Below, in pieces: positions 1 through 64,000 of a stretch of 64,000 bases of DNA (the stretch's first letter is position 1; each line of letters begins with the position of its first letter). The DNA is taken from contig NZ_JAEANY010000002.1 in NCBI RefSeq assembly GCF_016019885.1, positions 434,001-498,000 on the forward strand, in the 5' to 3' direction. This DNA comes from Aurantiacibacter sediminis. GTDB lineage: Bacteria > Pseudomonadota > Alphaproteobacteria > Sphingomonadales > Sphingomonadaceae. The position numbers and the translations under genes were made by a program. The notes beneath the pieces were generated by a model. That model was not told where the DNA came from, did no database searches, and saw only the letters and a program-made list of their open reading frames with translations.

Positions 1-1
1 C

Positions 2-25
2 GACGACGAATTCGATGATTTCTGA
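2..25 (+). CDS. C-terminal end of an upstream gene (partial)
   Basis: The first bases read in one frame as Asp-Asp-Glu-Phe-Asp-Asp-Phe followed by TGA. An acidic tail ending 53 bases before the next start, on the same strand, suits the last codons of a gene of the same operon. Too little is present to identify it, and the frame choice is uncertain. Confidence 0.35.
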   Translation, partial: DDEFDDF

Positions 26-78
26 GTGGGTGCACTGACCCCGATGTCCACCGCTTAGAAAAAAGGCGAACCAAGACC

Positions 79-1140
79 ATGAAGGATCAAGAAGCCCTCG
101 CGGAACTCGCAATAGCCCGCACTCGTGCGGCGCTGAGCGGCTCGAAAAGCTTCCAGTCGCTGGATGTGGCCGAACAAAAACAATTGTTCGGCGAAATGTA
201 TCGCAGCAATTACGCGCAGCTCGCCGAAGCGACCGGAACGCCCGAACGGCCTGTCCGCCCACGGCGCATGTCCCGCGCACAGGCGGCGAGCGACGATATC
301 GACGATGATCGCCATCTCAATACGCGGATTGACCAGACAGGGGATCTCGCGGGCGACTTCATCGGCCAGGTCGATTTCCCCGGATTTGTGCGCGACCTCT
401 TGAAAGGCGTTTTCGACGCGAACCTGGAAGTCACCCTCGCGCAGATGAACAGCTATCAGGAGCTGCTGCAGACAGCGACGGCCAGCGTTTCCAAATTCGT
501 CAATGCCATCGATGACACGGCCGCATTCGGATATCTGGCGGAGAATAATTCGGACGAATTCTCCATCGATTTCGGCGATGGCTCCGGCACGGGCGGGGAA
601 GGCGAGGCGCAACTCACCGGCCCGACCGGAGAGCCGCTCGATATCGGCGACAATGAAGTCAAGGCACGCATCATGGATGCGAAGATCGCCATGGCCAAGG
701 AACAGCGCGCCTTGCTCCGCGAGACGATCCTTATGGGTATCACTCGCCTGGTCGTCGAGAAAGGAAATGTAAAGGCGAGCGTCCTGTTCGATATCAAGTC
801 GACCGAGGAAGTCGTCAAACGCGACAAGGCTGCCCAGAAGGATACTTACACCTCCGGCAGGTCCGGTCGGATGTCGACCGGGCTGATCGGCAAGCTCGTC
901 GGTGGGGGCGGTGTCGGGCGTTCGAGCAGCCGTCGCAAGTCCAAGATCAGCATTTCGACCGTGGATTCAAAAGCGACGACGGAACTTGCAGCCAAAGTCG
1001 CCGGCTCGGTCGATATCACGTTCAAATCAGATTACTTCAAGCTCGACAATTTCGCCACGATGTACGGACCGGAAGCTGGCGGCGCGCAGGCACCGCAGGG
1101 GTCCAATGCAGGCGCAGGCGGCCAATCCGGTGGCCAATAG
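79..1140 (+). CDS. Uncharacterised protein, first gene of the six-gene unknown operon
   Basis: A 353-residue soluble-looking protein with no signal peptide or membrane helix. Residues 1-60 are helical and charged. Residues 95-150 form an amphipathic helical block around VDFPGFVRDLLKGVF. Residues 185-225 are helical. Residues 226-325 look beta-rich (VKASVLFDI, KISISTVDS, VDITFKSDYF) and are split by a Gly/Ser/Arg-rich loop at 272-290 (KLVGGGGVGRSSSRRKSK). The tail is Gly/Ala/Gln-rich. The general pattern resembles unannotated proteins I have seen in other proteobacteria, but I cannot name a family. It is followed after 15 bases by the next gene on the same strand, so it is probably co-transcribed with the five genes downstream. 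A role as a structural or carrier component is a guess. Confidence 0.8.
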   Translation: MKDQEALAELAIARTRAALSGSKSFQSLDVAEQKQLFGEMYRSNYAQLAEATGTPERPVRPRRMSRAQAASDDIDDDRHLNTRIDQTGDLAGDFIGQVDFPGFVRDLLKGVFDANLEVTLAQMNSYQELLQTATASVSKFVNAIDDTAAFGYLAENNSDEFSIDFGDGSGTGGEGEAQLTGPTGEPLDIGDNEVKARIMDAKIAMAKEQRALLRETILMGITRLVVEKGNVKASVLFDIKSTEEVVKRDKAAQKDTYTSGRSGRMSTGLIGKLVGGGGVGRSSSRRKSKISISTVDSKATTELAAKVAGSVDITFKSDYFKLDNFATMYGPEAGGAQAPQGSNAGAGGQSGGQ

Positions 1141-1155
1141 GGAAGGGGATCAGCG

Positions 1156-3354
1156 ATGGCCTTGGCCCATATCCGCCCCGACCCTGCAGGCGGCGCGCCC
1201 GGCACGCGTAGCTTCATCGCAGAGCTTGGCGCGAGCCGATATTGGCGTGTCGCCGTCGGTCCGGAAGAGACACGGCGCACCGATGGCGCCCGCCTCATGG
1301 CCAAACCGGCTCATGTTAGCCAAGTCAGCGGACCTGTCCCGCCAGAAGCGCGTGGACGTGTGCGCGTCACCATCCCGGAAGAGCATTTCGACCGCGAGAA
1401 CGGGCATGTGCAGCTCATGACCTATCGTGATGCCAATGGGACCGGACCGGCTTTCTCACCGGTCGTGCGCAGCGCGCCGGGGCTTCCCGATGCCATGCCC
1501 GCCCTTGGCTTCAGCGCGCGTGGTGTCCGCTCGCTGCCGCACACGCAGCCCCAGACTGCAGCGCTTAGCTGGAAACAGCCGACCCACGTTTCGTATGCGA
1601 TGGTGCTTCCGGCATTTCTCGCGCCGCTTCTGTCCGCAGCAGGGCCGTTGCTTGCAGGGGCTTTACCAAAGCTGGCCACCTCGGTTGCGCCTCTCGCAGG
1701 CCAATTGCTGCAATCGGTCTTGGCTGGCCGCGAGGCTCCGCAAAACGCAGACCAGACCAGCCAGGATCGGCAGGCGCTCGATGCAGCGATTGCAGCCCTG
1801 CGAGCGCTGGCGGGAACGGGCGCACAGGCCCCTGGCGCAAACGGGGCTGCGGCCAATCCTCCCGCTCAGGCACAATCCATGCGCAATATCCGGCGGCGAA
1901 AGGCGCGCGGAGCGAGCCGGAGCAGCGCCTTCGCGCGTGAAGGCACGGCGCGTAGTCATCTGGCCAGCATGCAGCGACGCTCCCTTTCCCTGCGTCAGCA
2001 ATTGCCGGTTGAGCGTTCCCAAGCGATGGTCGCGCCCCTCGCCGCGCTGCTGCCGATGCTGACGCCGCTCTTGGGCAAAGTGCTGACGCCGGAAACCGTG
2101 CAGTCCGTCATCAACATGCCGAATGAGCATATGAAGACGATTTTCAATGCGATGAAGGAAGCTGGAAAGCTGGCCATCCAGAGCGAGGAGCAAGAGTTGC
2201 AGCATCTGCGCGCGCTCACGCCATCGGTGGACGATCCGGCTCTCGATGCGCTTCTTTCAAGCGCCAATGTCGGCTTCTCCCTGTCGAAATCGGAAAACTG
2301 GCAGCGTGCGGAAAGTGTGACCTTGCATATGGAGCCCTGCCGACGGGTGACGCTGAATGGCAGGCCGGTTTGCCTGATGGCTGCGGACACCGCGTGGTCG
2401 TTTCCGCTTTCGATCACTCTTCCGACAAATTCGCAGGGCCAGTATCCGACGCTCAAAAACGCAACCTTGCGGATCGTGGTGAAAGAGAAGGATACCCTGC
2501 GTGAACTGCTGCACAAGCAGCAACCATTGGGACCAGTCGCCGCATCCGGCCCACTTCCAGCGCTTGCGCAGCTCGACGCAGCGGACGTGCGCAGATTGCC
2601 GCAAGGCGTGGACCTGATTGTCGCCTTCGCCGTCATCTGGACCAACAGCGAAGGGAAGAAGCGTGGCGCGCCCCTGCAACATCTGGTGCAGATCGCGGGC
2701 GGACCGATGTTCGATCGGTTGCAGCCTTCCGGTGAGCTGCACCGGCTGGATGAAGAAAGCGGATTTGGCGATTACGTCCACGATGTGTGGCAGAACCGCT
2801 TTCGCGATGACGCGAAGCGAGTGGTGGGGGAACTGACATATCTCTGCCCATTCGCGACAGGGGCACCGTCACATCGTCGCATGAAGACCGAATACCGTTC
2901 GGACGAGGTCGAGCGCACGCGGCAACGCCGGCATTTGCAATTGCGCAGCGGGTTCGAAATTTCGCTCGATACATTGGCAGAACTTGGCCGGATGCTGGGC
3001 GCGGAACCTGTGACGGCACAAATGCGCGCAGCCCTCGGCAGCGCGGCTTTCGCCGAAGCGGCCAATCGCAGCGCCCGTGTTGCGTTCGATTTCCGCGGCG
3101 CACCTCAAGAGGTTTTCCGCCTGCGCGCCGTTCCGACATATGACCTTGCGCGCTGCTATTTCCGCATCCCCGGTGCGGCCGATGCGAAGGGACAGATCAC
3201 TTCGATGGAGGAGCGCGAAGCGCGGCTCCCGCTTCCCGCCAGTCTCGAACTCGAAGTCCATAATGACAGCACGGGTGCGCAAATCGGCATGCCTGTCTCA
3301 TCCAATTTCCTCGCCGCACGGCTGCTGCGCGATAGCGGCGGAGGCGGCGAATGA
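1156..3354 (+). CDS. Uncharacterised 732-residue protein with two related hydrophobic Leu/Ala/Pro/Gly segments
   Basis: The start ATG follows an AGGGGAT ribosome site. Residues 1-100 look beta-rich. Around 147-195 there is a long hydrophobic stretch containing AMVLPAFLAPLLSAAGPLL. A related one lies at 287-320 (AMVAPLAALLPMLTPLLGKV). Both begin with Ala-Met-Val and repeat Pro-Leu-Leu turns, so they look like an internal duplication. The segment between them is basic (RRRKARGASRSS). Residues 340-730 are mixed alpha/beta with no motif I recognise. The hydrophobic parts are rich in Pro and Gly and look more like membrane-inserting amphipathic helices than ordinary transmembrane spans; this is inference. 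The stop overlaps the ATG of the next gene, which implies translational coupling. Confidence 0.8.
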   Translation: MALAHIRPDPAGGAPGTRSFIAELGASRYWRVAVGPEETRRTDGARLMAKPAHVSQVSGPVPPEARGRVRVTIPEEHFDRENGHVQLMTYRDANGTGPAFSPVVRSAPGLPDAMPALGFSARGVRSLPHTQPQTAALSWKQPTHVSYAMVLPAFLAPLLSAAGPLLAGALPKLATSVAPLAGQLLQSVLAGREAPQNADQTSQDRQALDAAIAALRALAGTGAQAPGANGAAANPPAQAQSMRNIRRRKARGASRSSAFAREGTARSHLASMQRRSLSLRQQLPVERSQAMVAPLAALLPMLTPLLGKVLTPETVQSVINMPNEHMKTIFNAMKEAGKLAIQSEEQELQHLRALTPSVDDPALDALLSSANVGFSLSKSENWQRAESVTLHMEPCRRVTLNGRPVCLMAADTAWSFPLSITLPTNSQGQYPTLKNATLRIVVKEKDTLRELLHKQQPLGPVAASGPLPALAQLDAADVRRLPQGVDLIVAFAVIWTNSEGKKRGAPLQHLVQIAGGPMFDRLQPSGELHRLDEESGFGDYVHDVWQNRFRDDAKRVVGELTYLCPFATGAPSHRRMKTEYRSDEVERTRQRRHLQLRSGFEISLDTLAELGRMLGAEPVTAQMRAALGSAAFAEAANRSARVAFDFRGAPQEVFRLRAVPTYDLARCYFRIPGAADAKGQITSMEEREARLPLPASLELEVHNDSTGAQIGMPVSSNFLAARLLRDSGGGGE

Positions 3355-3635
3355 GCGGCCCTGCATCGCGTTTGGAGGAGGACCTGTTCCCGTCCGCTCG
3401 TGATGTGATGGCATCCTGGGGCGATGCCTTGAGCGAAGGCGGCCGGCTGGATGCGATGGCAGTATCGGAAGCGAGCTTCGACCTTCCGGTGGAATTCCAG
3501 CTGATTGACCGCGATGGGCACATGGAGTTGCGTGCTTCGTCACCCACCCAAAAAACCCACACGACAATCCTGCCTGTCTGGCATCGTCTCAGATTGACCG
3601 TGGTTGCGGAGCGCGAGGAGGTGGGCGATGCCTGA
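3351..3635 (+). CDS. Small uncharacterised protein (94 residues)
   Basis: It starts at an ATGA overlap with the previous stop. The N-terminal half is helical and acidic. The C-terminal half reads as beta strands (FDLPVEFQLIDRDGHMEL, then WHRLRLTVVAE). A short helix followed by strands with a charged tail is loosely like the trypsin-co-occurring (trypco) domains of bacterial conflict operons, but no diagnostic residue supports that. Its own stop overlaps the next start. Its size and position fit a small accessory or adaptor subunit of the operon; the function is unknown. Confidence 0.72.
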   Translation: MSGPASRLEEDLFPSARDVMASWGDALSEGGRLDAMAVSEASFDLPVEFQLIDRDGHMELRASSPTQKTHTTILPVWHRLRLTVVAEREEVGDA

Positions 3636-4419
3636 ACTTGCCGATCGCTGGCGGCTCGAGAATTTTATCGATGCGCTGATCTTTGAGCTCGACAAGGCGC
3701 AGGACACGCTTGCTGTCAAAGGCATCAATCGGCGCCTTACCTACACGGTGCGTGATGTCGCGGTCGATCTGAATGTCTTCCCCGATTACTCGCGCGACGA
3801 TCTGCGATTTTCTGTCGCGCGTCCGGGGGATGAAGGTGCTTCGCGCATCACATTCCAGCTTGGTTCGATCACCGATCAGCAAATCAAGGAGACAACGCGC
3901 GATCCCGTCCGCTCGGAAGATATCGCCATATCAGAAGTCGAGGAGCTGGAACCCGAGCTGCGCGAAAGCCTGCGCCGCGTGGGCGTCAATTCAGCACGCG
4001 ATCTTGAGCGTATGGAGCGGCGCAATGTCGATCTCGACCAGGTCGTCCGGGAAAAAGTGGGCAAGGAGACCCCCAGGGGCACGGTCAGCTATGACAAGCT
4101 GGCAACCATTATCTCCAAGGCGCGGCGCAAGGATTTTTCGCCGACTGTACAGTCCGTCTCACTGGCGATGGGCGGCCCCGGCGAAGCTGTAATCGACATA
4201 GCCGGAAAGCATCTCGAGGCGTTCGGCCCCGGCTACCCCATGGCCGTTATCAATGGCGAGGAGGTGGCAGCGGAAAATACGGCAAGCGGCCTACGTCTGC
4301 GCGCTCCGATTGCTGCCCTGCGCGGTGGGACCAACCAGCTAGATCTCGCACTCGACAAAGGCAGCGTCCTGCATTTGCAGATGAATAACGGCGATAACCC
4401 TGCGGAGACCGCGCAATGA
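3628..4419 (+). CDS. Uncharacterised protein with helix-hairpin-helix-like and IPT/TIG-like segments
   Basis: The ATG at 3628 is preferred over an upstream TTG at 3604: it has a GAGGAGG site just ahead and overlaps the previous stop. The product is 263 residues. Residues 1-85 are a helix (ENFIDALIFELDKAQDTLAV) followed by strands ending ASRITFQLGSI, reminiscent of trypco2-type domains. Residues 100-135 (LEPELRESLRRVGVNSARDL) read as a helix-hairpin-helix-like element of the kind found in small protein- or DNA-binding modules. Residues 172-252 are beta-rich, with a VxDIxGKHLEAFGPG turn typical of IPT/TIG immunoglobulin-like folds. I infer a multidomain scaffold; none of these assignments is proven. 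The gene ends in an ATGA overlap with the next. Confidence 0.78.
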   Translation: MPELADRWRLENFIDALIFELDKAQDTLAVKGINRRLTYTVRDVAVDLNVFPDYSRDDLRFSVARPGDEGASRITFQLGSITDQQIKETTRDPVRSEDIAISEVEELEPELRESLRRVGVNSARDLERMERRNVDLDQVVREKVGKETPRGTVSYDKLATIISKARRKDFSPTVQSVSLAMGGPGEAVIDIAGKHLEAFGPGYPMAVINGEEVAAENTASGLRLRAPIAALRGGTNQLDLALDKGSVLHLQMNNGDNPAETAQ

Positions 4420-5540
4420 TGCCGCTCGGGAATCTTCGCGGCACGCGCAGGGTGAAGCCAACGCAAGGCGGCTGGTCACAGACGAAGGCTTTGCCGCAGC
4501 CGGCCTCTCCGCGCCGTGTGCGGAAAGTGCAGCCAGCGAATGAGCCGACCGAGAACCACGATCGTTCCGGTGCGGCCGGCAATTGGTCGCTTCCCGCTGA
4601 AGACGATCTGGGCGTGTCTTTCGGCCATCAACGCGCAGCAAAAGAACGATCCCGCGCGATGATAGCGGCACCGGTATTTTCGGGCGACGAATTGCAGGGC
4701 GAATTCGAGAGTGAGGGTGAGGGCCGCCGCGCGGACACTCGCATTGCCGAGAAAGAGGGCAGCGGCAGACGCATGATGCAAGGCGGGCAACGCCGATCCT
4801 CCGCGGAAGGAGACCGCGCACAGCTCGCGGATGATAACCGGGAGACTGAACCTCGCAGGACCACTTACAAGCGTCCGGCAAATTCCGGGAACACCGGGGA
4901 TGACGATCGCATGATCGTGAAGCGAGACAACGGGCAAAGCCGCGAGGAGGCTCCAGCGCTCGCAGATGTCCTCGATCCGGAAGATGTGTTCGCTATGTCC
5001 GACGCCGGCGAAGGGGCATCGACAAGCGACAGCGCATGGATCGCAGAGGCGCTCACGCGCCAGAACGAGCGCGAACGCGGTGATCAGCCTGAAAACATTT
5101 CGAGCGGGCCGGGGCATGAGATTTTCGACCGGATGGGAAGCGCGCGCAGTGAAGTGCTCAGCTTCGATGCCGGACGCTTCGATGTGAATGCGCGCCTTGA
5201 TGGCTTCGCCAAGGAGCTGCGCCGCGCCGATGACGCGCGCACGCCATCCACGCCACCCGATCTCAACGATCTCGATTTGCTGTCACATGTCGCGAGTCTC
5301 GCCAGCGGAGAGACCGAGGAGAGCGAGAGCGACGCGCCGCAGACGGCAGATCACGAACCGTCGGCGGGAAAAGATGACAACATCGCCTCGAAAGAAGAGG
5401 CCAAAACTGAGCCGGATAACGAACATTCCGATATGCTTTGCGATGCGCCGAAAGAGACGAGCGCAGACACCGCGCAGGACGAAGAGATTTCAGCAGACGA
5501 TCGATCCGAGGAGACGGACAATGCCGACAAGCCTGAGTAA
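4416..5540 (+). CDS. Acidic, largely disordered protein (374 residues)
   Basis: It is coupled to the previous gene by ATGA. The composition is dominated by Glu, Asp, Ser, Arg and Gly with few hydrophobic residues, so most of it should be disordered. The first 60 residues are basic and Pro/Gln-rich; the last 100 are strongly acidic. One island of order stands out near residues 230-260 (GHEIFDRMGSARSEVLSFD), with a periodic helix-like pattern; similar short motifs may accompany papain-like peptidases elsewhere, but this is from memory. The last codons overlap the start of the cysteine-peptidase-like gene, suggesting that this protein acts with it, perhaps as a linker or chaperone. Confidence 0.72.
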   Translation: MMPLGNLRGTRRVKPTQGGWSQTKALPQPASPRRVRKVQPANEPTENHDRSGAAGNWSLPAEDDLGVSFGHQRAAKERSRAMIAAPVFSGDELQGEFESEGEGRRADTRIAEKEGSGRRMMQGGQRRSSAEGDRAQLADDNRETEPRRTTYKRPANSGNTGDDDRMIVKRDNGQSREEAPALADVLDPEDVFAMSDAGEGASTSDSAWIAEALTRQNERERGDQPENISSGPGHEIFDRMGSARSEVLSFDAGRFDVNARLDGFAKELRRADDARTPSTPPDLNDLDLLSHVASLASGETEESESDAPQTADHEPSAGKDDNIASKEEAKTEPDNEHSDMLCDAPKETSADTAQDEEISADDRSEETDNADKPE

Positions 5541-7335
5541 ATTGCAGCACCGTTCCAACCTGCGGCATGCGCGCAGCCATCTGGTGGGCCGTCACCACCG
5601 TCTGTCGCGCCGCAGCCATGCTCAATCGTCCGCGCAGGATCTGGCGCAGAAGCTTATCGCAGCCGGGGCGGATCCGGAAAAGGCGCGAAAGGCAGCCGGC
5701 ATCATTGCGGCGGCACCTTCATCTCCCATCTCTCAAGCGCAAGGCATGCGTTTGCCGTCGGTCGACATCAGTGCAGATGATGTGAAGGACGCAGTCCTTT
5801 TTGCACTCGAATGGTCACCGCTTGGCGTGGCTCTCGACGGTATTTTCTATCTTTGTGACAATTACAATCTGGCCTTCGGCGTCGGACTTGGCGGCGTAAT
5901 CGGATACGGCGTCGGCGGAGGCGCAGGCGGTGGAATCGTCTTCGGGCCAAATCGCACGATCGCTCTTTACGGCACGGTGGGCGTTGTGGTCGGCCTCATA
6001 GTCGACGGGTCGATAGGCGCGCAATTCACCCTCGTGCATGGCGGACTATCTGCCTTCGGCGGCACATCGTTTACGCTGGGCGGAGCAATCGGTGAAGTGG
6101 GCGGCGTGAGCGGGCATGTCATTTTGAACACAAGCCTTCGTCCGATTGGTCTGCAAATCGAAGTCGAGATCCGCGGCGGATTACCCGTGCGAGCTATTGG
6201 AGGGGTTTGGGAAACCTATATCGGCCCTTCTGTGCAGCTTTCATTAGGCTACTACTCCGAAAGTATGTTCGGGCCCGGCTGCAATAGCGGCAACGAGCCG
6301 GTTCCGATCCCGGCTGAAGTGACGGATGAACAGGCGGCGCGAGAAATCCTCGAGTTCTTCTATCCCGATTTTTCTTTCACCGACATCACCGAAAATCACA
6401 AAAAGCTCGCTGCCAGAATGTTGCATGAGGCGATCGAAGCGAACGAAGCGCTGGACTGGGTGCCCGAGCCTTCAGGCGGTCGCCCCGGCGTAGGCTGGCT
6501 TGCAAAGAATGCGGTGAAAATCGCGTGGCGGAAGATCAAGGAAGAACGCTCCATCCGCGAAAACACGCGGGCGACCGTGGCCCGGAATTGGCGGCCTGTG
6601 CTGGATGAAATCCGCAACGGCCTGACTCCGACCGGGCTTTCTGTTTCGAGCACTTTCCAGGCCGGAAAATTCGAAATCGTCAAGCAATTGGCTCAGAACG
6701 ATATTCCGCTCGATCCTCAAAATGGTGGCGGCATGTCCATCGACTGGCAGTATCTGGAGCCCGGCGACATCATCCTGGTGGCGCGCGAAGGCTTTCCGTC
6801 GGACCAGATAAGGGAAGCGACGGGCGAGGATGCCAGCCACGCCATGCTCTATGTCGGTGTCCAGAATGGCCGGTATATGGTGATCGAATCCACCGTCGGC
6901 GGCGTGCAGACCAATCCGGTCGAGGTAGCCTTGGATGGGGCGGAAGCAGCCGCCGCGTTCCGCTACCCCGGATTAACGGGCGCACAGCGCAGGAAGATCA
7001 CATCCTATGCCGCACGCATGGTGGGTGAAGGGCGCGGTTACCATTACTTCGGCCTTATCCAGCAGGCGCGCTTCCGTTACGACGTCGAAAAAGTTTGCTC
7101 AGGCCTTCAGGGCCCGGATGCGACGGCATGCCGCGCTGGCCGCGCCAAGGTTCGCCTCGGCAGTCAGGCGCAGAGCGACAATTTCATCTGTTCGCAGCTG
7201 GTGGCCGAAAGCTTCAAGCAGGCTGGCGTGCCGCTGACCAATGATCCGTCGCACTGGGTGGCACCGGGCGACATGATTGCTCCCAACGCAAACATGATCG
7301 TCGACCTCGAATATATCGGCCACGTCTGGCCGTGA
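5521..7335 (+). CDS. Large protein with a C-terminal permuted papain-like (NlpC/P60, YiiX-type) domain
   Basis: The ATG at 5521 lies inside the last codons of the previous gene; a longer open frame starting at 5188 would overlap that gene by over 350 bases and is rejected. The product is 604 residues. Residues 1-40 are very rich in His and Arg. Residues 118-205 are a glycine-rich hydrophobic block (FGVGLGGVIGYGVGGGAGGG). Residues 290-370 are helical. Residues 405-604 carry the order of a circularly permuted papain fold: GDIILV at 415-420, His440 in DASHAMLYVG, Glu456 in VIEST, and Cys557 in FICSQLVAESF. His before Cys is the hallmark of YiiX/LRAT-like hydrolases, which cleave peptides, amides or acyl bonds. 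The substrate is unknown. As the last gene of the operon it is the likeliest catalytic component or effector. Confidence 0.82.
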   Translation: MPTSLSKLQHRSNLRHARSHLVGRHHRLSRRSHAQSSAQDLAQKLIAAGADPEKARKAAGIIAAAPSSPISQAQGMRLPSVDISADDVKDAVLFALEWSPLGVALDGIFYLCDNYNLAFGVGLGGVIGYGVGGGAGGGIVFGPNRTIALYGTVGVVVGLIVDGSIGAQFTLVHGGLSAFGGTSFTLGGAIGEVGGVSGHVILNTSLRPIGLQIEVEIRGGLPVRAIGGVWETYIGPSVQLSLGYYSESMFGPGCNSGNEPVPIPAEVTDEQAAREILEFFYPDFSFTDITENHKKLAARMLHEAIEANEALDWVPEPSGGRPGVGWLAKNAVKIAWRKIKEERSIRENTRATVARNWRPVLDEIRNGLTPTGLSVSSTFQAGKFEIVKQLAQNDIPLDPQNGGGMSIDWQYLEPGDIILVAREGFPSDQIREATGEDASHAMLYVGVQNGRYMVIESTVGGVQTNPVEVALDGAEAAAAFRYPGLTGAQRRKITSYAARMVGEGRGYHYFGLIQQARFRYDVEKVCSGLQGPDATACRAGRAKVRLGSQAQSDNFICSQLVAESFKQAGVPLTNDPSHWVAPGDMIAPNANMIVDLEYIGHVWP

Positions 7336-7381
7336 CTTGAGGTTAGGGCGTTGATGCGGTGTGCTGATCATCAATTATTAA

Positions 7382-7458
7382 TGGTCGGGGAGAGAGGATT
7401 CGAACCTCCGGCCCCTGCCTCCCGAAGACAGTGCTCTACCAGGCTGAGCTACTCCCCG
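7382..7458 (-). tRNA. tRNA-Pro, anticodon CGG
   Basis: On the minus strand the sequence folds as a complete cloverleaf. The acceptor stem starts CGGGGAG. The anticodon stem CTGTC/GGCAG encloses the loop TTCGGGA, giving anticodon CGG. The T arm has GGTTCGAATCC, the discriminator base is A and the CCA end is encoded. Its 3' end faces the unknown six-gene operon, 46 bases from that operon's stop codon. Confidence 0.96.
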
Positions 7459-7502
7459 ACCGGATGCGTGGCGAGGGCGAACCCCCGCGAGGCAGAGGCG
7501 GC

Positions 7503-7531
7503 CCTATAGGGGGAGTGACGAATGCTGGCAA
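7503..7531 (-). promoter_or_regulatory. Sigma-70-type promoter for tRNA-Pro
   Basis: Read on the minus strand there is TTGCCA, a 17-base spacer and TATAGG, ending about 45 bases before the tRNA 5' end. Both hexamers are close to the bacterial consensus and the spacing is ideal. The rest of 7336-7656 outside the tRNA shows no gene. Confidence 0.6.
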
Positions 7532-7656
7532 GCCTGCTCTCAAGTGAAAAGGGGTCGGTGTTTTCACTTGACCGTAACGCCTGTGCTGCCATTGCGCCGC
7601 GATGCGTGCGATGCCACTAGCCATCGCGCAATCGATCACAAGCGTAAGGGGCAGCA

Positions 7657-8652
7657 ATGCGGGTTCTCATCACCGGAGCGGCAGGCTTTATCGGGGCGGC
7701 TTTGGCCGATGCCCTGCTGGCGCGCGGCGACGCTGTGATCGGTGTCGATGACTGCAATGCCTATTACGATCCGCAATTAAAGGCAGACCGAATTTCCCGC
7801 ATTGAGGTGCAGGGTGGGGACTTCACTTTCCAAAAGGTCAATTTCGCGGACATGGCAGCGCTCGGCGCGGCGCTTGACGGCGAGAGCTTCGATGCAATCG
7901 TTCACTTGGGCGCGCAGGCGGGCGTGCGCTATTCGATCGAGAATCCGGCGGCCTACGTGCAGTCCAATGTCGTGGGCCATGCCAATATGCTGGAGATCGC
8001 GCGCCACCGCGAGGTGCGCCATATGGTCTATGCCAGCTCCTCCAGCGTTTATGGCGGCAACGACAAATTGCCCTTTAGCGTGGATGACCGCGCGGATCAT
8101 CCCGTCAGCCTTTACGCCGCGACCAAGCGGGCAGACGAGATGATGAGCGAAAGTTACGCCCACCTCTACCACATCCCGCTCACCGGCCTGCGCTTCTTCA
8201 CCGTTTATGGCCCGTGGGGCCGGCCCGACATGGCGATGTGGATCTTTACGAAAAAGATCCTCGCCGGCGAGCCAATTCCCGTCTTCAACAAAGGCGAGAT
8301 GTGGCGCGATTTTACTTACATTGACGATATCGTTGCGGGCGTCGTCGCCGCGCTCGACAATCCGCCTGCAGATGATGGCAATGTGAAAGCGGGCGGATCG
8401 TCAAAGCCGCACGCGCTGTACAATATCGGCAACAATCGTTCCGAAAAGCTCACCCGCGTAATCGAGCTGCTCGGTGAGGCGTGTGGCCGTGAAGTGCAGA
8501 TCGACTGGCAACCGATGCAAAAGGGCGACGTGCAGCGCACCTATGCCGATATCGAAGCGATCGAGCGCGATCTGGGTTACGCGCCCCGCACCACGATTGA
8601 CGAAGGCGTGCCGCGCTTTGTCGATTGGTATCGTGGCTATACCGGCGAATGA
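7657..8652 (+). CDS. NAD-dependent epimerase, probably UDP-glucuronate 4-epimerase
   Basis: An extended short-chain dehydrogenase of 331 residues, the usual length. The Rossmann motif GAAGFIG sits at residues 7-13. DDCNAYYDPQLKADR near residue 30 is typical of UDP-glucuronate/galacturonate 4-epimerases of the LspL type. The catalytic pair is in SLYAATKRADE (Tyr-x3-Lys), preceded by the SSSSVYGG active-site serine region. It would convert UDP-glucuronate to UDP-galacturonate in the cytoplasm for capsule or lipopolysaccharide. AAGGGGC precedes the ATG. It stands alone, with no glycosyltransferase next to it. The exact sugar specificity is inferred. Confidence 0.85.
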   Translation: MRVLITGAAGFIGAALADALLARGDAVIGVDDCNAYYDPQLKADRISRIEVQGGDFTFQKVNFADMAALGAALDGESFDAIVHLGAQAGVRYSIENPAAYVQSNVVGHANMLEIARHREVRHMVYASSSSVYGGNDKLPFSVDDRADHPVSLYAATKRADEMMSESYAHLYHIPLTGLRFFTVYGPWGRPDMAMWIFTKKILAGEPIPVFNKGEMWRDFTYIDDIVAGVVAALDNPPADDGNVKAGGSSKPHALYNIGNNRSEKLTRVIELLGEACGREVQIDWQPMQKGDVQRTYADIEAIERDLGYAPRTTIDEGVPRFVDWYRGYTGE

Positions 8653-8713
8653 AAGGACGGTGAGATTGGCAGCGACAGTGGCGCGCTGCATCGCGCTTTG
8701 CTAGCCCACCGGC

Positions 8714-9658
8714 ATGAGTGATTCCTCGCGCCATCCGGAATGGCAATATCTCGATCTCATGCGCCATATCTGGGAGCATGGGGACAAGCGGATTGACCGC
8801 ACGGGCGTGGGCACACGCTCCATCTTTGGCACTATGTTGCGGTTTGACCTTGGCGACGATCGTATCCCGCTGCTCACCACCAAACGCGTCTTCTGGAAGG
8901 CCGCCGTGCGCGAGATGCTTTGGTTCCTCACGGGGCACACGAACATCCGGCCGCTGCTACAGCAAGGCGTGCGAATCTGGTCCGACTGGCCGCTCGCCAA
9001 ATACCGCCAGAAAAGCGGCGAGGATATCTCGCAGGAAGATTTCGAAAAGCGCATTGTCGAGGACGAGGCCTTTGCCGCCAATTGGGGAGATCTGGGGCCG
9101 GTCTATGGCAAGCAATGGGTCGACTGGCCGACGTACGAATACGGGGCGGATGGCAAATACACCAAGGGCCCCGGCATCAATCAGGTCGCCGAAGTGGTCG
9201 AGAGCCTGAAAGCCAATCCGGGCAGTCGCCGCCATATCATCGAAGGTTGGAACGTCGCGGAGCTCGACCGGATGGCGCTGCCGCCCTGTCACAAGACCTA
9301 TCAGTTCCACGTCGCGGGTGAGGGCGATGACGCGCGGCTGAATTGCCTGCTGTACCAGCGCAGCTGCGATGTAGCGCTCGGCCTGCCGTTCAACCTTGTG
9401 GGCGCAGCCGTGCTCACCCGCATGATGGCAGCGCAGACGGGCCTGCGACCCGGCGAACTGGTGTGGAGCGGGGGGGATACGCACCTTTATCTCAACCATA
9501 CGGAGCTGGTTGAAGAACAGCTGGTGCGGGAACCGGCGGGGACGCCGCGCCTTAGTCTGTTGAGGACGCCGCCGACGATTTTCGATTACCGCTTCGAAGA
9601 CTTTGAAGTGCGCGATTATGAGCCACAGGGCATCCTGCGCGCACCAGTGGCGGTCTGA
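8714..9658 (+). CDS. thyA: Thymidylate synthase
   Basis: Converts dUMP and methylene-tetrahydrofolate to dTMP and dihydrofolate. The 314-residue protein has the RTGVGTRSIFG phosphate loop near the N terminus, the folate-site FLTGHTNI, the catalytic cysteine (Cys192) in ALPPCHKTYQFHV, and the LPFNLVGAA and GDTHLYLNH signatures. It is about 50 residues longer than the E. coli enzyme because of an insert around residues 95-150 (KSGEDISQEDFEKRI and after), as in many ThyA proteins of the longer type. The spacing to the upstream epimerase is about 60 bases with no strong ribosome site. dTMP supply does not depend on an obvious local partner, since no folA is adjacent. Confidence 0.96.
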   Translation: MSDSSRHPEWQYLDLMRHIWEHGDKRIDRTGVGTRSIFGTMLRFDLGDDRIPLLTTKRVFWKAAVREMLWFLTGHTNIRPLLQQGVRIWSDWPLAKYRQKSGEDISQEDFEKRIVEDEAFAANWGDLGPVYGKQWVDWPTYEYGADGKYTKGPGINQVAEVVESLKANPGSRRHIIEGWNVAELDRMALPPCHKTYQFHVAGEGDDARLNCLLYQRSCDVALGLPFNLVGAAVLTRMMAAQTGLRPGELVWSGGDTHLYLNHTELVEEQLVREPAGTPRLSLLRTPPTIFDYRFEDFEVRDYEPQGILRAPVAV

Positions 9659-9673
9659 CCTGATTGCAGCGGA

Positions 9674-9702
9674 TTGACGGTTTCAGACGAAACTAATATA
9701 AA
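9674..9702 (+). promoter_or_regulatory. Sigma-70-type promoter of the branched-chain dehydrogenase operon
   Basis: TTGACG, a 17-base spacer and TATAAA: one of the best promoter matches in the window. It lies 66 bases ahead of the E1 alpha start codon, immediately after thyA, so the operon has its own promoter. No clear operator repeat is visible around it. Confidence 0.7.
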
Positions 9703-9767
9703 TACGCCGCAGTAAAACATTCTAACGCGCGGGCTTTGCAGCACGCGGTGCTTTTTGGGAGAGCAGC

Positions 9768-11060
9768 ATGGCCAAAGCCGGCGATAAAGAGGGCAGTAAT
9801 CGCCCTGCGCTAGCGCTCCATGTGCCGGAGCCGAAATACCGGCCCGGCGACAAAGTCGATTTCAGCCATATCCAGGTGCCGGAAGCAGGCGCGGCGCCCC
9901 GTCCTGATGAGGCGTGCGAGGCGAAAGAAACCTATCCGCTGTGCGATGATCTCATCCGCGTTTTGGGTGATGATGACAAGGCGCATGGGCCCTGGGATCC
10001 GCGGCTCGATGCCGATACGCTGCGCCGCATGCTGCGCGAAATGGCGCTGACCCGTGCTTTCGACACGCGGATGTATCGCGCCCAGCGGCAGGGCAAAACC
10101 AGCTTCTACATGAAGTGTACGGGCGAAGAGGCGACCAGTGTCTGTGCCACCCATGCGCTTGCCGGCGATGACATGATCTTTCCGAGCTACCGCCAGCAGG
10201 GCTGCCTGATCGCGCGCGGTTACGAGCCTGAGGAAATGATCAACCAGATCTACTCCAACAAGGCCGACAAGCTGAAGGGCCGCCAGCTGCCGATCATGTA
10301 TTGCTCGAAGCGGCTCAGCTTTTTCACGATCAGCGGCAACCTTGCGACCCAGCTTCCGCAGGCGACTGGCTTTGCGATGGCGAGCGCCAGCAAGGGCGAC
10401 TCGCGTATTGCGGCGACGTGGGTGGGTGAGGGCAGCACGGCGGAAGGCGACTTCCACTCCGCGCTGACTTTTGCGACCGTTTACAACGCCCCGGTCATTT
10501 TCAACGTGATCAACAATCAATGGGCAATCTCGTCCTTCTCCGGCTTTGCGGGTGCCGAGCGGGCGACCTTCGCCGCACGCGCCATCGGCTATGGCATGGC
10601 GGGATTGCGGGTGGACGGAAACGATCCGCTAGCCGTCTATGCTGCCGAACGCTGGGCAGCAGACCGCGCCCGCGCCAATGGCGGGCCGACGCTGATCGAA
10701 CACTTCACTTACCGCGCCGAAGGGCACTCGACCTCGGACGACCCAAGCGCCTATCGCTCCGCCGAAGAGCGTGACGAATGGCCGATGGGCGACCCGGTAA
10801 TGCGCCTGAAGAACCACCTGATTGCGCTTGGCGAATGGTCCGAAGAGCAGCAGGCTAAGCAGGACGCGGAACTCGATACGATGGTGAAGCAGGCGCAGAA
10901 GGATGCCGAAAAGAACGGCATTCTTGGGCACGGCCTGCACCACCCGTTTCACACTATGTTTGAAGACGTGTTCGAGGATCTGCCCTGGCACCTGCAGGAG
11001 CAGGCCGACCAGGCGATCCGCGAGCGCGAGATCAAGTTTCCGGAGGGCCTCAAAAAATGA
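9768..11060 (+). CDS. bkdA1: Branched-chain 2-oxoacid dehydrogenase E1 component, alpha subunit
   Basis: The thiamine-diphosphate subunit that decarboxylates the 2-oxoacids of valine, leucine and isoleucine. The 430-residue length and the N-terminal extension (PEPKYRPGDKVDFSHIQVP) fit the branched-chain rather than the pyruvate enzyme. The cofactor motif runs from GEGSTAEGDFH to INNQWAIS. The phosphorylation-loop region HSTSDDPSAYR is also present. GGGAG precedes the ATG. Its stop overlaps the E1 beta start (ATGA). No regulatory gene such as bkdR is next to it. Confidence 0.93.
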   Translation: MAKAGDKEGSNRPALALHVPEPKYRPGDKVDFSHIQVPEAGAAPRPDEACEAKETYPLCDDLIRVLGDDDKAHGPWDPRLDADTLRRMLREMALTRAFDTRMYRAQRQGKTSFYMKCTGEEATSVCATHALAGDDMIFPSYRQQGCLIARGYEPEEMINQIYSNKADKLKGRQLPIMYCSKRLSFFTISGNLATQLPQATGFAMASASKGDSRIAATWVGEGSTAEGDFHSALTFATVYNAPVIFNVINNQWAISSFSGFAGAERATFAARAIGYGMAGLRVDGNDPLAVYAAERWAADRARANGGPTLIEHFTYRAEGHSTSDDPSAYRSAEERDEWPMGDPVMRLKNHLIALGEWSEEQQAKQDAELDTMVKQAQKDAEKNGILGHGLHHPFHTMFEDVFEDLPWHLQEQADQAIREREIKFPEGLKK

Positions 11061-12139
11061 GCGAGGCAATTGAGCACGACCTGCAGGCCGATACCGGCAT
11101 CGGCCCTTCCGAGGATGCGGGCGAAGTAAAACACATGAACATGATCGAGGCGATCAATTCCGCGCTCGACGTGATGCTGGACCGCGATGACAACGTCACG
11201 CTGCTGGGCGAAGATATCGGCTATTTCGGCGGCGTGTTCCGCTGCACAGCCGGCCTGCAGGAAAAGTATGGTAAAACTCGCGTGTTCGATACGCCGATTT
11301 CGGAATGCGGCATTATCGGTGTCGCGGTGGGCATGGGGGCCTACGGCCTGCGCCCAGTGCCCGAAATCCAGTTCGCTGATTATATCTATCCCGGCCTCGA
11401 CCAGCTCATCTCCGAAGCAGCGCGCCTGCGCTACCGCTCAGCTGGGGAATTCATCGCCCCGATGACCGTTCGCAGCCCGTTTGGCGGCGGCATTTTCGGT
11501 GGGCAGACCCACTCTCAGAGCCCGGAAGCGATTTTCACGCACGTCTCTGGCCTGAAGACGGTGATCCCCGCGACGCCTTATGACGCGAAGGGGCTGCTGA
11601 TCAGCTGCATTGAAGACAACGATCCCACGATCTTCTTCGAGCCCAAGCGTATCTATAACGGACCGTTTGACGGGTTCTACGACAAGCCGGCGAAAAGCTG
11701 GAAGGGCCGCGACGATGCGCAGGTACCTGAAGGCTATTACAAGATTCCGCTTGGCAAGGCCCGACAGGTTACCGAAGGCGACCAGTTGACGATCCTTACC
11801 TACGGCACGATGGTCCATGTCGCGCAGGCGGTGTGCGAAGAGAAAGGCGTGGAGGCCGAAATTCTCGACCTGCGGACGCTCGTCCCGCTCGATATCGAAG
11901 CGATCGAAGCCTCGGTCGAGCGCACCGGACGCTGCCTGATCGTGCACGAGGCAACGCGCACTTCCGGCTTTGGCGCAGAGCTTTCCGCGCTGGTAACAGA
12001 GCGCTGTTTCTATCATCTCGAAGCCGCGGTCGAACGCGTTACCGGCTTCGACACACCCTATCCGCACAGCCTCGAATGGGCGTATTTCCCCGGTCCCGTC
12101 CGCATTGGCGAGGCCATCGACAAGATTCTGGCAGAGTAA
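11057..12139 (+). CDS. bkdA2: Branched-chain 2-oxoacid dehydrogenase E1 component, beta subunit
   Basis: The partner of E1 alpha in the heterotetrameric decarboxylase. The 360-residue protein begins with a variable tail, and the conserved fold starts at NMIEAINSALD near residue 32. LLGEDIGYFGGVFR, the EIQFADYIYPG strand and the C-terminal transketolase domain (AEILDLRTLVPLD) are all as expected. Coupled to the previous gene by ATGA, with five bases to the E2 start, so the three subunits are made in stoichiometric order. Confidence 0.94.
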   Translation: MSEAIEHDLQADTGIGPSEDAGEVKHMNMIEAINSALDVMLDRDDNVTLLGEDIGYFGGVFRCTAGLQEKYGKTRVFDTPISECGIIGVAVGMGAYGLRPVPEIQFADYIYPGLDQLISEAARLRYRSAGEFIAPMTVRSPFGGGIFGGQTHSQSPEAIFTHVSGLKTVIPATPYDAKGLLISCIEDNDPTIFFEPKRIYNGPFDGFYDKPAKSWKGRDDAQVPEGYYKIPLGKARQVTEGDQLTILTYGTMVHVAQAVCEEKGVEAEILDLRTLVPLDIEAIEASVERTGRCLIVHEATRTSGFGAELSALVTERCFYHLEAAVERVTGFDTPYPHSLEWAYFPGPVRIGEAIDKILAE

Positions 12140-12144
12140 GCGCT

Positions 12145-13497
12145 ATGGCAAAATACACGCACCCCATGCCCGATATCGGTGAAGGCATCACCGAGGCGGA
12201 AATCGTCACCTGGCAAAAGCAGGTCGGCGACCGTGTCGAGGAAGACGAAGAAGTCGTCGATATGATGACCGACAAGGCCACCGTGCCGCTGGAAAGCCCG
12301 GTGACCGGCACGATCGTCGAGATCGCTGGCGAGGCTGGCGACATGGTCGCCATCGGTAGCCCGATCTTCGTTATCGAAGTCGAAGGCGAAGTGCCTGACG
12401 ATGTGGCCGATGAAGCTGAGGCGGCGGAAGCTGCACCTGCGCCCAAGGACAGTGAAGTCGAGGAGCGGATCGAGGTCGAAAATCCCGACCCTTCCGATCA
12501 GGAAGATGCGGCGAAGGCGGCTCCCGAACCGACCCCGGAACCTGCTCCCGAACCTGTCGAAGGGCGAAAAGGCGAAACCGCGGAAAATCGCGCTTCGGCA
12601 AGCTCAGCACGAACGGACACTGGCGATAGCTCAAAAGTCCTCGCCACCCCCGCAGTGCGCAAGCGTGCACGCGACATGGGCATCGATCTCGCGCAGGTAA
12701 AACCTGCTGATGACGGCCGCGTGCGCCATGCCGATCTCGACGCGTTTATTTCGTACTCAGGCGGCTATGCCAGCGCCGGGAAGGCGCGCGCGGATGAGGA
12801 AATCAAGGTCATCGGCCTGCGCAAGCGGATTGCCGAGAACATGGCCGCGGCCAAGCGCAATATTCCGCATTTCACCTATGTCGAGGAATGCGATGTCACT
12901 GAACTGGAGCGCACCCGCGCCCAGCTGAATGAAAATCGCGGGGACAAGCCCAAGCTCACTATGCTCCCGCTGCTCATCACGGCGATTTGCAAGGTGCTGC
13001 CCGATTTCCCAATGATCAACGCGCGCTTTGACGATGAAGCGAAATTGGTCACGCGTCATGGCAGCGTGCATCTGGGCATGGCGACGATGACCGATAACGG
13101 CCTGATGGTCCCTGTCATTCGCGATGCACAGGGCAAGAACCTCTACCAGCTCGCCAATGACATCCAGCGCCTCGCCAATGCCGCACGCGATGGCAGCGCC
13201 AAGTCGGAAGAGCTATCGGGCTCGACACTCACAATTACTTCGCTCGGCCCACTGGGCGGCGTTGCGACGACGCCGGTCATCAATCGCCCGGAAGTCGCCA
13301 TTATCGGCCCGAATCGTATCGTTGAACGCCCGATGTTCGTGACCCAGCCTGACGGCAGCGAGCGGGTGGAAAAGCGCAAGCTGATGAACATTTCAATCAG
13401 CTGCGATCACCGCGTCGTCGATGGTTATGATGCGGCTGCGTTCGTGCAGGAAGTGAAGAAAATGATCGAGGCCCCGGCACGCATTCTGGCGGGCTGA
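12145..13497 (+). CDS. bkdB: Dihydrolipoyl acyltransferase E2 of the branched-chain complex
   Basis: The ATG at 12145 is chosen because it opens directly on the lipoyl domain; the frame runs further upstream only as an artefact within E1 beta. 450 residues. The lipoyl domain is 1-80, with attachment Lys44 in MTDKAT. A Glu/Pro/Ala linker covers 85-165. The peripheral-subunit-binding domain is about 168-205 (TPAVRKRARDMGIDL). The catalytic domain is 220-450, with the chloramphenicol-acetyltransferase-like HRVVDG. It transfers the branched acyl group to CoA. The linker contains a palindromic repeat in frame (see 12550-12616). E3 is not encoded here, so dihydrolipoamide dehydrogenase must come from elsewhere in the genome. 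Confidence 0.94.
   Translation: MAKYTHPMPDIGEGITEAEIVTWQKQVGDRVEEDEEVVDMMTDKATVPLESPVTGTIVEIAGEAGDMVAIGSPIFVIEVEGEVPDDVADEAEAAEAAPAPKDSEVEERIEVENPDPSDQEDAAKAAPEPTPEPAPEPVEGRKGETAENRASASSARTDTGDSSKVLATPAVRKRARDMGIDLAQVKPADDGRVRHADLDAFISYSGGYASAGKARADEEIKVIGLRKRIAENMAAAKRNIPHFTYVEECDVTELERTRAQLNENRGDKPKLTMLPLLITAICKVLPDFPMINARFDDEAKLVTRHGSVHLGMATMTDNGLMVPVIRDAQGKNLYQLANDIQRLANAARDGSAKSEELSGSTLTITSLGPLGGVATTPVINRPEVAIIGPNRIVERPMFVTQPDGSERVEKRKLMNISISCDHRVVDGYDAAAFVQEVKKMIEAPARILAG
12550..12616. repeat. Palindromic repeat inside the E2 coding sequence
   Basis: The left arm AACCTGTCGAAGGG and the right arm GCTTCGGCAAGCTCAGCACG match the arms of the intergenic repeats at 18183-18275 and 52611-52695. 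Here the element is translated in frame as about 22 residues of the flexible linker (EPVEGRKGETAENRAS). Confidence 0.7.
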
Positions 13498-13538
13498 GGC
13501 CTTCGCGAAAAAGAGTTCAAAAAGGCGCGCAACGTGTG

Positions 13539-13567
13539 TTGACAGCCAATCGGCCCTCAACTAGATG
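13539..13567 (+). promoter_or_regulatory. Sigma-70-type promoter for tRNA-Asp
   Basis: A perfect TTGACA -35 hexamer, 17 bases and TAGATG as the -10, ending about 35 bases before the tRNA. The position fits a short leader that is removed during tRNA processing. Confidence 0.65.
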
Positions 13568-13601
13568 CGCGTCTCCCAAGAGGCGCTAGCCGCTTAAATG
13601 C

Positions 13602-13678
13602 GCGGGTGTAGCTCAGTTGGTTAGAGTATCGGCCTGTCACGCCGAGGGTCGCGGGTTCGAGTCCCGTCACTCGCGCCA
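13602..13678 (+). tRNA. tRNA-Asp, anticodon GTC
   Basis: The acceptor stem GCGGGTG pairs with CACTCGC (one G-U). The anticodon loop CTGTCAC holds GTC. GGTTCGAGTCC forms the T arm, and the discriminator G plus CCA are encoded. All arms have normal length. Confidence 0.97.
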
Positions 13679-13692
13679 CTTGGGACATTTCC

Positions 13693-14484
13693 TCAACCCG
13701 GTTTCGATACGCTGTCGCAGTGATATGCGCTGCGTCCGCTCACTTTCGACTTCGTGATTGTCCCGTCACAGCGACGGCAATCTTCCCCTTTGTGGCGGTG
13801 GCTCACCAGCCAGCGATAGGGAAGCTGCGAATAATCGGCGTCCTTGTCGCAAACGCCTGCCAGGATCCGGCGCATCGCGGCATGCATTTTCCGAAGCGTT
13901 TTTTCGTCCAGATCCGACGCCTTAGTCTCCGGATGCAATTCGGATTGGAACAGGATTTCATCCGACCACAGATTGCCGATCCCGGCCAGCTTCTTCTGCG
14001 CCATCAGCGCGCCCTTGATCGCGCCATTGGTACTGCCGATCACTTCGACAAAATCATCCTCTGAAATGTCCATCGCATCGGGGCCGAAACCGCGCTCCGC
14101 AATCTCGTCTTCCGGATCATCGAGCACATGCACCCAGCCCAGCTTGCGAGGGCAGCTGAATGCCAGCCGCCGCTCGCCCTCGAAAGCAATCAGGATGCGA
14201 TTGAAATCGGGCGGAGTGTGATCGCTCGTGTCATAGGCCAGCAGTCGTCCGGTCATTCCCAGATGGACACAAATCCACGGGCCGTCCTTCGAGCCGGCAA
14301 AGATCAGTTTGCCGTGGCGATGTGTTTCGGTGAATTGGTGCCCGACAAGCCGCTCCCGCGCGTTTCCGCCGGGCAGTTCGACATGTTCGGTATCATCGCC
14401 GAGCTCGACAGACTCGATGGTGCGATTGAGGCACTTCTCCGCAATTGTACGGCGATAATGTTCGGCTTCAGGGAGTTCTGGCAT
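13693..14484 (-). CDS. Fpg/Nei-family DNA glycosylase with an incomplete zinc finger
   Basis: A bifunctional base-excision enzyme family that removes oxidised bases and cuts the abasic site. The start is set at 14484, not at the Met two codons upstream, because the enzyme needs an N-terminal proline: MPELPE gives Pro2 and Glu3. Lys59 in HRHGKL is the beta-hairpin lysine. The H2TH region contains GIGNLWSDEILF. The C-terminal finger starts correctly (CRRCDGTITK) and has a third cysteine in AYHC, but the fourth position is Val (CDSV instead of CPxC). 263 residues is close to normal. Its substrate range is uncertain because of the altered finger. It is divergent from the alcohol dehydrogenase gene. 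Confidence 0.88.
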   Translation of the reverse strand: MPELPEAEHYRRTIAEKCLNRTIESVELGDDTEHVELPGGNARERLVGHQFTETHRHGKLIFAGSKDGPWICVHLGMTGRLLAYDTSDHTPPDFNRILIAFEGERRLAFSCPRKLGWVHVLDDPEDEIAERGFGPDAMDISEDDFVEVIGSTNGAIKGALMAQKKLAGIGNLWSDEILFQSELHPETKASDLDEKTLRKMHAAMRRILAGVCDKDADYSQLPYRWLVSHRHKGEDCRRCDGTITKSKVSGRSAYHCDSVSKPG

Positions 14485-14557
14485 GGTCACTCAACCCGCC
14501 GCGAGCGGCGTCTGTTCCATCTTGCTGTTTTTGGCAAGGGGAGGCACACCGCACTGC

Positions 14558-15703
14558 ATGGCCAACAGTTTTACCTTTCATTACGGCCCGCAGGTCGTCA
14601 GCGGCATCGGCGCGAGCGGTGATCTCGATCCGTATGTGCCTGAGGGCCCGATCCTTTTCGTAACCGATGCCAATCTGCGCGCGCTCGGCCTGGCGGATCG
14701 TGCGCTGGCCGGTCTTCGCGAGCGGCACGAGGTGACTGTATTCGACGATGTGCAGGAAGATCCGCACGAGGCGAGCGTGCTCGCCGCGCTCGATGCGGCG
14801 AAAGAAATGGGCGCGACGGGCGTCGTCGGTTTTGGCGGCGGCAGTCCGATGGATGTCGCGAAGGCGGTCGCCTATCTGCTCGGCAGCGGAGACGATATCG
14901 CGGACATCTATGGCGTCGGCATGGCCTATGGGAGGGGCGCTCCGCTGGCCCTTATTCCGACGACTGCGGGGACGGGCAGCGAAGCTACGAACATCTCTAT
15001 TCTTACGGTGGGCGAGACGCAGAAGATGGGCATAGTCAGCAATGCGCTCTACGCGACCTACGCCGTGCTCGATGCGAGCCTCACCACCGGCTTGCCGCGC
15101 CATGTGACCGCGGCAACCGGGGTGGATGCAATGGTGCATGCGATCGAGGCTTACACTACCAAGCGGCTCAAAAACCCGATTTCCGATGCGCTGGCTAAAG
15201 AGGCGCTGCGGCTGCTGTCGGCTAACTTGATAACGGCATGCGAGAAGCCGGACAATCTGGAGGCGCGGGATGCTATGCTCCGCGGCAGCTATCTGGCGGG
15301 CGTGGCCTTTTCCAATGCGCCCTGTGCTGGCGTTCACGCGCTCGCCTATCCACTGGGAGGACACTTTCATGTGCCGCACGGACTTTCCAATGCGCTGATG
15401 CTGCCGCAGGTCCTCACGCACACGATGCCTGCTGCGCGCGAGCTTTATGCTGAACTGGCCGAAGTGGTGGACCCGACACTGACGGGCCTCGGCACGCAGG
15501 CGAAAGCGCAAGGTTTCGTCGAGGCGATGCGTGACTTGGCGATTGCGGCGGGCCTCTCGCTGCGCCTTGCCGATGTTGGCATTTCGGCGGAGCATCTCGA
15601 TCTGTTGGCCGACGAAGCGATGCTGCAAACCCGGCTGTTGCAGAACAATATGATCGACATCACCCGCGATGATGCGCGGCGGATGTATGAGGCTGCCCTA
15701 TGA
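14558..15703 (+). CDS. Iron-containing (group III) alcohol dehydrogenase
   Basis: The start ATG at 14558 opens on [14 protein letters not shown], the usual beginning of this family. A longer frame from 14483 would run into the divergent glycosylase gene. The 381-residue protein has the NAD-binding [14 protein letters not shown], the domain joint [14 protein letters not shown], and the metal ligands in [28 protein letters not shown] and similar His-rich loops. It oxidises or reduces short alcohols or aldehydes; the natural substrate cannot be read from sequence. ATGA coupling to the thioesterase gene suggests a joint pathway, for example the handling of a hydroxyacyl or semialdehyde intermediate. 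Confidence 0.9.
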
Positions 15704-16137
15704 GCGAGAAACGCCCCGATCCGCGCGGACGCGATGCCTATTCCGTCTGGCGCAAAATCCCCACGCGATGGGCGGACAATGACGTGTACGGGCACGTGAA
15801 CAATGTCACCTATTACGCCTGGTTCGACACGGCGGTGAATGCAGCGCTGGTGGAGCGCGGCCTGCTCGATATCGAAAACTCCGAAATGATCGGTCTCGTG
15901 GTGGAGACGCAGTGCCGCTATTTCGCGCCGCTCGCCTTTCCGCAGACTGTGGAGGCAGGTGTGCGCGTAGCTAAGCTGGGCTCATCAAGCGTGCGGTATG
16001 AGGTGGGAATTTTTGCCGAGGGCAGCGATATAACGGCGGCAGAGGGGCACTTCATCCACGTTTATGTCGATCGCGAGACGCGTCGGCCAGTGGCTTTGCC
16101 AGAAGATTGGCGCGCATTCCTTCAAACCCTGAGTTAG
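15700..16137 (+). CDS. Acyl-CoA thioesterase, hot-dog fold (4-hydroxybenzoyl-CoA thioesterase-like)
   Basis: A 145-residue single hot-dog domain. The motif [20 protein letters not shown] contains the catalytic Asp (DND) and the HVNN helix start that define the YbgC/4HBT group. It hydrolyses acyl-CoA thioesters in the cytoplasm. It overlaps the stop of the alcohol dehydrogenase by four bases and overlaps the convergent beta-propeller gene by four bases at its own stop, so no terminator fits between them. Confidence 0.9.
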
Positions 16138-17351
16138 TCGATCCAACTCCGCCAGATCTCGGGAGCAACGGCCGCGATCGTCACGTGTTTAGGTCCGTCG
16201 CCTGCCGCAATTCGAACGATTTCTTCGCCTGACACCAGGGAGACGATCGAGACATCGTCACTGCGGGTATTGGCTAGCACACAGAACTCGCCTGCCGTGT
16301 CGATAGCCGACCATGAGGGCGCATTCCCGACAGCTATGGTCCGCTGCAGCGTAAGACCCTCGGTAGAGACGAGTGCGGCATAATCGGAAGCGCGCCCAGC
16401 AACGCATAGCAGCGATCCGTCTGGCGTGATGGCCAGCCCGTGATGCGGGGCTTCAAAATCCCAATCGTCCACGGTAACACCATCGGCGATTGGCAAATCG
16501 ATGCGCGCGCGTTGCATGTCTACCGCAAGGTCGTGCGCCACGATCGCGTGAGTGTTCGACAATTGCGCGAACAGCATAGTCTCATCGGGCGACAGTTGGA
16601 AGGGTCTCACCCCGGCTTCGAACCGGTATTCGCGCGGGTCTACTGTTTCATCAGTGAGCGAAGCGACGGTGACCAGGTATGCACGCGGATCGGCATCGCG
16701 GGTCGAAAGGTCGGTCTGCATGTCGCCCAGGCTGGCAATGAAAAGGCGCGAGCCGTCGGCAGAAAAAGTGACGTCATGCGGCCATGTGCCTGTCTGCACT
16801 TCGCGTATTACCTCGCCATTTGCGGTGTCGATCAATTGGACGACATCGCCGCCCATGATCGTTGCCGCGACCGCCAGCCTACGCCCGTCGGGTGAGATCG
16901 CCATGTGATCCGCTCTGATCCCGGCAACGGGCGTGCGCCACAGTGCCTCGCCATTTTCGAGACTGAGCGCGACCACGTCGCCCAGATATCCCCGCGAGAC
17001 AAACATTACAGTCCCGTCGCGGGAGATATCGGTGTCCTGCGCGAAGTTGAGCCCTGCGCGGCTCTCGACAATGGGTTGGGCCACGCTTTGAAGCAAGTCG
17101 CGCAAGGGGCCGACGCGTTTGCCGTCAGGTGCTACGTCAATCGTGGCGACCACGGATTGGGAAGCCAGATCGATCACCGTGACAGAGCCATCAAGTGCAT
17201 TGGCGACGAAGACCATCTCACGCGCCTCGCCCGAAATTTCGTCATGGCTGGCGCGCGGTCCGCTGCCGTAATCGCTCTCTTGCAATGCTATCCACCCAGC
17301 GATTGCTATGCTGATGCCCAGCAGGCCGAGGATTATACTTTTGAGTGACAT
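16134..17351 (-). CDS. Membrane-anchored beta-propeller protein (YncE/lactonase-like)
   Basis: 405 residues. A single N-terminal hydrophobic helix ([19 protein letters not shown]) acts as signal or anchor; the rest should be periplasmic. Repeats of about 45 residues carry the pattern S-x-DG-x-x-L-x-V-A-x-x and D-x-A-x-G-E-V, as in YVTN/YncE seven-bladed propellers: [57 protein letters not shown]. No enzymatic residue is evident; it may be a binding or scaffold protein. It is the last gene of a minus-strand run with DUF2842 and the formyl-THF cyclo-ligase. Confidence 0.8.
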
Positions 17352-17581
17352 TACTTCTCGGGTTTAACGCCCCAATTGCCGGTTTCCATCCAGATGAGGA
17401 AATTGCGCAAGGGTAAGAGCCAGATCAGGCCGAGAATGATGTAGATCACCGCCTGCACCAGGCCGGGCCAGCTACCGATGATATCGGGCGCATAGCGCGC
17501 GATCACGATGCCGTAGATCATCAGCGCGGCGAACAGGCCGAGGATGCCGACAGGGATGCGCCAGGTGGGTTCGGTTCTCAT
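17351..17581 (-). CDS. DUF2842 small membrane protein
   Basis: 76 residues with two membrane helices (VGILGLFAALMIYGIVIA and VQAVIYIILGLIWLLPL) and the end NFLIWMETG. Both the layout and the final WM-TG sequence are typical of the alphaproteobacterial DUF2842 family, whose function is unknown. Its start overlaps the cyclo-ligase stop, and its stop touches the start of the propeller gene. Confidence 0.85.
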   Translation of the reverse strand: MRTEPTWRIPVGILGLFAALMIYGIVIARYAPDIIGSWPGLVQAVIYIILGLIWLLPLRNFLIWMETGNWGVKPEK

Positions 17582-18168
17582 CGCTCAAAAGGTCCGTAAA
17601 TGCGGGTGGAAGTTACAATCGCGGCAAGCGACATATCATGCGCTTCCCGCGGCAGGCTGTCCACTTTCTGGATGTCCCAGGCAAGGCCGATAGCGATCGT
17701 GTCCTGGTGTGCTGCAAGCCAGCGATCGTAGAACCCGCCGCCCATGCCGAGCCGCGTACCACTTTCGGTAAAGCCGACGAGCGGAACGAAAAGAACGTCA
17801 GGCGTGATCTCCGGCGCGCTGGCCTCGGGCTGCATCAGGCCGCCCGGACCTTCTTCCAGATCGCTTTCACCATAGGGATCGGTGTGGGTGTGAAAATTCA
17901 TCTGCCCGTCCATCGCGATGACGCGGGGAAGGGCGATGGTGAGGCCTTCTTCCATGAAGAAGCGCGCATAGCCGGCTGCGGGTGCTTCACCATCAGTCGC
18001 GCGGTAGAGGCCGATGCTCGCGCCTTCGGGGACCATTTCCAGCACCGGCGCTGGCGGGCGGCGCATAACCAGCGCGCTTACCGCAGGTGAGAGACCAGCG
18101 GCGTGTTCGCGGCGTGCCTCGCGGAGCTCTTTACGTTGCTCTGATTTGAAAGCGGTGATGTCGTTCAT
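17578..18168 (-). CDS. 5-formyltetrahydrofolate cyclo-ligase
   Basis: Converts 5-formyl-THF to methenyl-THF using ATP. The start is placed at the Met opening MNDITAFKSEQRKELREAR; a Met four codons upstream is possible. The KSEQRKELRE N-terminal helix and the GMGGGFYDRWLA loop near the C terminus are the family signatures. 196 residues is normal. In proteobacteria this gene commonly follows zapA and the 6S RNA gene, and that order is kept here. Confidence 0.94.
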   Translation of the reverse strand: MNDITAFKSEQRKELREARREHAAGLSPAVSALVMRRPPAPVLEMVPEGASIGLYRATDGEAPAAGYARFFMEEGLTIALPRVIAMDGQMNFHTHTDPYGESDLEEGPGGLMQPEASAPEITPDVLFVPLVGFTESGTRLGMGGGFYDRWLAAHQDTIAIGLAWDIQKVDSLPREAHDMSLAAIVTSTRIYGPFER

Positions 18169-18182
18169 AGCCCACCCCATAA

Positions 18183-18275
18183 CCGCTCATGCTGAGCCTG
18201 TCGAAGCATCGCTTTTGCTTTCGTGGAGGATGACGAAAAGTAAGAACAACCCTTCGACAAGCTCAGGGTGAGCGG
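18183..18275. repeat. Intergenic palindromic repeat, CTGTCGAAG family
   Basis: CCGCTCATGCTGAGCCTGTC at the left end and CTTCGACAAGCTCAGGGTGA towards the right end form an imperfect inverted repeat with about 40 bases between the arms. It resembles the REP-like elements common in sphingomonads. Two relatives lie in this window (12550 and 52611). Confidence 0.75.
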
Positions 18276-18292
18276 ATTGTGTGCTGAAAACA

Positions 18293-18326
18293 AAAACCCC
18301 GCCCTCAAGTAGCAGAGCGGTAGGGC
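18293..18326 (-). terminator. Intrinsic terminator after 6S RNA
   Basis: On the minus strand CGCCCT and AGGGCG form a stem, followed by GGGGTTTTTG. It lies at the 3' side of the 6S RNA and would stop its transcript before the cyclo-ligase gene. Confidence 0.65.
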
Positions 18327-18329
18327 GAA

Positions 18330-18512
18330 TAATTAAGTGGCGGAACCACCATGGGTCGTTTTCCTGGAAATCCTCTGACGCCTCAACGTCAGGTGGGCGC
18401 CATATGCACCGATGCCACAGCCGAACTGGTGCACCGGGCAGGGACAGCTCCCTTTTATTTGCTTATAGCCTCAGGGATTTTCACTCCAGATCGTGCCGGG
18501 CAGTCCCGCCGA
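18330..18512 (-). ncRNA. ssrS: 6S RNA
   Basis: Assigned from location and fold. It lies between zapA and the formyl-THF cyclo-ligase gene, the classical 6S position. Near the 5' end GGCGGGA pairs with TTCCGCC near the 3' end to make the closing stem of a long, mostly double-stranded hairpin with internal bulges; GTAGGGC and GCCCTAC can extend the base if the transcript is longer. About 180 nt, near the usual size. 6S RNA mimics an open promoter and holds sigma-70 RNA polymerase in stationary phase. The ends are approximate: the 5' end is predicted from the promoter at 18517-18545. Confidence 0.75.
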
Positions 18513-18516
18513 GCCC

Positions 18517-18545
18517 TACTTAGGAAGCGCTCGCGCCAGTCTCAA
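18517..18545 (-). promoter_or_regulatory. Promoter of 6S RNA within the end of zapA
   Basis: On the minus strand TTGAGA, 17 bases and TAAGTA. The -10 covers the zapA stop codon, so the 6S gene can be expressed independently of zapA. Confidence 0.55.
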
Positions 18546-18840
18546 GCTGCATAGCGATTGTTTCGAGCCTGTCGGCCATCGCTTCGAGCTTCTCAGCAGT
18601 CTCGGCATCTGCGGCAGGCGGAGCCGGGGAGGGCGTTGCAGCCTTGGCCTCATGCAACTCATCCGCCAGCAGCAGCGAGGCGTAAAGCAGGATACGCTCG
18701 GGCGATTGACCGACCAGATTGTCGAGTTCCGACAGTTTCTTATCGATCGAGGCACCGAGCATTTCGATATGCGGCTCTTCGCCTTCGGCGCATGCGATGG
18801 TGTATTTGCGTCCGGCAATTTCGAGAGTGACGTTGCTCAT
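18520..18840 (-). CDS. zapA: Cell division protein ZapA
   Basis: 106 residues. The N-terminal beta-hairpin VTLEIAGRKYTIACAEGEE is the ZapA globular domain. It is followed by KKLSELDNLVGQSPERILLY and an Ala/Glu-rich helix that should form the coiled-coil dimer. ZapA bundles FtsZ filaments at the division site. A second coiled-coil gene lies ten bases upstream, and 6S RNA follows. Confidence 0.9.
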   Translation of the reverse strand: MSNVTLEIAGRKYTIACAEGEEPHIEMLGASIDKKLSELDNLVGQSPERILLYASLLLADELHEAKAATPSPAPPAADAETAEKLEAMADRLETIAMQLETGASAS

Positions 18841-18850
18841 GATTTCGGGC

Positions 18851-19063
18851 TCATCGTTCCAGCGTCCCGATCAGCCTGTCGATCTGCTGCAAGGCTTCGC
18901 CAGCTTCGCGCTGCAACTCGGCATAGCGGGCTTCCAGTTCGGGGTCCGATCCGGGGCCGGATGCAGGCCGGGGCGCATTCGCCGCTGCCTCAATGCGCTG
19001 CGCAGCCGCATCGATGCGGGCCATCGCGTGTCGCACGCGTTCGGAGAGGGAATTTGCCTCCAT
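18851..19063 (-). CDS. Small coiled-coil protein upstream of zapA
   Basis: 70 residues, almost all helix-forming (RVRHAMARIDAAAQRIEAAA, then ELEARYAELQREAGEALQQI), with a short Pro/Gly break in the middle. It is co-transcribed with zapA ten bases later. Its position and form suggest a division-associated coiled coil in the manner of ZapB, but there is no sequence signature to prove it. Start at the Met opening MEANSLSERV. Confidence 0.65.
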   Translation of the reverse strand: MEANSLSERVRHAMARIDAAAQRIEAAANAPRPASGPGSDPELEARYAELQREAGEALQQIDRLIGTLER

Positions 19064-19252
19064 GACACCGGATTAGCCCTTTATCGCGCTGCGGCAAAGC
19101 TTAACGGGGGAAAGCTGTGAATAATCCTCACGGAAAAGTGACGCGTTTTGGCGCTGCGGAGGGCCGTTTGCTTGACCTTGCGAGCGGCCCCCATCACACA
19201 GCCTCTAACCGAATCGCCTCCGCAAAATGGGGCGAGCGTGCAGGAGCATTTG

Positions 19253-21247
19253 ATGAGCGACGAGCAGACCCGTTTCACCAATATGGCCAATGCCATTCGC
19301 GCCCTTTCGATGGACGCTGTGCAGGCGGCCAATTCGGGGCATCCGGGGATGCCGATGGGCATGGCCGATGTCGCGACTGTTCTCTGGTCCGAGTATCTGA
19401 AATTCGATCCTGCCGCGCCCGATTGGGCAGACCGCGATCGCTTTGTGCTGAGCGCCGGGCATGGCTCCATGCTGATTTACGCGCTGCTGCATCTGTCCGG
19501 CTATGACAGCCCGACGCTGGAAGACATCAAGAATTTCCGTCAGTTGGGCAGCCCGTGTGCGGGGCACCCGGAAAACTTCCTGATCCCCGGTGTCGAAGCC
19601 ACCACCGGCCCGCTGGGACAGGGCCTGGCCATGTCAGTGGGCATGGCCATGGCAGAGCGGCATCTCAACGCGGTATTCGGAGACGATCTGGTCGATCACA
19701 AGACCTGGGTGATCGCTGGCGATGGCTGCCTGATGGAAGGCGTCAATCATGAGGCGATTGGGCTTGCAGGCCACCTCGGCCTCGGCCGCCTGATTGTGCT
19801 TTGGGACGACAACAACATCACCATCGACGGCGCGGTCGATCTGTCATCTTCGGAAGATATCCCCGCGCGCTACGAAGCGACCGGCTGGCACGTGGCGAGC
19901 TGCGACGGTCACGATCCTGCCGATATTCGCCGCGCGATTGACGAAGCTGTGGCCGAGACGGGCAAGCCTTCGCTGGTGCGCTGCACCACGGTGATCGGCA
20001 AGGGCGCACCGAACAAGGGCGGCACGAGCGGCGTGCATGGCTCCCCGCTTGGCGAGGATGAAGTGGCCGCAGCGCGCAAGGTGCTCGGTTGGGAGCATGA
20101 TCCTTTCGTGATTCCCGATGACGTGTTGGCCGATTGGCGCGCAACAGGCGAACGCGCGAAGAATGCGCATCGCGACTGGCGGAGCCGCCTCGATGCAAGC
20201 GAGCACAAGGCGGAATTTGAACGCCGCATGGCGGGCGAATTGCCCAAGAACTTCAGCCTCGAAAATTACACCAAGCGCCTGATTGAAGAGCCACAGAAGG
20301 TCGCGACCCGCAAGGCGAGCGAAATGGCGCTCGACCAGATCAATGGCAAATTGCCCGAAACCATCGGCGGCAGCGCCGACCTGACCGGGTCGAACAATAC
20401 CAAGGCTGGCGGCATCGGCCCGATGACGGCGCAGGATTACTCCGGACGCTACGTCTATTATGGCATTCGCGAATTCGGCATGTCGGCGGCGATGAACGGC
20501 ATGGCGCTGCATGGCGGCGTGACGGCTTACGGCGGCACCTTCCTGATCTTCACCGACTATGCACGCGGCGCGATCCGCCTGTCGGCCCTGCAGCAATGCC
20601 CTGTCGTCTATGTGATGACGCATGACAGCATCGGCCTTGGCGAAGACGGGCCCACGCACCAGCCGATCGAGCATCTGCAAAGCTTGCGCGCCATGCCCAA
20701 CATCCTCGTGATGCGCCCGGCCGACGCCGTCGAGACGGCAGAATGCTGGGAAATTGCGCTCCGCCAGACCGATCGTCCGACCGTCCTTGCGCTCAGCCGC
20801 CAGGGCCTGCCGCAGGTGCGCAATTCGCCCGATTACCTCGATCAGTGCTCGAAAGGTGCTTATCGCCTCAAGCGCGCGGGCAATAAGCGCCGCGTCATCC
20901 TGATCGCGACCGGCTCCGAAGTGCATCTGGCACTCGAATGCGCGGACAGGCTGGAGAAAGAAGGCGTTGGCGCCGATGTCGTCTCCATGGTCTGCACGGA
21001 GCTGTTTGACGAGCAGGATGCGGCCTACAAGGAAGACATCCTTCCGAATGTGCAGCCCGATGAGATCCTGCGTGTCAGCATCGAAGCGGGTACCACTTTT
21101 GGCTGGGAACGCTACACCATGGCGAACGGCCTCAACATCGGCATCGATCGTTTCGGGGCATCTGCACCGGCGGGCGATCTCTTTGAAAAATTTGGATTGA
21201 CCGCAGATGCGATCGTTCCGCAGATCATGAACAAAATCAACGGATAA
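19253..21247 (+). CDS. tkt: Transketolase
   Basis: Moves two-carbon units between sugar phosphates in the pentose phosphate pathway, using thiamine diphosphate. The ATG at 19253 has CAGGAG nine bases ahead and opens on MSDEQTRFTNMANAIRAL; upstream codons in frame are noncoding. 664 residues. SGHPGMPMGMADV, the cofactor motif from GDGCLMEG to DDNNITIDG, and DSIGLGEDGPTHQP in the middle domain are all intact. It leads the tkt-gap-pgk run, with 15 bases to gap. Confidence 0.97.
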   Translation: MSDEQTRFTNMANAIRALSMDAVQAANSGHPGMPMGMADVATVLWSEYLKFDPAAPDWADRDRFVLSAGHGSMLIYALLHLSGYDSPTLEDIKNFRQLGSPCAGHPENFLIPGVEATTGPLGQGLAMSVGMAMAERHLNAVFGDDLVDHKTWVIAGDGCLMEGVNHEAIGLAGHLGLGRLIVLWDDNNITIDGAVDLSSSEDIPARYEATGWHVASCDGHDPADIRRAIDEAVAETGKPSLVRCTTVIGKGAPNKGGTSGVHGSPLGEDEVAAARKVLGWEHDPFVIPDDVLADWRATGERAKNAHRDWRSRLDASEHKAEFERRMAGELPKNFSLENYTKRLIEEPQKVATRKASEMALDQINGKLPETIGGSADLTGSNNTKAGGIGPMTAQDYSGRYVYYGIREFGMSAAMNGMALHGGVTAYGGTFLIFTDYARGAIRLSALQQCPVVYVMTHDSIGLGEDGPTHQPIEHLQSLRAMPNILVMRPADAVETAECWEIALRQTDRPTVLALSRQGLPQVRNSPDYLDQCSKGAYRLKRAGNKRRVILIATGSEVHLALECADRLEKEGVGADVVSMVCTELFDEQDAAYKEDILPNVQPDEILRVSIEAGTTFGWERYTMANGLNIGIDRFGASAPAGDLFEKFGLTADAIVPQIMNKING

Positions 21248-21262
21248 ACAGGAGCACTTTAC

Positions 21263-22270
21263 ATGACGACCAAAGTTTCGATCAACGGTTTCGGACGTAT
21301 TGGCCGCCTTGTTGCGCGCGCAATCCTGGAGCGTGACGACCACGATCTCGAACTCGTCGCGATCAACGATCTGGCCGACACCAATGCCAATGCCCTGCTG
21401 TTCGGTTTCGACAGCACGCACGGCCGTTTCCCCGGCACGGTGCAAGTTGATGGCGACAACCTCGTCATCAATGGCAAGAAAATCGCCGTCACCAGCGAGC
21501 GTGAGCCCGGCAAGCTGCCGCATGGCGATATGGGCGTCGACATCGTGCTCGAATGCACCGGCTTCTTCCAGAGCCACGATGCCGCCAAGCCGCATCTCGA
21601 TGCAGGCGCCAAGCGGGTCCTGATCTCCGCCCCGGCCAAGGAAGTTTCCGCCACCATCGTCTACGGCGTGAACCATGACAGCCTGACCGCAGACGATGTA
21701 ATCGTGTCCAACGCCAGTTGCACCACCAATTGCCTTGCCCCGGTGGCCAAGGTGCTGAACGATGCCTTCGGTATCGAGCGCGGCTTCATGACCACGATCC
21801 ACAGCTACACCAATGATCAGCGCATGCTGGACCAGATGCACAGCGACATGCGCCGTGCCCGCGGCGGTGCGCAGAACATGATCCCGACCACCACAGGCGC
21901 TGCCCGTGCGGTTGGCTTGGTCTTGCCCGAACTCGCCGGCAAGCTGGACGGCTCCTCCGTTCGCGTGCCGACGCCTAATGTGTCGCTGGTCGACCTCGTC
22001 TTCACGCCGAAGGGCGATGTGACGAAGGAAGCGATCAACGAGGCGCTTATGGCCGCCGCTACCGGCCCGATGAAAGGCGTTCTCGATTACACCGACAAGC
22101 CGCTGGTCAGCAGCGATTTCAACCACCACCCGGCCAGCTCTACCGTCGACAGCCTCGAAACCGCCGTTCTCGAAGGCAAGCTTGCCCGCGTGGTCAGCTG
22201 GTATGACAATGAATGGGGCTTCTCCAACCGCATGATCGACACTGCGGGCGCAATGGCGAAGTTCTTGTAA
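21263..22270 (+). CDS. gap: Glyceraldehyde-3-phosphate dehydrogenase
   Basis: 335 residues. NAD-binding [12 protein letters not shown] at the N terminus, catalytic Cys153 in [12 protein letters not shown], and [11 protein letters not shown] at the C terminus. CAGGAG precedes the ATG. It oxidises glyceraldehyde 3-phosphate to 1,3-bisphosphoglycerate, which pgk then uses. The gap to pgk is 182 bases and is filled with palindromic repeats. Confidence 0.98.
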
Positions 22271-22283
22271 TCTGATGAAATAC

Positions 22284-22445
22284 CTTCCCCCTGGACGGGG
22301 GAAGGATAGGGAAGCTTGCTTCTGAAAGAAGCTAGCGGACCTTGGAAGGGGGTGCTGGCGCAGCGCTCGTCACCCCCACCCAACTCCGGCTAGGCGGGCG
22401 AGCCGCCAAGCCTTCGTATCCCTCCCCGTTAAGGGGGAGGAGGGG
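22284..22445. repeat. Composite palindromic repeat between gap and pgk
   Basis: Two GC-rich hairpins flank the region: TTCCCCCTGGACGGGGGAA at its left end and CCTCCCCGTTAAGGGGGAGG at 22424-22443. Between them is a conserved core (CACCCCCACCC, then CTAGG and GCCAAG) also seen at 51034-51153 and inside dnaE2. No gene is present. Confidence 0.7.
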
Positions 22446-22452
22446 ATGATTT

Positions 22453-23652
22453 ATGACTTTCAAAACCCTCGACGACCTGCCGCAGGATCTGACCGGCCAA
22501 CGCGCGCTGGTGCGGGTCGATCTCAACCTGCCGATGAAGGACGGGCAGGCGACTGACCTGACCCGCGTCAACGCTGTCGCGCCGACCATCCTCGAACTCG
22601 CCGATCGCGGGGCGAAAGTGCTGTTGCTCGCGCATTACGGTCGGCCCAAGGGTGAGCGCAACTCGACAATGAGTCTCAGCTACGTGCTCGGCGATGTCGA
22701 GAAAGTCGTCGGCCGGGAAATCATGTTCATTCCGGAAATCACCGGTCCTGTCGTCGAACAGTCGATCGGCATTCTCGGCGATGGCGATATAGGCATTCTC
22801 GAAAACACCCGCTTCTGGCCGGGTGAGGAAGCGAATGACGCAGCACTTGCAAAGGGCATCGCGGAAAACGGCGATTTCTACGTGAATGACGCATTCTCCG
22901 CCGCCCACCGCGCACATGCGAGCACCGAGGGGCTCGCGCATCTGCTGCCCGCCTATGCCGGCCGCGCGATGGAAAAGGAACTGAAGGCGCTCGATGCCGC
23001 GCTTGGAACGCCCAATCCGCCGGTTGCAGCCGTGGTGGGCGGGGCGAAAGTTTCCACCAAGCTCGCCGTGCTCGAAAACCTCAGCCGCAAGGTGCAGCAC
23101 CTGATCATCGGCGGCGGGATGGCAAACACTTTCCTCGCCGCCAACGGCGTGAATGTCGGCAAGAGCCTGTGCGAGCATGATCTCACCGACACCGCGCGCA
23201 CAATCATGGATGCTGCCGACGAAGCGGGCTGCACCATTCATCTGCCGTATGACGTCGTGGTGGCAAAGGAATTTGCTGCCAATCCGCCGAGCCTGCGTGT
23301 CTGCAATGTTCACGAAGTCGCCGAAGACGAGATGATCCTCGATGTCGGGCCGCAGGCGGTCGAAGCGCTGGGCGATGTGCTCAAGACCTGCGCCACGTTG
23401 GTGTGGAACGGCCCCTTGGGTGCCTTCGAAACGCCGCCATTCGATGAAGCAACGGTATCGCTCGCCAAGACCGCTGCCGCGCTGACGCAGGCTGGCGCGC
23501 TGGTTTCGGTGGCCGGTGGCGGCGACACCGTGGCTGCGCTCGCCCATGCAGATGTTGCGGATGATGTGACCTATATATCGACCGCAGGCGGCGCATTCCT
23601 CGAATGGATGGAAGGTAAGGAATTGCCCGGCGTCGCGGCGCTTTCCGCCTGA
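22453..23652 (+). CDS. pgk: Phosphoglycerate kinase
   Basis: 399 residues, standard length. VRVDLNLPMKDG and the HYGRPKG substrate loop in the N-terminal domain, the GGAKVSTKLAVL nucleotide loop, and VAGGGDTVAAL in the C-terminal domain. It makes ATP from 1,3-bisphosphoglycerate. The ribosome site GGAGGAGGGG is supplied by the end of the repeat just upstream, which is worth noting for regulation. Confidence 0.97.
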   Translation: MTFKTLDDLPQDLTGQRALVRVDLNLPMKDGQATDLTRVNAVAPTILELADRGAKVLLLAHYGRPKGERNSTMSLSYVLGDVEKVVGREIMFIPEITGPVVEQSIGILGDGDIGILENTRFWPGEEANDAALAKGIAENGDFYVNDAFSAAHRAHASTEGLAHLLPAYAGRAMEKELKALDAALGTPNPPVAAVVGGAKVSTKLAVLENLSRKVQHLIIGGGMANTFLAANGVNVGKSLCEHDLTDTARTIMDAADEAGCTIHLPYDVVVAKEFAANPPSLRVCNVHEVAEDEMILDVGPQAVEALGDVLKTCATLVWNGPLGAFETPPFDEATVSLAKTAAALTQAGALVSVAGGGDTVAALAHADVADDVTYISTAGGAFLEWMEGKELPGVAALSA

Positions 23653-23657
23653 TTGGC

Positions 23658-24299
23658 ATGACCGACACCAGGCAGCTCTTCGCGACCCCCTTCATCATCG
23701 ATCGTCTGCAAAGCGAGGCGGGGATCGCCATGCTGCGCGATGCGGTGGATGCGGAGATGATGCGCGACCGGCAGGGTGTCTCGATCAGCAATATTGGCGG
23801 CTGGCATTCCAACACCAATATGCTCGAATGGGGCGGGGAGGCGGCGAAAGCGCTGGTCTTCAAGGCGATGACCATGGCGGACGAGGCGAGCGTCGATATC
23901 AAGAGCCCCGATGCAAGCCGGTTTGGCTGGCATCCGGAGCTGTGGGCCAATGTCAGCCAAAAGGGTGACGCAAACCAATATCACACCCATCCGGGCAGCT
24001 ATTGGTCGGCGGTTGCCTATGTCGACGATGGCTATGAAAGCGATGCCGATCCGCAGCTTGGCGGCGAATTGCAATTGCTCGATCCGCGTAGCCCGATGGT
24101 CCAGATGGCCGCGCCCGACCTGCGAATGAAAGGCGCCGATGGCGCGCCGCAAAGCCACGAAATCTCGATCCGCCCGCAAACCGGCATGATCGTAATGTTC
24201 CCCAGCTGGCTGCAGCACGCCGTGCGCCCGTTCAAAGGCGAGGGCACGCGCATCTCCATCGCAATCAACCTCTCGGCAGGGATGAAAAAGCCGCACTAA
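23658..24299 (+). CDS. Putative 2-oxoglutarate/Fe(II) oxygenase (TIGR02466-like)
   Basis: 213 residues forming one double-stranded beta-helix domain. The iron ligands are readable: the His in NQYHTHPGSYWSAVAYVD and the distal His in FPSWLQHAVRPF, followed by the 2-oxoglutarate-binding Arg in GEGTRISIAIN. The N-terminal FATPFI and GGWHSNTNM match the TIGR02466 type. The substrate is unknown; hydroxylation of a protein or small molecule is expected. It follows pgk by five bases and is probably read through from it. Confidence 0.85.
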   Translation: MTDTRQLFATPFIIDRLQSEAGIAMLRDAVDAEMMRDRQGVSISNIGGWHSNTNMLEWGGEAAKALVFKAMTMADEASVDIKSPDASRFGWHPELWANVSQKGDANQYHTHPGSYWSAVAYVDDGYESDADPQLGGELQLLDPRSPMVQMAAPDLRMKGADGAPQSHEISIRPQTGMIVMFPSWLQHAVRPFKGEGTRISIAINLSAGMKKPH

Positions 24300-24303
24300 G
24301 CCC

Positions 24304-25062
24304 TTATCGATGTTCGGGATTGGGCCAGCCGGGTTTTACGCCGCGGTCCCATTCGGTGCGAACATTTCCGGCAGCCGGATAGCCGCCTGCATCCTTCAGC
24401 ATGCGCGCGGCGTGAAGCAGGTTGAAGGCCATGAAAGTCGTGTTTCGCTGGGTGAATTCATTCTCGAAACCGGCGCGGCTGCCGTCATCCTGCTCGTCGC
24501 CATAGGACGGGCCGGGGCCAGCAGGCCCGATCCAGCCGCAATCGGCCTGTGGCGGGATGGTGAAGCCGACATGCTGCATCGAATAGAGCACGCCCATGCC
24601 GACATGCTTGATCCCGTCTTCATTGCCGGTGGCCACGCATCCGCCGACCTTGCCGTAAAAGGCGTATTGCCCCTTTTCATTGGTCTCGCCCGAATGCGCA
24701 TAGAGCTTCTCGATGAAGGCCTGCGCTATCGAACTTTTCTCGCCCAGCCAGATCGGCGTGCCGAGAATGACGATGTCCGCTTCAAAAACATCGGGGCTGA
24801 GCTTCGGCCAGTCATCGCGATCCCAGCCATGCTCGGTCATGTCAGGGTAAACGCCAGGCGCCAGCCGGTATTCCGATAAGCGGTGCCGCTTCACTGCCAC
24901 GTCCTGCATCGCGAAGATCTCGGCCACGACGTCCATCAGCGTATCGGTATGTGATTTCTCGCCCGCTGGTTTCAGAGTGGCATTGAACATCACCGCTTTC
25001 AGGTCGGAAAAATCAATCGCGCAGTTCTCGCTGATTTCGGTCTGCTTGTTGCTGAGTGCCAT
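24304..25062 (-). CDS. Flavodoxin-like NAD(P)H-dependent FMN oxidoreductase
   Basis: The start at 25062 is chosen because GGAGGAG sits seven bases ahead; two upstream Met codons lack this. 252 residues. LKAVMFNATLKP begins the flavodoxin fold, ADIVILGTPIWLGEKSS is the FMN-binding loop with the conserved P-I-W, and YGKVGGCVATGNEDG is the second flavin loop. The C-terminal 80 residues are an extension with NTTFMAFNLLHAARML. It reduces an unknown acceptor. It is convergent with the oxygenase gene and divergent from the aldolase. Confidence 0.82.
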   Translation of the reverse strand: MALSNKQTEISENCAIDFSDLKAVMFNATLKPAGEKSHTDTLMDVVAEIFAMQDVAVKRHRLSEYRLAPGVYPDMTEHGWDRDDWPKLSPDVFEADIVILGTPIWLGEKSSIAQAFIEKLYAHSGETNEKGQYAFYGKVGGCVATGNEDGIKHVGMGVLYSMQHVGFTIPPQADCGWIGPAGPGPSYGDEQDDGSRAGFENEFTQRNTTFMAFNLLHAARMLKDAGGYPAAGNVRTEWDRGVKPGWPNPEHR

Positions 25063-25190
25063 GCCGTTCTCCTCCATCCATTTGCACAGCGAGCGGGCAG
25101 GCAGTGGGTTCCCCTCAGACATGCCTTGCGCTCACCACGCCCTCGCAATAGGAGCCTTGCCGAATACCTATGCACGTGGAGGAAAACCCG

Positions 25191-26084
25191 ATGAACACTG
25201 CCGAAATGACTGACCGTATTGCCAATGGGAAAGGCTTTATCGCCGCCCTGGACCAGTCGGGAGGCTCCACCCCCAAGGCGCTGCAAGGCTATGGCGTGGA
25301 AGACAGCGAGTGGTCGGGCGATGAGGAAATGTTCGGCAAGATCCACGAAATGCGCTGCCGCATCGTCGATTCGCCCAGCTTCTCCAATGGCAAAGTGATC
25401 GGCGCGATCCTGTTCGAAAAGACCATGGAAGGCTGCAATTCGGAAGGCTCGCCCATTCCGGAATTGCTTTCGCGCCGCGGCGTCGTGCCGTTCCTCAAAG
25501 TCGACAAGGGTATGCACGACACTGAAAACGGCGTGCAGCTGATGAAGGAAATCCCGACGCTGAATGACATGTGTGCGCGGGCGAAGGAGCTGGGCGTGTT
25601 CGGCACCAAGATGCGCTCTGTCATCCATGAGGCGAACCAGGAAGGCATCGCTGCCAACGTGCACCAGCAGATGGACTTCGGCCTGCAGATCCTCGATAAT
25701 GGCCTGGTCCCGATGCTGGAACCAGAAGTCAGCTTGCAGAGCGAAAGCCGCGCGCAGGCAGAGGCGCTGCTCCTGTCCAGCGCGCTCGACCAGATGGAGC
25801 GTGTGCCGGAGGGCAAGCAGGTGATGTGGAAGCTCACCATTCCGGTTGAGCCCAATCTCTACAAGCCGTTGATCGATCACCCGCAGGTGCTGCGCGTAGT
25901 GGCACTGTCGGGCGGTTACAGCCGTGACGAGGCATGTAGCGAGCTCGCCAAAAACGATGGCATGATCGCCAGCTTCAGCCGCGCTCTGCTCGAAGTGCTC
26001 AACGCCAAGATGGATGACCAGCAGTTCGACCAGGCGCTGGGCAATGCGATCGACGAAATCGCCTGCGCTAGCGTGGGCGAATAA
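25191..26084 (+). CDS. fda: Class I fructose-bisphosphate aldolase
   Basis: Splits fructose 1,6-bisphosphate. The start at 25191 has GGAGG ahead; an in-frame ATG seven codons upstream does not. 297 residues. GKGFIAALDQSGGSTPKAL at the N terminus and Lys214 in MWKLTIPVEPNLY (the Schiff-base lysine) agree closely with the Staphylococcus Fda type rather than the metal-dependent class II enzyme. LSGGYSRDEA near the C terminus is also typical. It completes the glycolytic set with tkt, gap and pgk. thiE follows after 17 bases. Confidence 0.95.
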   Translation: MNTAEMTDRIANGKGFIAALDQSGGSTPKALQGYGVEDSEWSGDEEMFGKIHEMRCRIVDSPSFSNGKVIGAILFEKTMEGCNSEGSPIPELLSRRGVVPFLKVDKGMHDTENGVQLMKEIPTLNDMCARAKELGVFGTKMRSVIHEANQEGIAANVHQQMDFGLQILDNGLVPMLEPEVSLQSESRAQAEALLLSSALDQMERVPEGKQVMWKLTIPVEPNLYKPLIDHPQVLRVVALSGGYSRDEACSELAKNDGMIASFSRALLEVLNAKMDDQQFDQALGNAIDEIACASVGE

Positions 26085-26101
26085 GCGGTCGCCGAAACAC
26101 C

Positions 26102-26719
26102 ATGTCCGATTGTCAGCTCTATCTCATTTCCCCGCTCGATGTGGGCGGGGATTTCCCTGACCGGCTCGATCGCGCGCTGGCCGCTGGAAAGGGGCTGACG
26201 ACGGCCTTCCAGTTCCGTGTCAAAGGCGTTGATCAGCATGAAGCGGCACGGCTCGCCGCGCCCTTGCAGGAGATTTGTGCTGCGCATGATGTGGGCTTTA
26301 TCGTCAATGATGATTTGGCGCTCGCTCGCCGCCTGAAGGCCGATGGCGTGCATCTGGGGCAGAGCGACGGCGATCCCAAGGAAGCGCGCGAAGAGCTGGG
26401 CCGCGAGATGCAGATCGGCGTGACCTGCCATGCGAGCCGCCATCTGGCGATGGAAGCGGGCGAGGCGGGCGCGGACTATGTCGCTTTCGGTGCCTTCTAC
26501 CCCAGCGAGACAAAAGCGAGCGAGCACCGGCCGGAGCCGGAGATCATCGAATGGTGGTCTGGCCTGTTCGAGATACCCTGCGTGGCCATCGGCGGGATTA
26601 CGCCCGAGAATTGCAAGCCGCTGGTGGAGGCTGGCGCGGACTTTCTAGCCGTTTCCCACGCAATTTGGGCCGAAGATGAGGTTGCCGCGGTCGAAGCCTT
26701 TCGCAGCGCCATCGGCTGA
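26102..26719 (+). CDS. thiE: Thiamine-phosphate synthase family protein
   Basis: A 205-residue TIM barrel. QFRVKGVD (in place of the common QLR-K), VNDDLALARRLKADGVHLGQ and the phosphate loop VAIGGITPENCKPLVEAGA are ThiE signatures. It joins the pyrimidine and thiazole halves of thiamine. It is coupled to fda, which is metabolically reasonable because transketolase nearby needs thiamine diphosphate. A TenI-type paralogue cannot be excluded, but the DD pair that binds Mg supports a synthase. No THI-element precedes it. Confidence 0.88.
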   Translation: MSDCQLYLISPLDVGGDFPDRLDRALAAGKGLTTAFQFRVKGVDQHEAARLAAPLQEICAAHDVGFIVNDDLALARRLKADGVHLGQSDGDPKEAREELGREMQIGVTCHASRHLAMEAGEAGADYVAFGAFYPSETKASEHRPEPEIIEWWSGLFEIPCVAIGGITPENCKPLVEAGADFLAVSHAIWAEDEVAAVEAFRSAIG

Positions 26720-26806
26720 AGCTCACCGCGAGCCGGAGCAAATCAATGATAAGTGAGTTGGTTGTGTAGAGGGCGCTGAGCCCCGTGCTGCACAAGGCCA
26801 ACCGAC

Positions 26807-28093
26807 ATGAAACGCTCCTATTTGTCCCTCATTCTCGCACTCCCGCTCGCCGCCTGCGGCCTCAACGGCACGGACAGTGCCGATAGCGGCGGCGAGAACG
26901 AAACGGCGCAGACCGAACCCGCCGAGGATTTTGGCTACGAAACCTATGGCGATGACAATTACGCCGACACGATGGCCTCAAATGACGCGGCGTACACCTC
27001 GATCCAGCGCAATAGCGCGCCGACCGACGAGGATGGCAGCGAGGGGATGAACGGCTCGGGCATTGAAGGGGCGGATACGCCTTCGGACATTCCCGATAGC
27101 CAGGACCGCCCGATCATGCAGGCGCAGGTCGTGCTCGATCGCCGCGGCTTTGGCCCTGGCGTGATCGACGGGCGCATGGGCATGTCGACCGAGAACGCGC
27201 TGCGCGGCTTCCAGGAAGCGAATGACCTCGAAATCACCGGTGAGCTTGATCGAGCGACCGAAGAGGCGCTTTCGGAGTCGAGCCGCATTCCGGCCACCCG
27301 CGTCGTGACAATTCCGGCTGGCTGGGGCGACATTGAATTCACCGACATCCCGGAAGACACCGCCGCCAAGGCCGAAATGGACAATCTCGGCTACAAATCG
27401 CTCGACGAGAAGCTGGCGGAGCGTTTCCATACGACTGTCGAGGTCTTGCGCGAGCTCAACCCGAATGGCCGCCCGGCAGGAGCAGAGGCTCCCGATAGCT
27501 CGTCCACCCCATCACCTACGCCAACCGCCAGCGGTGATGCGGGCGAATCCGACAGCTATTTCCGCGTTGGCCAGCAAATCCGCGTGCCCAATATCGGCGC
27601 AGATCGCATCGCACCCGGCTCCATCACCGATCGCGGCTGGCAGCAGACACTGGCAGCGCTTGGAGTCGGTTCGGAGCAACCGCAGGTCGATCGCATCGTG
27701 GTGAGCAAATCCGCCAGCACGCTGAAGGCCTACCAGGGCGATACGCTTGTCGCGATGTTCACTGTCAGCTCCGGCTCCAGCCAGTTTCCGCTTCCGATCG
27801 GAGAATGGGACATTGTGGGTGAAGCCTATAACCCGCCATACTCATACGATCCCGCTGTGCTTAGCGGTGGGGAGGAAGAGGGCGAAACCTACACCCTGCC
27901 GCCGGGCCCGAACGGACCGGTCGGCGTCATTTGGATCGACCTCAGCAAGGAGCATTACGGTATCCACGGCACGCCCGATCCCGAAACCATCGGCCGCGCG
28001 CAGTCGAGCGGCTGCGTCCGCCTCACCAATTGGGATGCAGCGCGGCTTGCGGGCATGGTGGACCAGGATACGCAGGTGATTTTCGAGGAATAA
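26807..28093 (+). CDS. L,D-transpeptidase lipoprotein with peptidoglycan-binding domain
   Basis: 428 residues. A lipoprotein signal peptide ends LPLAACG, so Cys17 is lipidated. An acidic linker runs to about 100. A peptidoglycan-binding fold (VVLDRRGFGPGVIDGRMG) covers 105-160, then a LysM-like strand pair, and the YkuD catalytic domain covers 285-428. His387 in HGTPDP and Cys403 in SSGCVRL are the catalytic pair. It crosslinks stem peptides 3-3 or anchors lipoproteins in the periplasm. The next gene, a LytM peptidase, starts three bases after the stop, so synthesis and trimming of the wall are co-expressed. Confidence 0.92.
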   Translation: MKRSYLSLILALPLAACGLNGTDSADSGGENETAQTEPAEDFGYETYGDDNYADTMASNDAAYTSIQRNSAPTDEDGSEGMNGSGIEGADTPSDIPDSQDRPIMQAQVVLDRRGFGPGVIDGRMGMSTENALRGFQEANDLEITGELDRATEEALSESSRIPATRVVTIPAGWGDIEFTDIPEDTAAKAEMDNLGYKSLDEKLAERFHTTVEVLRELNPNGRPAGAEAPDSSSTPSPTPTASGDAGESDSYFRVGQQIRVPNIGADRIAPGSITDRGWQQTLAALGVGSEQPQVDRIVVSKSASTLKAYQGDTLVAMFTVSSGSSQFPLPIGEWDIVGEAYNPPYSYDPAVLSGGEEEGETYTLPPGPNGPVGVIWIDLSKEHYGIHGTPDPETIGRAQSSGCVRLTNWDAARLAGMVDQDTQVIFEE

Positions 28094-28095
28094 AC

Positions 28096-28773
28096 GTGGC
28101 GTCGCCCTTCGTCGAAAAGCTGAAAGTGGCAGCCGTCACAGCGACGCTCGTGTCGGCGGGCTGGATCGTTGCAGGCGCGGTATTGCTGGGGCGCGAGGAC
28201 GACGCCCAGCCACAGCCTGAAATCGCTGCGCAGACTGACGATGAAATTGCCTCATCTGGCCAGGTCGAAACTGACGAGGATTCCAGCCCCGACACGTCAG
28301 AAACTTCGGATCTGCCCTCTGCTGAGCTCACCGCAGCGGGCCTCGCCATCCCCGTGAGCGGAGTAAGCGCGGATGAGCTGATCGATTCCTATCTGGACGT
28401 GCGCGGCGGCGGCGCTCGCCAGCATCAGGGCATCGACATCATGGCAGAGGAAGGCACGGCCGTGATCGCGGCAGCGCCGGGTATGGTCGAGCGGATCTTC
28501 CAATCGGATGCCGGCGGCAATACGGTATATGTCCGCTCCACGGACAGGCGCACAATCTATTATTACGCGCACCTTGCTGAATATGATGCGCAGCTGAGCG
28601 AAGGCATGGAAGTGCGGCGTGGGCAAAGGCTCGGCACGGTCGGGTCGAGCGGCAATGCCGATCCCACAGCGCCGCACCTGCATTTTGAGATCATGCGCAC
28701 CAGCCCCGAAGCGGAATGGTACGAAGAGTCAACTTCGGTCAATCCTTACCCGATACTGACTGCGCAACGTTAG
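28096..28773 (+). CDS. M23 (LytM) family peptidase, membrane-anchored
   Basis: The start is GTG at 28096, three bases after the previous stop; the longer upstream frame lies inside the transpeptidase gene. 225 residues. An N-terminal helix (VAAVTATLVSAGWIVAGAVL) anchors it. An acidic linker follows, then the LytM domain at 85-225. The zinc ligands His110 and Asp114 (HQGIDI) and the pair His194/His196 (HLHFEI) are intact, so it should be an active endopeptidase cleaving peptidoglycan crosslinks in the periplasm. Confidence 0.92.
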   Translation: MASPFVEKLKVAAVTATLVSAGWIVAGAVLLGREDDAQPQPEIAAQTDDEIASSGQVETDEDSSPDTSETSDLPSAELTAAGLAIPVSGVSADELIDSYLDVRGGGARQHQGIDIMAEEGTAVIAAAPGMVERIFQSDAGGNTVYVRSTDRRTIYYYAHLAEYDAQLSEGMEVRRGQRLGTVGSSGNADPTAPHLHFEIMRTSPEAEWYEESTSVNPYPILTAQR

Positions 28774-28785
28774 ATAAAGGAACGA

Positions 28786-29139
28786 TCAGCCGGTCTGGCG
28801 AATACAGCGCAGGCGTCCTGGCTCGCCATTTTCGATTTTGCGCAGGAACCCGTTCGATTGGATCGCATAGGAATCGCCATTTCGCGGGCCGCTCGTCATC
28901 GTCAGCCGGTTTCCACGGCGAAGATAGGTGCCTTCACCCTGCGGCGAGGAATAGCGCGACGCGCTGAGGATCGTGAAATTCTCATCCGGCTGCGCAATAC
29001 CGACAGAGCCAGCCGCCGTGCCCGGCAATTCGCAAACATAACGTCCGCGCTCCACGGTGCCGATCTGGCCCTGGGCGATGGCGGGCGCAGCGAGCGAAGC
29101 AACGCAGAGGAGCAGAATTGGAGTCGCGAAGCGTTTCAT
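28786..29139 (-). CDS. Small secreted protein of unknown function
   Basis: The start is set at the Met opening MKRFATPILLLCVASLAAP, a clean signal peptide with cleavage after AIA. The mature part is about 95 residues with strands (GRYVCELPG, NFTILSASRYSS, RLTMTSGPRNGD) and two cysteines. No family is recognised. Its stop lies 12 bases from the LytM stop (convergent), and it is divergent from efp. Confidence 0.7.
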   Translation of the reverse strand: MKRFATPILLLCVASLAAPAIAQGQIGTVERGRYVCELPGTAAGSVGIAQPDENFTILSASRYSSPQGEGTYLRRGNRLTMTSGPRNGDSYAIQSNGFLRKIENGEPGRLRCIRQTG

Positions 29140-29256
29140 GCCCGCGCCTTTAGCACCAGATGCTGAGCGCGTCATGAACCATATGCTTGCCGCGGCGCGC
29201 CACAGCGGCTAGGGCGCGGCCCAATCTTTGACATTCTGAACGACAAGAGCACTCCC

Positions 29257-29820
29257 ATGAAAATCAGCGGTGTGGACATCCGTCCCGGCAACATCATCGA
29301 ATATGAAGGCGGCATCTGGAAAGTCGCCAAGATCCAGCACACCCAGCCCGGCAAGGGCGGGGCGTATATGCAGGTGGAAATGAAAAACCTGCAGGATGGC
29401 CGCAAGACGAACGTCCGCTTCCGCAGCGCCGATACGGTGGAGAAGGTTCGCCTCGACACGCAGGAATACCAGTTCCTGTATGAGGATGGCGACATGCTCG
29501 TGTTCATGGACACGAACACCTACGAGCAGATCAACCTGCCGAGCGACCTGCTGGGCGATGCCCGCCCGTTCCTGCAGGATGGCATGTCCGTGCAGCTGGA
29601 ACTGTGGGAAGAAAAGCCCATCAGCGTGCAGCTGCCAACGCAGATCGAGGCCGAAATCGTCGAAGCCGATGCCGTGGTGAAGGGCCAGACCGCTTCATCC
29701 AGTTACAAGCCCGCCGTGCTCGACAATGGCGTGCGCATCATGGTTCCGCCGCATATCGAAAGCGGAACGCGCATCGTCGTCGATGTGTACGAGCAGAGCT
29801 ATGTCGGGAAGGCTGGATAA
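29257..29820 (+). CDS. efp: Elongation factor P
   Basis: 187 residues in three beta domains. The conserved loop [10 protein letters not shown] puts Lys33 at the tip that reaches the peptidyl-transferase centre. It rescues ribosomes stalled on polyproline. The C-terminal [17 protein letters not shown] is the third domain. No EpmA/EpmB or EarP gene is adjacent, so the modification state of Lys33 is open. suhB follows after 149 bases. Confidence 0.96.
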
Positions 29821-29849
29821 GCCCCCGCCTTTCGTCCCATGCCGGGCTG

Positions 29850-29960
29850 CAAACGGCAGTCCGCTGCGCTTCCGGTGCTCACGTATTTGTAATACGCTCC
29901 GCTCCGGTTCTCGCGAACCACCATTTTCGCTCCGGCCTGAAACGAAATCCGGAGACTTAG
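29850..29960. repeat. Small dyad and direct-repeat block between efp and suhB
   Basis: CGTATT-TGT-AATACG is a perfect six-base inverted repeat. On either side GCGCTTCCGGTGCTC and CGCTCCGGTTCTCG read as imperfect direct repeats. It looks like a degenerate member of another intergenic repeat family; no function is visible. Confidence 0.35.
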
Positions 29961-29969
29961 GAAGCTAAT

Positions 29970-30788
29970 ATGGCCGCAGCTCCAGCAATTGTCCGCGTGA
30001 TGGAAAAGGCTGCCCGCAAGGCGGGTGGCCGTTTGCGTCGTGATTTCGGTGAAGTCGAACATCTTCAGGTCAGCCGCAAGGGGCCTGCCGATTTCGTATC
30101 CAAGGCAGACCGCGCAGCAGAGCGCATCCTGTGGGACGAGCTGAAAGTCGCGCGTCCGGGCTGGGGCTTCCTGATGGAGGAAGCTGGCGAGCTGGAGGGC
30201 GATGACGACAAGCCGCGTTTCATCATCGATCCGCTCGATGGCACCAGCAATTTTCTCCACGGCATCCCGCATTTCGCAATTTCGATTGCTGTGCAGGAAC
30301 GCAAGCTGGGCAGCGATGACTGGGGCGATGTGACCGCTGCGGTTATCTACCAGCCGATCACCGATGAAACATTCTGGGCGGAAAAATCGCGCGGTGCGTG
30401 GCTGCACGATGGCCGCCTGCGCGTGTCGGGCCGCCGCCAATTGCACGAAGCGCTGATTGCCACCGGTACGCCTTATCAGGGCCATGGCGACTTTGCCGAA
30501 TGGAGCCGGATTTTTGGTGCCATCGGTCCGGAAGTTGCCGGAATCCGCCGCTTCGGCGCCGCGTCGCTCGATCTCGCATGGCTGGCTGCTGGCCGCTATG
30601 ACGGTTTCTGGGAAAGCGGCCTCAGCCCGTGGGACACCGCCGCCGGCTGCCTGCTGGTGCGCGAAGCTGGCGGTTTCGTAACCGATTATCGTGGCCGCTC
30701 ACAGCCGATTTGCGACGAGCAGGTGATCGCGGGTAATGATCCTTTGCATTCCCGTTTGCACAAGCTGGTTGCCAACTCCCTGAAATAG
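29970..30788 (+). CDS. suhB: Inositol monophosphatase family protein
   Basis: 272 residues. Metal-binding motif A is IIDPLDGTSNFLHG, and motif B is SPWDTAAGCLLVREAGG; the Glu of the first site is in LMEEAGE. The family dephosphorylates inositol or related sugar phosphates, and SuhB proteins also bind the antitermination complex. efp followed by suhB is a recurrent pair in sphingomonads. tRNA-Leu lies 26 bases after the stop. Confidence 0.92.
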   Translation: MAAAPAIVRVMEKAARKAGGRLRRDFGEVEHLQVSRKGPADFVSKADRAAERILWDELKVARPGWGFLMEEAGELEGDDDKPRFIIDPLDGTSNFLHGIPHFAISIAVQERKLGSDDWGDVTAAVIYQPITDETFWAEKSRGAWLHDGRLRVSGRRQLHEALIATGTPYQGHGDFAEWSRIFGAIGPEVAGIRRFGAASLDLAWLAAGRYDGFWESGLSPWDTAAGCLLVREAGGFVTDYRGRSQPICDEQVIAGNDPLHSRLHKLVANSLK

Positions 30789-30814
30789 GGAGTAGAGGCA
30801 GCCCGCATTCCGGG

Positions 30815-30899
30815 GCCCCAGTGGCGGAATTGGTAGACGCGCTCGACTCAAAATCGAGTTTCTAACGAAGTGCCGGTTCGAGTCCGGCCTGGGGTACCA
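30815..30899 (+). tRNA. tRNA-Leu, anticodon CAA
   Basis: A class II tRNA of 85 nt with a long variable arm. The acceptor GCCCCAG pairs with CTGGGGT, the anticodon loop CTCAAAA gives CAA, the T arm is GGTTCGAGTCC, and ACCA is encoded. The following 30900-31120 shows no convincing gene or RNA. Confidence 0.96.
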
Positions 30900-31120
30900 G
30901 TCATTTTCCTACAATGCTGCAAGTATGCTTGTCGCGCGGAATGATCTGCACCGTGATCCGTCTTGCACGCATTTCGAAAGTCCATGCCCCAAAGGCGGTT
31001 TGGCGCGCATTTTCGCCTTGCAGGCAGACGCGGCGCCTTGTCTTACAACTGCAATCTGTGTCGCAGTCTGGCGCGCCCGGCGAAAGATGCTTGCAAAACT
31101 GGCGCGGCTTTGGGAGTTGA

Positions 31121-32956
31121 GTGACGACCGTGATTGAAGCACCATCATTTCACGCCCTTGCGGCGATGCTGCTGACGGTAGCGGTATTCGTGGCATTCGC
31201 CCGCGGCAAGCCCAGCATCGAAATCGTATCGCTATTCACGATCGCGCTCATAGGCGTGTTCCTCTACTTCTATCCGATGCCCCACACCCAGCAGACCGAT
31301 GGTCTTGCGCTGGCCTTTGCGGGTTTTGGGCATCCGGCGCTGATAACGATCTGCGCGCTCATGATCATGGGGCGCGGCCTTGTGGTTACAGGCGCGCTGG
31401 AACCGGCCGCACGGGTGTTGGAACAGGTGTGGAAGTTCAACCTGCAACTCGGCCTGCTGGTGTCCATCCTGCTCGCCATGTTCCTCTCGATGATAGTCAA
31501 CGATACGCCGGTTCTGGTGCTGCTGATGCCGATCTTCATCGCGCTTGCCGCGCGCGGCGCGATGCCTGCATCGAAAACGCTGATGCCACTGAATGCAGCC
31601 GTGCTGATCGGCGGTATGGCGACGACCATCGGTACGTCCACCAACCTGCTCGTGGTGGGGATTGCTGTCGATCTGGGCATGCCGCAAATGTCGGTGTTCC
31701 ATTACACGCCCATCGTGTTGGCCGCCGCGCTGGTCGCCCTGCCTTATCTGTGGCTGGTTATGCCGCGTCTGCTGCCGGACAACTCGCCCGAAGCCGGCCT
31801 CGCGCCGCGCCGCTTCTTCGCGCATCTGCGCGTGACGCCGCAAAGCGAATTGGTGGACAAGCATTTCGACGAGATCGTTGAGAAGCTGCCCGGCGACTTC
31901 CGCTTCGAAGAGCGGCCGGGCGGCGCGTTCGCGGTCGGCCAGCGTATGCTGATTTCGGGCACGCATGACGGGCTCGAAAACGCCATACGCGTGTTGCGCG
32001 GGCAAGTCGCGCCCTCATGGGTGATCGATGAAATTACGTCCGATTCGCAGGAACGCGGAGAGGACATCCAGATCGTCGAAATGGTCGTTACCGCCGATAG
32101 CCGCCTCATCGGGCGGACGCTCGCGACTTCGGGGATTGCCGACCATTACGGTGTTGCCGTTCTGGGTGTGCACAAGCCTGAGACAATTGGTCCGCAGCAG
32201 GATCATCGCAAGTCGCTGCGTATTGCGGAAGGCGATGTGCTCCTCGCTATGGGCCTGCAAGAGGAGCTTGAAGCCTTCGTTTCGGGGGATAGCCTTCTGC
32301 AACTGGAAGGCGCGCGGGAAATGCCGCGTCGGTCAAAGGCTTTGCTGGCGGGCGCAATCATGTTCTTCGCCATTGCGCTCGCTTCCGTCGGCATACCTTG
32401 GGTCGGCTCGGAGGGGTTCTACCTGCTGAAAGTGCCAATCGCGATTTCCGCATTGACCGGTTCCATCGCTATGTTCGTGACCGGCTGCGTCAAGTTCGAC
32501 AGGGTGGGGCGCGCGCTTTCGGCAAAAGTCATTGTGCTGGTGGCAGCGAGTATCGCCATCGGGCGGATCGTGCTCGAAAGCGGAGCGGCGGGATGGCTGG
32601 GCGAAGTGCTCGCGATGGGTCTACAGTATCTGCCTGCAGCGGGCGTGTTGGCGGCGATCATGATCTTCGTGACTGTCCTCACCAACTTCGCGTCGAATGC
32701 CACTGCTGCGACGGTTGGAACGCCGATTGCCTTTGCCATCGCGACCGAGCTTGGACTGCCGCAGGAGCCGCTGATCCTCGCCGTGCTGTTCGGCTGCAAC
32801 CTCTGCTACGCAACACCGATTGCCTACCAGACCAACATGTTGATCATGGCGGAAGGCAATTACCAGTTCGGCGACTATGTAAAGACAGGTGTGCCGCTGG
32901 TGCTCATCATGGTGGTGACGCTCAGCTTCCTGTTGGTGACGACCTACGGAATGTAG
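31121..32956 (+). CDS. SLC13-family anion permease with TrkA-C domains
   Basis: 611 residues. About ten or more membrane helices are arranged in two halves, around a soluble region at roughly 215-400 with two TrkA_C-like beta-alpha domains (VVTADSRLIGRTLATSG, EGDVLLAMG). MIVNDTPVLVLLMPI and TTIGTSTNLLVVGIA in the first half, and VLTNFASNATAATVGTP in the second, are the signature Asn-rich loops. The family carries sulfate, phosphate or dicarboxylates with Na+. The substrate cannot be told. The start is GTG at 31121; a second GTG nine bases later is possible. Confidence 0.88.
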   Translation: MTTVIEAPSFHALAAMLLTVAVFVAFARGKPSIEIVSLFTIALIGVFLYFYPMPHTQQTDGLALAFAGFGHPALITICALMIMGRGLVVTGALEPAARVLEQVWKFNLQLGLLVSILLAMFLSMIVNDTPVLVLLMPIFIALAARGAMPASKTLMPLNAAVLIGGMATTIGTSTNLLVVGIAVDLGMPQMSVFHYTPIVLAAALVALPYLWLVMPRLLPDNSPEAGLAPRRFFAHLRVTPQSELVDKHFDEIVEKLPGDFRFEERPGGAFAVGQRMLISGTHDGLENAIRVLRGQVAPSWVIDEITSDSQERGEDIQIVEMVVTADSRLIGRTLATSGIADHYGVAVLGVHKPETIGPQQDHRKSLRIAEGDVLLAMGLQEELEAFVSGDSLLQLEGAREMPRRSKALLAGAIMFFAIALASVGIPWVGSEGFYLLKVPIAISALTGSIAMFVTGCVKFDRVGRALSAKVIVLVAASIAIGRIVLESGAAGWLGEVLAMGLQYLPAAGVLAAIMIFVTVLTNFASNATAATVGTPIAFAIATELGLPQEPLILAVLFGCNLCYATPIAYQTNMLIMAEGNYQFGDYVKTGVPLVLIMVVTLSFLLVTTYGM

Positions 32957-32959
32957 CGA

Positions 32960-33406
32960 TCAGCTGGGAGCATCCGCGCTCGCGCTCCGACGACCGCTGC
33001 GCTGGGCTGAGGCACGAATGGCAGCATCCCGAGTGGCCTGCGCGTCGGCGTCCTCTTCCTCGTCAAAGTGGGAGTTCGAATTGCGGCGCTGGTTTTGGCT
33101 ATCGGGGGTTAGCCAGCCACCGCTACCGCCCTGCGCTGAAACTGTGCCGCCAAAGCTGCCAGTCTCGCTGCCAAAGTTGCCTTGCACCTCTGCCTCCCGC
33201 GCATCGATCATACCGGCGACACGCCTGTCGCTCGGCGCAATCTCGGTCTGCTGGACATAGGTGATCGCGCTCTCTGCCTGGGCCGAAGCCGCCGAACGGT
33301 GATCGCTATCGGCAAACATGGCAATCGCCGCCGTCATCGACAGCGTCACGACGGCAAAATGCTTGTACATCTTCAGCGGAATAGGGGGCTTGGAGAGCTT
33401 CGCCAT
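32960..33406 (-). CDS. Hypothetical protein with one N-terminal membrane segment
   Basis: 148 residues. Residues 12-32 (YKHFAVVTLSMTAAIAMFA) form one hydrophobic segment. The rest is low-complexity: Gly/Ser/Gln-rich in the middle (GNFGSETGSFGGTVSAQGG), acidic, then Arg/Ser/Ala-rich. It looks like a secreted or anchored disordered protein. Its stop is three bases from the stop of the SLC13 gene, on the opposite strand. No family is recognised. Confidence 0.6.
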   Translation of the reverse strand: MAKLSKPPIPLKMYKHFAVVTLSMTAAIAMFADSDHRSAASAQAESAITYVQQTEIAPSDRRVAGMIDAREAEVQGNFGSETGSFGGTVSAQGGSGGWLTPDSQNQRRNSNSHFDEEEDADAQATRDAAIRASAQRSGRRSASADAPS

Positions 33407-33633
33407 ATGAACGCATTACGCGAGCACCCGTTAACCAATGGCGCGGCTGCAGGGTTAATTTGGCCTTTCAAACAGGCTGCAAAAGCGAGATCCGCCAATA
33501 GCGCCAACCACGGCAAAGCCGCAGTTCTCCTAAGCTCGGCGAAGCCTGTGTAAAGTTTACCGACATTTCATCTGTTGCGGTTAACGCGGCGCAAGGTGCG
33601 GAAATCCCTCCGCGCTGCGAAACGGCAGAAGAC

Positions 33634-35019
33634 ATGATTCGCCTGTTCAAACACTACATCCCTCACGCAGTAATCCTGCTGGGATTGTTGGATTTCATCC
33701 TGCTGCTGGTGGCGGGTGATTTTGCGTGGAAGTTTCGCGCCTCGCAGATTGGCATGGATCCGGGCAGCTTCGCCCAGCGCGTGCTGCCACTGATCGGCTT
33801 TGCTGCGACGACCCTGACCGCGATGATAGCTGTGGGAGTGTACGGACCCGAAGCGCTGCGCTCCATGCGCTTTGCTGGAGCCCGTTTGCTAGTGGCCATC
33901 AGCCTCGCCATTCTCGCTCTCGCCGTCATTGATTTCCTTCTTCCCGGTCAGACCTATTGGCGCAGCACGCTGCTCTTCGCGATGGCGATGGCGGTCGTGT
34001 TGCTGACGCTGAACAGGCTGGTGGTCGGAGGGATTTTGGGCACTTCGGCCTTCCGCCGGCGTGTGCTTGTTCTGGGGGCAGGGCTGCGAGCAGATCGTCT
34101 GCGAAAGCTGAGCCAGAAGCCCGATAGCGGCTTTACCATCGTCGGCTATATCAACATGGGGAGCGGCCCCACTGCCATTGCCGAGGCGATCGACAGGCCA
34201 GCGATCAGCGACCTTTCGGAGCATGTCGCAAAATTGAGCGCGACCGAAGTTGTCCTCGCACTTGAAGAGCGCCGCAATTCCCTGCCGCTGAAGGATCTCG
34301 TGCGGGTCAAGACAGCCGGGGTGCATGTCAACGAATTCTCCAGCTTCCTCGAACGCGAAACGGGCCGCGTCGACCTCGATACGCTCAATCCCAGCTGGCT
34401 CATCTTCTCCGACGGATTCTCATCCGGCAGGGCTTTCTCCAGCGCTGCGAAGCGCGTGTTCGACATTTTCGCAAGCGGCTTGCTGCTGCTGCTGACGTTT
34501 CCCATCATCCTGCTGTTTGCCGGGATCGTGAAAATGGACAGCAAAGGTCCGGCCTTCTTCCGTCAGAAGCGCGTGGGTCTGTATGGCCAGACGTTCGAGC
34601 TCGTGAAACTGCGCAGCATGTGCACAGATGCCGAAAAAGACGGATCAAAATGGGCCGAGAAGAACGATCCCCGCGTAACGCGCGTCGGCTCTTTCATTCG
34701 CAAGGTGCGGATCGATGAACTGCCGCAAGTCTGGACGGTGCTGTGCGGTCATATGAGTTTTGTCGGGCCGCGTCCCGAAGTGCCGAAATTCGTCGAGGAT
34801 CTGGACGATAAATTGCCTTATTATGCCGAACGCCACGTAGTGAAGCCTGGCATCACCGGCTGGGCGCAGATCAACTATCCCTACGGCGCGAGTATCGAGG
34901 ACGCCCGGCATAAACTCGAATACGATCTCTATTACGCGAAGAATTACACGCCTTTCCTCGATCTGCTGATCATGCTGCAAACGCTGCGGGTCATCCTATG
35001 GCCGGAGGGGGCGCGCTGA
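33634..35019 (+). CDS. Polyprenyl glycosylphosphotransferase of the PEP-CTERM/XrtA exopolysaccharide type
   Basis: 461 residues. Four or five N-terminal helices are followed by a Rossmann-like middle domain (RRVLVLGAGLRADRLRKL) and the bacterial sugar-transferase domain from about residue 268. That domain shows FFRQKRVGLYGQTFELVKLR, the catalytic DELPQ, and SFVGPRPEVP. It attaches the first sugar phosphate to undecaprenyl phosphate at the inner membrane. Together with the PrsK/PrsR genes directly downstream it matches the TIGR03013 type that accompanies exosortase/PEP-CTERM loci, though no exosortase gene is inside the window. Confidence 0.9.
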   Translation: MIRLFKHYIPHAVILLGLLDFILLLVAGDFAWKFRASQIGMDPGSFAQRVLPLIGFAATTLTAMIAVGVYGPEALRSMRFAGARLLVAISLAILALAVIDFLLPGQTYWRSTLLFAMAMAVVLLTLNRLVVGGILGTSAFRRRVLVLGAGLRADRLRKLSQKPDSGFTIVGYINMGSGPTAIAEAIDRPAISDLSEHVAKLSATEVVLALEERRNSLPLKDLVRVKTAGVHVNEFSSFLERETGRVDLDTLNPSWLIFSDGFSSGRAFSSAAKRVFDIFASGLLLLLTFPIILLFAGIVKMDSKGPAFFRQKRVGLYGQTFELVKLRSMCTDAEKDGSKWAEKNDPRVTRVGSFIRKVRIDELPQVWTVLCGHMSFVGPRPEVPKFVEDLDDKLPYYAERHVVKPGITGWAQINYPYGASIEDARHKLEYDLYYAKNYTPFLDLLIMLQTLRVILWPEGAR

Positions 35020-37127
35020 TGGGCGTCGCTTGGGACCTTGTTATCTATCTGGCCTATCTCGCTGCCGCGATTTCCGCGGTGGCGCTTGGCCTGTGGCTGG
35101 CGACGAACCAGCGAGCCCAAGGGCCCGCCATCGCCGCGACGTCTGCTGCGCTGGGCATCAATGCAGGTTGGGCATTCAGCGTCGCAGGACTTGGAGCCGA
35201 TGCCGTTTTCTCGCAGATCCTCTTGGCAATGGCTTATCTCGCATGGCTGTGGATGCTCTATCGTCTGTTCAGCCATGATGACCGGGATAAAAGCCTCGCG
35301 CCGATCCGCCCTGTCGTGGCTGCACTCGCATTTGTCGAACTGCTGCAATTCGCGCTGATCCCCGCGGCATTGCAATATGCCGATCATCCCGGCGCGCAAT
35401 TGCTGATCAACCAATTCTCTTTCACCTTCCGTTTGCTGCTATGCATCGGCACGCTCGTGCTATTGCACAATCTTTATGCGGGGGCATCGCAGCAGGCGCG
35501 GCTTGCGCTGCGTTGGCCAGCGGCTGCACTTGGTGGCCTGTTTCTCTTTGATCTCAATTTCTATGCCATCGCCTATCTCGGCGAGGGCACGCCGCAACTG
35601 CTTCGCGATTTGCGTCCTTTGGCACTCTTGCTGGCAGTGCTGTTGCTTGCCTTCGGCTTGTTCCGCAATAAGGAAGAGCTGCGCTTTCGCCCGTCGCGCA
35701 GCTTTGCCTTCCAGTCTTTCTCGCTGCTGCTGATCGGCGCCTATCTGGTCGCGATGATCGTGGTCGCGCAAGGGCTCGCCTATGTGGGAAGTGATTATGG
35801 CCGACTGCTGCAAACGGGATTTCTGCTACTCGCCTGCGCCATTGCGCTGACGGTAATCTCTTCCAAAAGGCTGCGTGCCTGGGTGCGGGTAACGCTGTCG
35901 AAAAACCTGTTCCAGCATCGCTATGACTACCGTTCCGAATGGCTGCGCTTCACCAACACGATCGGACGCGCCGGGCCGCAGGCTCCGCCCCTGCCGGAAC
36001 GCGCTGTACAGGCCGTGGCCGATATCACCGACAGCCCATCAGGCTTGCTCCTGACTCCGAGAGAGGAGGGTGGCCTCGCTCTCGCTGCGCGTTGGCAGTG
36101 GCCACAGATCGACGTTCCCGGTGATGCGCTGAGCCAGGCAGGTGTGCGGTTCTTTGAAGAAAGCCAGTTCATTCTCGATCTCGACGATTTGCGCCGCGGC
36201 GAGGAGCAAAACATTCCCTCCGCCGCTTGTCCTAAGTGGTTGATTGAAGATGCCAATAGCTGGGCGTTGGTCCCGCTGTTGCATTACGAGCGGCTTGTCG
36301 GGATCGTACTGCTTGCGCGACCGCCGCATACGCGCCGCCTTGATTGGGAGGATTTTGACCTCCTGCGCGTGGTGGGCCGCCAGCTTGCCAGCTATCTGGC
36401 AGAGCAGGGTAGCCAAGACGCGCTGGGCGAGGCGCAGCGCTTCGACGAATTCAACCGCCGCATCGCCTTCGTCATGCACGACATCAAAAATCTGGCAAGC
36501 CAGCTTTCACTGCTCGCGCGCAATGCGGAAAAGCACGCGGAGAAGCCTGAATTTCGTGCGGACATGATTCTGACGCTGCGCAACTCGACCGACAAGCTGC
36601 AAGCGCTGCTTGCACGTCTTGGACGCTATGGGAACCAAGGCGGGAAGGAGCATGATGAGTTCGCGCTCGAGCACGTGCTAGAGCGCATCGCGCAACAATA
36701 TCGCGGGCAGCACGAAGTGACGTTGCAGCAAAATGATCAATGCGCTGTAAGAGGCGACCGCGAGGCACTGGAGCAGGCGCTGGTTCATCTGGTGCAAAAC
36801 GCTGTCGAGGCGAGCGAAAACGGCACGCCCGTCATCCTCGATTTGCGTGCCGAAGCGGGAAATGCGCAGCTTGAAATCATCGATTCCGGGAGCGGCATGT
36901 CGCCCGAATTCATTCGCACGCGGCTATTCAAGCCGTTCCATTCTTCCAAGCCAGGCGGATTTGGCATCGGCGCCTTCGAAGCGCGCGAGCTGATCCGCGC
37001 GATGGGAGGTCGTCTCGATGTCGAATCGCGCGAAGGGCTGGGCACACGCTTCGTCATACGCCTCCCGCTGAGCGGCACGGCTGACATGATCCAGGCAATG
37101 CAATCACACAAGAAAGAGGTCGCGTAA
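35019..37127 (+). CDS. prsK: PEP-CTERM system sensor histidine kinase PrsK
   Basis: The start at 35019 overlaps the previous stop (TGATG) and has GGAGGGG ahead. 702 residues. Residues 1-290 hold about eight to ten membrane helices. A GAF-like domain covers about 310-460. The kinase core has the phospho-acceptor His in FVMHDIKNLASQLS, an Asn box in HLVQNAVEASENG, and the G boxes IIDSGSGMS and GGFGIGAFEA. This multi-helix plus GAF plus kinase layout is that of PrsK, which phosphorylates PrsR. It is translationally coupled on both sides. Confidence 0.9.
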   Translation: MGVAWDLVIYLAYLAAAISAVALGLWLATNQRAQGPAIAATSAALGINAGWAFSVAGLGADAVFSQILLAMAYLAWLWMLYRLFSHDDRDKSLAPIRPVVAALAFVELLQFALIPAALQYADHPGAQLLINQFSFTFRLLLCIGTLVLLHNLYAGASQQARLALRWPAAALGGLFLFDLNFYAIAYLGEGTPQLLRDLRPLALLLAVLLLAFGLFRNKEELRFRPSRSFAFQSFSLLLIGAYLVAMIVVAQGLAYVGSDYGRLLQTGFLLLACAIALTVISSKRLRAWVRVTLSKNLFQHRYDYRSEWLRFTNTIGRAGPQAPPLPERAVQAVADITDSPSGLLLTPREEGGLALAARWQWPQIDVPGDALSQAGVRFFEESQFILDLDDLRRGEEQNIPSAACPKWLIEDANSWALVPLLHYERLVGIVLLARPPHTRRLDWEDFDLLRVVGRQLASYLAEQGSQDALGEAQRFDEFNRRIAFVMHDIKNLASQLSLLARNAEKHAEKPEFRADMILTLRNSTDKLQALLARLGRYGNQGGKEHDEFALEHVLERIAQQYRGQHEVTLQQNDQCAVRGDREALEQALVHLVQNAVEASENGTPVILDLRAEAGNAQLEIIDSGSGMSPEFIRTRLFKPFHSSKPGGFGIGAFEARELIRAMGGRLDVESREGLGTRFVIRLPLSGTADMIQAMQSHKKEVA

Positions 37128-38491
37128 TGGCCGAGCACAAACCCAAACTGCTGATTGTCGAAGATGATCAGGGCCTGCAGGCGCAGCTCAAATGGGCCTA
37201 TGAGGACTTCGACGTGACGATCGTCGGCAATCGGGAAGACGCGATTGCCGCGCTGCGGGCTGAAGAGCCGCCTGTCGTGACTCTCGACCTCGGCCTGCCG
37301 CCTGACCCTGATGGCACGACCGAGGGCTTCAAAGTGCTCGACGAGATCATGGCACTTAAGCCTGACACGAAAGTGATTGTCGCCTCAGGCCACGGTGCGC
37401 GGGAAAGTGCATTACAGGCTATCAAGCACGGCGCCTATGATTTCTACCAGAAACCGGTCGATATCGAGCAGCTGGGCCTGATCGTGCGCCGCGCGCTCAA
37501 TCTGCACACGATCGAGAAGGAAAACCGTGCGCTCGCCGCCAAAGCGGGCGAGGGAAACACAGTCCTTGGCGGCATGATTACTTCCGCCCCGGAAATGGTG
37601 AAAGTCGCGCGCACGATTGAGCGTGTGGCGAATACCAATGTCTCGGTGATGCTGCTGGGCGCCAGCGGAACGGGGAAGGAACTGCTCGCCCGCGGCCTGC
37701 ACGATGCAAGCGATCGCAAGAGCGGCAATTTTGTCGCCATCAATTGCGCGGCGATCCCTGAAAACCTGCTCGAAAGCGAGCTGTTCGGTCACGAAAAGGG
37801 CGCGTTTACGGGCGCTGTCAAAACGACCGAGGGCAAGATCGAAATGGCCGACGGCGGCACGCTTTTCCTCGACGAAGTGGGCGATATTCCGCTGCCGCTG
37901 CAGGTCAAACTGCTGCGCTTCCTGCAGGAGCGCACGATTGAGCGGATCGGTGGGCGCAGCTCCATCGCCGTCGATACGCGCATCGTCTGCGCCACGCATC
38001 AGGACCTTGAGGCAATGGTCGCCGATGGGCGCTTCCGTGAAGACCTGTTCTATCGCCTTGCCGAAATCGTCGTAAAAATCCCAGCGCTGGCAGAGCGGCC
38101 CGGCGATGCAACCCTGCTCGCCAAGGCGTTTCTGAAGCGGTTTGCCAATGAAATGAACCCGGCAGTCACTGGTTTCGCGCCCGATGCGCTTGCCGCCATC
38201 GATGGCTGGAACTGGCCGGGCAATGTGCGCGAGCTCGAAAACCGCGTGAAGCGCGCTGTCATCATGGCTGAAGGCAAGCTGGTCGCTGCCGAAGATCTCG
38301 ACCTCATCGAGGAGGATGAGAAAGCGGCAAATGTGCTCAATCTGAAGAGCGCGCGCGAGAAATCGGACCGGACGGTTATCCGCCACGCATTGGCGCGGAG
38401 CGAAGGGAACATCTCCAATACCGCCAAAATATTGGGGATCAGCCGACCGACGCTTTATGACCTGCTGAAGCAATACGACTTGCAGCACTAG
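37127..38491 (+). CDS. prsR: PEP-CTERM system sigma-54 response regulator PrsR
   Basis: 454 residues. The receiver domain is 1-125 with Asp54 in [14 protein letters not shown]. The sigma-54 AAA+ domain is 150-380 with Walker A GASGTGKE, the sigma-54-contacting GAFTGA and Walker [10 protein letters not shown] Fis-type helix-turn-helix ends the protein ([20 protein letters not shown]). It shares a base with the prsK stop. It should activate sigma-54 promoters of the exopolysaccharide and PEP-CTERM genes; no convincing -24/-12 element is seen ahead of the glycosylphosphotransferase. Confidence 0.93.
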
Positions 38492-38516
38492 CGCGCAGGC
38501 GGCACACCGCGCGCCG

Positions 38517-39479
38517 ATGATGGGGCGCGTCCTAACATTCTTCGATCCGCTGGTGCGGTTGTTGCTCGTGGCGATTTTTGCTGCGAGCGTGCTGCCGGTG
38601 AGCGGGCAGGGCGCGGTGATCGCGCGAAGTGTCTCCGACGTGGCGATTTTCCTGCTGTTCCTGCTCAACGGCCTGCGCCTGCCGCGCGCCGAGATTTGGC
38701 GGGGGATGCGCAATGCGCGCGTGCTGGTGCCGCTGATCCTATGGGTGTTTGCGGTGATGGGGCTTGCGGGCTGGGGCGTGTCGGAAATCGCGGAGGGTAT
38801 TCTCCCTGCGAGCATCGCGCTCGGTTTCATCTTTCTCGGTGTGCTGCCATCAACCGTGCAATCCGCCACCGCTTACACCTCGATTGCGGGCGGCAATGTC
38901 GCGAACTCCGTCGTCGCGGCGGCGGTGCTTAATATTTTAGGCGTATTCATCACCGCGCCTATCATGGCGTTTGTCGCAAATAGCGGCACGCCGGGCGTCG
39001 ATCTCAGCGGGTTGCAGCGGATCGGCATGATCCTGCTGCTGCCATTCGTGATCGGGCAAGCGCTTCAGTCGCGGCTTGGTGCGCTGGTGCAAGACAATCG
39101 CACAATGATCGGCTGGATGGACCGGATCGCCATCGCGATTGCTGTCTATGCCGCCTTTTCAAGCGCGGTGGTGCAGGGGCTCTGGTCGCTGCTCGATGCG
39201 TCAGGGTGGGCGCTGATGCTGGGCCTCGTCATCGCGCTGCTCGCATTCGCTTTCGTGGGCGCATGGATGGTGAGCGGGGTGCTGGGGTTGCCGAGGGAAG
39301 ACCGCATCTCCTTCCTCTTTGCGGGAGCACAGAAGAGCATCGCCATGGGCGCGCCGCTTGCCGCGGTGTTGTTTCCACCAGCAGTCGCGGGGCTCGTACT
39401 GCTACCAGTGCTGATCTATCACTTGCTGCAATTGGTCATATCGGCCCCGCTGGCTAGCCGATTTACTCCGCCGCAGTAG
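38517..39479 (+). CDS. Bile acid:sodium symporter-like membrane protein
   Basis: 320 residues with about nine to ten helices and no signal peptide. VAIFLLFLLNGLRLPR in the second helix, GVLPSTVQSATAYTSIAGGN in the central broken helix and FLFAGAQKSIAMGAPLA near the C terminus match the PF13593 (YfeH-like) branch of the bile-acid symporter superfamily. The substrate is unknown; Na+-coupled organic anion uptake is the family expectation. Its last 17 bases overlap the end of the convergent DUF475 gene. Confidence 0.87.
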   Translation: MMGRVLTFFDPLVRLLLVAIFAASVLPVSGQGAVIARSVSDVAIFLLFLLNGLRLPRAEIWRGMRNARVLVPLILWVFAVMGLAGWGVSEIAEGILPASIALGFIFLGVLPSTVQSATAYTSIAGGNVANSVVAAAVLNILGVFITAPIMAFVANSGTPGVDLSGLQRIGMILLLPFVIGQALQSRLGALVQDNRTMIGWMDRIAIAIAVYAAFSSAVVQGLWSLLDASGWALMLGLVIALLAFAFVGAWMVSGVLGLPREDRISFLFAGAQKSIAMGAPLAAVLFPPAVAGLVLLPVLIYHLLQLVISAPLASRFTPPQ

Positions 39480-40530
39480 CCTCAGCCGCTTTCTCCGCGC
39501 GGTTGTGCCGCACGGACCACCAGAAGCTAAGACCGATCAGCACGACGCCGATAAGCCCCGTGATCGCTTCGGGAATATGCACGATGGCAGACGTCAGCAT
39601 GATCGCGCCGAGCACGATGATCGCCCAGAACGCGCCATGCTCGAGATAGCGGTATTCAGCCAAAGTACCCTTGCGCACCAAGTGGATCGTCATTGAACGT
39701 ACGAACATCGCACCGATGGAGAGGCCCAGCGCGATGACGACCATGTTGTTCGACAGCGCAAAGGCCCCGATCACTCCGTCGAAGCTAAAGCTCGCATCGA
39801 GTACTTCGAGATAGAGGAACCCGCCGAGCCCGGATCGCACCACGACGCCGCTCGCCTTTTTCGCTTCCTCGCGCATGTTGAGATATTCGCCCAGCGCCGA
39901 CACGGCGATGAAGGTCACGAGGCCGAGGACGCCTGCGGTGATGAAGGTCAGCGCGTCTGCATCGGAAAGTTGCGATGAAATCACCCAGATCACGACCAGC
40001 AGCAACGCGATTTCGATCGCAGGAAGGGCAGCGATTTTGGTCAGTCGCTTTTCCAATACGCCGATCCAATGAACCTCTTTGTCCGCGTCGAAGAAGAATT
40101 TGAGGCCGACCATCGCAAGAAACGCACCGCCGAAGCCGGCAATGCCGATATGCGCGCCGGATACGATTTCCTCGTACCGTTCAGGATCGTTGAGTGAGAG
40201 CGTCACCGCCTCCACCGGCCCAATATTCGCCGCAATCGCGACGATGGCGAGCGGAAAAACGATGCGCGTGCCAAACACCGCAATCGCAATACCCCAGACA
40301 AGGAAGCGCTGCTGCCAGACCGGATCCATCTCCCGCAGAACAGTCGCATTCACCACCGCATTGTCGAAGCTGAGCGACACTTCGAGGATCGACAGGATCG
40401 TGATGATCCACATGATCTGCAGCACCGCGCCGAGAGTATCGGAACTGGAAATCGCATACCACAGGCCAAGCCCGAGGCAGGCCGCGGTGAAGAAAAGCGA
40501 GAATGTATAATAGCGCAGCAAAGTCGCCAT
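39463..40530 (-). CDS. DUF475 integral membrane protein (TerC superfamily)
   Basis: 355 residues with about nine helices. LEVSLSFDNAVVNATVL and LDASFSFDGVIGAFALS are the paired acidic helix motifs (SFDNA and SFDGV) that define DUF475 and relate it to TerC and Alx metal exporters. Manganese or another divalent cation may be handled, by family analogy only. The tail is rich in Ala and Glu. A second TerC-family gene occurs at 47353. Confidence 0.88.
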   Translation of the reverse strand: MATLLRYYTFSLFFTAACLGLGLWYAISSSDTLGAVLQIMWIITILSILEVSLSFDNAVVNATVLREMDPVWQQRFLVWGIAIAVFGTRIVFPLAIVAIAANIGPVEAVTLSLNDPERYEEIVSGAHIGIAGFGGAFLAMVGLKFFFDADKEVHWIGVLEKRLTKIAALPAIEIALLLVVIWVISSQLSDADALTFITAGVLGLVTFIAVSALGEYLNMREEAKKASGVVVRSGLGGFLYLEVLDASFSFDGVIGAFALSNNMVVIALGLSIGAMFVRSMTIHLVRKGTLAEYRYLEHGAFWAIIVLGAIMLTSAIVHIPEAITGLIGVVLIGLSFWWSVRHNRAEKAAEATAAE

Positions 40531-40575
40531 GCGGTCAATCCTGATTATGCGGGTAGATGGAGCGGCTTTGCGCCG

Positions 40576-41448
40576 TCAATTCTTGGGCTGGTAAAGCTGA
40601 TCCGGCCCGGGGAAACCGCGGTCGCGCACTTCGGCGGCGTAGGTCTTTGCAGTTTCCTCGATGGTCGTTGCAATGTCGTTATACTTCTTCACGAAGCGCG
40701 GCACGCGTTCGAACATACCGAGCATGTCTTCGGTCACCAGCACCTGCCCATCGCATTTGGCCGATGCGCCAATGCCAATGGTGGGGCAGGACACGGCTTT
40801 GGTCACCTCGATGGCAATCGGCTCGACCACGCCTTCCACAACGATGGCGAATGCACCAGCCTCGTCCAGAGCCTTGGCATCGCTGACGATCTTTTCGGCT
40901 TCAGCATCGCTGCGACCGCGCGCCATATAGCCGCCGAGCACATTGACAGCCTGTGGGGTCAGGCCGACATGGCCCATCACCGGAATGCCGCGCTGGCTGA
41001 GGAAAGCTACGGTCTCCGCCATCGCTTCGCCGCCTTCCACCTTCACCGCCGCAGCGCCGCTTTCTTTCAGCAGCCGAGCGGCCGCATCGAAAGCGTCTTG
41101 CGGTGAGGCCTCGTAAGAGCCGAATGGCATGTCGACGACCACTACCGAATGGTAACTACCCCGCACCACAGCAGCGGCATGGTTCGCCATCATTTCCATG
41201 GTGACAGGGATCGTGGAGGGCAGGCCGTAGATCACCTGACCAAGCGAATCTCCCACCAGCAGCAGGTCGCAATGCGGATCGAGCAGTTGTGCCTGCCGCG
41301 CGGTGTACGCCGTCAGCATCACAATCGGTTCTTCCGTTGTGCCGTCTACCTTCCGCGCGCGAATCTTCGGCACGGTGAGCCGCTTCATCGGCGCAGGAGT
41401 GGGATTGGCGCGGCTGGTCGATGTATCGAGAGTGTAGGTCGTGGACAT
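40576..41448 (-). CDS. panB: 3-methyl-2-oxobutanoate hydroxymethyltransferase
   Basis: First step of pantothenate synthesis: adds a hydroxymethyl group from methylene-THF to 2-oxoisovalerate. 290 residues, with about 20 extra disordered N-terminal residues before [53 protein letters not shown], the Lys/Glu pair in VKVEGGE, and GHVGLTPQ are all conserved. It acts in the cytoplasm. AAAGAGGT precedes the ATG. panC is not adjacent. Confidence 0.95.
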
Positions 41449-41537
41449 ACGACCTCTTTAACAGACTGCCCTCTCGACGCGAGAGTTGATTCTATGCAAA
41501 AGGGCGCAAACCTTCGGGCGAGAGGAAAAACTTTACT

Positions 41538-42989
41538 ATGGCACTTACCCAGGCGGGGACCACTTCGGGGGACGGTTGGTCTTCACGTACAGCATTCATC
41601 CTAGCTGCCGTTGGCGCAGCTGTTGGCCTTGGCAATATCTGGCGTTTCCCGACACTTGCGGGTGAGAATGGCGGCGGTGCCTTCATCCTTGTCTATATCG
41701 GTTTTGTGATCCTGCTGGGCCTGCCGCTGGTTTTGTCAGAGATCCTGCTTGGCCGTGCTGGCGGAGAAGATGCGATTGGATCTGTCCGCAATGTGGCGGC
41801 GCATTCCAAGCGCTCGGAAGCCTGGAAAGGCATCGGCGCGCTGCAGATCACCGCGGGCTTCCTGATCCTGTCCTTCTACTCCGTAGTGGCCGGCTGGGTG
41901 ATCAACTACGTTTTCGCATCGGGCGGCGACTTTTTGGGCGCGCTGTTTAGCGGCGAGCCGTTTGCCGGTGCCTTTGCGGGCGAAAGCCAGGAAGAGATTA
42001 CCGGCCGAATGGGTGAGCTTTTCGCCAATCCCGCTTTGCTCATCGGCCTGCATGCAGTGTTTATGGCGGCTACCGTGTGGATTGTCGCGAGCGGTGTTGG
42101 CGATGGGATCGAAAAGGCCGCGAAATGGCTCATGCCGGCATTCTTCGTGCTTCTCGTGATCGTTACGCTCTATGGCGCAATCGTCACTGACGAGTTCGGC
42201 GACGCCGTCGCGTTCATGTTCACGCCCGATTTCAGCGCGCTCAATCCGACTGCCCTCAATGAGGCGCTGGGCCAGGCCCTGTTCTCGCTCAGCCTCGCAG
42301 CGGGCGGATTGCTGACTTATGGCGCTTACGTGTCGCGCGATGTGAACCTCGCGCCGACAGCCACCATGATTGCTTTTGCCGACACTGGTGTCGCAATGCT
42401 TGCGGGCTTGATGATCTTCCCGATCGTGTTTTCGGTTGGGCTCGATCCGGCTGCTGGCCCAGCGCTGATTTTCCAGTCGCTGCCGATCGCTTTCAACCAG
42501 ATGCCGGCAGGTTCGCTGATCGGGTTCGTGTTCTTCACGCTGATCTTTTTTGCAGCGCTGACGAGCTCGATCTCGCTGCTTGAGGGACCGACGGCTTGGG
42601 TAATCGACCGCTTCCGCTTCCGTCGCCCTGTTGCAGCCATCCTGGTTGGCGGCGTTGCCTTTGCCATCGGTGTCGTCTGCGCGCTCGGCTACAACGTGCT
42701 GTCGGAAGTGCGCCCCTTGGGCTTCTGGGACATCTTCGCGGATAGCGACATCCTCGACACGCTGGATGGCTTTACCGGCAAGATCATGTTGCCGCTGGGC
42801 GCGTTCCTTGTGGCGGTTTTCGTCGGCTGGTTTGCAGATCGTCGCCTTGTGCAGCAGCAGACCGGGCTTTCGGGCGGCATGTTCATGCTGTGGCGTTTCC
42901 TCGTCGCGTTCGTTTGCCCGATCGCGGTTGGCCTCGTTCTGCTGTTCGGCCTGTTCCCGGGTTTGATCACTCCGGCAGCGGCAGGCTGA
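41538..42989 (+). CDS. Sodium-dependent SNF-family (neurotransmitter:sodium symporter) transporter
   Basis: 483 residues, twelve predicted helices. The first helix, AAVGAAVGLGNIWRFPTLAG, and NGGGAFILVYI are the signature of LeuT/SNF transporters and contain the Na+ and substrate sites. LSLAAGGLLTYGAYVS and FFAALTSSISLLE are further conserved segments. It imports an amino acid or similar solute with Na+. A strong hairpin follows, so it is probably a single-gene unit. Confidence 0.94.
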   Translation: MALTQAGTTSGDGWSSRTAFILAAVGAAVGLGNIWRFPTLAGENGGGAFILVYIGFVILLGLPLVLSEILLGRAGGEDAIGSVRNVAAHSKRSEAWKGIGALQITAGFLILSFYSVVAGWVINYVFASGGDFLGALFSGEPFAGAFAGESQEEITGRMGELFANPALLIGLHAVFMAATVWIVASGVGDGIEKAAKWLMPAFFVLLVIVTLYGAIVTDEFGDAVAFMFTPDFSALNPTALNEALGQALFSLSLAAGGLLTYGAYVSRDVNLAPTATMIAFADTGVAMLAGLMIFPIVFSVGLDPAAGPALIFQSLPIAFNQMPAGSLIGFVFFTLIFFAALTSSISLLEGPTAWVIDRFRFRRPVAAILVGGVAFAIGVVCALGYNVLSEVRPLGFWDIFADSDILDTLDGFTGKIMLPLGAFLVAVFVGWFADRRLVQQQTGLSGGMFMLWRFLVAFVCPIAVGLVLLFGLFPGLITPAAAG

Positions 42990-43017
42990 GGCATAGAGCC
43001 TAACTTGTAGGAAAGCG

Positions 43018-43060
43018 AAAAGGGCCGCCGCTCCCATCGGAACGGCGGCCCTTTCTCTTT
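43018..43060. terminator. Bidirectional intrinsic terminator
   Basis: AAAGGGCCGCCG and CGGCGGCCCTTTC form a perfect GC-rich stem around a short loop, with A-rich sequence on one side and T-rich on the other. It separates the SNF transporter from the convergent pyridoxamine-oxidase-like gene and can serve both. Confidence 0.85.
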
Positions 43061-43075
43061 GCGATGCTCTGTAGC

Positions 43076-43546
43076 TTAGAGCGTCGTTTCGGTATGCTCT
43101 TCCTTGGCGTCCTCGCGGACGTCAAAGCCGAAGAGCATCTTGGCGTTATCGACAAAGCCCAGATCGCCATTCCAGATCTCGGCCTGACCCAGATCCATGC
43201 GCAGCATCAGCAGGTTCGGATCATCCTTGCCGCCGGGGAACCATGCTTCGACGACGGTGCTCCACTGCTTTTCGAAGCGTTCTTGACTGGTTTCCTCGCT
43301 CAGGACGCCGGAGAAGCGCGCGAACATGTCATGGCCCTTGCCGGCGAAGGTCGCGGTGGCGGGGCCACCCTTGGCAAAGGTGTGATCCTTGGTGGTGAAG
43401 AACCAGATCGCGCTGTTCGCATCCTTGTCGAGCTGCGCGGTCATCGGCACGGCGGTGTCGGGATCGGCATCGAGTTGGAGGAAGATGAAGGGGCTATCGT
43501 CCAGCGATTTCCAGAAGTCGGTCTTCAGCTGCTTGGTATCGGTCAT
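43076..43546 (-). CDS. Pyridoxamine 5'-phosphate oxidase-like protein (general stress protein type)
   Basis: The start at 43546 follows AAGGAGATT; the frame continues upstream without coding character. 156 residues. LKTDFWKSLDDSPFIFLQL, the strand AIWFFTTKDHTFA (flavin-binding TTKD region) and GHDMFARFSGVLSEE match the split-barrel family of general stress protein 26, which binds FMN. KQWSTVVEAWFPGGKDDPN is the typical C-terminal signature. The reaction is unknown; a redox or flavin-handling stress role is likely. Confidence 0.88.
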   Translation of the reverse strand: MTDTKQLKTDFWKSLDDSPFIFLQLDADPDTAVPMTAQLDKDANSAIWFFTTKDHTFAKGGPATATFAGKGHDMFARFSGVLSEETSQERFEKQWSTVVEAWFPGGKDDPNLLMLRMDLGQAEIWNGDLGFVDNAKMLFGFDVREDAKEEHTETTL

Positions 43547-43645
43547 TTCAATCTCCTTTGCTGTTCCAACGGCTTGCCCCTGCCAGCGGTTCCGCTTCTC
43601 CCCAAGTGCTCTCCACACCATCAACACGATTGCTGAGCCAAGCAG

Positions 43646-43680
43646 TTGCATGGCTGCGTGAATAGGAACATAAGAGGAAC
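43646..43680 (+). promoter_or_regulatory. LexA-controlled promoter of imuA
   Basis: TTGCAT, 17 bases and CATAAG (43669-43674) form the promoter. GAAC-N7-GAAC at 43666-43680 is the alphaproteobacterial LexA box (GTTC-N7-GTTC on the other strand) and covers the -10 element, so bound LexA should block RNA polymerase until DNA damage. Confidence 0.85.
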
Positions 43681-43697
43681 AAAGGAGTCGATTCGGA

Positions 43698-44459
43698 ATG
43701 GACATGGCTACCCTGCCACGCGCAGCGGAGCTGTCTCGTGCCGGTGCCCGCAATCCGCGTTGGCATCCCGGCAGCGCGCCAGCCCTGCATAGCGAGATCT
43801 TTGCCCCCGCCAATGAGGCGAGCGGGGCAGGGGCGGCCTTTGCCCTGGCGATGGATGGCTGGCGCAGCGCCGCACGGCAGGACGACAGCCTTCCCGCAGC
43901 GGAAGAGCGCGCAGTGCTGTGGGTGCAGGACCGTGCGGCAATGCGCGCAGGTGGCAGGCCGTATCGCCCGGGCCTTCCCGAGGTCCTGCGCCACCGCCTG
44001 ATCCACGTCGCCGCCAAGACGCCGGAGGACGCGCTTTTCGCGATGGAGGAGGGGATGCGTTGCCGAGACTTGGCGTGCGTGATCGGCGAAGTGGCGGGCA
44101 ATCCGCGGGCGATGGACTTCACCGCCTCGCGCCGCCTCACCCTGGCGACGGAGAAGCATGGCGTGCCGCTGCTGCTCATCCGGCTCGACGCCAAAGCGGA
44201 TTTGAGCTCTGCGCGCATGCGCTGGCGTATCGGCTCGGCCCAATCCGCCCCACCGCTGTGGAACCCGCAGGCCCCCGGCCGCCCGGCCTGGCAGGCAGAA
44301 CTGTTCCGCAGCCGTACTCACATTCCCGGAGAGTGGATCCTGCGCGATGAACACAGCTTCCTCGCCGCAGAGCGTATCGAACCTGCCAGCAGCCCCGCCG
44401 CGCCGGATCATGGCGATCTGGGCGAGCGAGCTGGCACTCGATCGCTGGCGGCACTCTGA
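43698..44459 (+). CDS. imuA: ImuA family mutasome protein
   Basis: 253 residues, RecA-like in origin but without a working Walker A. LHSEIFAPANEASGAGAAFA, VLWVQDR and HVAAKTPEDALFAMEEGMRC are characteristic of alphaproteobacterial ImuA. It helps ImuB and DnaE2 perform translesion synthesis after damage. The start has AAAGGAG ahead; a second ATG two codons later is possible. It is controlled by the LexA box just upstream. Its end overlaps imuB by 113 bases in a different frame. Confidence 0.9.
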   Translation: MDMATLPRAAELSRAGARNPRWHPGSAPALHSEIFAPANEASGAGAAFALAMDGWRSAARQDDSLPAAEERAVLWVQDRAAMRAGGRPYRPGLPEVLRHRLIHVAAKTPEDALFAMEEGMRCRDLACVIGEVAGNPRAMDFTASRRLTLATEKHGVPLLLIRLDAKADLSSARMRWRIGSAQSAPPLWNPQAPGRPAWQAELFRSRTHIPGEWILRDEHSFLAAERIEPASSPAAPDHGDLGERAGTRSLAAL

Positions 44460-45972
44460 GAACTGCAAGGCGGGCGAAGACGCCGATAGCGAGCCGCTCG
44501 CGCTGATCACCGAGACCGCGCATGGCCCGCGCATCGATGCGGCCAATGCCGCTGGCCGTGCTGCCGGAGCAGCCAAGGGCATGATGCTGGCCGATGCGCG
44601 CACGCTGTGCCCCGCCATCGCCGTGCGGCCGAGCGATCCGGCGGGCGATCTCGCTTTCCTTGAACGGCTCGCCATCTGGGCGCAGCGCTGGGGCCCGTGG
44701 AGCGCGATGGACGCGCCCGATGGCCTGCTGGTGGATGTGAGCGCGGTGGCGCATCTGTTCGGCGGAGAGCGCCGCCTGCTCGCCGATGTGGAAGCGCGTT
44801 GCAGCGCGCGCGGCCTCTCGGTCAGCGCGGCTATCGCGCCCACGGCAGGCGCGGCCTGGGCGCTGGCGCATTTCGCCGCATCGGGCGCGGTCCTTGGGCC
44901 GGAGGAGGACATCGCCGCGCGCCTTGCGGACTTGCCAGTGGCCGCGCTCCGCCTCGACAATGACGTCCTGCTGGTGCTGCGGCGGCTGGGGCTGAAGCGG
45001 CTCGGCGATCTGACCAGCGTGGGCGAGGGCCGGGGAGACGAGCAGCGCGGGCGCGATGCGCTGCACCGCCGCTTCCGCAATCGCAAGTCGCCTGCCGCCA
45101 ATCCGCTCATCCGCATGGACCAGCTGGCCGGCCGCGTGCCCGAACCGCTGCTGCCCGTCGTCCCGCTTACCGCCGCGCTGGTGCAGCGCCGCCTGCTCGA
45201 ACCGATCCGCCACCGCGACCTGCTCGATACGGTGGTGCGCGACCTTGCCGAAGACATGGCGCGCGAACTGGAAGGGCGGGGCGAGGGTGCGCGCCGCCTC
45301 CAGCTGGGCATGTGGCGCGTCGATGGTGAAGTGGTGGTGCGCGAGTTGGAGATGGCTGCTGCCACTCGCGATCCGGCGCATATCCTGCGCCTGTTCACCG
45401 CCCGGCTCGACGATGTGGATGCAGGCTTCGGGATCGAGATGGTGCGTCTGCGCGCCAGCTGGGCAGAGCCGCTGGGCCTCGACCAGACCGATCTGGAAGC
45501 CGCGGCAGAGGCGCATGGCACATCGCTTGCCGCCTGCATGGACCGGTTGACCGTGCGGCTCGGCAAAGGCGCGGTGCAGCGCCCGGTGCTGAAGGCGAGC
45601 CACATTCCCGAACGCGCGCAGGGCTGGCAGCCGCCGCTGGAAGCAGAACCCGCCACGCAGGGCCAGCTCGCTTTCCACACCCGCCCCATCAAGCTGCTCG
45701 AACCGGCAGAGGGTATCGCCGTGCTCTATGCCAGCCCCGATGGCTATCCCCAGCGCTTTCGCTGGCGTGGCGAGGTCTTCGAAGTAGCGCGAGTGGAGGG
45801 GCCGGAACGCATCGCACCCGAATGGTGGCGCGAGAAAGGCACAGCCCGCCTGCGCGACTACTACCGGATCGAGGATGCGAAAGGCCGCCGATACTGGCTC
45901 TACCGCCTCGGCCTGATCGGCGACGGAAGAGGCGGCGCGCCCGAATGGTTCGTGCAGGGCCTGTTTGCGTGA
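44347..45972 (+). CDS. imuB: ImuB, catalytically inactive Y-family polymerase-like protein
   Basis: 541 residues. The fold follows Y-family polymerases: MAIWASELALDRW in place of the catalytic N-terminal DxD strand, GMMLADARTLCPAI, DAPDGLLVDVSAVAHLFGGE, and a helix-hairpin region RLGLKRLGDL. The catalytic acidic triad is absent, as expected for ImuB, which acts as a hub between the clamp, ImuA and DnaE2. QGQLAF near residue 438 is a candidate sliding-clamp motif of the QxxLxF form. The C-terminal RYWLYRLGL is typical. It is coupled to imuA by overlap. Confidence 0.92.
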   Translation: MNTASSPQSVSNLPAAPPRRIMAIWASELALDRWRHSENCKAGEDADSEPLALITETAHGPRIDAANAAGRAAGAAKGMMLADARTLCPAIAVRPSDPAGDLAFLERLAIWAQRWGPWSAMDAPDGLLVDVSAVAHLFGGERRLLADVEARCSARGLSVSAAIAPTAGAAWALAHFAASGAVLGPEEDIAARLADLPVAALRLDNDVLLVLRRLGLKRLGDLTSVGEGRGDEQRGRDALHRRFRNRKSPAANPLIRMDQLAGRVPEPLLPVVPLTAALVQRRLLEPIRHRDLLDTVVRDLAEDMARELEGRGEGARRLQLGMWRVDGEVVVRELEMAAATRDPAHILRLFTARLDDVDAGFGIEMVRLRASWAEPLGLDQTDLEAAAEAHGTSLAACMDRLTVRLGKGAVQRPVLKASHIPERAQGWQPPLEAEPATQGQLAFHTRPIKLLEPAEGIAVLYASPDGYPQRFRWRGEVFEVARVEGPERIAPEWWREKGTARLRDYYRIEDAKGRRYWLYRLGLIGDGRGGAPEWFVQGLFA

Positions 45973-46164
45973 GTTAGTTGAAAGGGGTGTGACAGGTGTG
46001 ACAGTGTCCAAGCGAAGAAAAACCGGCATACAAACTGCCTGTCCTATCCCTTTGTAAAAATGGCGAAAGGGCGGATCGAATCGCATGCGATTGAACAATC
46101 ATGCCGATCACTCTGTAGGAAAGAAGCGCTTGACGATTTGCATGCGCTCAAGCAGCCAAGAAGC

Positions 46165-47340
46165 ATGGACTTGAAGAGCTTGGACATAGCGAAATTACTG
46201 TTGCCGATTGCGCTTATCGCGGCTCCGGCCAGCGCGCAGCATGACCCTGAGGATTATCGCGCAGACGCCGAGCAGGTGATCCAGTTGATCGAGCAGAACT
46301 ACGCCTATCGGGACCGCTTTCCCGATGCGCAAATCCCGATAAATGCCACCCTGCGGGCAGAGGCAGATAGCGTGGACGACAGCGCCGACTTGCTCGCCTT
46401 TACCGAACGCATGCTGCTCCTGCTGCGAGATCACCACGCCATCACCGGAAGCTCATTCTCGGATAGCTGGGCGCTTGTTCCAAGCTACACCGATCTCTGG
46501 ATCATTTATCGGGATGGCGTCTATCTGGTCGATGCGGTGCGCGGCGGCTCGCCGGCAGACCGCGCAGGAATCACCGCCGGCATGCGCCTGACACACATCG
46601 GAAACATGCCTGTCGATCAGGCGGTAGCTGCATTCTGGGCCGATCTGGGGGAGGGCCCAAATGTTCATCGCGAAAGCCAGGCCTTTGCGGCGCGGGTGCT
46701 GGCTGCGGGGCGGCGAGACCGCGAGCGCCGTCTGTCATTTGCCTCCGATGCGGGCGCATTAAGCGTCGACCTTCCCAGCATGTATGACGAACCGCGAGCC
46801 GCCAGCGGACCGATCACTGTCTCGCGCGATGACGATACGCTGCTCATCCGCTTCAACGATTCGCTTGGTGACGAGGCAACCATCCAGGCTTTCGACAGCG
46901 CCATGGCCGATGCTGACGATGCTCAGCACGTGGTGCTGGACCTGACCGACACGCCAAGCGGCGGGAATACGACAGTCGCGCGCGGGATCATGGGCTGGTT
47001 TGTCGATGAGCCTTCTCCATACCAGATCCATGAACATCCTGCAGAGGAACTGCGCACCGGCATTGCACGGCGCTGGACCGAATTTGTGATGCCACGCGAC
47101 GGCATGTATTTCGCAGGCGATGTAACCGTCCGTGTCGGCCGCTGGACCGGCAGTATGGGAGAAGGCCTTGCCATCGGCATGCAGGCGCAGGGTGCGTCGC
47201 TGGAAGGCGGGCCGATGGCGGGCCTGTTGGGCGCGATCTACGATTTGCGCACGGACCGAACCGGCCTGTTGTTCAAGCTGCCTGCAGAGCGGCTCTATGC
47301 CGTGGACGGTACGCCGCGTGAGGATGTGTCCGTACCATAG
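46165..47340 (+). CDS. Secreted S41-like (C-terminal processing) peptidase with a PDZ domain
   Basis: The start at 46165 is chosen because it opens on a signal peptide (LLLPIALIAAPASAQ, cut after ASA); upstream codons in frame are not coding-like. 391 residues. A helical N-terminal domain is followed by a PDZ-like segment (AVRGGSPADRAGITAGMRL) and a C-terminal tail-specific-protease fold, where GRWTGSMGEGLAIGM holds the likely nucleophile Ser. The general-base Lys of S41 enzymes is not evident, so activity is uncertain. Periplasmic location. It lies between imuB and the convergent TerC gene; no shared regulation is apparent. Confidence 0.75.
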   Translation: MDLKSLDIAKLLLPIALIAAPASAQHDPEDYRADAEQVIQLIEQNYAYRDRFPDAQIPINATLRAEADSVDDSADLLAFTERMLLLLRDHHAITGSSFSDSWALVPSYTDLWIIYRDGVYLVDAVRGGSPADRAGITAGMRLTHIGNMPVDQAVAAFWADLGEGPNVHRESQAFAARVLAAGRRDRERRLSFASDAGALSVDLPSMYDEPRAASGPITVSRDDDTLLIRFNDSLGDEATIQAFDSAMADADDAQHVVLDLTDTPSGGNTTVARGIMGWFVDEPSPYQIHEHPAEELRTGIARRWTEFVMPRDGMYFAGDVTVRVGRWTGSMGEGLAIGMQAQGASLEGGPMAGLLGAIYDLRTDRTGLLFKLPAERLYAVDGTPREDVSVP

Positions 47341-47352
47341 GCCGAAACGGCG

Positions 47353-48162
47353 CTATGCCGCAGCCTCCGCCGCCAGCTTCGCGCGCTTGTTGCGCTGGAC
47401 GATGTTAAGGATTTCCACCCCGACAGAGAAACCCATGGCGGCGTAGATATATCCCTTGGGCACGTGGAAGCCGAAGCCATCGGCGATCAACACAAGGCCA
47501 ATCATCACCAGGAAGGCGAGGGCCAGCATCACCAGTGTCGGGTTCTTCTCGATGAAGCGCGCGAGCGGATCGGCGGCGACCATCATCACGCCAACGGTGA
47601 TGACGACGGCGGCAACCATGATCGGGATTTCGTCCGTCATGCCCACGGCGGTGAGGATCGAGTCGACCGAGAACACGAGGTCGATCGCCACGATCTGCGC
47701 AATCACCGTACCGAATGTCGCCGTGGCGGCGGTTTTCATGTCCGGCGTCTTGTCCATGATGTCACCGGAATTGTCGCTCGGCTCCATCGAATGGTGGATT
47801 TCCTTGGTCGCCTTCCACAGCAGGAAGAGGCCGCCCACCAGCAGGATTAGATCGCGGCCGGAAAAGGCGGTTTCAAAACTTGCCTTATTCGTCCCTTCTA
47901 CGGGCGGACCGGTGATCCCCAGGTCGAAGAGCGGTTCCTGCAAAGTCACGATCCAACCGATCAGCATAAGCATGCCGATCCGCATGATGAGCGCCAGCGA
48001 AAGGCCGATGCGCCGCGCGCGCTGCTGCTGGTGCTCTGGCAGCTTGTTGGAAAGGATCGCGATGAAAATAAGGTTGTCGACGCCAAGGACAACTTCGAGT
48101 GCGATAAGGGTGAGCAGGGCCAGCCATGCGGCGGGATCGGTAAGGAGCGCCATGATATCCAT
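47353..48162 (-). CDS. TerC family membrane protein
   Basis: 269 residues with about seven helices. EVVLGVDNLIFIAIL in the first half and VAIDLVFSVDSILTAVG in the second are the two acidic motifs of TerC. RARRIGLSLALIMRIGML follows the first. TerC proteins export manganese or support metalation of secreted enzymes. A soluble loop (around MEPSDNSGDIMD) separates the halves. Its end is 12 bases from the S41-like gene (convergent). Confidence 0.93.
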   Translation of the reverse strand: MDIMALLTDPAAWLALLTLIALEVVLGVDNLIFIAILSNKLPEHQQQRARRIGLSLALIMRIGMLMLIGWIVTLQEPLFDLGITGPPVEGTNKASFETAFSGRDLILLVGGLFLLWKATKEIHHSMEPSDNSGDIMDKTPDMKTAATATFGTVIAQIVAIDLVFSVDSILTAVGMTDEIPIMVAAVVITVGVMMVAADPLARFIEKNPTLVMLALAFLVMIGLVLIADGFGFHVPKGYIYAAMGFSVGVEILNIVQRNKRAKLAAEAAA

Positions 48163-48214
48163 GCAACCGCAATGTCAGAGCGCGAAGCTTCGTTCCAGCT
48201 TCACATGCAGGCCA

Positions 48215-48628
48215 TCAACAAAATAGCTTGGGTTTTGCGCTCTTGTCAGGCGTTCCGCCTTCGATTGCCGAGGACGCGATATTGGGGTCTGCGCTGTGCA
48301 CCAGTCGCGGTCCGGAGGGTGCCTCTTCGATCGTCTTTTCGAGCATTTTGGGCGGGATGGGCGCTTCGAATTGCACGCCGCACATGCCGGGTTTCGACCA
48401 GCTGATGAAACCATACGCCTCGCCATAAGGCCAATCGAGGATCACTGCGCAGCCTTTTCCCGGTGGCTTTTCGGCCGTGATGCGCGCGCCGTGCTCCGAA
48501 ATGTCAAACAGGCGGCCTGGCACGTTGCCGCTGGGATTAACGAGGACAACCATGCAATCTACACGGGTGCGGGGGCTGGCGCGGCGTTCTGCAATGGGTT
48601 TCGATGTCTCGCGCGCAAACAGCTTCAT
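48215..48628 (-). CDS. PilZ-domain protein
   Basis: 137 residues. RRASPRTRVDC supplies the RxxxR-type c-di-GMP loop, and FDISEHGARI the D/NxSxxG motif, so nucleotide binding is expected. WSKPGMCGVQFEAPI completes the beta-barrel. The C-terminal 40 residues are disordered with a final Cys. It lies upstream of terC on the same strand with about 50 bases between. The target is unknown. Confidence 0.88.
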   Translation of the reverse strand: MKLFARETSKPIAERRASPRTRVDCMVVLVNPSGNVPGRLFDISEHGARITAEKPPGKGCAVILDWPYGEAYGFISWSKPGMCGVQFEAPIPPKMLEKTIEEAPSGPRLVHSADPNIASSAIEGGTPDKSAKPKLFC

Positions 48629-48750
48629 GGCATGTCCCGTTGTTGTGTTTGAGTCATGCGATGCGCCGCTCTGGTTAAGGCGGGCTTAAGAGACAGGGTA
48701 AGGGTGAAATTAAGCAAAGTGGTGTGGCGACAAAATACGCAGCGAAAACA

Positions 48751-48781
48751 AAAAGGCGCGCCTCCGGAGAGACGCGCCTTT
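48751..48781 (-). terminator. Intrinsic terminator of the carbonic anhydrase gene
   Basis: AAAGGCGCG and CGCGCCTTT form a nine-base stem over a 12-base loop. Read on the minus strand it is followed by T-rich sequence, 35 bases after the carbonic anhydrase stop. Confidence 0.8.
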
Positions 48782-48815
48782 CGTGATCGCAGTGGACGCG
48801 AACTTTTGTCGGGAA

Positions 48816-49547
48816 TTACTCGGGAGCAACGACCAGGCGATTGCCCTGCGGCTGCACCGAACGCGCGCTCGGCCCGAGTGATGCGTACATCGCTTCGATC
48901 TGCTCGGCGCTTGCCGTCATGGTCTGCTCGGCGACATGCCAGTTCACACCTTCGCTGCACGGCGGCGTGGTGAGCGAGCCCATATAGCGGAAGACGCCTA
49001 GATCATCGGGCACCATGTCATTGACATCGAAGCTGACATCCATGCCATTGTGAACGTCATTATCGCCCAGATGCGGCATAATGGCGCTGAGAGCCGGGTT
49101 TGCATCACCCTCTTCGAACATCACGCCCAGAACGCCAAGGCGACCATCTTCGGTGGCGTGGACAAAGTGCGCGACCAGCGGGTGACGCTCACCATCCATG
49201 GCGTGCTCTGCAGGGGTGTGGAAGTGGACCTGGATCAAATTGAACTCGGTACCGCCTGAAGTCATTCCCATGCCCATCGGAAAATCGACCTGCACCTTTT
49301 CTTCGCCCAGAGCCATGGTGCCGGTGGTGCTGCCGAAATTAGTGCTCAGGGCGACATCGCCGCGCGCATTGGGCGTGCCAAGATCAATCGGCGACTGGTT
49401 GAGGCCAGCATCGCACAGCGCATAATCGTTGCTGATCAGCGACCAGCGCTCATCAGTGACGCCATCGCCGAAATTCCAGTCCTTTTCCTGCGCCATGGCA
49501 GGGGTGGCCATCAGGGCGGCTACGGCGGTGTAAGCAAGAAGTTTCAT
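48816..49547 (-). CDS. Alpha-type carbonic anhydrase, periplasmic
   Basis: The start ATG at 49547 has GGAG ahead and opens MKLLAYTAVAALMATPAMAQ, a signal peptide cut after AMA. 243 residues. NQSPIDL, the zinc-binding QVHFHTPAEH, VAHFVHATEDG and YMGSLTTPPCSEGVNW are the hallmark alpha-class motifs. It interconverts CO2 and bicarbonate in the periplasm. A terminator follows. It is divergent from the LexA-controlled radical SAM gene, with 229 bases between. Confidence 0.95.
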   Translation of the reverse strand: MKLLAYTAVAALMATPAMAQEKDWNFGDGVTDERWSLISNDYALCDAGLNQSPIDLGTPNARGDVALSTNFGSTTGTMALGEEKVQVDFPMGMGMTSGGTEFNLIQVHFHTPAEHAMDGERHPLVAHFVHATEDGRLGVLGVMFEEGDANPALSAIMPHLGDNDVHNGMDVSFDVNDMVPDDLGVFRYMGSLTTPPCSEGVNWHVAEQTMTASAEQIEAMYASLGPSARSVQPQGNRLVVAPE

Positions 49548-49741
49548 CAAAGTCTCCAACTTTTGTCGCGAGGGCGATTGCCCTCGGTCGATTCGGGCGG
49601 CTGCCCTGTTCAGCTGCGTCCGACATCACGAGCATGGCTCGCCAGAGGGGCCCGGTACGCGCGCACCGCCTTCGCGATGGCTTGTCCAAATAATTCGGGT
49701 GGCGGGTATTGGTTCCGGTGCCGGTTAGAATGCGAAAAGAC

Positions 49742-49774
49742 TTGGCGAATCCAGCGCAAGAACATATAAGGAAC
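49742..49774 (+). promoter_or_regulatory. LexA-controlled promoter of the radical SAM-UdgX-dnaE2 run
   Basis: TTGGCG, 17 bases and TATAAG (49765-49770). GAAC-N7-GAAC at 49760-49774 covers the -10. The start codon begins only seven bases after the -10, so the mRNA is probably leaderless. The rest of 49548-49741 shows no gene. Confidence 0.85.
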
Positions 49775-49776
49775 AA

Positions 49777-51018
49777 ATGCCTGCGCTCGACACCATTCAG
49801 AAACTTGGAATACTCGCCGATGCGGCGAAGTATGATGCGTCCTGCGCGTCTTCGGGCACGGCGAAACGCAATTCCAAAGGCGGGAAAGGCGTCGGCTCGA
49901 CAGAGGGGATGGGCATTTGCCACGCTTATGCGCCCGATGGCCGCTGCATCTCGCTTCTGAAGATCTTGCTGACCAATCACTGCATCTTCGATTGCCACTA
50001 CTGCGTGAACCGCAAGAGCTCGAACGTGCGCCGCGCGCGCTTCACTCCGCGCGAAGTCGCGGACCTGACGATCACTTTCTATCGCCGCAATTATATCGAG
50101 GGGCTGTTCCTCTCCTCCGGCATCATCAAGAGCTCCAATCACACGATGGAGGAGATGGTCGAATGCGCGCGCATCCTGCGCGATGAATACGACTTTCGCG
50201 GCTACATCCATCTGAAAACTATCCCTGAGGCGGACCCGCAACTGGTGCACCAGGCGGGGCTTTATGCAGACCGTGTCTCGATCAATGTCGAACTGCCCAC
50301 CGATACCGGTCTCACGCGCCTCGCGCCTGATAAGGACAGCCGCCAGATCGAAGGCGCGATGGGCGGGGTGAAGATGGCGATCCGCCAAGCGAAGGATGAG
50401 AAGAAGCGCTTCAAGCATGCGCCGCGCTTTGCTCCGGGTGGCCAGTCGACGCAGATGATCGTCGGCGCCGATACCGCGACCGATAGCGATATCGTGGGCA
50501 AGGCGAGCAGGCTGTATGACAGTTTCAAGCTGCGCCGCGTTTATTACAGCGCCTTCTCACCCATTCCCGATGCCAGCGCGGTTCTACCGCTCAAACGCCC
50601 GCCGCTGATGCGCGAGCACCGGCTTTACCAGTCGGACTGGCTGATGCGCTTTTATGGCTTTGCACCGAAAGAGGTGATGCAGGCGACCGAGGCGGATGGG
50701 AATCTGCCACTCGATATCGATCCGAAACTCGCCTGGGCGCTCAAATTCCGCGACAGTTTCCCGGTCGATGTGAATCGTGCCTCGAAAGAGCAATTGTTGC
50801 GTGTGCCGGGGCTGGGAACGCGCGCCGTCGGGCAGATATTGGCGTCACGACGTCACCGCACGCTGCGGCTTGACGATGTGGCTAAGCTCACCGTTTCGAT
50901 CACCAAGGTGCGGCCCTTCATCTGCACGGTGGACTGGCGCCCGCTCACCCTGACCGACCGCGCTGACTTGCGCAGCCTCCTTGCGCCGAAGCAGGAGCAG
51001 TTGGAGCTGTTCGGATGA
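49777..51018 (+). CDS. Putative DNA modification/repair radical SAM protein (UDG-linked)
   Basis: 413 residues. Cys69, Cys73 and Cys76 (CIFDCHYC) bind the 4Fe-4S cluster; a GMGICHAYAPDGRC segment with further cysteines precedes it. The barrel continues with EGLFLSSGIIKSS and a C-terminal helix-hairpin-helix (LLRVPGLGTRAVGQILASRR) that could bind DNA. The family (TIGR03916 type) always travels with a DUF4130/UDG partner, which is exactly the next gene. The chemistry is unknown. Expression is under the LexA box upstream and the ATG needs no ribosome site if the message is leaderless. Confidence 0.92.
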   Translation: MPALDTIQKLGILADAAKYDASCASSGTAKRNSKGGKGVGSTEGMGICHAYAPDGRCISLLKILLTNHCIFDCHYCVNRKSSNVRRARFTPREVADLTITFYRRNYIEGLFLSSGIIKSSNHTMEEMVECARILRDEYDFRGYIHLKTIPEADPQLVHQAGLYADRVSINVELPTDTGLTRLAPDKDSRQIEGAMGGVKMAIRQAKDEKKRFKHAPRFAPGGQSTQMIVGADTATDSDIVGKASRLYDSFKLRRVYYSAFSPIPDASAVLPLKRPPLMREHRLYQSDWLMRFYGFAPKEVMQATEADGNLPLDIDPKLAWALKFRDSFPVDVNRASKEQLLRVPGLGTRAVGQILASRRHRTLRLDDVAKLTVSITKVRPFICTVDWRPLTLTDRADLRSLLAPKQEQLELFG

Positions 51019-51033
51019 TGGTGCGGCAAAATT

Positions 51034-51153
51034 CTCCCCTCCCGTTCACGGGAGGGGCCGGGGGTGGGCATGGGCCCGACAGGGCCCACCCCGCTGCGAC
51101 TAGCTCGCTTCGCTCGGCAAGTCTCACTGCCCCTCCCGCAGGCGGGAGGGGTG
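51034..51153. repeat. Composite palindromic repeat between the radical SAM and UdgX genes
   Basis: CCCTCCCGTTCACGGGAGGG opens the element and CCCCTCCCGCAGGCGGGAGG closes it. Between them lie GCCCACCCCGCTGCGACTAG and CAAGTCTC, the same core found in dnaE2 at 55366-55440 and, more diverged, at 22284-22445. Confidence 0.8.
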
Positions 51154-51157
51154 GAAA

Positions 51158-52606
51158 GTGACCGCGCTCCAGCACGTAAAGCTCGGCACCTATTACGTGG
51201 TCAACATGCTGAGCCACGATGACTTCGGCTTCTGGCGGGAGCGGGCGCGCAGCCTTGTTCAATGCGATGTGCCGCCAGACCGGGTCGCATGGGTGGAGCC
51301 GGGCGGTACCGGATCGCTCTTCTCACATGGCGAGCGGCGGATGCCTGTGCCTGAAGACCCGAACCGCATGGTGCGCGCGAGTAAGCGCTTCGTGAGTCTC
51401 GCCAAAACGGCAATCCACCACTCCGATCCGGAGCGTTTTGCGCTTCTCTATCGCCTGCTGTGGCGGCTCCAGTCCAATCCGCGGATGATGGAGGACAAGG
51501 CCGATCCCGATATCCGCCGGGTGGAGGAGCTGGACAAGGCGGTGCGGCGCGATGCACATAAGATGCACGCTTTCGTCCGCTTCCGGCTGGTGGAGGAGGG
51601 CGATGAGCCCGAAGCGGGAGAGCATTACGTCGCCTGGTTCGAACCCGATCATCACATATTGCGGCGCGAGGCGGGCTTCTTCGTGCGCCGCTTTGCTAAT
51701 ATGCGCTGGTCGATCCTGACCCCGCGTGGGAGCCTGCACTGGGACACCGAAACTTTGTGCGAAGGCCCTCCGGCGCAGAAATCGGACGCGCCGAGCGGCG
51801 ATCCGGCAGAGGATCTCTGGCGCAAATATTACGCCTCCATCTTCAATCCCGCGCGGCTCAAGATCGGCGCGATGCTGAAGGAAATGCCCAAGAAATACTG
51901 GAAGAACATGCCCGAAGCGGAGCTGATCCCCGAGCTGATCGCCGGGGCGCAGGGGCGTGAGGCATCCATGGTGGCGGAAGGCAAATCGGAATTTGCCGCG
52001 CGGCCCGATACGCTGGAGGCGATCGGCAAAGCGATTGCCGGATGCCGCAATTGCCCCATTGGCAGTCTCGAAAACCACGCAGTGATGGGCGAAGGGCCGC
52101 GCGATGCGCCTCTGATGATCGTCGGCGAGCAGCCGGGCGACAAGGAGGATATGGCCGGGCGTCCCTTCGTCGGGCCTGCAGGGCAAGTGCTGAACGAGCA
52201 TCTCGCCGCCGCCGGGATTATGCGCGAGAAGGCCTATCTCACCAATGCGGTAAAGCATTTCAAATATGTGCAGCGCGGCAAGCGCCGCATCCACCAGTCC
52301 CCCGCTGCAAAGGAAATCGACACCTGCCGCTGGTGGCAGGAGGCCGAGCGGGCCATCGTGAAGCCGAAGCTCGTGCTGGCGTTGGGCGCCTCTGCCGCGC
52401 GCAGCCTGCTTGGCAAGACGGTGAGCGTGAACAAAGTGCGCGGCACGCCGATCGCTCTTGAGGATGGTAGCGAGCTATGGGTGACAGTGCACCCGTCCTA
52501 TCTCCTGCGCCTCGATGGCGATGCGGCGGCCGAGCAGGAACGGCTGTTTGCAGCGGACCTTGCGGCGGTGCGGGAGCGGCTCGACCAAATGGCGGAGGCC
52601 CCCTGA
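51158..52606 (+). CDS. UdgX-type uracil-DNA-binding protein fused to an N-terminal DUF4130 domain
   Basis: 482 residues, GTG start. Residues 80-225 are DUF4130 (TIGR03915-like), with LLYRLLWRLQSNPRMM and HMFVRFR-type and FEPDHHILRREAGFFVRRF segments. Residues 275-482 are a family 4-type uracil-DNA glycosylase with iron-sulphur cysteines in CRNCPIG, IVGEQPGDKEDMAGRPFVGP, and the UdgX-specific loop GKRRIHQSP. His379 of that loop is the residue known in UdgX to form a covalent bond with DNA after uracil removal. VTVHPSYLLR ends the fold. It partners the radical SAM protein upstream and is followed by dnaE2. Confidence 0.94.
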   Translation: MTALQHVKLGTYYVVNMLSHDDFGFWRERARSLVQCDVPPDRVAWVEPGGTGSLFSHGERRMPVPEDPNRMVRASKRFVSLAKTAIHHSDPERFALLYRLLWRLQSNPRMMEDKADPDIRRVEELDKAVRRDAHKMHAFVRFRLVEEGDEPEAGEHYVAWFEPDHHILRREAGFFVRRFANMRWSILTPRGSLHWDTETLCEGPPAQKSDAPSGDPAEDLWRKYYASIFNPARLKIGAMLKEMPKKYWKNMPEAELIPELIAGAQGREASMVAEGKSEFAARPDTLEAIGKAIAGCRNCPIGSLENHAVMGEGPRDAPLMIVGEQPGDKEDMAGRPFVGPAGQVLNEHLAAAGIMREKAYLTNAVKHFKYVQRGKRRIHQSPAAKEIDTCRWWQEAERAIVKPKLVLALGASAARSLLGKTVSVNKVRGTPIALEDGSELWVTVHPSYLLRLDGDAAAEQERLFAADLAAVRERLDQMAEAP

Positions 52607-52610
52607 TCTG

Positions 52611-52695
52611 CTCACCCTGAGCCTGTCGAAGGGCGTTCTTCACTTCTCGCGTGGTGCCTGAAGAAAAGCAGTCCTTCGACAGGCTCGGACGAGCG
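52611..52695. repeat. Intergenic palindromic repeat, CTGTCGAAG family
   Basis: GAGCCTGTCGAAGGG at 52619-52633 and CCTTCGACAGGCTC at 52673-52686 are perfect arms with about 40 bases between. It fills the gap between udgX and dnaE2. Confidence 0.85.
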
Positions 52696-52706
52696 GGGTG
52701 TTTCCC

Positions 52707-55700
52707 ATGCCTGAAAACGACCTCGTCCAGCCCAAGCGTACGATCGATCTCGATCCCGACACGATCGATGCACCGCCGCGCGCGCCCTTTGTCGAGCTGG
52801 GCATTGTCTCATGCTTCAGCTTCCTGCGCGGCGCCTCCGATGCGGTGGACCTCGTGCTGGCCGCGCGGCAGCTCGGCTATGACGCCATCGGGATTGCCGA
52901 TGCCAACAGCATGGCCGGCGTCGTGCGTGTGCATACGGAAGCGAAAACGCTCAAGCTGCGACCTGTCATCGGCACGCGGATCGAAACGACGGAGGGCCTC
53001 GCCTTCCTCGCCTATCCGAAAGATCGCGCCGCCTATGGCCGTCTCTGCCGCCTGATCAGTGCAGGGCGGATGTCGACTCTGGATGGCGAATGGCAGGAGA
53101 AAGGCGCGTGCGAAATCAGCCTCATGATGCTGGCCGAGCATAGCGAAGATGTGCAGCTGATCCTGATCCCGCCCGATGATTTGGGTGCGGAGTTTTCCAT
53201 CAGCGTGGCGAGTAACGTGATCCCCCTCCCGCTTGCGGGAGGGGCTAGGGGTGGGCGCGAACGAAGTGAGCATGGGAAAGAGCCTATCCCCGAACATGAG
53301 GGGAGTAATGATGCCCGTCTATTCGCACCGCAGAACATTACCGCCCCATTCCCCGACATTCTCCCTCATCTCGTGCGCACGCTCCCCACCATGCGCCATA
53401 TCGCGGCGAGCTTCCTCTATCGCGGGAATGACATCGCCCGGATCGACCGGCTCGACATGCTCGCCCGCGCCAATGGCTTGCGGCTGCTGGCGACCAATGA
53501 TGTGCATTACCATGCGGCAGAACGGCGCCCGCTACAGGATGTGATGACGGCGATCCGCCACAAGACCACCGTGGCCGCCGCCGGGCACCTGCTCCATGCC
53601 AATGCCGAACGGCATCTGAAAAGCCCCGAAGAGATGCTGAGCCTGTTCGCCGCGTGGCCGCAGGCGATTCAGGCGACGCGCGAGGTGGCCGATGCCTGCA
53701 ATTTCAGTCTGGATGAGCTGCGCTATGAATATCCGGACGAAATCTATCCCGGTGACATGGGGCCGCAGGAATATCTCGAATGTGCCACCTTCTGGGGCGC
53801 GCAGGAGCGCTATCCGCACGGCATCCCGGACAGCGTCTTCGCCACGCTGGAGAAAGAATTGGCGCTGATCGCCAAGATGGACCTCGCGCGATATTTCCTC
53901 ACCATCCAGGATATCGTCGATTTCGCCCGCACGCAGGTCGATCCGCCGATCCTGTGCCAGGGGCGGGGAAGCGCGGCCAATTCAGCGGTGTGTTTCTGCC
54001 TCGGCATCACCAATGTCGATCCGGCGCATCACCAGCTTTTGTTCGATCGCTTCATATCGGAAGACCGCAAGGAGCCGCCCGATATCGATGTCGATTTCGA
54101 GCATGAGCGGCGTGAGGAGGTGATCCAGTATCTCTATCGCAAATATGGTCGCCACCGCGCTGGCCTGACTGCGACGGTGATCCATTACCGCCCGCGCATG
54201 GCCATCCGCGAAGTCGGCAAGGCGATGGGATTGTCGGAGGACGTCACCAGCGCCCTCGCGCGCACCGTATGGGGCGGATGGGGCAAGGAAATTGGCGAGG
54301 ATCACGCTGCTGAAACGGGCATGGATTTGAGCGATCCGCACCTCAGGCGCGTTCTCACGCTCACCAAGCAAATGGTTGGAATGCCGCGACATCTTTCGCA
54401 GCATGTCGGCGGGTTCATCCTCACCGAAGGCGCGCTGACCGAGACCGTGCCCATCGGCAATGGTGCCATGCCCGATCGGACGTTTATCGAATGGGACAAG
54501 GACGATATCGAGGCGCTCGGCATCCTCAAAGTCGATGTGCTGGCATTGGGCATGCTTACCTGCATCAAGAAATGCCTCGACCTGCTGGAAGATCATCATG
54601 ATCGCCCGCTGACCCTCGCCAGCGTGCCGCGAGAGGACCCGGAAACCTACGCCATGCTGCGCAAGGGCGATTCGCTGGGCGTGTTCCAGGTGGAAAGCCG
54701 CGCGCAGATGAACATGCTGCCGCGCCTGCGCCCGCGCGAGTTTTACGATCTCGTGATCCAGGTCGCCATCGTGCGCCCCGGGCCGATTCAAGGCGATATG
54801 GTGCACCCCTATCTCAAGCGGCGGCGCGGGGCGGAGAAAGTGGTGATCCCCGCGCCCAGTCCGCAACACGGCCCGCCCGATGAGCTGTCCAACATCCTCG
54901 AACGGACGCTTGGCGTACCAATCTTTCAGGAGCAGGCGATGAAAATCGCGCTCGATGCGGCGAAATTCTCGTCCAAGGAGGCGAACCGTCTGCGCAAGGC
55001 CATGGCGACGTTCCGCAGCCGCGGCATGGTGGATGAATTGCAGGACATGATGGTCGAGCGGATGGTGACGCGCGGGTACGACCGTGAATTTGCCGAGCGC
55101 TGCTTCAACCAGATCCGCGGCTTTGGCGAATACGGCTTTCCCGAAAGCCACGCCGCGAGCTTCGCGCATCTGGTCTATGTATCGAGCTGGCTGAAATGCC
55201 ATTTCCCGGCCGCTTTCGCCTGCGGATTGCTCAATTCGCAGCCGATGGGTTTCTATGCCCCGGCGCAGATCGTGCGCGATGCGCGCGAGCATGGTGTGAC
55301 GGTGTTGCCGGCTGATGTGAATTGCAGCGAGTGGGATTGTACTTTGGAGGAATTGCGGCCGTCGGATGCCCACCCCACTGCGACTAGGCAGCAAGCTGCC
55401 AAGTCTCGTAACCCCCTCCCGCATGCGGGAGGGGCCACGGAGGATGGTGGCGAAGTGCGAGGCCGCGCCGATAAACACATCGCCCTGCGACTCGGCCTGC
55501 GGCAGGTCGATGGCCTGCCCGAACATGTCGCGGCAAACCTGCTGGCGGCGCGGGCGCAGGATGGGCCTTTTGGCGATGTTGCCGAGCTGCGAGACCGGGC
55601 GCGGCTTTCCCCTGCGCATATCGAGCGTCTGGCGAGTGCGGACTGCTTCACTTCAATGGATCTTTCACGCAGGCAGGCCCTGTGGGATGCGCGCAGCCTG

Positions 55701-56375
55701 ATCGGCGGGGAGGATCTGCCGCTATTCCTGCACGCAGATGAGCGGGATGAGGGCGCGGAACGCGGCCGCGCGATCCTGCCGAAAATGCCTTTGTCGGAGG
55801 AAGTGGTGGCCGATTACCAGACCACGCGGCTCAGCCTGAAGGCGCATCCGATGGCCTTCCTGCGCGCTAGCCTTGCCCAGCGCGGCTTTGTGCGCGCCTG
55901 CGATCTGAGGGATCGCAAGTTCCGCTCCATGGTGCATGTCGCAGGCGTGGTGCTGATTCGCCAGCGGCCGGGCAGTGCGAAGGGTGTGTGCTTCATCACG
56001 CTGGAGGATGAGACGGGCGTCATCAATCTCGTCGTGTGGCCCGATCTCAAGGAGAAGCAGCGCCGCGTCGTTATGGGATCGCGATTGATGGAAGTGCGCG
56101 GGCGGGTGGAATATGATGACGAAGTGATCCATGTCATTGCCCAGCATATGACTGACGCAACGCCCGAACTTCATCGCCTTTCCGATGACATGCTCAACGC
56201 GCCGCTCGCGCGGGCAGATCACGTCACCAGTCCGCTGCCACCTGGCAAAGGCAGGGTGGTCGAGGCAGCCGAAGGCGCAATCAAGCCGCGCGATCTGATC
56301 GATCAGCTGAGCGGCAGCAAGGGCGGCCATCCGCGCAATGTGCGAATTATTCCCAAATCGCGGGACTTCCACTGA
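52707..56375 (+). CDS. dnaE2: Error-prone DNA polymerase DnaE2 (ImuC)
   Basis: The ATG at 52707 has GGGGTG ahead; GTG at 52698 is possible. 1222 residues, longer than the usual 1,050-1,150 because two palindromic repeats are inserted in frame (residues about 171-198 and 887-911). The PHP-like N domain has VSCFSFLRGASDAVDL but lacks the metal-binding HxH. The catalytic aspartates are in PPDIDVDFEHERREEV. GRGSAANSAVCFCLGIT, FPESHAASFAHLVY and a C-terminal OB fold (GVCFITLEDETGVINLVVWP) are intact. It copies past DNA damage with ImuA and ImuB, whose genes lie about 7 kb upstream. The last bases overlap the extensin-like gene. Confidence 0.94.
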   Translation: MPENDLVQPKRTIDLDPDTIDAPPRAPFVELGIVSCFSFLRGASDAVDLVLAARQLGYDAIGIADANSMAGVVRVHTEAKTLKLRPVIGTRIETTEGLAFLAYPKDRAAYGRLCRLISAGRMSTLDGEWQEKGACEISLMMLAEHSEDVQLILIPPDDLGAEFSISVASNVIPLPLAGGARGGRERSEHGKEPIPEHEGSNDARLFAPQNITAPFPDILPHLVRTLPTMRHIAASFLYRGNDIARIDRLDMLARANGLRLLATNDVHYHAAERRPLQDVMTAIRHKTTVAAAGHLLHANAERHLKSPEEMLSLFAAWPQAIQATREVADACNFSLDELRYEYPDEIYPGDMGPQEYLECATFWGAQERYPHGIPDSVFATLEKELALIAKMDLARYFLTIQDIVDFARTQVDPPILCQGRGSAANSAVCFCLGITNVDPAHHQLLFDRFISEDRKEPPDIDVDFEHERREEVIQYLYRKYGRHRAGLTATVIHYRPRMAIREVGKAMGLSEDVTSALARTVWGGWGKEIGEDHAAETGMDLSDPHLRRVLTLTKQMVGMPRHLSQHVGGFILTEGALTETVPIGNGAMPDRTFIEWDKDDIEALGILKVDVLALGMLTCIKKCLDLLEDHHDRPLTLASVPREDPETYAMLRKGDSLGVFQVESRAQMNMLPRLRPREFYDLVIQVAIVRPGPIQGDMVHPYLKRRRGAEKVVIPAPSPQHGPPDELSNILERTLGVPIFQEQAMKIALDAAKFSSKEANRLRKAMATFRSRGMVDELQDMMVERMVTRGYDREFAERCFNQIRGFGEYGFPESHAASFAHLVYVSSWLKCHFPAAFACGLLNSQPMGFYAPAQIVRDAREHGVTVLPADVNCSEWDCTLEELRPSDAHPTATRQQAAKSRNPLPHAGGATEDGGEVRGRADKHIALRLGLRQVDGLPEHVAANLLAARAQDGPFGDVAELRDRARLSPAHIERLASADCFTSMDLSRRQALWDARSLIGGEDLPLFLHADERDEGAERGRAILPKMPLSEEVVADYQTTRLSLKAHPMAFLRASLAQRGFVRACDLRDRKFRSMVHVAGVVLIRQRPGSAKGVCFITLEDETGVINLVVWPDLKEKQRRVVMGSRLMEVRGRVEYDDEVIHVIAQHMTDATPELHRLSDDMLNAPLARADHVTSPLPPGKGRVVEAAEGAIKPRDLIDQLSGSKGGHPRNVRIIPKSRDFH
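53219..53300. repeat. Palindromic repeat inside dnaE2, copy 1
   Basis: CCCTCCCGCTTGCGGGAGGG is a perfect hairpin followed by GCTAGGGGTGGGCGCGAACG, the same order as in the intergenic copies. It is translated in frame as a Gly/Arg/Pro-rich loop (LPLAGGARGGRERSE). Confidence 0.8.
55366..55440. repeat. Palindromic repeat inside dnaE2, copy 2
   Basis: GCCCACCCCACTGCGACTAG, then CAAGTCTCG, then the hairpin CCCTCCCGCATGCGGGAGGG: the core matches 51034-51153 nearly base for base. It is translated in frame as about 25 residues ending NPLPHAGGATEDG, ahead of the conserved KHIALRLGLRQVDGLP. Confidence 0.85.
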
Positions 56376-57103
56376 TGGCGAAGGGCAAAGCGAAGTCACG
56401 AGTGGCGCGGCGATTGGTTACGCTGCTGGTATTGCTCGCGGCGGGAGCATTCGCGTTAACGTATGGACGCACATGGCTGGAAAAACATCCGCAGCACAAT
56501 CCGTGGGCACCGCTCGATCTCGACAATCCGCGTGGATGGGCGACTTCGATGAAAATCGGTGCGCTGCGCTCCGATCCTGCGGCCTGCCGCGCTGTGCTGG
56601 AGCGCAGCGATATCGCGTTTACGCAGCTTCAGCCCGCGGGCGAGGATGCCTGCCGTCGCGACGATCGCTTGCTGCTCCCAGATTCGCCGCTCGTCCCGGC
56701 AAATCCGGAAATGACCTGCCCGGTCGCAGTCGGATTGAGCCAATGGCTGACGAAAGATGTCAGGCCGCTGGCCGAGGAAATGCTGGGATCGCCGATTGCA
56801 CGCGTGGAGCAGCTTGGCACCTATAATTGTCGGCGCATTGGCGGGGGCAGCGAAGGTCGCTGGAGCGAGCATGCGACCGGCAACGCGATCGACATCTCTG
56901 CATTCGTGCTGCAAGATGGCACGAGGATTTCACTGCTCGCCGATTGGGATGATATTGGCGAGGCAGGGCGTTTCCTGCGCGCCGCGCATGATAGCGCCTG
57001 CCTGAATTTCGGGATCGTCCTATCGCCCGAATATAATGCCGCCCATGCCGATCATTTTCATCTGGACCAGGGCCGACGGCCGACTGCTGGCATGTGCCGA
57101 TGA
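56375..57103 (+). CDS. Extensin-like family protein, membrane-anchored
   Basis: 242 residues. An N-terminal anchor (LVTLLVLLAAGAFALTYG) is followed by a periplasmic Extensin-like C-terminal domain (PF06904 type): CPVAVGLSQWL, RVEQLGTYNCRR, SEHATGNAIDISAF and HADHFHLD. The last two motifs have the His/Asp arrangement of zinc-dependent D-Ala-D-Ala-type hydrolases, so cleavage of peptidoglycan is possible but unproven. It overlaps the dnaE2 stop by one base (TGATG), so it belongs to the same transcript; why an envelope protein follows a mutagenic polymerase is unclear. Confidence 0.88.
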   Translation: MAKGKAKSRVARRLVTLLVLLAAGAFALTYGRTWLEKHPQHNPWAPLDLDNPRGWATSMKIGALRSDPAACRAVLERSDIAFTQLQPAGEDACRRDDRLLLPDSPLVPANPEMTCPVAVGLSQWLTKDVRPLAEEMLGSPIARVEQLGTYNCRRIGGGSEGRWSEHATGNAIDISAFVLQDGTRISLLADWDDIGEAGRFLRAAHDSACLNFGIVLSPEYNAAHADHFHLDQGRRPTAGMCR

Positions 57104-57147
57104 CCTGACGCGCATTCAAACTGCGTCGATTCTGCCAGACAAACAGA

Positions 57148-57173
57148 AACCCCCGCCGAAGCGGGGGTTTTCA
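57148..57173. terminator. Intrinsic terminator
   Basis: AACCCCCGC-CGAA-GCGGGGGTT is a perfect nine-base stem with a stable CGAA loop, followed by TTTTC on the plus strand and A/T-rich sequence on the minus strand. It ends the dnaE2-extensin run and the convergent small gene. Confidence 0.9.
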
Positions 57174-57195
57174 AAAGGTATATGAAGGCCGTTAA

Positions 57196-57426
57196 TTACG
57201 GGCTGGTCGGCAACGGATCGTTGTCGTCTTCATTGTCTTCGATCAGGATGACCAGACCGACAGCAGCCAGAGCTGCGAGCAAAGCGGCGATGACGCCTGC
57301 GCTCATACCAGATTCTTCAGCGTTGAGTACCGGAGCACCTTCACGGTCAATGGTGGGCGCTGCAACGGCGGCGGTGGAGCCGAGCATAAGCCCGGTGGCG
57401 ACTACACTGGTAATAAGCTTCTTCAT
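57196..57426 (-). CDS. Small exported membrane protein with an acidic tail
   Basis: 76 residues from the ATG at 57426, which has GAGGAT seven bases ahead; several upstream in-frame Met codons are less likely. LITSVVATGLMLGSTAAVAA is a signal sequence cut after VAA. A membrane helix follows (AGVIAALLAALAAVGLVILI), then the acidic end EDNEDDNDPLPTSP. No family is recognised; small anchor-plus-acid-tail proteins of this form are common in sphingomonads. Its 208-base upstream region is unusually AT-rich for this window. Confidence 0.65.
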   Translation of the reverse strand: MKKLITSVVATGLMLGSTAAVAAPTIDREGAPVLNAEESGMSAGVIAALLAALAAVGLVILIEDNEDDNDPLPTSP

Positions 57427-57634
57427 ATCCATCCTCATTTTTTGGAGGTTTCTCGTAGTTGATGGCCGTATATCGCGATTGCGGTATAATGTGAAGCCAC
57501 CGTGGCAAATTTTGTTCCTAATTGAGCCATAATCGCGGTGAAGTGACATTCCTACAACAAAAATGGCTTTGAAATTTGGTCAAAAAAATTTTCGCAAACT
57601 TTATGCTGCACCTGCGTTATCAAATGCTCAACGC

Positions 57635-58324
57635 TCAAACTGGTTCCAGCGCGTAACCGGCCGATCGCACAGTACGTATCGGGTCGGGCGCTTTTTCATG
57701 AGCGATCGCTTTCCTAAGCCGCCGGATATGAACATCCACTGTCCGCTCCTCGATCTCGCTGCCAGTGCCCCAGACGGCGTCCAGCAATTGCCCGCGCGAA
57801 AAGACGCGGCGCGGATGCTCCATGAAAAACTTGATCAGGCGATATTCGGTAGGGCCGAGTTGCAGCTCCTTGCCCCGCCGCTCGAGGCGATGCGCGACAG
57901 GATCGAGGCGAAGATCGCCGACCTCAATCGTTTCACCGGCGAGGGCCGGGCGGACGCGCCTGAGTACTGCGGCGACGCGCGCCAGCAGCTCACGCGGTGA
58001 AAAGGGCTTGGTGAGATAGTCGTCTGCGCCCGTTTCAAGGCCGCGCACACGGTCATCTTCGGCTTCGCGTGCGGTCAGCATGATAATGGGCACATGCGCC
58101 GTGCTTTTCTCGCGGCGCAGGCGGCGGCACACTTCGATGCCGCTGACGCCTTCGATCATCCAATCGAGAATTACGAGATCGGGCGTATCTTCGGAAGCAA
58201 GCACCAGGGCTTCATCGCCATCGGGCGTGGCGCGAACGCTGTATCCTTCATTTTCGAACCGGTATTCGAGCAGTTCAGACAGGGCGCTATCGTCTTCCAC
58301 CAGCAAGAGCTTGGGACTGGACAT
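57635..58324 (-). CDS. phoB: Phosphate regulon response regulator PhoB
   Basis: 229 residues. The receiver has Asp54 in LVILDWMIEG and Lys in DDYLTKPF. The winged-helix domain has LGPTEYRLIKFFMEHPRRVF and RTVDVHIRRLRKAI, with RTVRSAGYAL at the end. It is phosphorylated when phosphate is scarce and activates PHO-box promoters such as the one ahead of pstS. It is the last gene of the pst run. The sensor kinase phoR is not in the window. Confidence 0.95.
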   Translation of the reverse strand: MSSPKLLLVEDDSALSELLEYRFENEGYSVRATPDGDEALVLASEDTPDLVILDWMIEGVSGIEVCRRLRREKSTAHVPIIMLTAREAEDDRVRGLETGADDYLTKPFSPRELLARVAAVLRRVRPALAGETIEVGDLRLDPVAHRLERRGKELQLGPTEYRLIKFFMEHPRRVFSRGQLLDAVWGTGSEIEERTVDVHIRRLRKAIAHEKAPDPIRTVRSAGYALEPV

Positions 58325-58431
58325 GCTTGTCTCCGTTCAGCGGCCCGCCAATCGGGTGCCTTCGATGCGGGCTTATGACATTTTCATGGCAGTTTTGTTG
58401 CAGGCTCGCCCTCTAAGGGGGAACTTGCAGA

Positions 58432-59097
58432 TCAGCGCTCGATGTCTTTGGGGTAATCACCCGTAGCGGAATAGTGCACCATTTCAGCGACATTAGTCGC
58501 GTGGTCACCGATTCGCTCAATGTTGCGCGCGACGAATAGAAGCTGCGCGGCGCTGCTGATAGTCTTCGGGTTTTCGACCATATGGCTCACCACATTGCGG
58601 AAAATGCTGTCGTAAAAGGCATCGACCTTCTCATCGCGCTCGATCACTTCGCGCGCCATGATCGGATCGCGCGCGGCGAAGGCGGTGAGCACATCGTGCA
58701 CCATTTCTGCGGCGAGTTCGCCCATGGCGGGAAGCAGCGTGAGCGGCTCGAAAGTTGAGCGACCTTCGATGCGATCTATGCGTTTCGCGATATTCTTGGC
58801 GTAATCGCCGATCCGCTCGACGACACCGCTGATTTTCAGCGCGGCGACAATCTCGCGAAGGTCATCCGCCATAGGCGCGCGCAGGGCGAGGACGCGTACA
58901 GCCATCGCATCGACTTCGGCTTCAAGCGTGTCGAGCTTCTTATCGCGTTCGATGACCTGCTTGGCGAGTTCCTCGTCACCCGTCACGAGTGCACTCAACG
59001 CTTCGCTGATGGCGAGTTCGGCAAGCCCGCCCATTTCCGCGATCAATCCGCGGATATGGGTGATGTCTTCGTCAAAGGCTTTGACTGTATGGTCCAT
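58432..59097 (-). CDS. phoU: Phosphate signalling protein PhoU
   Basis: 221 residues, all helical, two PhoU repeats. VKAFDEDITHIRGLIAEMGG and RVLALRAPMADDLREIVAAL are in the first; VVERIGDYAKNIAKR and IERIGDHATNVAEMV are the paired metal-binding E-R-I-G-D motifs. It links transport state to PhoR/PhoB signalling at the membrane. It starts three bases after the pstB stop. Confidence 0.96.
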   Translation of the reverse strand: MDHTVKAFDEDITHIRGLIAEMGGLAELAISEALSALVTGDEELAKQVIERDKKLDTLEAEVDAMAVRVLALRAPMADDLREIVAALKISGVVERIGDYAKNIAKRIDRIEGRSTFEPLTLLPAMGELAAEMVHDVLTAFAARDPIMAREVIERDEKVDAFYDSIFRNVVSHMVENPKTISSAAQLLFVARNIERIGDHATNVAEMVHYSATGDYPKDIER

Positions 59098-59100
59098 AAT

Positions 59101-59937
59101 TTAGCCGTACCTACCGGTGATGTAATCCTGGGTGCGCTGCTGCGTCGGATTGGTGAATATGTCCGATGTGTGACCGTATTCTACCAGATTGCCCAGATGG
59201 AAAAAGGCCGTTCGTTGGGAAACGCGGGCGGCCTGCTGCATGGAGTGGGTAACAATCACGATCGCGTAATTACCGCGCAAATCGTCGATCAGTTCCTCGA
59301 TTTTGGCGGTTGCGATGGGGTCTAGCGCCGAACACGGCTCGTCCATGAGGATGACTTCGGGATCGACAGCAATGGCGCGCGCGATGCACAGGCGCTGCTG
59401 CTGGCCGCCCGAAAGTGCGGTGCCCGAATCCTGCAGGCGATCCTTCACTTCTTCCCACAGGCCGGCGCGGCGAAGGCTCTTTTCGACAATCGCGTCAAGC
59501 TCTGCCTTGCCTTCGGCCAGGCCGTGAATCTTCGGGCCATAGGCGATGTTGTCGTAAATCGATTTGGGGAAGGGGTTGGGCTTCTGGAAAACCATCCCGA
59601 CACGCGCGCGCAGCTGCACGACATCCATACCGCTGGCGTAAATATCATCGCCATCCAGCTCGATCGTCCCGGTGACGCGCGCTGAAGGGATCGTGTCATT
59701 CATGCGGTTAAGGGCGCGCAGAAAAGTCGATTTGCCGCAGCCCGACGGGCCTATGAAGGCGGTCACGAATTCCTGATAGACGTCGATGTCGACATTATCG
59801 ATCGCCTTCTTGTCACCGTAATAGACGGAAACACCCTTGGCGCGCATTTTGCGCTCGGTCGGCTCAATCGCCTCCGCTGAGGCATTGGACTGCGCCATTT
59901 CGGCGATCGGGGTATCGGCTGTGTCTTGCATCACCAT
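59101..59937 (-). CDS. pstB: Phosphate ABC transporter ATP-binding protein
   Basis: 278 residues with about 25 extra N-terminal residues. Walker [10 protein letters not shown], the ABC signature [14 protein letters not shown], Walker [14 protein letters not shown] and the switch His in VTHSMQQA. It powers phosphate uptake through PstA and PstC. The start overlaps the end of pstA. Confidence 0.97.
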
Positions 59938-61181
59938 TTCTTCTCGAAGCGGTTGCGCAGATAGATGGCGAGGCCATTCATCAGCAGGAGGAATATCAAT
60001 AGCACAATAATCGCCGCACTGGTGCGTTCGACGAATCCGCGGTCGATTTCATCGGACCACAGGAAGATCTGCATCGGCAGCACGGTGGCATTATCGGTGA
60101 GGCCGGAAGGCGGCGTGGCGACAAAGGCGCGCATGCCGATGAGGAGCAGCGGTGCGGTCTCGCCCAGCGCGCGCGCCATGCCGATAATTGTGCCGGTGAG
60201 GATGCCGGGAAGGGCAAGCGGCAGGACATGGTGGAACACCACCTGCACCGGGCTCGCCCCGACAGCCAGCGCGCCGTCGCGGATCGATGGCGGGACCGCC
60301 TTGATCGCATTGCGCCCTGAAATCACGATGACCGGCATGGTCATCAGTGCGAGCGTCATGCCGCCAATCAAGGGAGCGGAGCGGTAACTCGGGAAAATCG
60401 TCAGGAATACGGCCATGCCTAACAAGCCGAAAATGATCGAAGGCACGGCGGCCAGATTGTTGATCGACACTTCGATAATGTCGGTCCAGCGGTTCTTCGG
60501 CGCATATTCTTCAAGGTAAAGCGCCGCACAAACGCCGATGGGAAATGCCAACAGCAATGTGACGAACATCGTCAAGATGGAACCCTTCAGTGCGCCCCAG
60601 ATGCCGACCAGCTGCGGATCGGTGGCATCGGCACGGGTCAGGAAGCCGACATCGAAATTGTCTGCCAGCAGATCGCGCTCGGCCAGATCCTGTGCAAGCG
60701 GCTGCAGCGCCAATTGCCCGTCTTCAGCGTAGGCGCTGGCAAGGTCCTCGCTGGTGGGAAGCCAGAAGCTTGCTTCGCCCTGCAGGATGCTGGGATCGGC
60801 GTGAATTTCTTCCGCGACCAAGCGCCAAGCCTCGCCATTTACGTGCTCTGCACCCTCTGCACCCAGCGTCTGTTCAGCACTAAATTGCACCACCTCGCGC
60901 AGGCCCTGGCCGCTCAGCCGCTGGACCGCGTCATTAAATTCCATTTCGCCCGGCGGCAGTGACAGCCCCATGTCGGGGAAGTCGATATCCACGCGCAGCT
61001 CGGCGCGCTGGAACCCGCCAATACCATTAACGGTCATGGTTGCGAGCAGGAAGAGCAGCACGATGATGGAGAAGATGATGGCCGACAGGCCGATCGCCTT
61101 GAACCGGCGCTCTGCAGCGTAACGCTTTTTAAGGCGTGCTTCGAAAGCGGCGGTGCGTGTGGGGGCTTGGGCGTTACTCAT
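59931..61181 (-). CDS. pstA: Phosphate ABC transporter permease PstA
   Basis: The start at 61181 overlaps the pstC stop (ATGAGTAA); a Met three codons upstream is possible. 416 residues, longer than E. coli PstA because a periplasmic region of about 120 residues ([18 protein letters not shown] onwards) follows the first helix, the DUF3333-type extension common in alphaproteobacteria. The permease core has [20 protein letters not shown] and the EAA-like loop [20 protein letters not shown]. Confidence 0.94.
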
Positions 61182-62556
61182 ACGCTTCACGGAACCTCTT
61201 CACGACGCGCAAGGCGATAAAGTTGAGCGCCAGCGTGACCATGAACAGCACAAAGCCCAGTGCAAAGGCAGCGAGCGTTGCCGGATGGTCAAAACTGCCT
61301 TCACCCGTCAGCAGGGCGACGATCTGCACCGTGACTGTTGTCATGGACTCAAGCGGATTGGCGGAAAGATTGGCAGCGGTGGAGGCAGCCATCACCACGA
61401 TCATGGTTTCGCCAATGGCGCGGCTGATCGCGAGCATGACGCCGCCAACGATGCCGGGCAGCGCCGCCGGCACGAGCACGCGGCGGATGGTCTCATTGGT
61501 CGTAGCGCCCATGGCGAGCGAACCATCGCGCATGGCCTGCGGCACGGCAGCAATGGAATCGTCCGCCATCGAGGACACGAATGGGATAATCATCACGCCC
61601 ATCACGAGGCCAGCAGCAAGCGCGCTCTCGCTGGATGGATTGGACGCGCCCAATGCCAGCGCAATATCGCGAATGGCCGGCGCGATCGTGAGCGCGGCGA
61701 AATACCCGTAAACCACGGTCGGCACACCTGCGAGGATTTCCAGCGCGGGCTTCACCCATGAGCGGACCCTCGCCGGGGCGTATTGCGTGAGATAAATGGC
61801 GCTCATCATGCCGAGCGGAATGGCAACGATCATGGCGATGATCGCGCCGATGAACAATGTGCCCCAGAACAGCGGAATGGCACCGTAGCGATCCCCTTCG
61901 ACCGCGCCAGTGCTCATCGGATCCGGGTTCCACTGGATGCCGAACAGGAAGTCAGCGGGCGAAACTTTGCCGAAGAACAGGATCGTTTCGTAAACCAGCG
62001 TTACTAGAATGCCGAATGTCGTCAGGATCGCGACGAGCGAAGCAATAAGCAGACCTGCGAGCACCAAGCGCTCAACCTTGGTGCGCGCTGCGAAATCGGG
62101 CTTAAGGCGCAGGAACGCCCAGGCTGCGCCTGCGCCGCCTATGAGCAAGCCGACGACGAGGCCAATCAGGCTGTAGCGCTGCATCGCTTCACGGAAGGGT
62201 TCCGCAAGCGCCGCCGCTTCATCATTCATGCCGAGGCCCGCATTGCCTTCTGCAATATTGCGCGCTTCAATCAGGATGGAGTCGCGACGAAGCCCGAATT
62301 CGGGAAGCGATTGCGCTTCGGGGCTGGCGAGCACGTAATTGAGGACAAGCTGCCCGGAAATCCCGTTCCAGATAAGGAACCAGAGTATCAGGGGAACGAC
62401 GATCCACAGCGCGGCATACCACGCGTGATAACTAGGAAGGGCGGCTATCCGCCCGTCGGGCGCGGCGCGTTTGAACGTCCACGCGCGCGCACGGGCCACC
62501 AGCCACCCGGCAAGCCCAAGCCCGATGGCGAGGAGAAGCGGTATGGCTGGTGACAT
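61174..62556 (-). CDS. pstC: Phosphate ABC transporter permease PstC
   Basis: 460 residues, with an N-terminal extension of about 180 residues that contains two or three helices and a periplasmic loop (AQSLPEFGLRRDSILIEARN). The core is standard: FFGKVSPADFLFG, YLTQYAPARVRSWVKPALEI, AGVPTVVYGYFAAL and the cytoplasmic loop SLAMGATTNETIRRVLVPAA. Its start lies 17 bases after the pstS stop. Confidence 0.94.
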   Translation of the reverse strand: MSPAIPLLLAIGLGLAGWLVARARAWTFKRAAPDGRIAALPSYHAWYAALWIVVPLILWFLIWNGISGQLVLNYVLASPEAQSLPEFGLRRDSILIEARNIAEGNAGLGMNDEAAALAEPFREAMQRYSLIGLVVGLLIGGAGAAWAFLRLKPDFAARTKVERLVLAGLLIASLVAILTTFGILVTLVYETILFFGKVSPADFLFGIQWNPDPMSTGAVEGDRYGAIPLFWGTLFIGAIIAMIVAIPLGMMSAIYLTQYAPARVRSWVKPALEILAGVPTVVYGYFAALTIAPAIRDIALALGASNPSSESALAAGLVMGVMIIPFVSSMADDSIAAVPQAMRDGSLAMGATTNETIRRVLVPAALPGIVGGVMLAISRAIGETMIVVMAASTAANLSANPLESMTTVTVQIVALLTGEGSFDHPATLAAFALGFVLFMVTLALNFIALRVVKRFREAYE

Positions 62557-62573
62557 AGTGTGCGATTATACCC

Positions 62574-63611
62574 TTACTGAAGGTCTTCTGCGGTCAGGAC
62601 CGGGAATTCGGTCGTCGCAGCGGTCATGGCTTCGCGGACTTCGCCACGATTCGTGACCAGGCCGATTTCTGCCAGTGGACCGTCTTCACCCCAGTTTGCA
62701 ACCCAAGTTGCGAGGAATTCCTCAATACCGGGGATCACGCCGACGTGTTCCTTCTTCAGGTAGATGTAGAGCGGTCGCGCGCCGGGGTAATCGAAGCTGG
62801 AGATATTGTCGTAAGTCGGCTCGACACCGTTCATGGGCAAGCCCTGCACACGATCAGAGTTCGCTTCGAGGTAGGAATAGCCAAAAACGCCAACAGCATT
62901 CGGATTGGTTTCGATCTTGGAGACGATCAGATTGTCCTGCTCTCCCTGATCGACATAGGCACCGTCCGAACGCACTTCAGTGCAGATGCGGTCCTGCTCG
63001 TCTTCTTCCAGACCTTCGGGCAGCGGGCCGGCTTCGCAGCCGACTTCAAGGATCAGCTCAGCCAGCGCATCGCGCGTACCGGACGTGCTGGGAGGGCCGT
63101 AAACGAGGATCGGCAGATCAGGCAGCGACGGATCGATATCCGACCAGGTCTCGTTGGTCTGCTCTTCGCCATAGGGATTTGCGGCAATCGCGCGGTACAC
63201 GATTTCCGGCGTCAGGTTCATATCGATGCCGCCCTGTGCCGAAGCAAAGGCGATGCCATCCATGCCGACCTGAATTTCGACGATTTCGGTCACGCCATTT
63301 TCCTGGCAGGTTTCGAACTCACCCGGCTTGATACGGCGCGATGCCTGGGCGAAATCGGGCGTGTCGTAGCCGACGCCCGAACAGAATGCCGAAAAGCCGC
63401 CGCCGGTACCAATCGATTCGATGTTCGCGGCAGGAAAATCGGGGTGCTCACGGCTGAAAATTTCCGAAATGCGGGTTGCAAACGGATATACGGTGGAGGA
63501 GCCGACAGCGTGGATGGCGTTGCGGCTGTCACCGCTGGCACCATCCTGCGAACCGCAGGCAGTAAGGCCAGTTGCAGCGAGTGCTGCGATGGCGATGGAA
63601 AGCTTCTTCAT
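62574..63611 (-). CDS. pstS: Phosphate-binding lipoprotein PstS
   Basis: The start at 63611 opens MKKLSIAIAALAATGLTACG, a lipoprotein signal with Cys19 lipidated. 345 residues. HAVGSSTVYPFATRISE is the first phosphate loop, SIGTGGGFSAFCSG the second, and SRRIKPGEF and YGPPSTSGTRDALAEL complete the site. It captures phosphate in the periplasm for PstA/PstC. First gene of the run, with a PHO-box-like element 53 bases upstream. Confidence 0.95.
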   Translation of the reverse strand: MKKLSIAIAALAATGLTACGSQDGASGDSRNAIHAVGSSTVYPFATRISEIFSREHPDFPAANIESIGTGGGFSAFCSGVGYDTPDFAQASRRIKPGEFETCQENGVTEIVEIQVGMDGIAFASAQGGIDMNLTPEIVYRAIAANPYGEEQTNETWSDIDPSLPDLPILVYGPPSTSGTRDALAELILEVGCEAGPLPEGLEEDEQDRICTEVRSDGAYVDQGEQDNLIVSKIETNPNAVGVFGYSYLEANSDRVQGLPMNGVEPTYDNISSFDYPGARPLYIYLKKEHVGVIPGIEEFLATWVANWGEDGPLAEIGLVTNRGEVREAMTAATTEFPVLTAEDLQ

Positions 63612-63663
63612 GGTCTGTGACCTCATCTTCTGGAGTTGATTTAGAGGCCCCTTATTGCGGTCA

Positions 63664-63683
63664 TGCGACAGATTTGTGTCGCA
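63664..63683 (-). promoter_or_regulatory. PHO-box-like PhoB site before pstS
   Basis: On the minus strand TGCGACACAAATCTGTCGCA. By eye, 14 of 19 positions agree with the E. coli PHO box, including ACAAATCTGTC. It is also a seven-base inverted repeat around CAAATC. CAATAA, a possible -10, follows at the spacing usual for PhoB promoters. Confidence 0.6.
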
Positions 63684-63727
63684 TTGCGGACTTATTCGCA
63701 TTCCGGGGCCGATTGGTTTCGCTTGCT

Positions 63728-64000
63728 TTAAAAATCGAATTCCGCGCGTACACCGACGACATCGACACTGTAATCCTGCTCGCCGGAGGGCAGCGGATTG
63801 GGGGCATCGTCATATGCTAGGTGGCCATAATTAATCTGGAGGCGGGTATAATCGGTCATCGTCCAGATCACCGAGCTGAAAAGCCCGTTCTGCGTGCCGC
63901 CGATAATGCCCGCATCGCCATCGTTCAATTCGAGGAAGTCGTAGCGCAGGTTGAGCTGCACAGCGCCGATACCGCCTTCGTCGATCGTGCGGGCAGGGCG
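63728..64000 (-). CDS. Phosphate-selective porin O/P-type outer-membrane protein (C-terminal part)
   Basis: Only the last 90 residues are inside the window; the gene continues past the right edge. GAVQLNLRYDFLELND, MTDYTRLQINYGHL and a C-terminal beta strand ending VRAEFDF with a final Phe are typical of the OprP/OprO porin family, which lets phosphate or polyphosphate cross the outer membrane. It sits upstream of pstS on the same strand, which supports a role in phosphate uptake. Confidence 0.85.
   Translation of the reverse strand, partial: RPARTIDEGGIGAVQLNLRYDFLELNDGDAGIIGGTQNGLFSSVIWTMTDYTRLQINYGHLAYDDAPNPLPSGEQDYSVDVVGVRAEFDF

Follow-up and report, generated by a model that had tools for sequence, protein, structure and literature searches.

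A recurrent gene cassette headed by an S8 protease in Aurantiacibacter sediminis and its possible role in delivering envelope-attacking enzymes

A stretch of 64,000 nucleotides from Aurantiacibacter sediminis (the window) opens with six consecutive genes that an original prediction, made from the letters alone, took for one machine or one delivery/effector unit built of proteins without a known name. The locus raises the question of whether these genes act together, how far the unit extends, and what it might do.

Extent and borders of the cassette

The mapped ORFs (79-1140, 1156-3354, 3351-3635, 3604/3628-4419, 4416-5540, and 5188/5521-7335) lie on one strand at the predicted places. We set the start of gene E to the ATG at 3628 (263 aa), the same form as P0125 in the protein database, and that of gene G to the ATG at 5521 (604 aa) rather than the mechanical ORF start at 5188. 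With intergene distances of 15 bases for B/C, -4 for C/D, -8 for D/E, -4 for E/F, and -20 for F/G, all five boundaries overlap or span fewer than 20 bases. The gene just left of position 1, which the prediction had singled out for checking, is gene A, a cassette member, and the six genes make up the right-hand portion of a cassette of roughly ten genes, which is headed by an S8 protease and begins ~5 kb left of the window. Features outside the window carry L002 coordinates.

L002:14587 or 14485 to 15486, left of window: BTAD regulator gene (PF03704, 6.8e-27), cassette membership uncertain
L002:15680-15877, left of window: 65-aa ORF, cassette membership uncertain
L002:15885-17189 (longest ORF from 15783), left of window: S8 subtilase gene (PF00082, 6.8e-52)
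L002:17186-18277, left of window: coiled-coil protein gene
L002:18302-19525, 3' end at 1..25, + strand: gene A, 407 aa, mostly left of window
79..1140, + strand: gene B, 353 aa, modeled with an N-terminal three-helix bundle, long helices, and an amphipathic beta-hairpin
760..1026, + strand: B residues 228-316, modeled as two alternating hydrophobic/polar strands around a Gly/Ser/Arg-rich loop (249-295)
1156..3354, + strand: gene C, 732 aa, with an N-terminal beta domain (1-108), a low-confidence part (109-380) with two hydrophobic segments, and beta-rich domains toward the C terminus (380-720)
3351..3635, + strand: gene D, 94 aa, small protein
3628..4419, + strand: gene E, 263 aa, with a divergent Trypco2-like N-terminal domain, an HhH-like middle, and an IPT/TIG-like C-terminal part (the last two weak)
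4416..5540, + strand: gene F, 374 aa, acidic, net charge -31
5115..5249, + strand: F motif HEIFDRMG...SFD...RLDGF, common to proteins of cyanobacterial loci
5521..7335, + strand: gene G, 604 aa, with a Gly-rich hydrophobic domain at ~90-250 (by reading), then a permuted papain-like C92 domain
6727..7323, + strand: C92/YaeF-like domain of G (PRK11479, 1.7e-28 in NCBIfam, below cut-off; PF05708, 4.6e-9)
7382..7458, - strand: tRNA-Pro(cgg), the right border, at a site that is variable in sister genomes

To the left of the cassette lie a Wzz-like gene and, recognized by eye, glycosyltransferase and UXS-type genes, and in a sister genome the UXS gene and the tRNA-Pro are present with the cassette absent at the same site. 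Horizontal acquisition forms part of the overall explanation that we favor, which we hold at a little under even confidence.

Recurrence in two architectures

The S8, A, B, C, D, and E genes occur in the same order in all four complete loci of a first architecture, namely, those of the window's genome, Adonisia (L005), Tolypothrix (L031), and a further cyanobacterium (L062). Three of these are thus cyanobacterial, so that the order, recurring in another phylum, goes beyond chance; the Tolypothrix copy is plasmid-borne. Gene D was recovered by profile in 4/4 of these loci and is 38% identical over 64 aa to the gene at the same position in Adonisia. A second architecture, found in Burkholderia and sphingomonads, combines S8, E, and A with exactly four B paralogues in 5/5 loci and adds a second A in 4/5, while C and D had no profile match there. 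The 120 B and 120 E homologues listed had 19 putative genomes in common, matched by the length of the longest contig and one being the window's own, compared with a mean of 0.78 and a maximum of 5 in a chance control (jitter, 2000 trials). Protein B has 854 homologues, and the named ones among those listed are hypothetical or uncharacterized; single-protein relatives were named from Geodermatophilus, Gemmatimonadota, and Myxococcales.

That the cassette genes act as one system is well supported. Homologues of at least four of them lie side by side in unrelated genomes, which was the test that the original prediction had set for joint function; its limit of six genes fell at the window edge and does not stand, since S8, the coiled coil, and A also belong.

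Because the cassette adjoins an exopolysaccharide cluster, it could be read as a machine remodeling the cell's own envelope, for instance in exopolysaccharide or surface-layer maturation. The beta-sandwich domains of protein C, of a kind present in adhesins and many other proteins, and a peptidoglycan-binding domain on one Tolypothrix coiled-coil protein agree with this, as do the genes to the left. We nevertheless regard it as unlikely, given that the neighborhood is not shared, that the sister genome keeps its UXS gene and tRNA-Pro without the cassette, that the Tolypothrix copy sits on a plasmid, and that the enzymes vary between loci.

None of the proteins A, B, C, and D scored above the cut-off for a family in Pfam, NCBIfam, PHROGs, or PADLOC; at E ≤ 1, A to E had no match in PHROGs and A to G no model match in PADLOC. 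Scanning ten genes against Pfam revealed no AAA ATPase, tube, or sheath and no MoxR-vWA or STAND NTPase, and our literature search found no published description of the cassette. The earlier view that this is not a normal secretion system was borne out in that PHROGs (for A to E) and Pfam (for ten genes) gave no match to a known module for secretion or phage structure.

BTAD regulators and 3'-end effectors are traits of extracellular contractile injection systems (eCIS), according to an excerpt of PMC8213781, and the cassette resembles these in its BTAD regulator, its operon form, and, in this architecture, a toxin-like gene at the 3' end. Close to one of the Adonisia copies is a protein in which a DUF4157-like HELTH motif was recognized by eye. 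It is nonetheless very improbable that the cassette is a tail-less relative of eCIS with their regulators and effector pool: tube, sheath, baseplate, spike, and AAA ATPase are all missing, A to E have no PHROGs match, and BTAD was seen in the window's genome alone, the sole locus searched for it.

The S8 protease, protein E, and intracellular conflict

The S8 protein has the motifs of its Asp/His/Ser triad (AVLDTG, HGTHVAG, and GTSHAAP) in place. It shares a catalytic domain with the type VII mycosins (TIGR03921, E 7e-58) but scores 196.4 bits, under the cut-off of 278.75. Hydropathy shows neither a signal peptide nor a membrane anchor in it, and there are no ESX genes beside it among the genes read. 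Its core also resembles the PADLOC "subtilase" (3.2e-28) and IetS. IetAS, an anti-phage system named in PADLOC, likewise has an S8 peptidase, but the similarity is weak (E 3.2e-9) and confined to portions of the catalytic core, and the partner gene was not seen.

The N-terminal domain of protein E is probably homologous to Trypco2, in divergent form, a claim that we make with moderate confidence from profile comparison. Aligned with a profile of 8 Trypco2 sequences (hhalign), it reached a probability of 67 and an E value of 5.2e-5, with the B and C profiles as controls at 0.44 and 0.43; Trypco2 profiles of 1-2 sequences yielded nothing for E (0.42-0.56). By hmmscan, two second-architecture E proteins matched Trypco2 at 0.0098 and 0.033 (16.6 and 14.9 bits; cut-off, 24.2), compared with 0/30 first-architecture E proteins at E ≤ 1 and no match in the window's genome. 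The HhH-like and IPT-like parts predicted for E hold up weakly, with TIG in 2/30 E relatives and DUF4332, presumably HhH-like, also in 2/30.

The Trypco2 likeness and the resemblance of S8 to the PADLOC subtilase and IetS would also suit a conflict system acting inside the cell (abortive infection or programmed lysis), in which the cytoplasmic S8 and the Trypco2-like adaptor would sense invasion, cleave and release B/C and the enzymes, and so destroy the cell's own envelope. An excerpt of Kaur et al. 2020 (PMC7159879) describes Trypco1/2 beside trypsin-like peptidases in conflict systems, which resemble the cassette in pairing a Trypco2-like domain with a peptidase and variable effectors. In one cyanobacterial genome Trypco2 adjoins an S8 gene, near CHAT-like and STAND-like genes recognized by eye. 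No immunity gene was recognized on reading the neighbors of G, which would be odd for antibacterial delivery, and hydropathy gave no N-terminal export signal in the ten cassette proteins scanned; both fit with conflict inside the cell. Still, we consider this reading possible but doubtful. Compared with the systems of Kaur et al., the cassette has a peptidase of the S8 family, its divergent Trypco2-like domain is followed by HhH/IPT-like parts, and in place of MoxR-vWA or STAND it has A to D, which are without relatives in the libraries searched. No sensor or NTPase was recognized in the cassette, A to G match no PADLOC model, S8 occurs in only 1/8 Trypco2 loci checked elsewhere (10 found; flanks short), and the multiple tagged proteins per locus described below look more like a loading scheme.

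Structural proteins, linked enzymes, and a scheme for delivery

The Gly/Arg loop first noted in B contains 9 G, 9 S, 5 R, and 5 K, and across 340 windows the conserved beta-moment of the surrounding region (228-316) ranks with the highest. Confidence in the B model is low (pLDDT 69, pTM 0.38), and of its 63 PDB matches with E ≤ 10 none reached E 0.001; the weak ones include rings of FliF and pores of the aerolysin or iota kind. The VIA-align result covers mainly residues 1-65 and 99-228. The paired hydrophobic segments of C were also confirmed (~145-170 and 288-310, Kyte-Doolittle peaks 1.83 and 1.71), at values borderline for membrane helices.

F is acidic, as first described, and the permuted NlpC/P60 domain of G was found as Peptidase_C92 at 37 bits, above the cut-off of 27. 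On reading the sequence, we place the triad of G at His440, Glu456, and Cys557, in the permuted order given in an excerpt of PMC3142127. According to excerpts of PMC12994826 and PMC3142127, enzymes of the permuted NlpC/P60 class have lipids as substrates, and one of them is a type VI secretion (T6SS) effector. G, with its C92 lipase/amidase fold, is a candidate enzyme of this class. The effector, Tox-Act1 (PMC12994826, in excerpt), and G have in common a circularly permuted core of the papain-like kind in which His and Cys are kept; G, whose activity is putative, differs in its Gly-rich hydrophobic N-terminal domain and its non-T6SS cassette. The membrane-directed attack that the original prediction raised would be compatible with the C92 fold.

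The linked enzymes differ by locus: C92 comes last in the window's operon, Burkholderia has Amidase_2+C92+C70 at the 5' side and a sphingomonad has C70, and in two second-architecture loci (L032 and L033) a large enzyme protein stands 5' of S8 rather than at the 3' end. We counted 12 copies of an NRLLALE-like tag, spread over 9 proteins that are each encoded downstream of E (loci L005, L006, and L062); shuffles gave 0.1. The tagged proteins belong to two cyanobacterial genomes; the window's F and G do not fit the pattern, nor does the third of the large proteins downstream in L005, and the search of Tolypothrix L031 yielded no tagged protein.

Our best reading is a complex under protease control, from which enzymes that attack the envelope are either delivered or, in suicide, set free. 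For the delivery form, in which a complex assembled in the cytoplasm would be released or inserted with its cargo and act against another cell's envelope, we would put the chances somewhat short of even. In the scheme that we infer for oligomer, docking, triggering, delivery, and target, assembly would take place in the cytoplasm, because the ten proteins scanned lack an N-terminal export signal. B (in the second architecture, four B paralogues with A) would oligomerize through its amphipathic beta-hairpins on a scaffold of C, with its beta-sandwich domains, A, and D, and S8 would process or trigger the complex with E as a Trypco2-like adaptor. The enzymes, last in the operon in this architecture, would be exchanged between loci and in two cyanobacterial genomes may carry the tag for docking; here G would be the cargo and F an acidic partner or cargo chaperone. 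More tentatively, and on balance improbably, this could be a new class of delivery particle not derived from phage tails, with a ring or tube of B subunits (one kind here, four in the second architecture) built from amphipathic beta-hairpins on a beta-sandwich scaffold, arming by the cytoplasmic subtilase and Trypco2-type adaptor, and loading of envelope-attacking enzymes by short N-terminal tags.

If delivery or release is the right reading, the cassette would be a widespread but rare machine in Pseudomonadota and Cyanobacteriota, without a functional name in the sources listed, that handles toxins without a tail, pilus, or recognized ATPase. It may also offer a new context for the poorly understood Trypco2 domain, and with the four-paralogue architecture and the tag at hand, both the assembly of subunits and the loading of cargo can be tested directly. 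The coiled-coil protein matches tape measure proteins at 2.7e-5 (PHROGs), among other coiled-coil matches.

Composition of the cassette

The window (G000:C7:434001-498000) lies in a source genome of 2.67 Mb in 14 contigs. The six genes of the original prediction (B to G) are all present as claimed, with the starts of two of them shifted, E to 3628 and G to 5521. The gene left of position 1, marked there for a check, was examined and belongs to the same gene run, which continues through the left flank (L002) in the order BTAD, 65-aa ORF, S8, coiled coil, A:

L002, same strand as the cassette: BTAD regulator (PF03704, 6.8e-27)
L002:15680-15877: 65-aa ORF between BTAD and S8, ending 7 bases before S8
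L002, same strand as the cassette: S8 subtilase (PF00082, 6.8e-52)
L002, between S8 and A, same strand as the cassette: coiled coil, 363 aa
L002, left of the window, same strand as the cassette: A, 407 aa, without matches
Window 79..7335, + strand: B, C, D, E, F and G

From S8 rightward the intergenic gaps are -4, 24, 53, 15, -4, -8, -4 and -20. Membership of the BTAD gene in the cassette is less sure because 398 bases separate it from S8. A tblastn search over 13 stretches recovered zero relatives of the 65-aa ORF.

Recurrence and distribution

The Adonisia turfae locus (L005) repeats the gene order of the window's unit: S8 comes first, followed by a helical protein, A to E, a pair of acidic proteins and one more large protein. 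Pairwise identities to the window's unit are 47% for S8, 39% for A, 50% for B, 41% for E and, over 64 aa, 38% for D. A Tolypothrix plasmid (L031) and another cyanobacterial genome (L062) share this order, each with an additional gene lying between C and D. All six families (S8 and A to E) were detected in each of the four complete loci of this first architecture (the window's own, L005, L031 and L062), using single-sequence searches together with profiles that were built partly from most of the loci scored with them, the B profile omitting L031 and L062 and the E profile omitting L031. Adonisia has a second copy that stretches of N seem to divide between L059 (S8, A, B and a portion of C) and L006 (D, E and a portion of C). 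Near this copy, on the opposite strand, L006:19083-20453 encodes a 456-aa protein with a DUF4157-like HELTH motif, seen by eye.

A second architecture occurs in Burkholderia pyrrocinia (L032) and four sphingomonad genomes (L033, L035, L036 and L037). Within the 20 to 29 kb fetched, all five loci combine S8, E and A with exactly four paralogues of B, and four of them have a second A-like protein; C and D were undetected by profile at E<=0.001. The duplication of B and A suggests hetero-oligomers. At a sixth locus (L060), the contig stops after S8 and A. L032 and L033 also have an upstream gene for a sigma-54-type regulator, by annotation in the former and by eye in the latter.

Few sampled genomes carry the B family: counting the window's own, it was found in 1 of 398 genomes across the phylum, 5 of 196 in the order and 5 of 397 in the family, the other four carriers in the order and family samples having the second architecture, whole or as a contig fragment, and in 2 of 194 cyanobacteria, Adonisia included. 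Of 7993 candidates scored for B, 854 are homologues at E<=0.001; the 120 matches listed include Sphingomonas, Geodermatophilus, Oceanicaulis, Hahella and Cellvibrio, and each named protein among them is "hypothetical" or "uncharacterized." E has 170 homologues among 3495 candidates, including Gemmatimonadota and Myxococcales, and C has 4, itself included, among 7994; across 385 genomes of the class, C occurs in its own alone. Nineteen longest-contig sizes, one of them that of the window's own contig, occur among the sources of both the B and the E homologues listed (120 each), against a jitter control with a mean of 0.78 and a maximum of 5 in 2000 trials, and three of them (27166, 10421 and 9969) recur among the C homologues, providing further evidence of linkage.

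Cassette proteins, linked enzymes and a possible mechanism

The N terminus of E gave a sub-cutoff Pfam match to Trypco2, the adaptor domain of peptidase conflict systems, in two second-architecture relatives and none in 30 first-architecture relatives. Profile comparison returned an E value of 5.2e-5 (probability 67; controls 0.43 and 0.44), and profiles with just one or two Trypco2 sequences yielded no match. An S8 gene adjoins Trypco2 in one of eight loci checked (of ten found), and the short flanks of the other seven hold neither S8 nor a trypsin motif. That locus, L065:6867-14007 (G1258), has consecutive S8, Trypco2, CHAT-like and STAND-like genes (the last two by eye) and is putatively a Trypco conflict locus whose peptidase is of the S8 type. 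In the cassette, the pairing of a subtilase with a Trypco2-like protein points to regulated proteolysis.

The model of B (overall pLDDT 69, pTM 0.38) has a three-helix bundle at residues 1 to 50 (pLDDT 87 to 97), then long helices, and a β-hairpin (228 to 248 and 296 to 316) flanking a Gly/Ser/Arg loop. Its alternating pattern is conserved: on a 59-sequence profile, five of the top six β-moments of 340 belong to windows starting at 228, 230, 302, 304 and 306, the remaining one (108) falling inside a predicted helix. Foldseek returned zero matches for B at E<=0.001. Its weaker rows include FliF rings as well as pores of aerolysin or iota, some of these structures being built from such β-hairpins; the likeness of the model to hairpin-built rings or pores is a hint only. 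C is modeled as two confident β regions separated by a 270-residue low-confidence middle, with residues 372 to 516 forming a common β-sandwich.

The linked enzymes vary from locus to locus. In the window's genome and in the cyanobacterial loci, the candidates follow E. In the former, G has a C92 (permuted papain-like) fold with its triad in place; in the latter, none of three downstream proteins tested matched Pfam and two are papain-like by eye. In L032 and L033 the gene for a large enzyme protein precedes B, E and S8 on their 5' side, with Amidase_2, C92 and C70 in the former and C70 in the latter. The motif H(D/E)(V/I)FD(R/Q)MG...(S/A)F(D/N).G is common to F and three cyanobacterial proteins; drawn from these very proteins, it occurs in zero other ORFs of 14 stretches scanned. 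A second motif, [NDS][RS]L[LFIY]xL[EQ], has 12 copies in nine proteins, all downstream of E in L005, L006 and L062, with nine copies inside the first 13 residues, compared with 0.1 in shuffles, and is in zero other ORFs of at least 90 aa in the nonoverlapping set from these loci. It is absent from Tolypothrix and from the window's F and G, has only a near match in the third large downstream protein of L005, and also occurs in one unrelated window ORF (31121-32956). We infer that it is a docking tag. The acidic C terminus of A, kept across phyla, is perhaps another docking motif; it reads FDDEFDDF in L002:18302-19525 and DFDDW in four cyanobacterial A proteins (L005, L059, L031 and L062).

By hydropathy, none of the ten cassette proteins has an N-terminal signal, which would place the assembly in the cytoplasm. 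The exchangeable envelope enzymes suggest an effector payload. We tentatively propose that it is delivered to other cells; its release within the same cell is a slightly less likely alternative. Permuted NlpC/P60 enzymes are lipid directed: Tox-Act1 cleaves PG and PE (PMC12994826), and YiiX binds a fatty acid (PMC3142127). A BTAD regulator and 3'-end effectors, traits of extracellular contractile injection systems (PMC8213781), are also present here, but the defining tail parts of those systems are absent from the cassette. Trypco-peptidase systems (PMC7159879) have one domain in common with it. Among the open-licence PMC papers listed, in several cases the top of a longer ranking, we found no description of the gene set, and one elsewhere is possible.

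A variable tRNA-Pro site

The cassette is accessory DNA inserted at a variable tRNA-Pro site, because sister genomes carry the site without it and B went undetected in the 11 other listed genomes of the genus. Three of 20 sister genomes with matches were examined. In G1203, whose sequence on the right flank is 91% identical, about 2.3 kb separates the UXS gene from tRNA-Pro, compared with about 12.6 kb, cassette inside, in the window's genome; the other two (L085 and L086) had zero cassette match in the 17 kb fetched past the tRNA. We noticed neither an integrase at the cassette nor a second copy of the tRNA next to it in its own genome. In G1203 a 57-bp stretch copies the end of tRNA-Pro at 93% and lies 2.2 kb from the tRNA gene (L084:5623-5679 and 3369-3445), and within the genus this tRNA resembles a hotspot for integration. 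The G1203 copy and gene enclose two ORFs, one resembling an HTH/ImmA-type regulator by eye, and in G1417 and G1420 partial copies of tRNA-Pro occur at a distance of about 8 kb.
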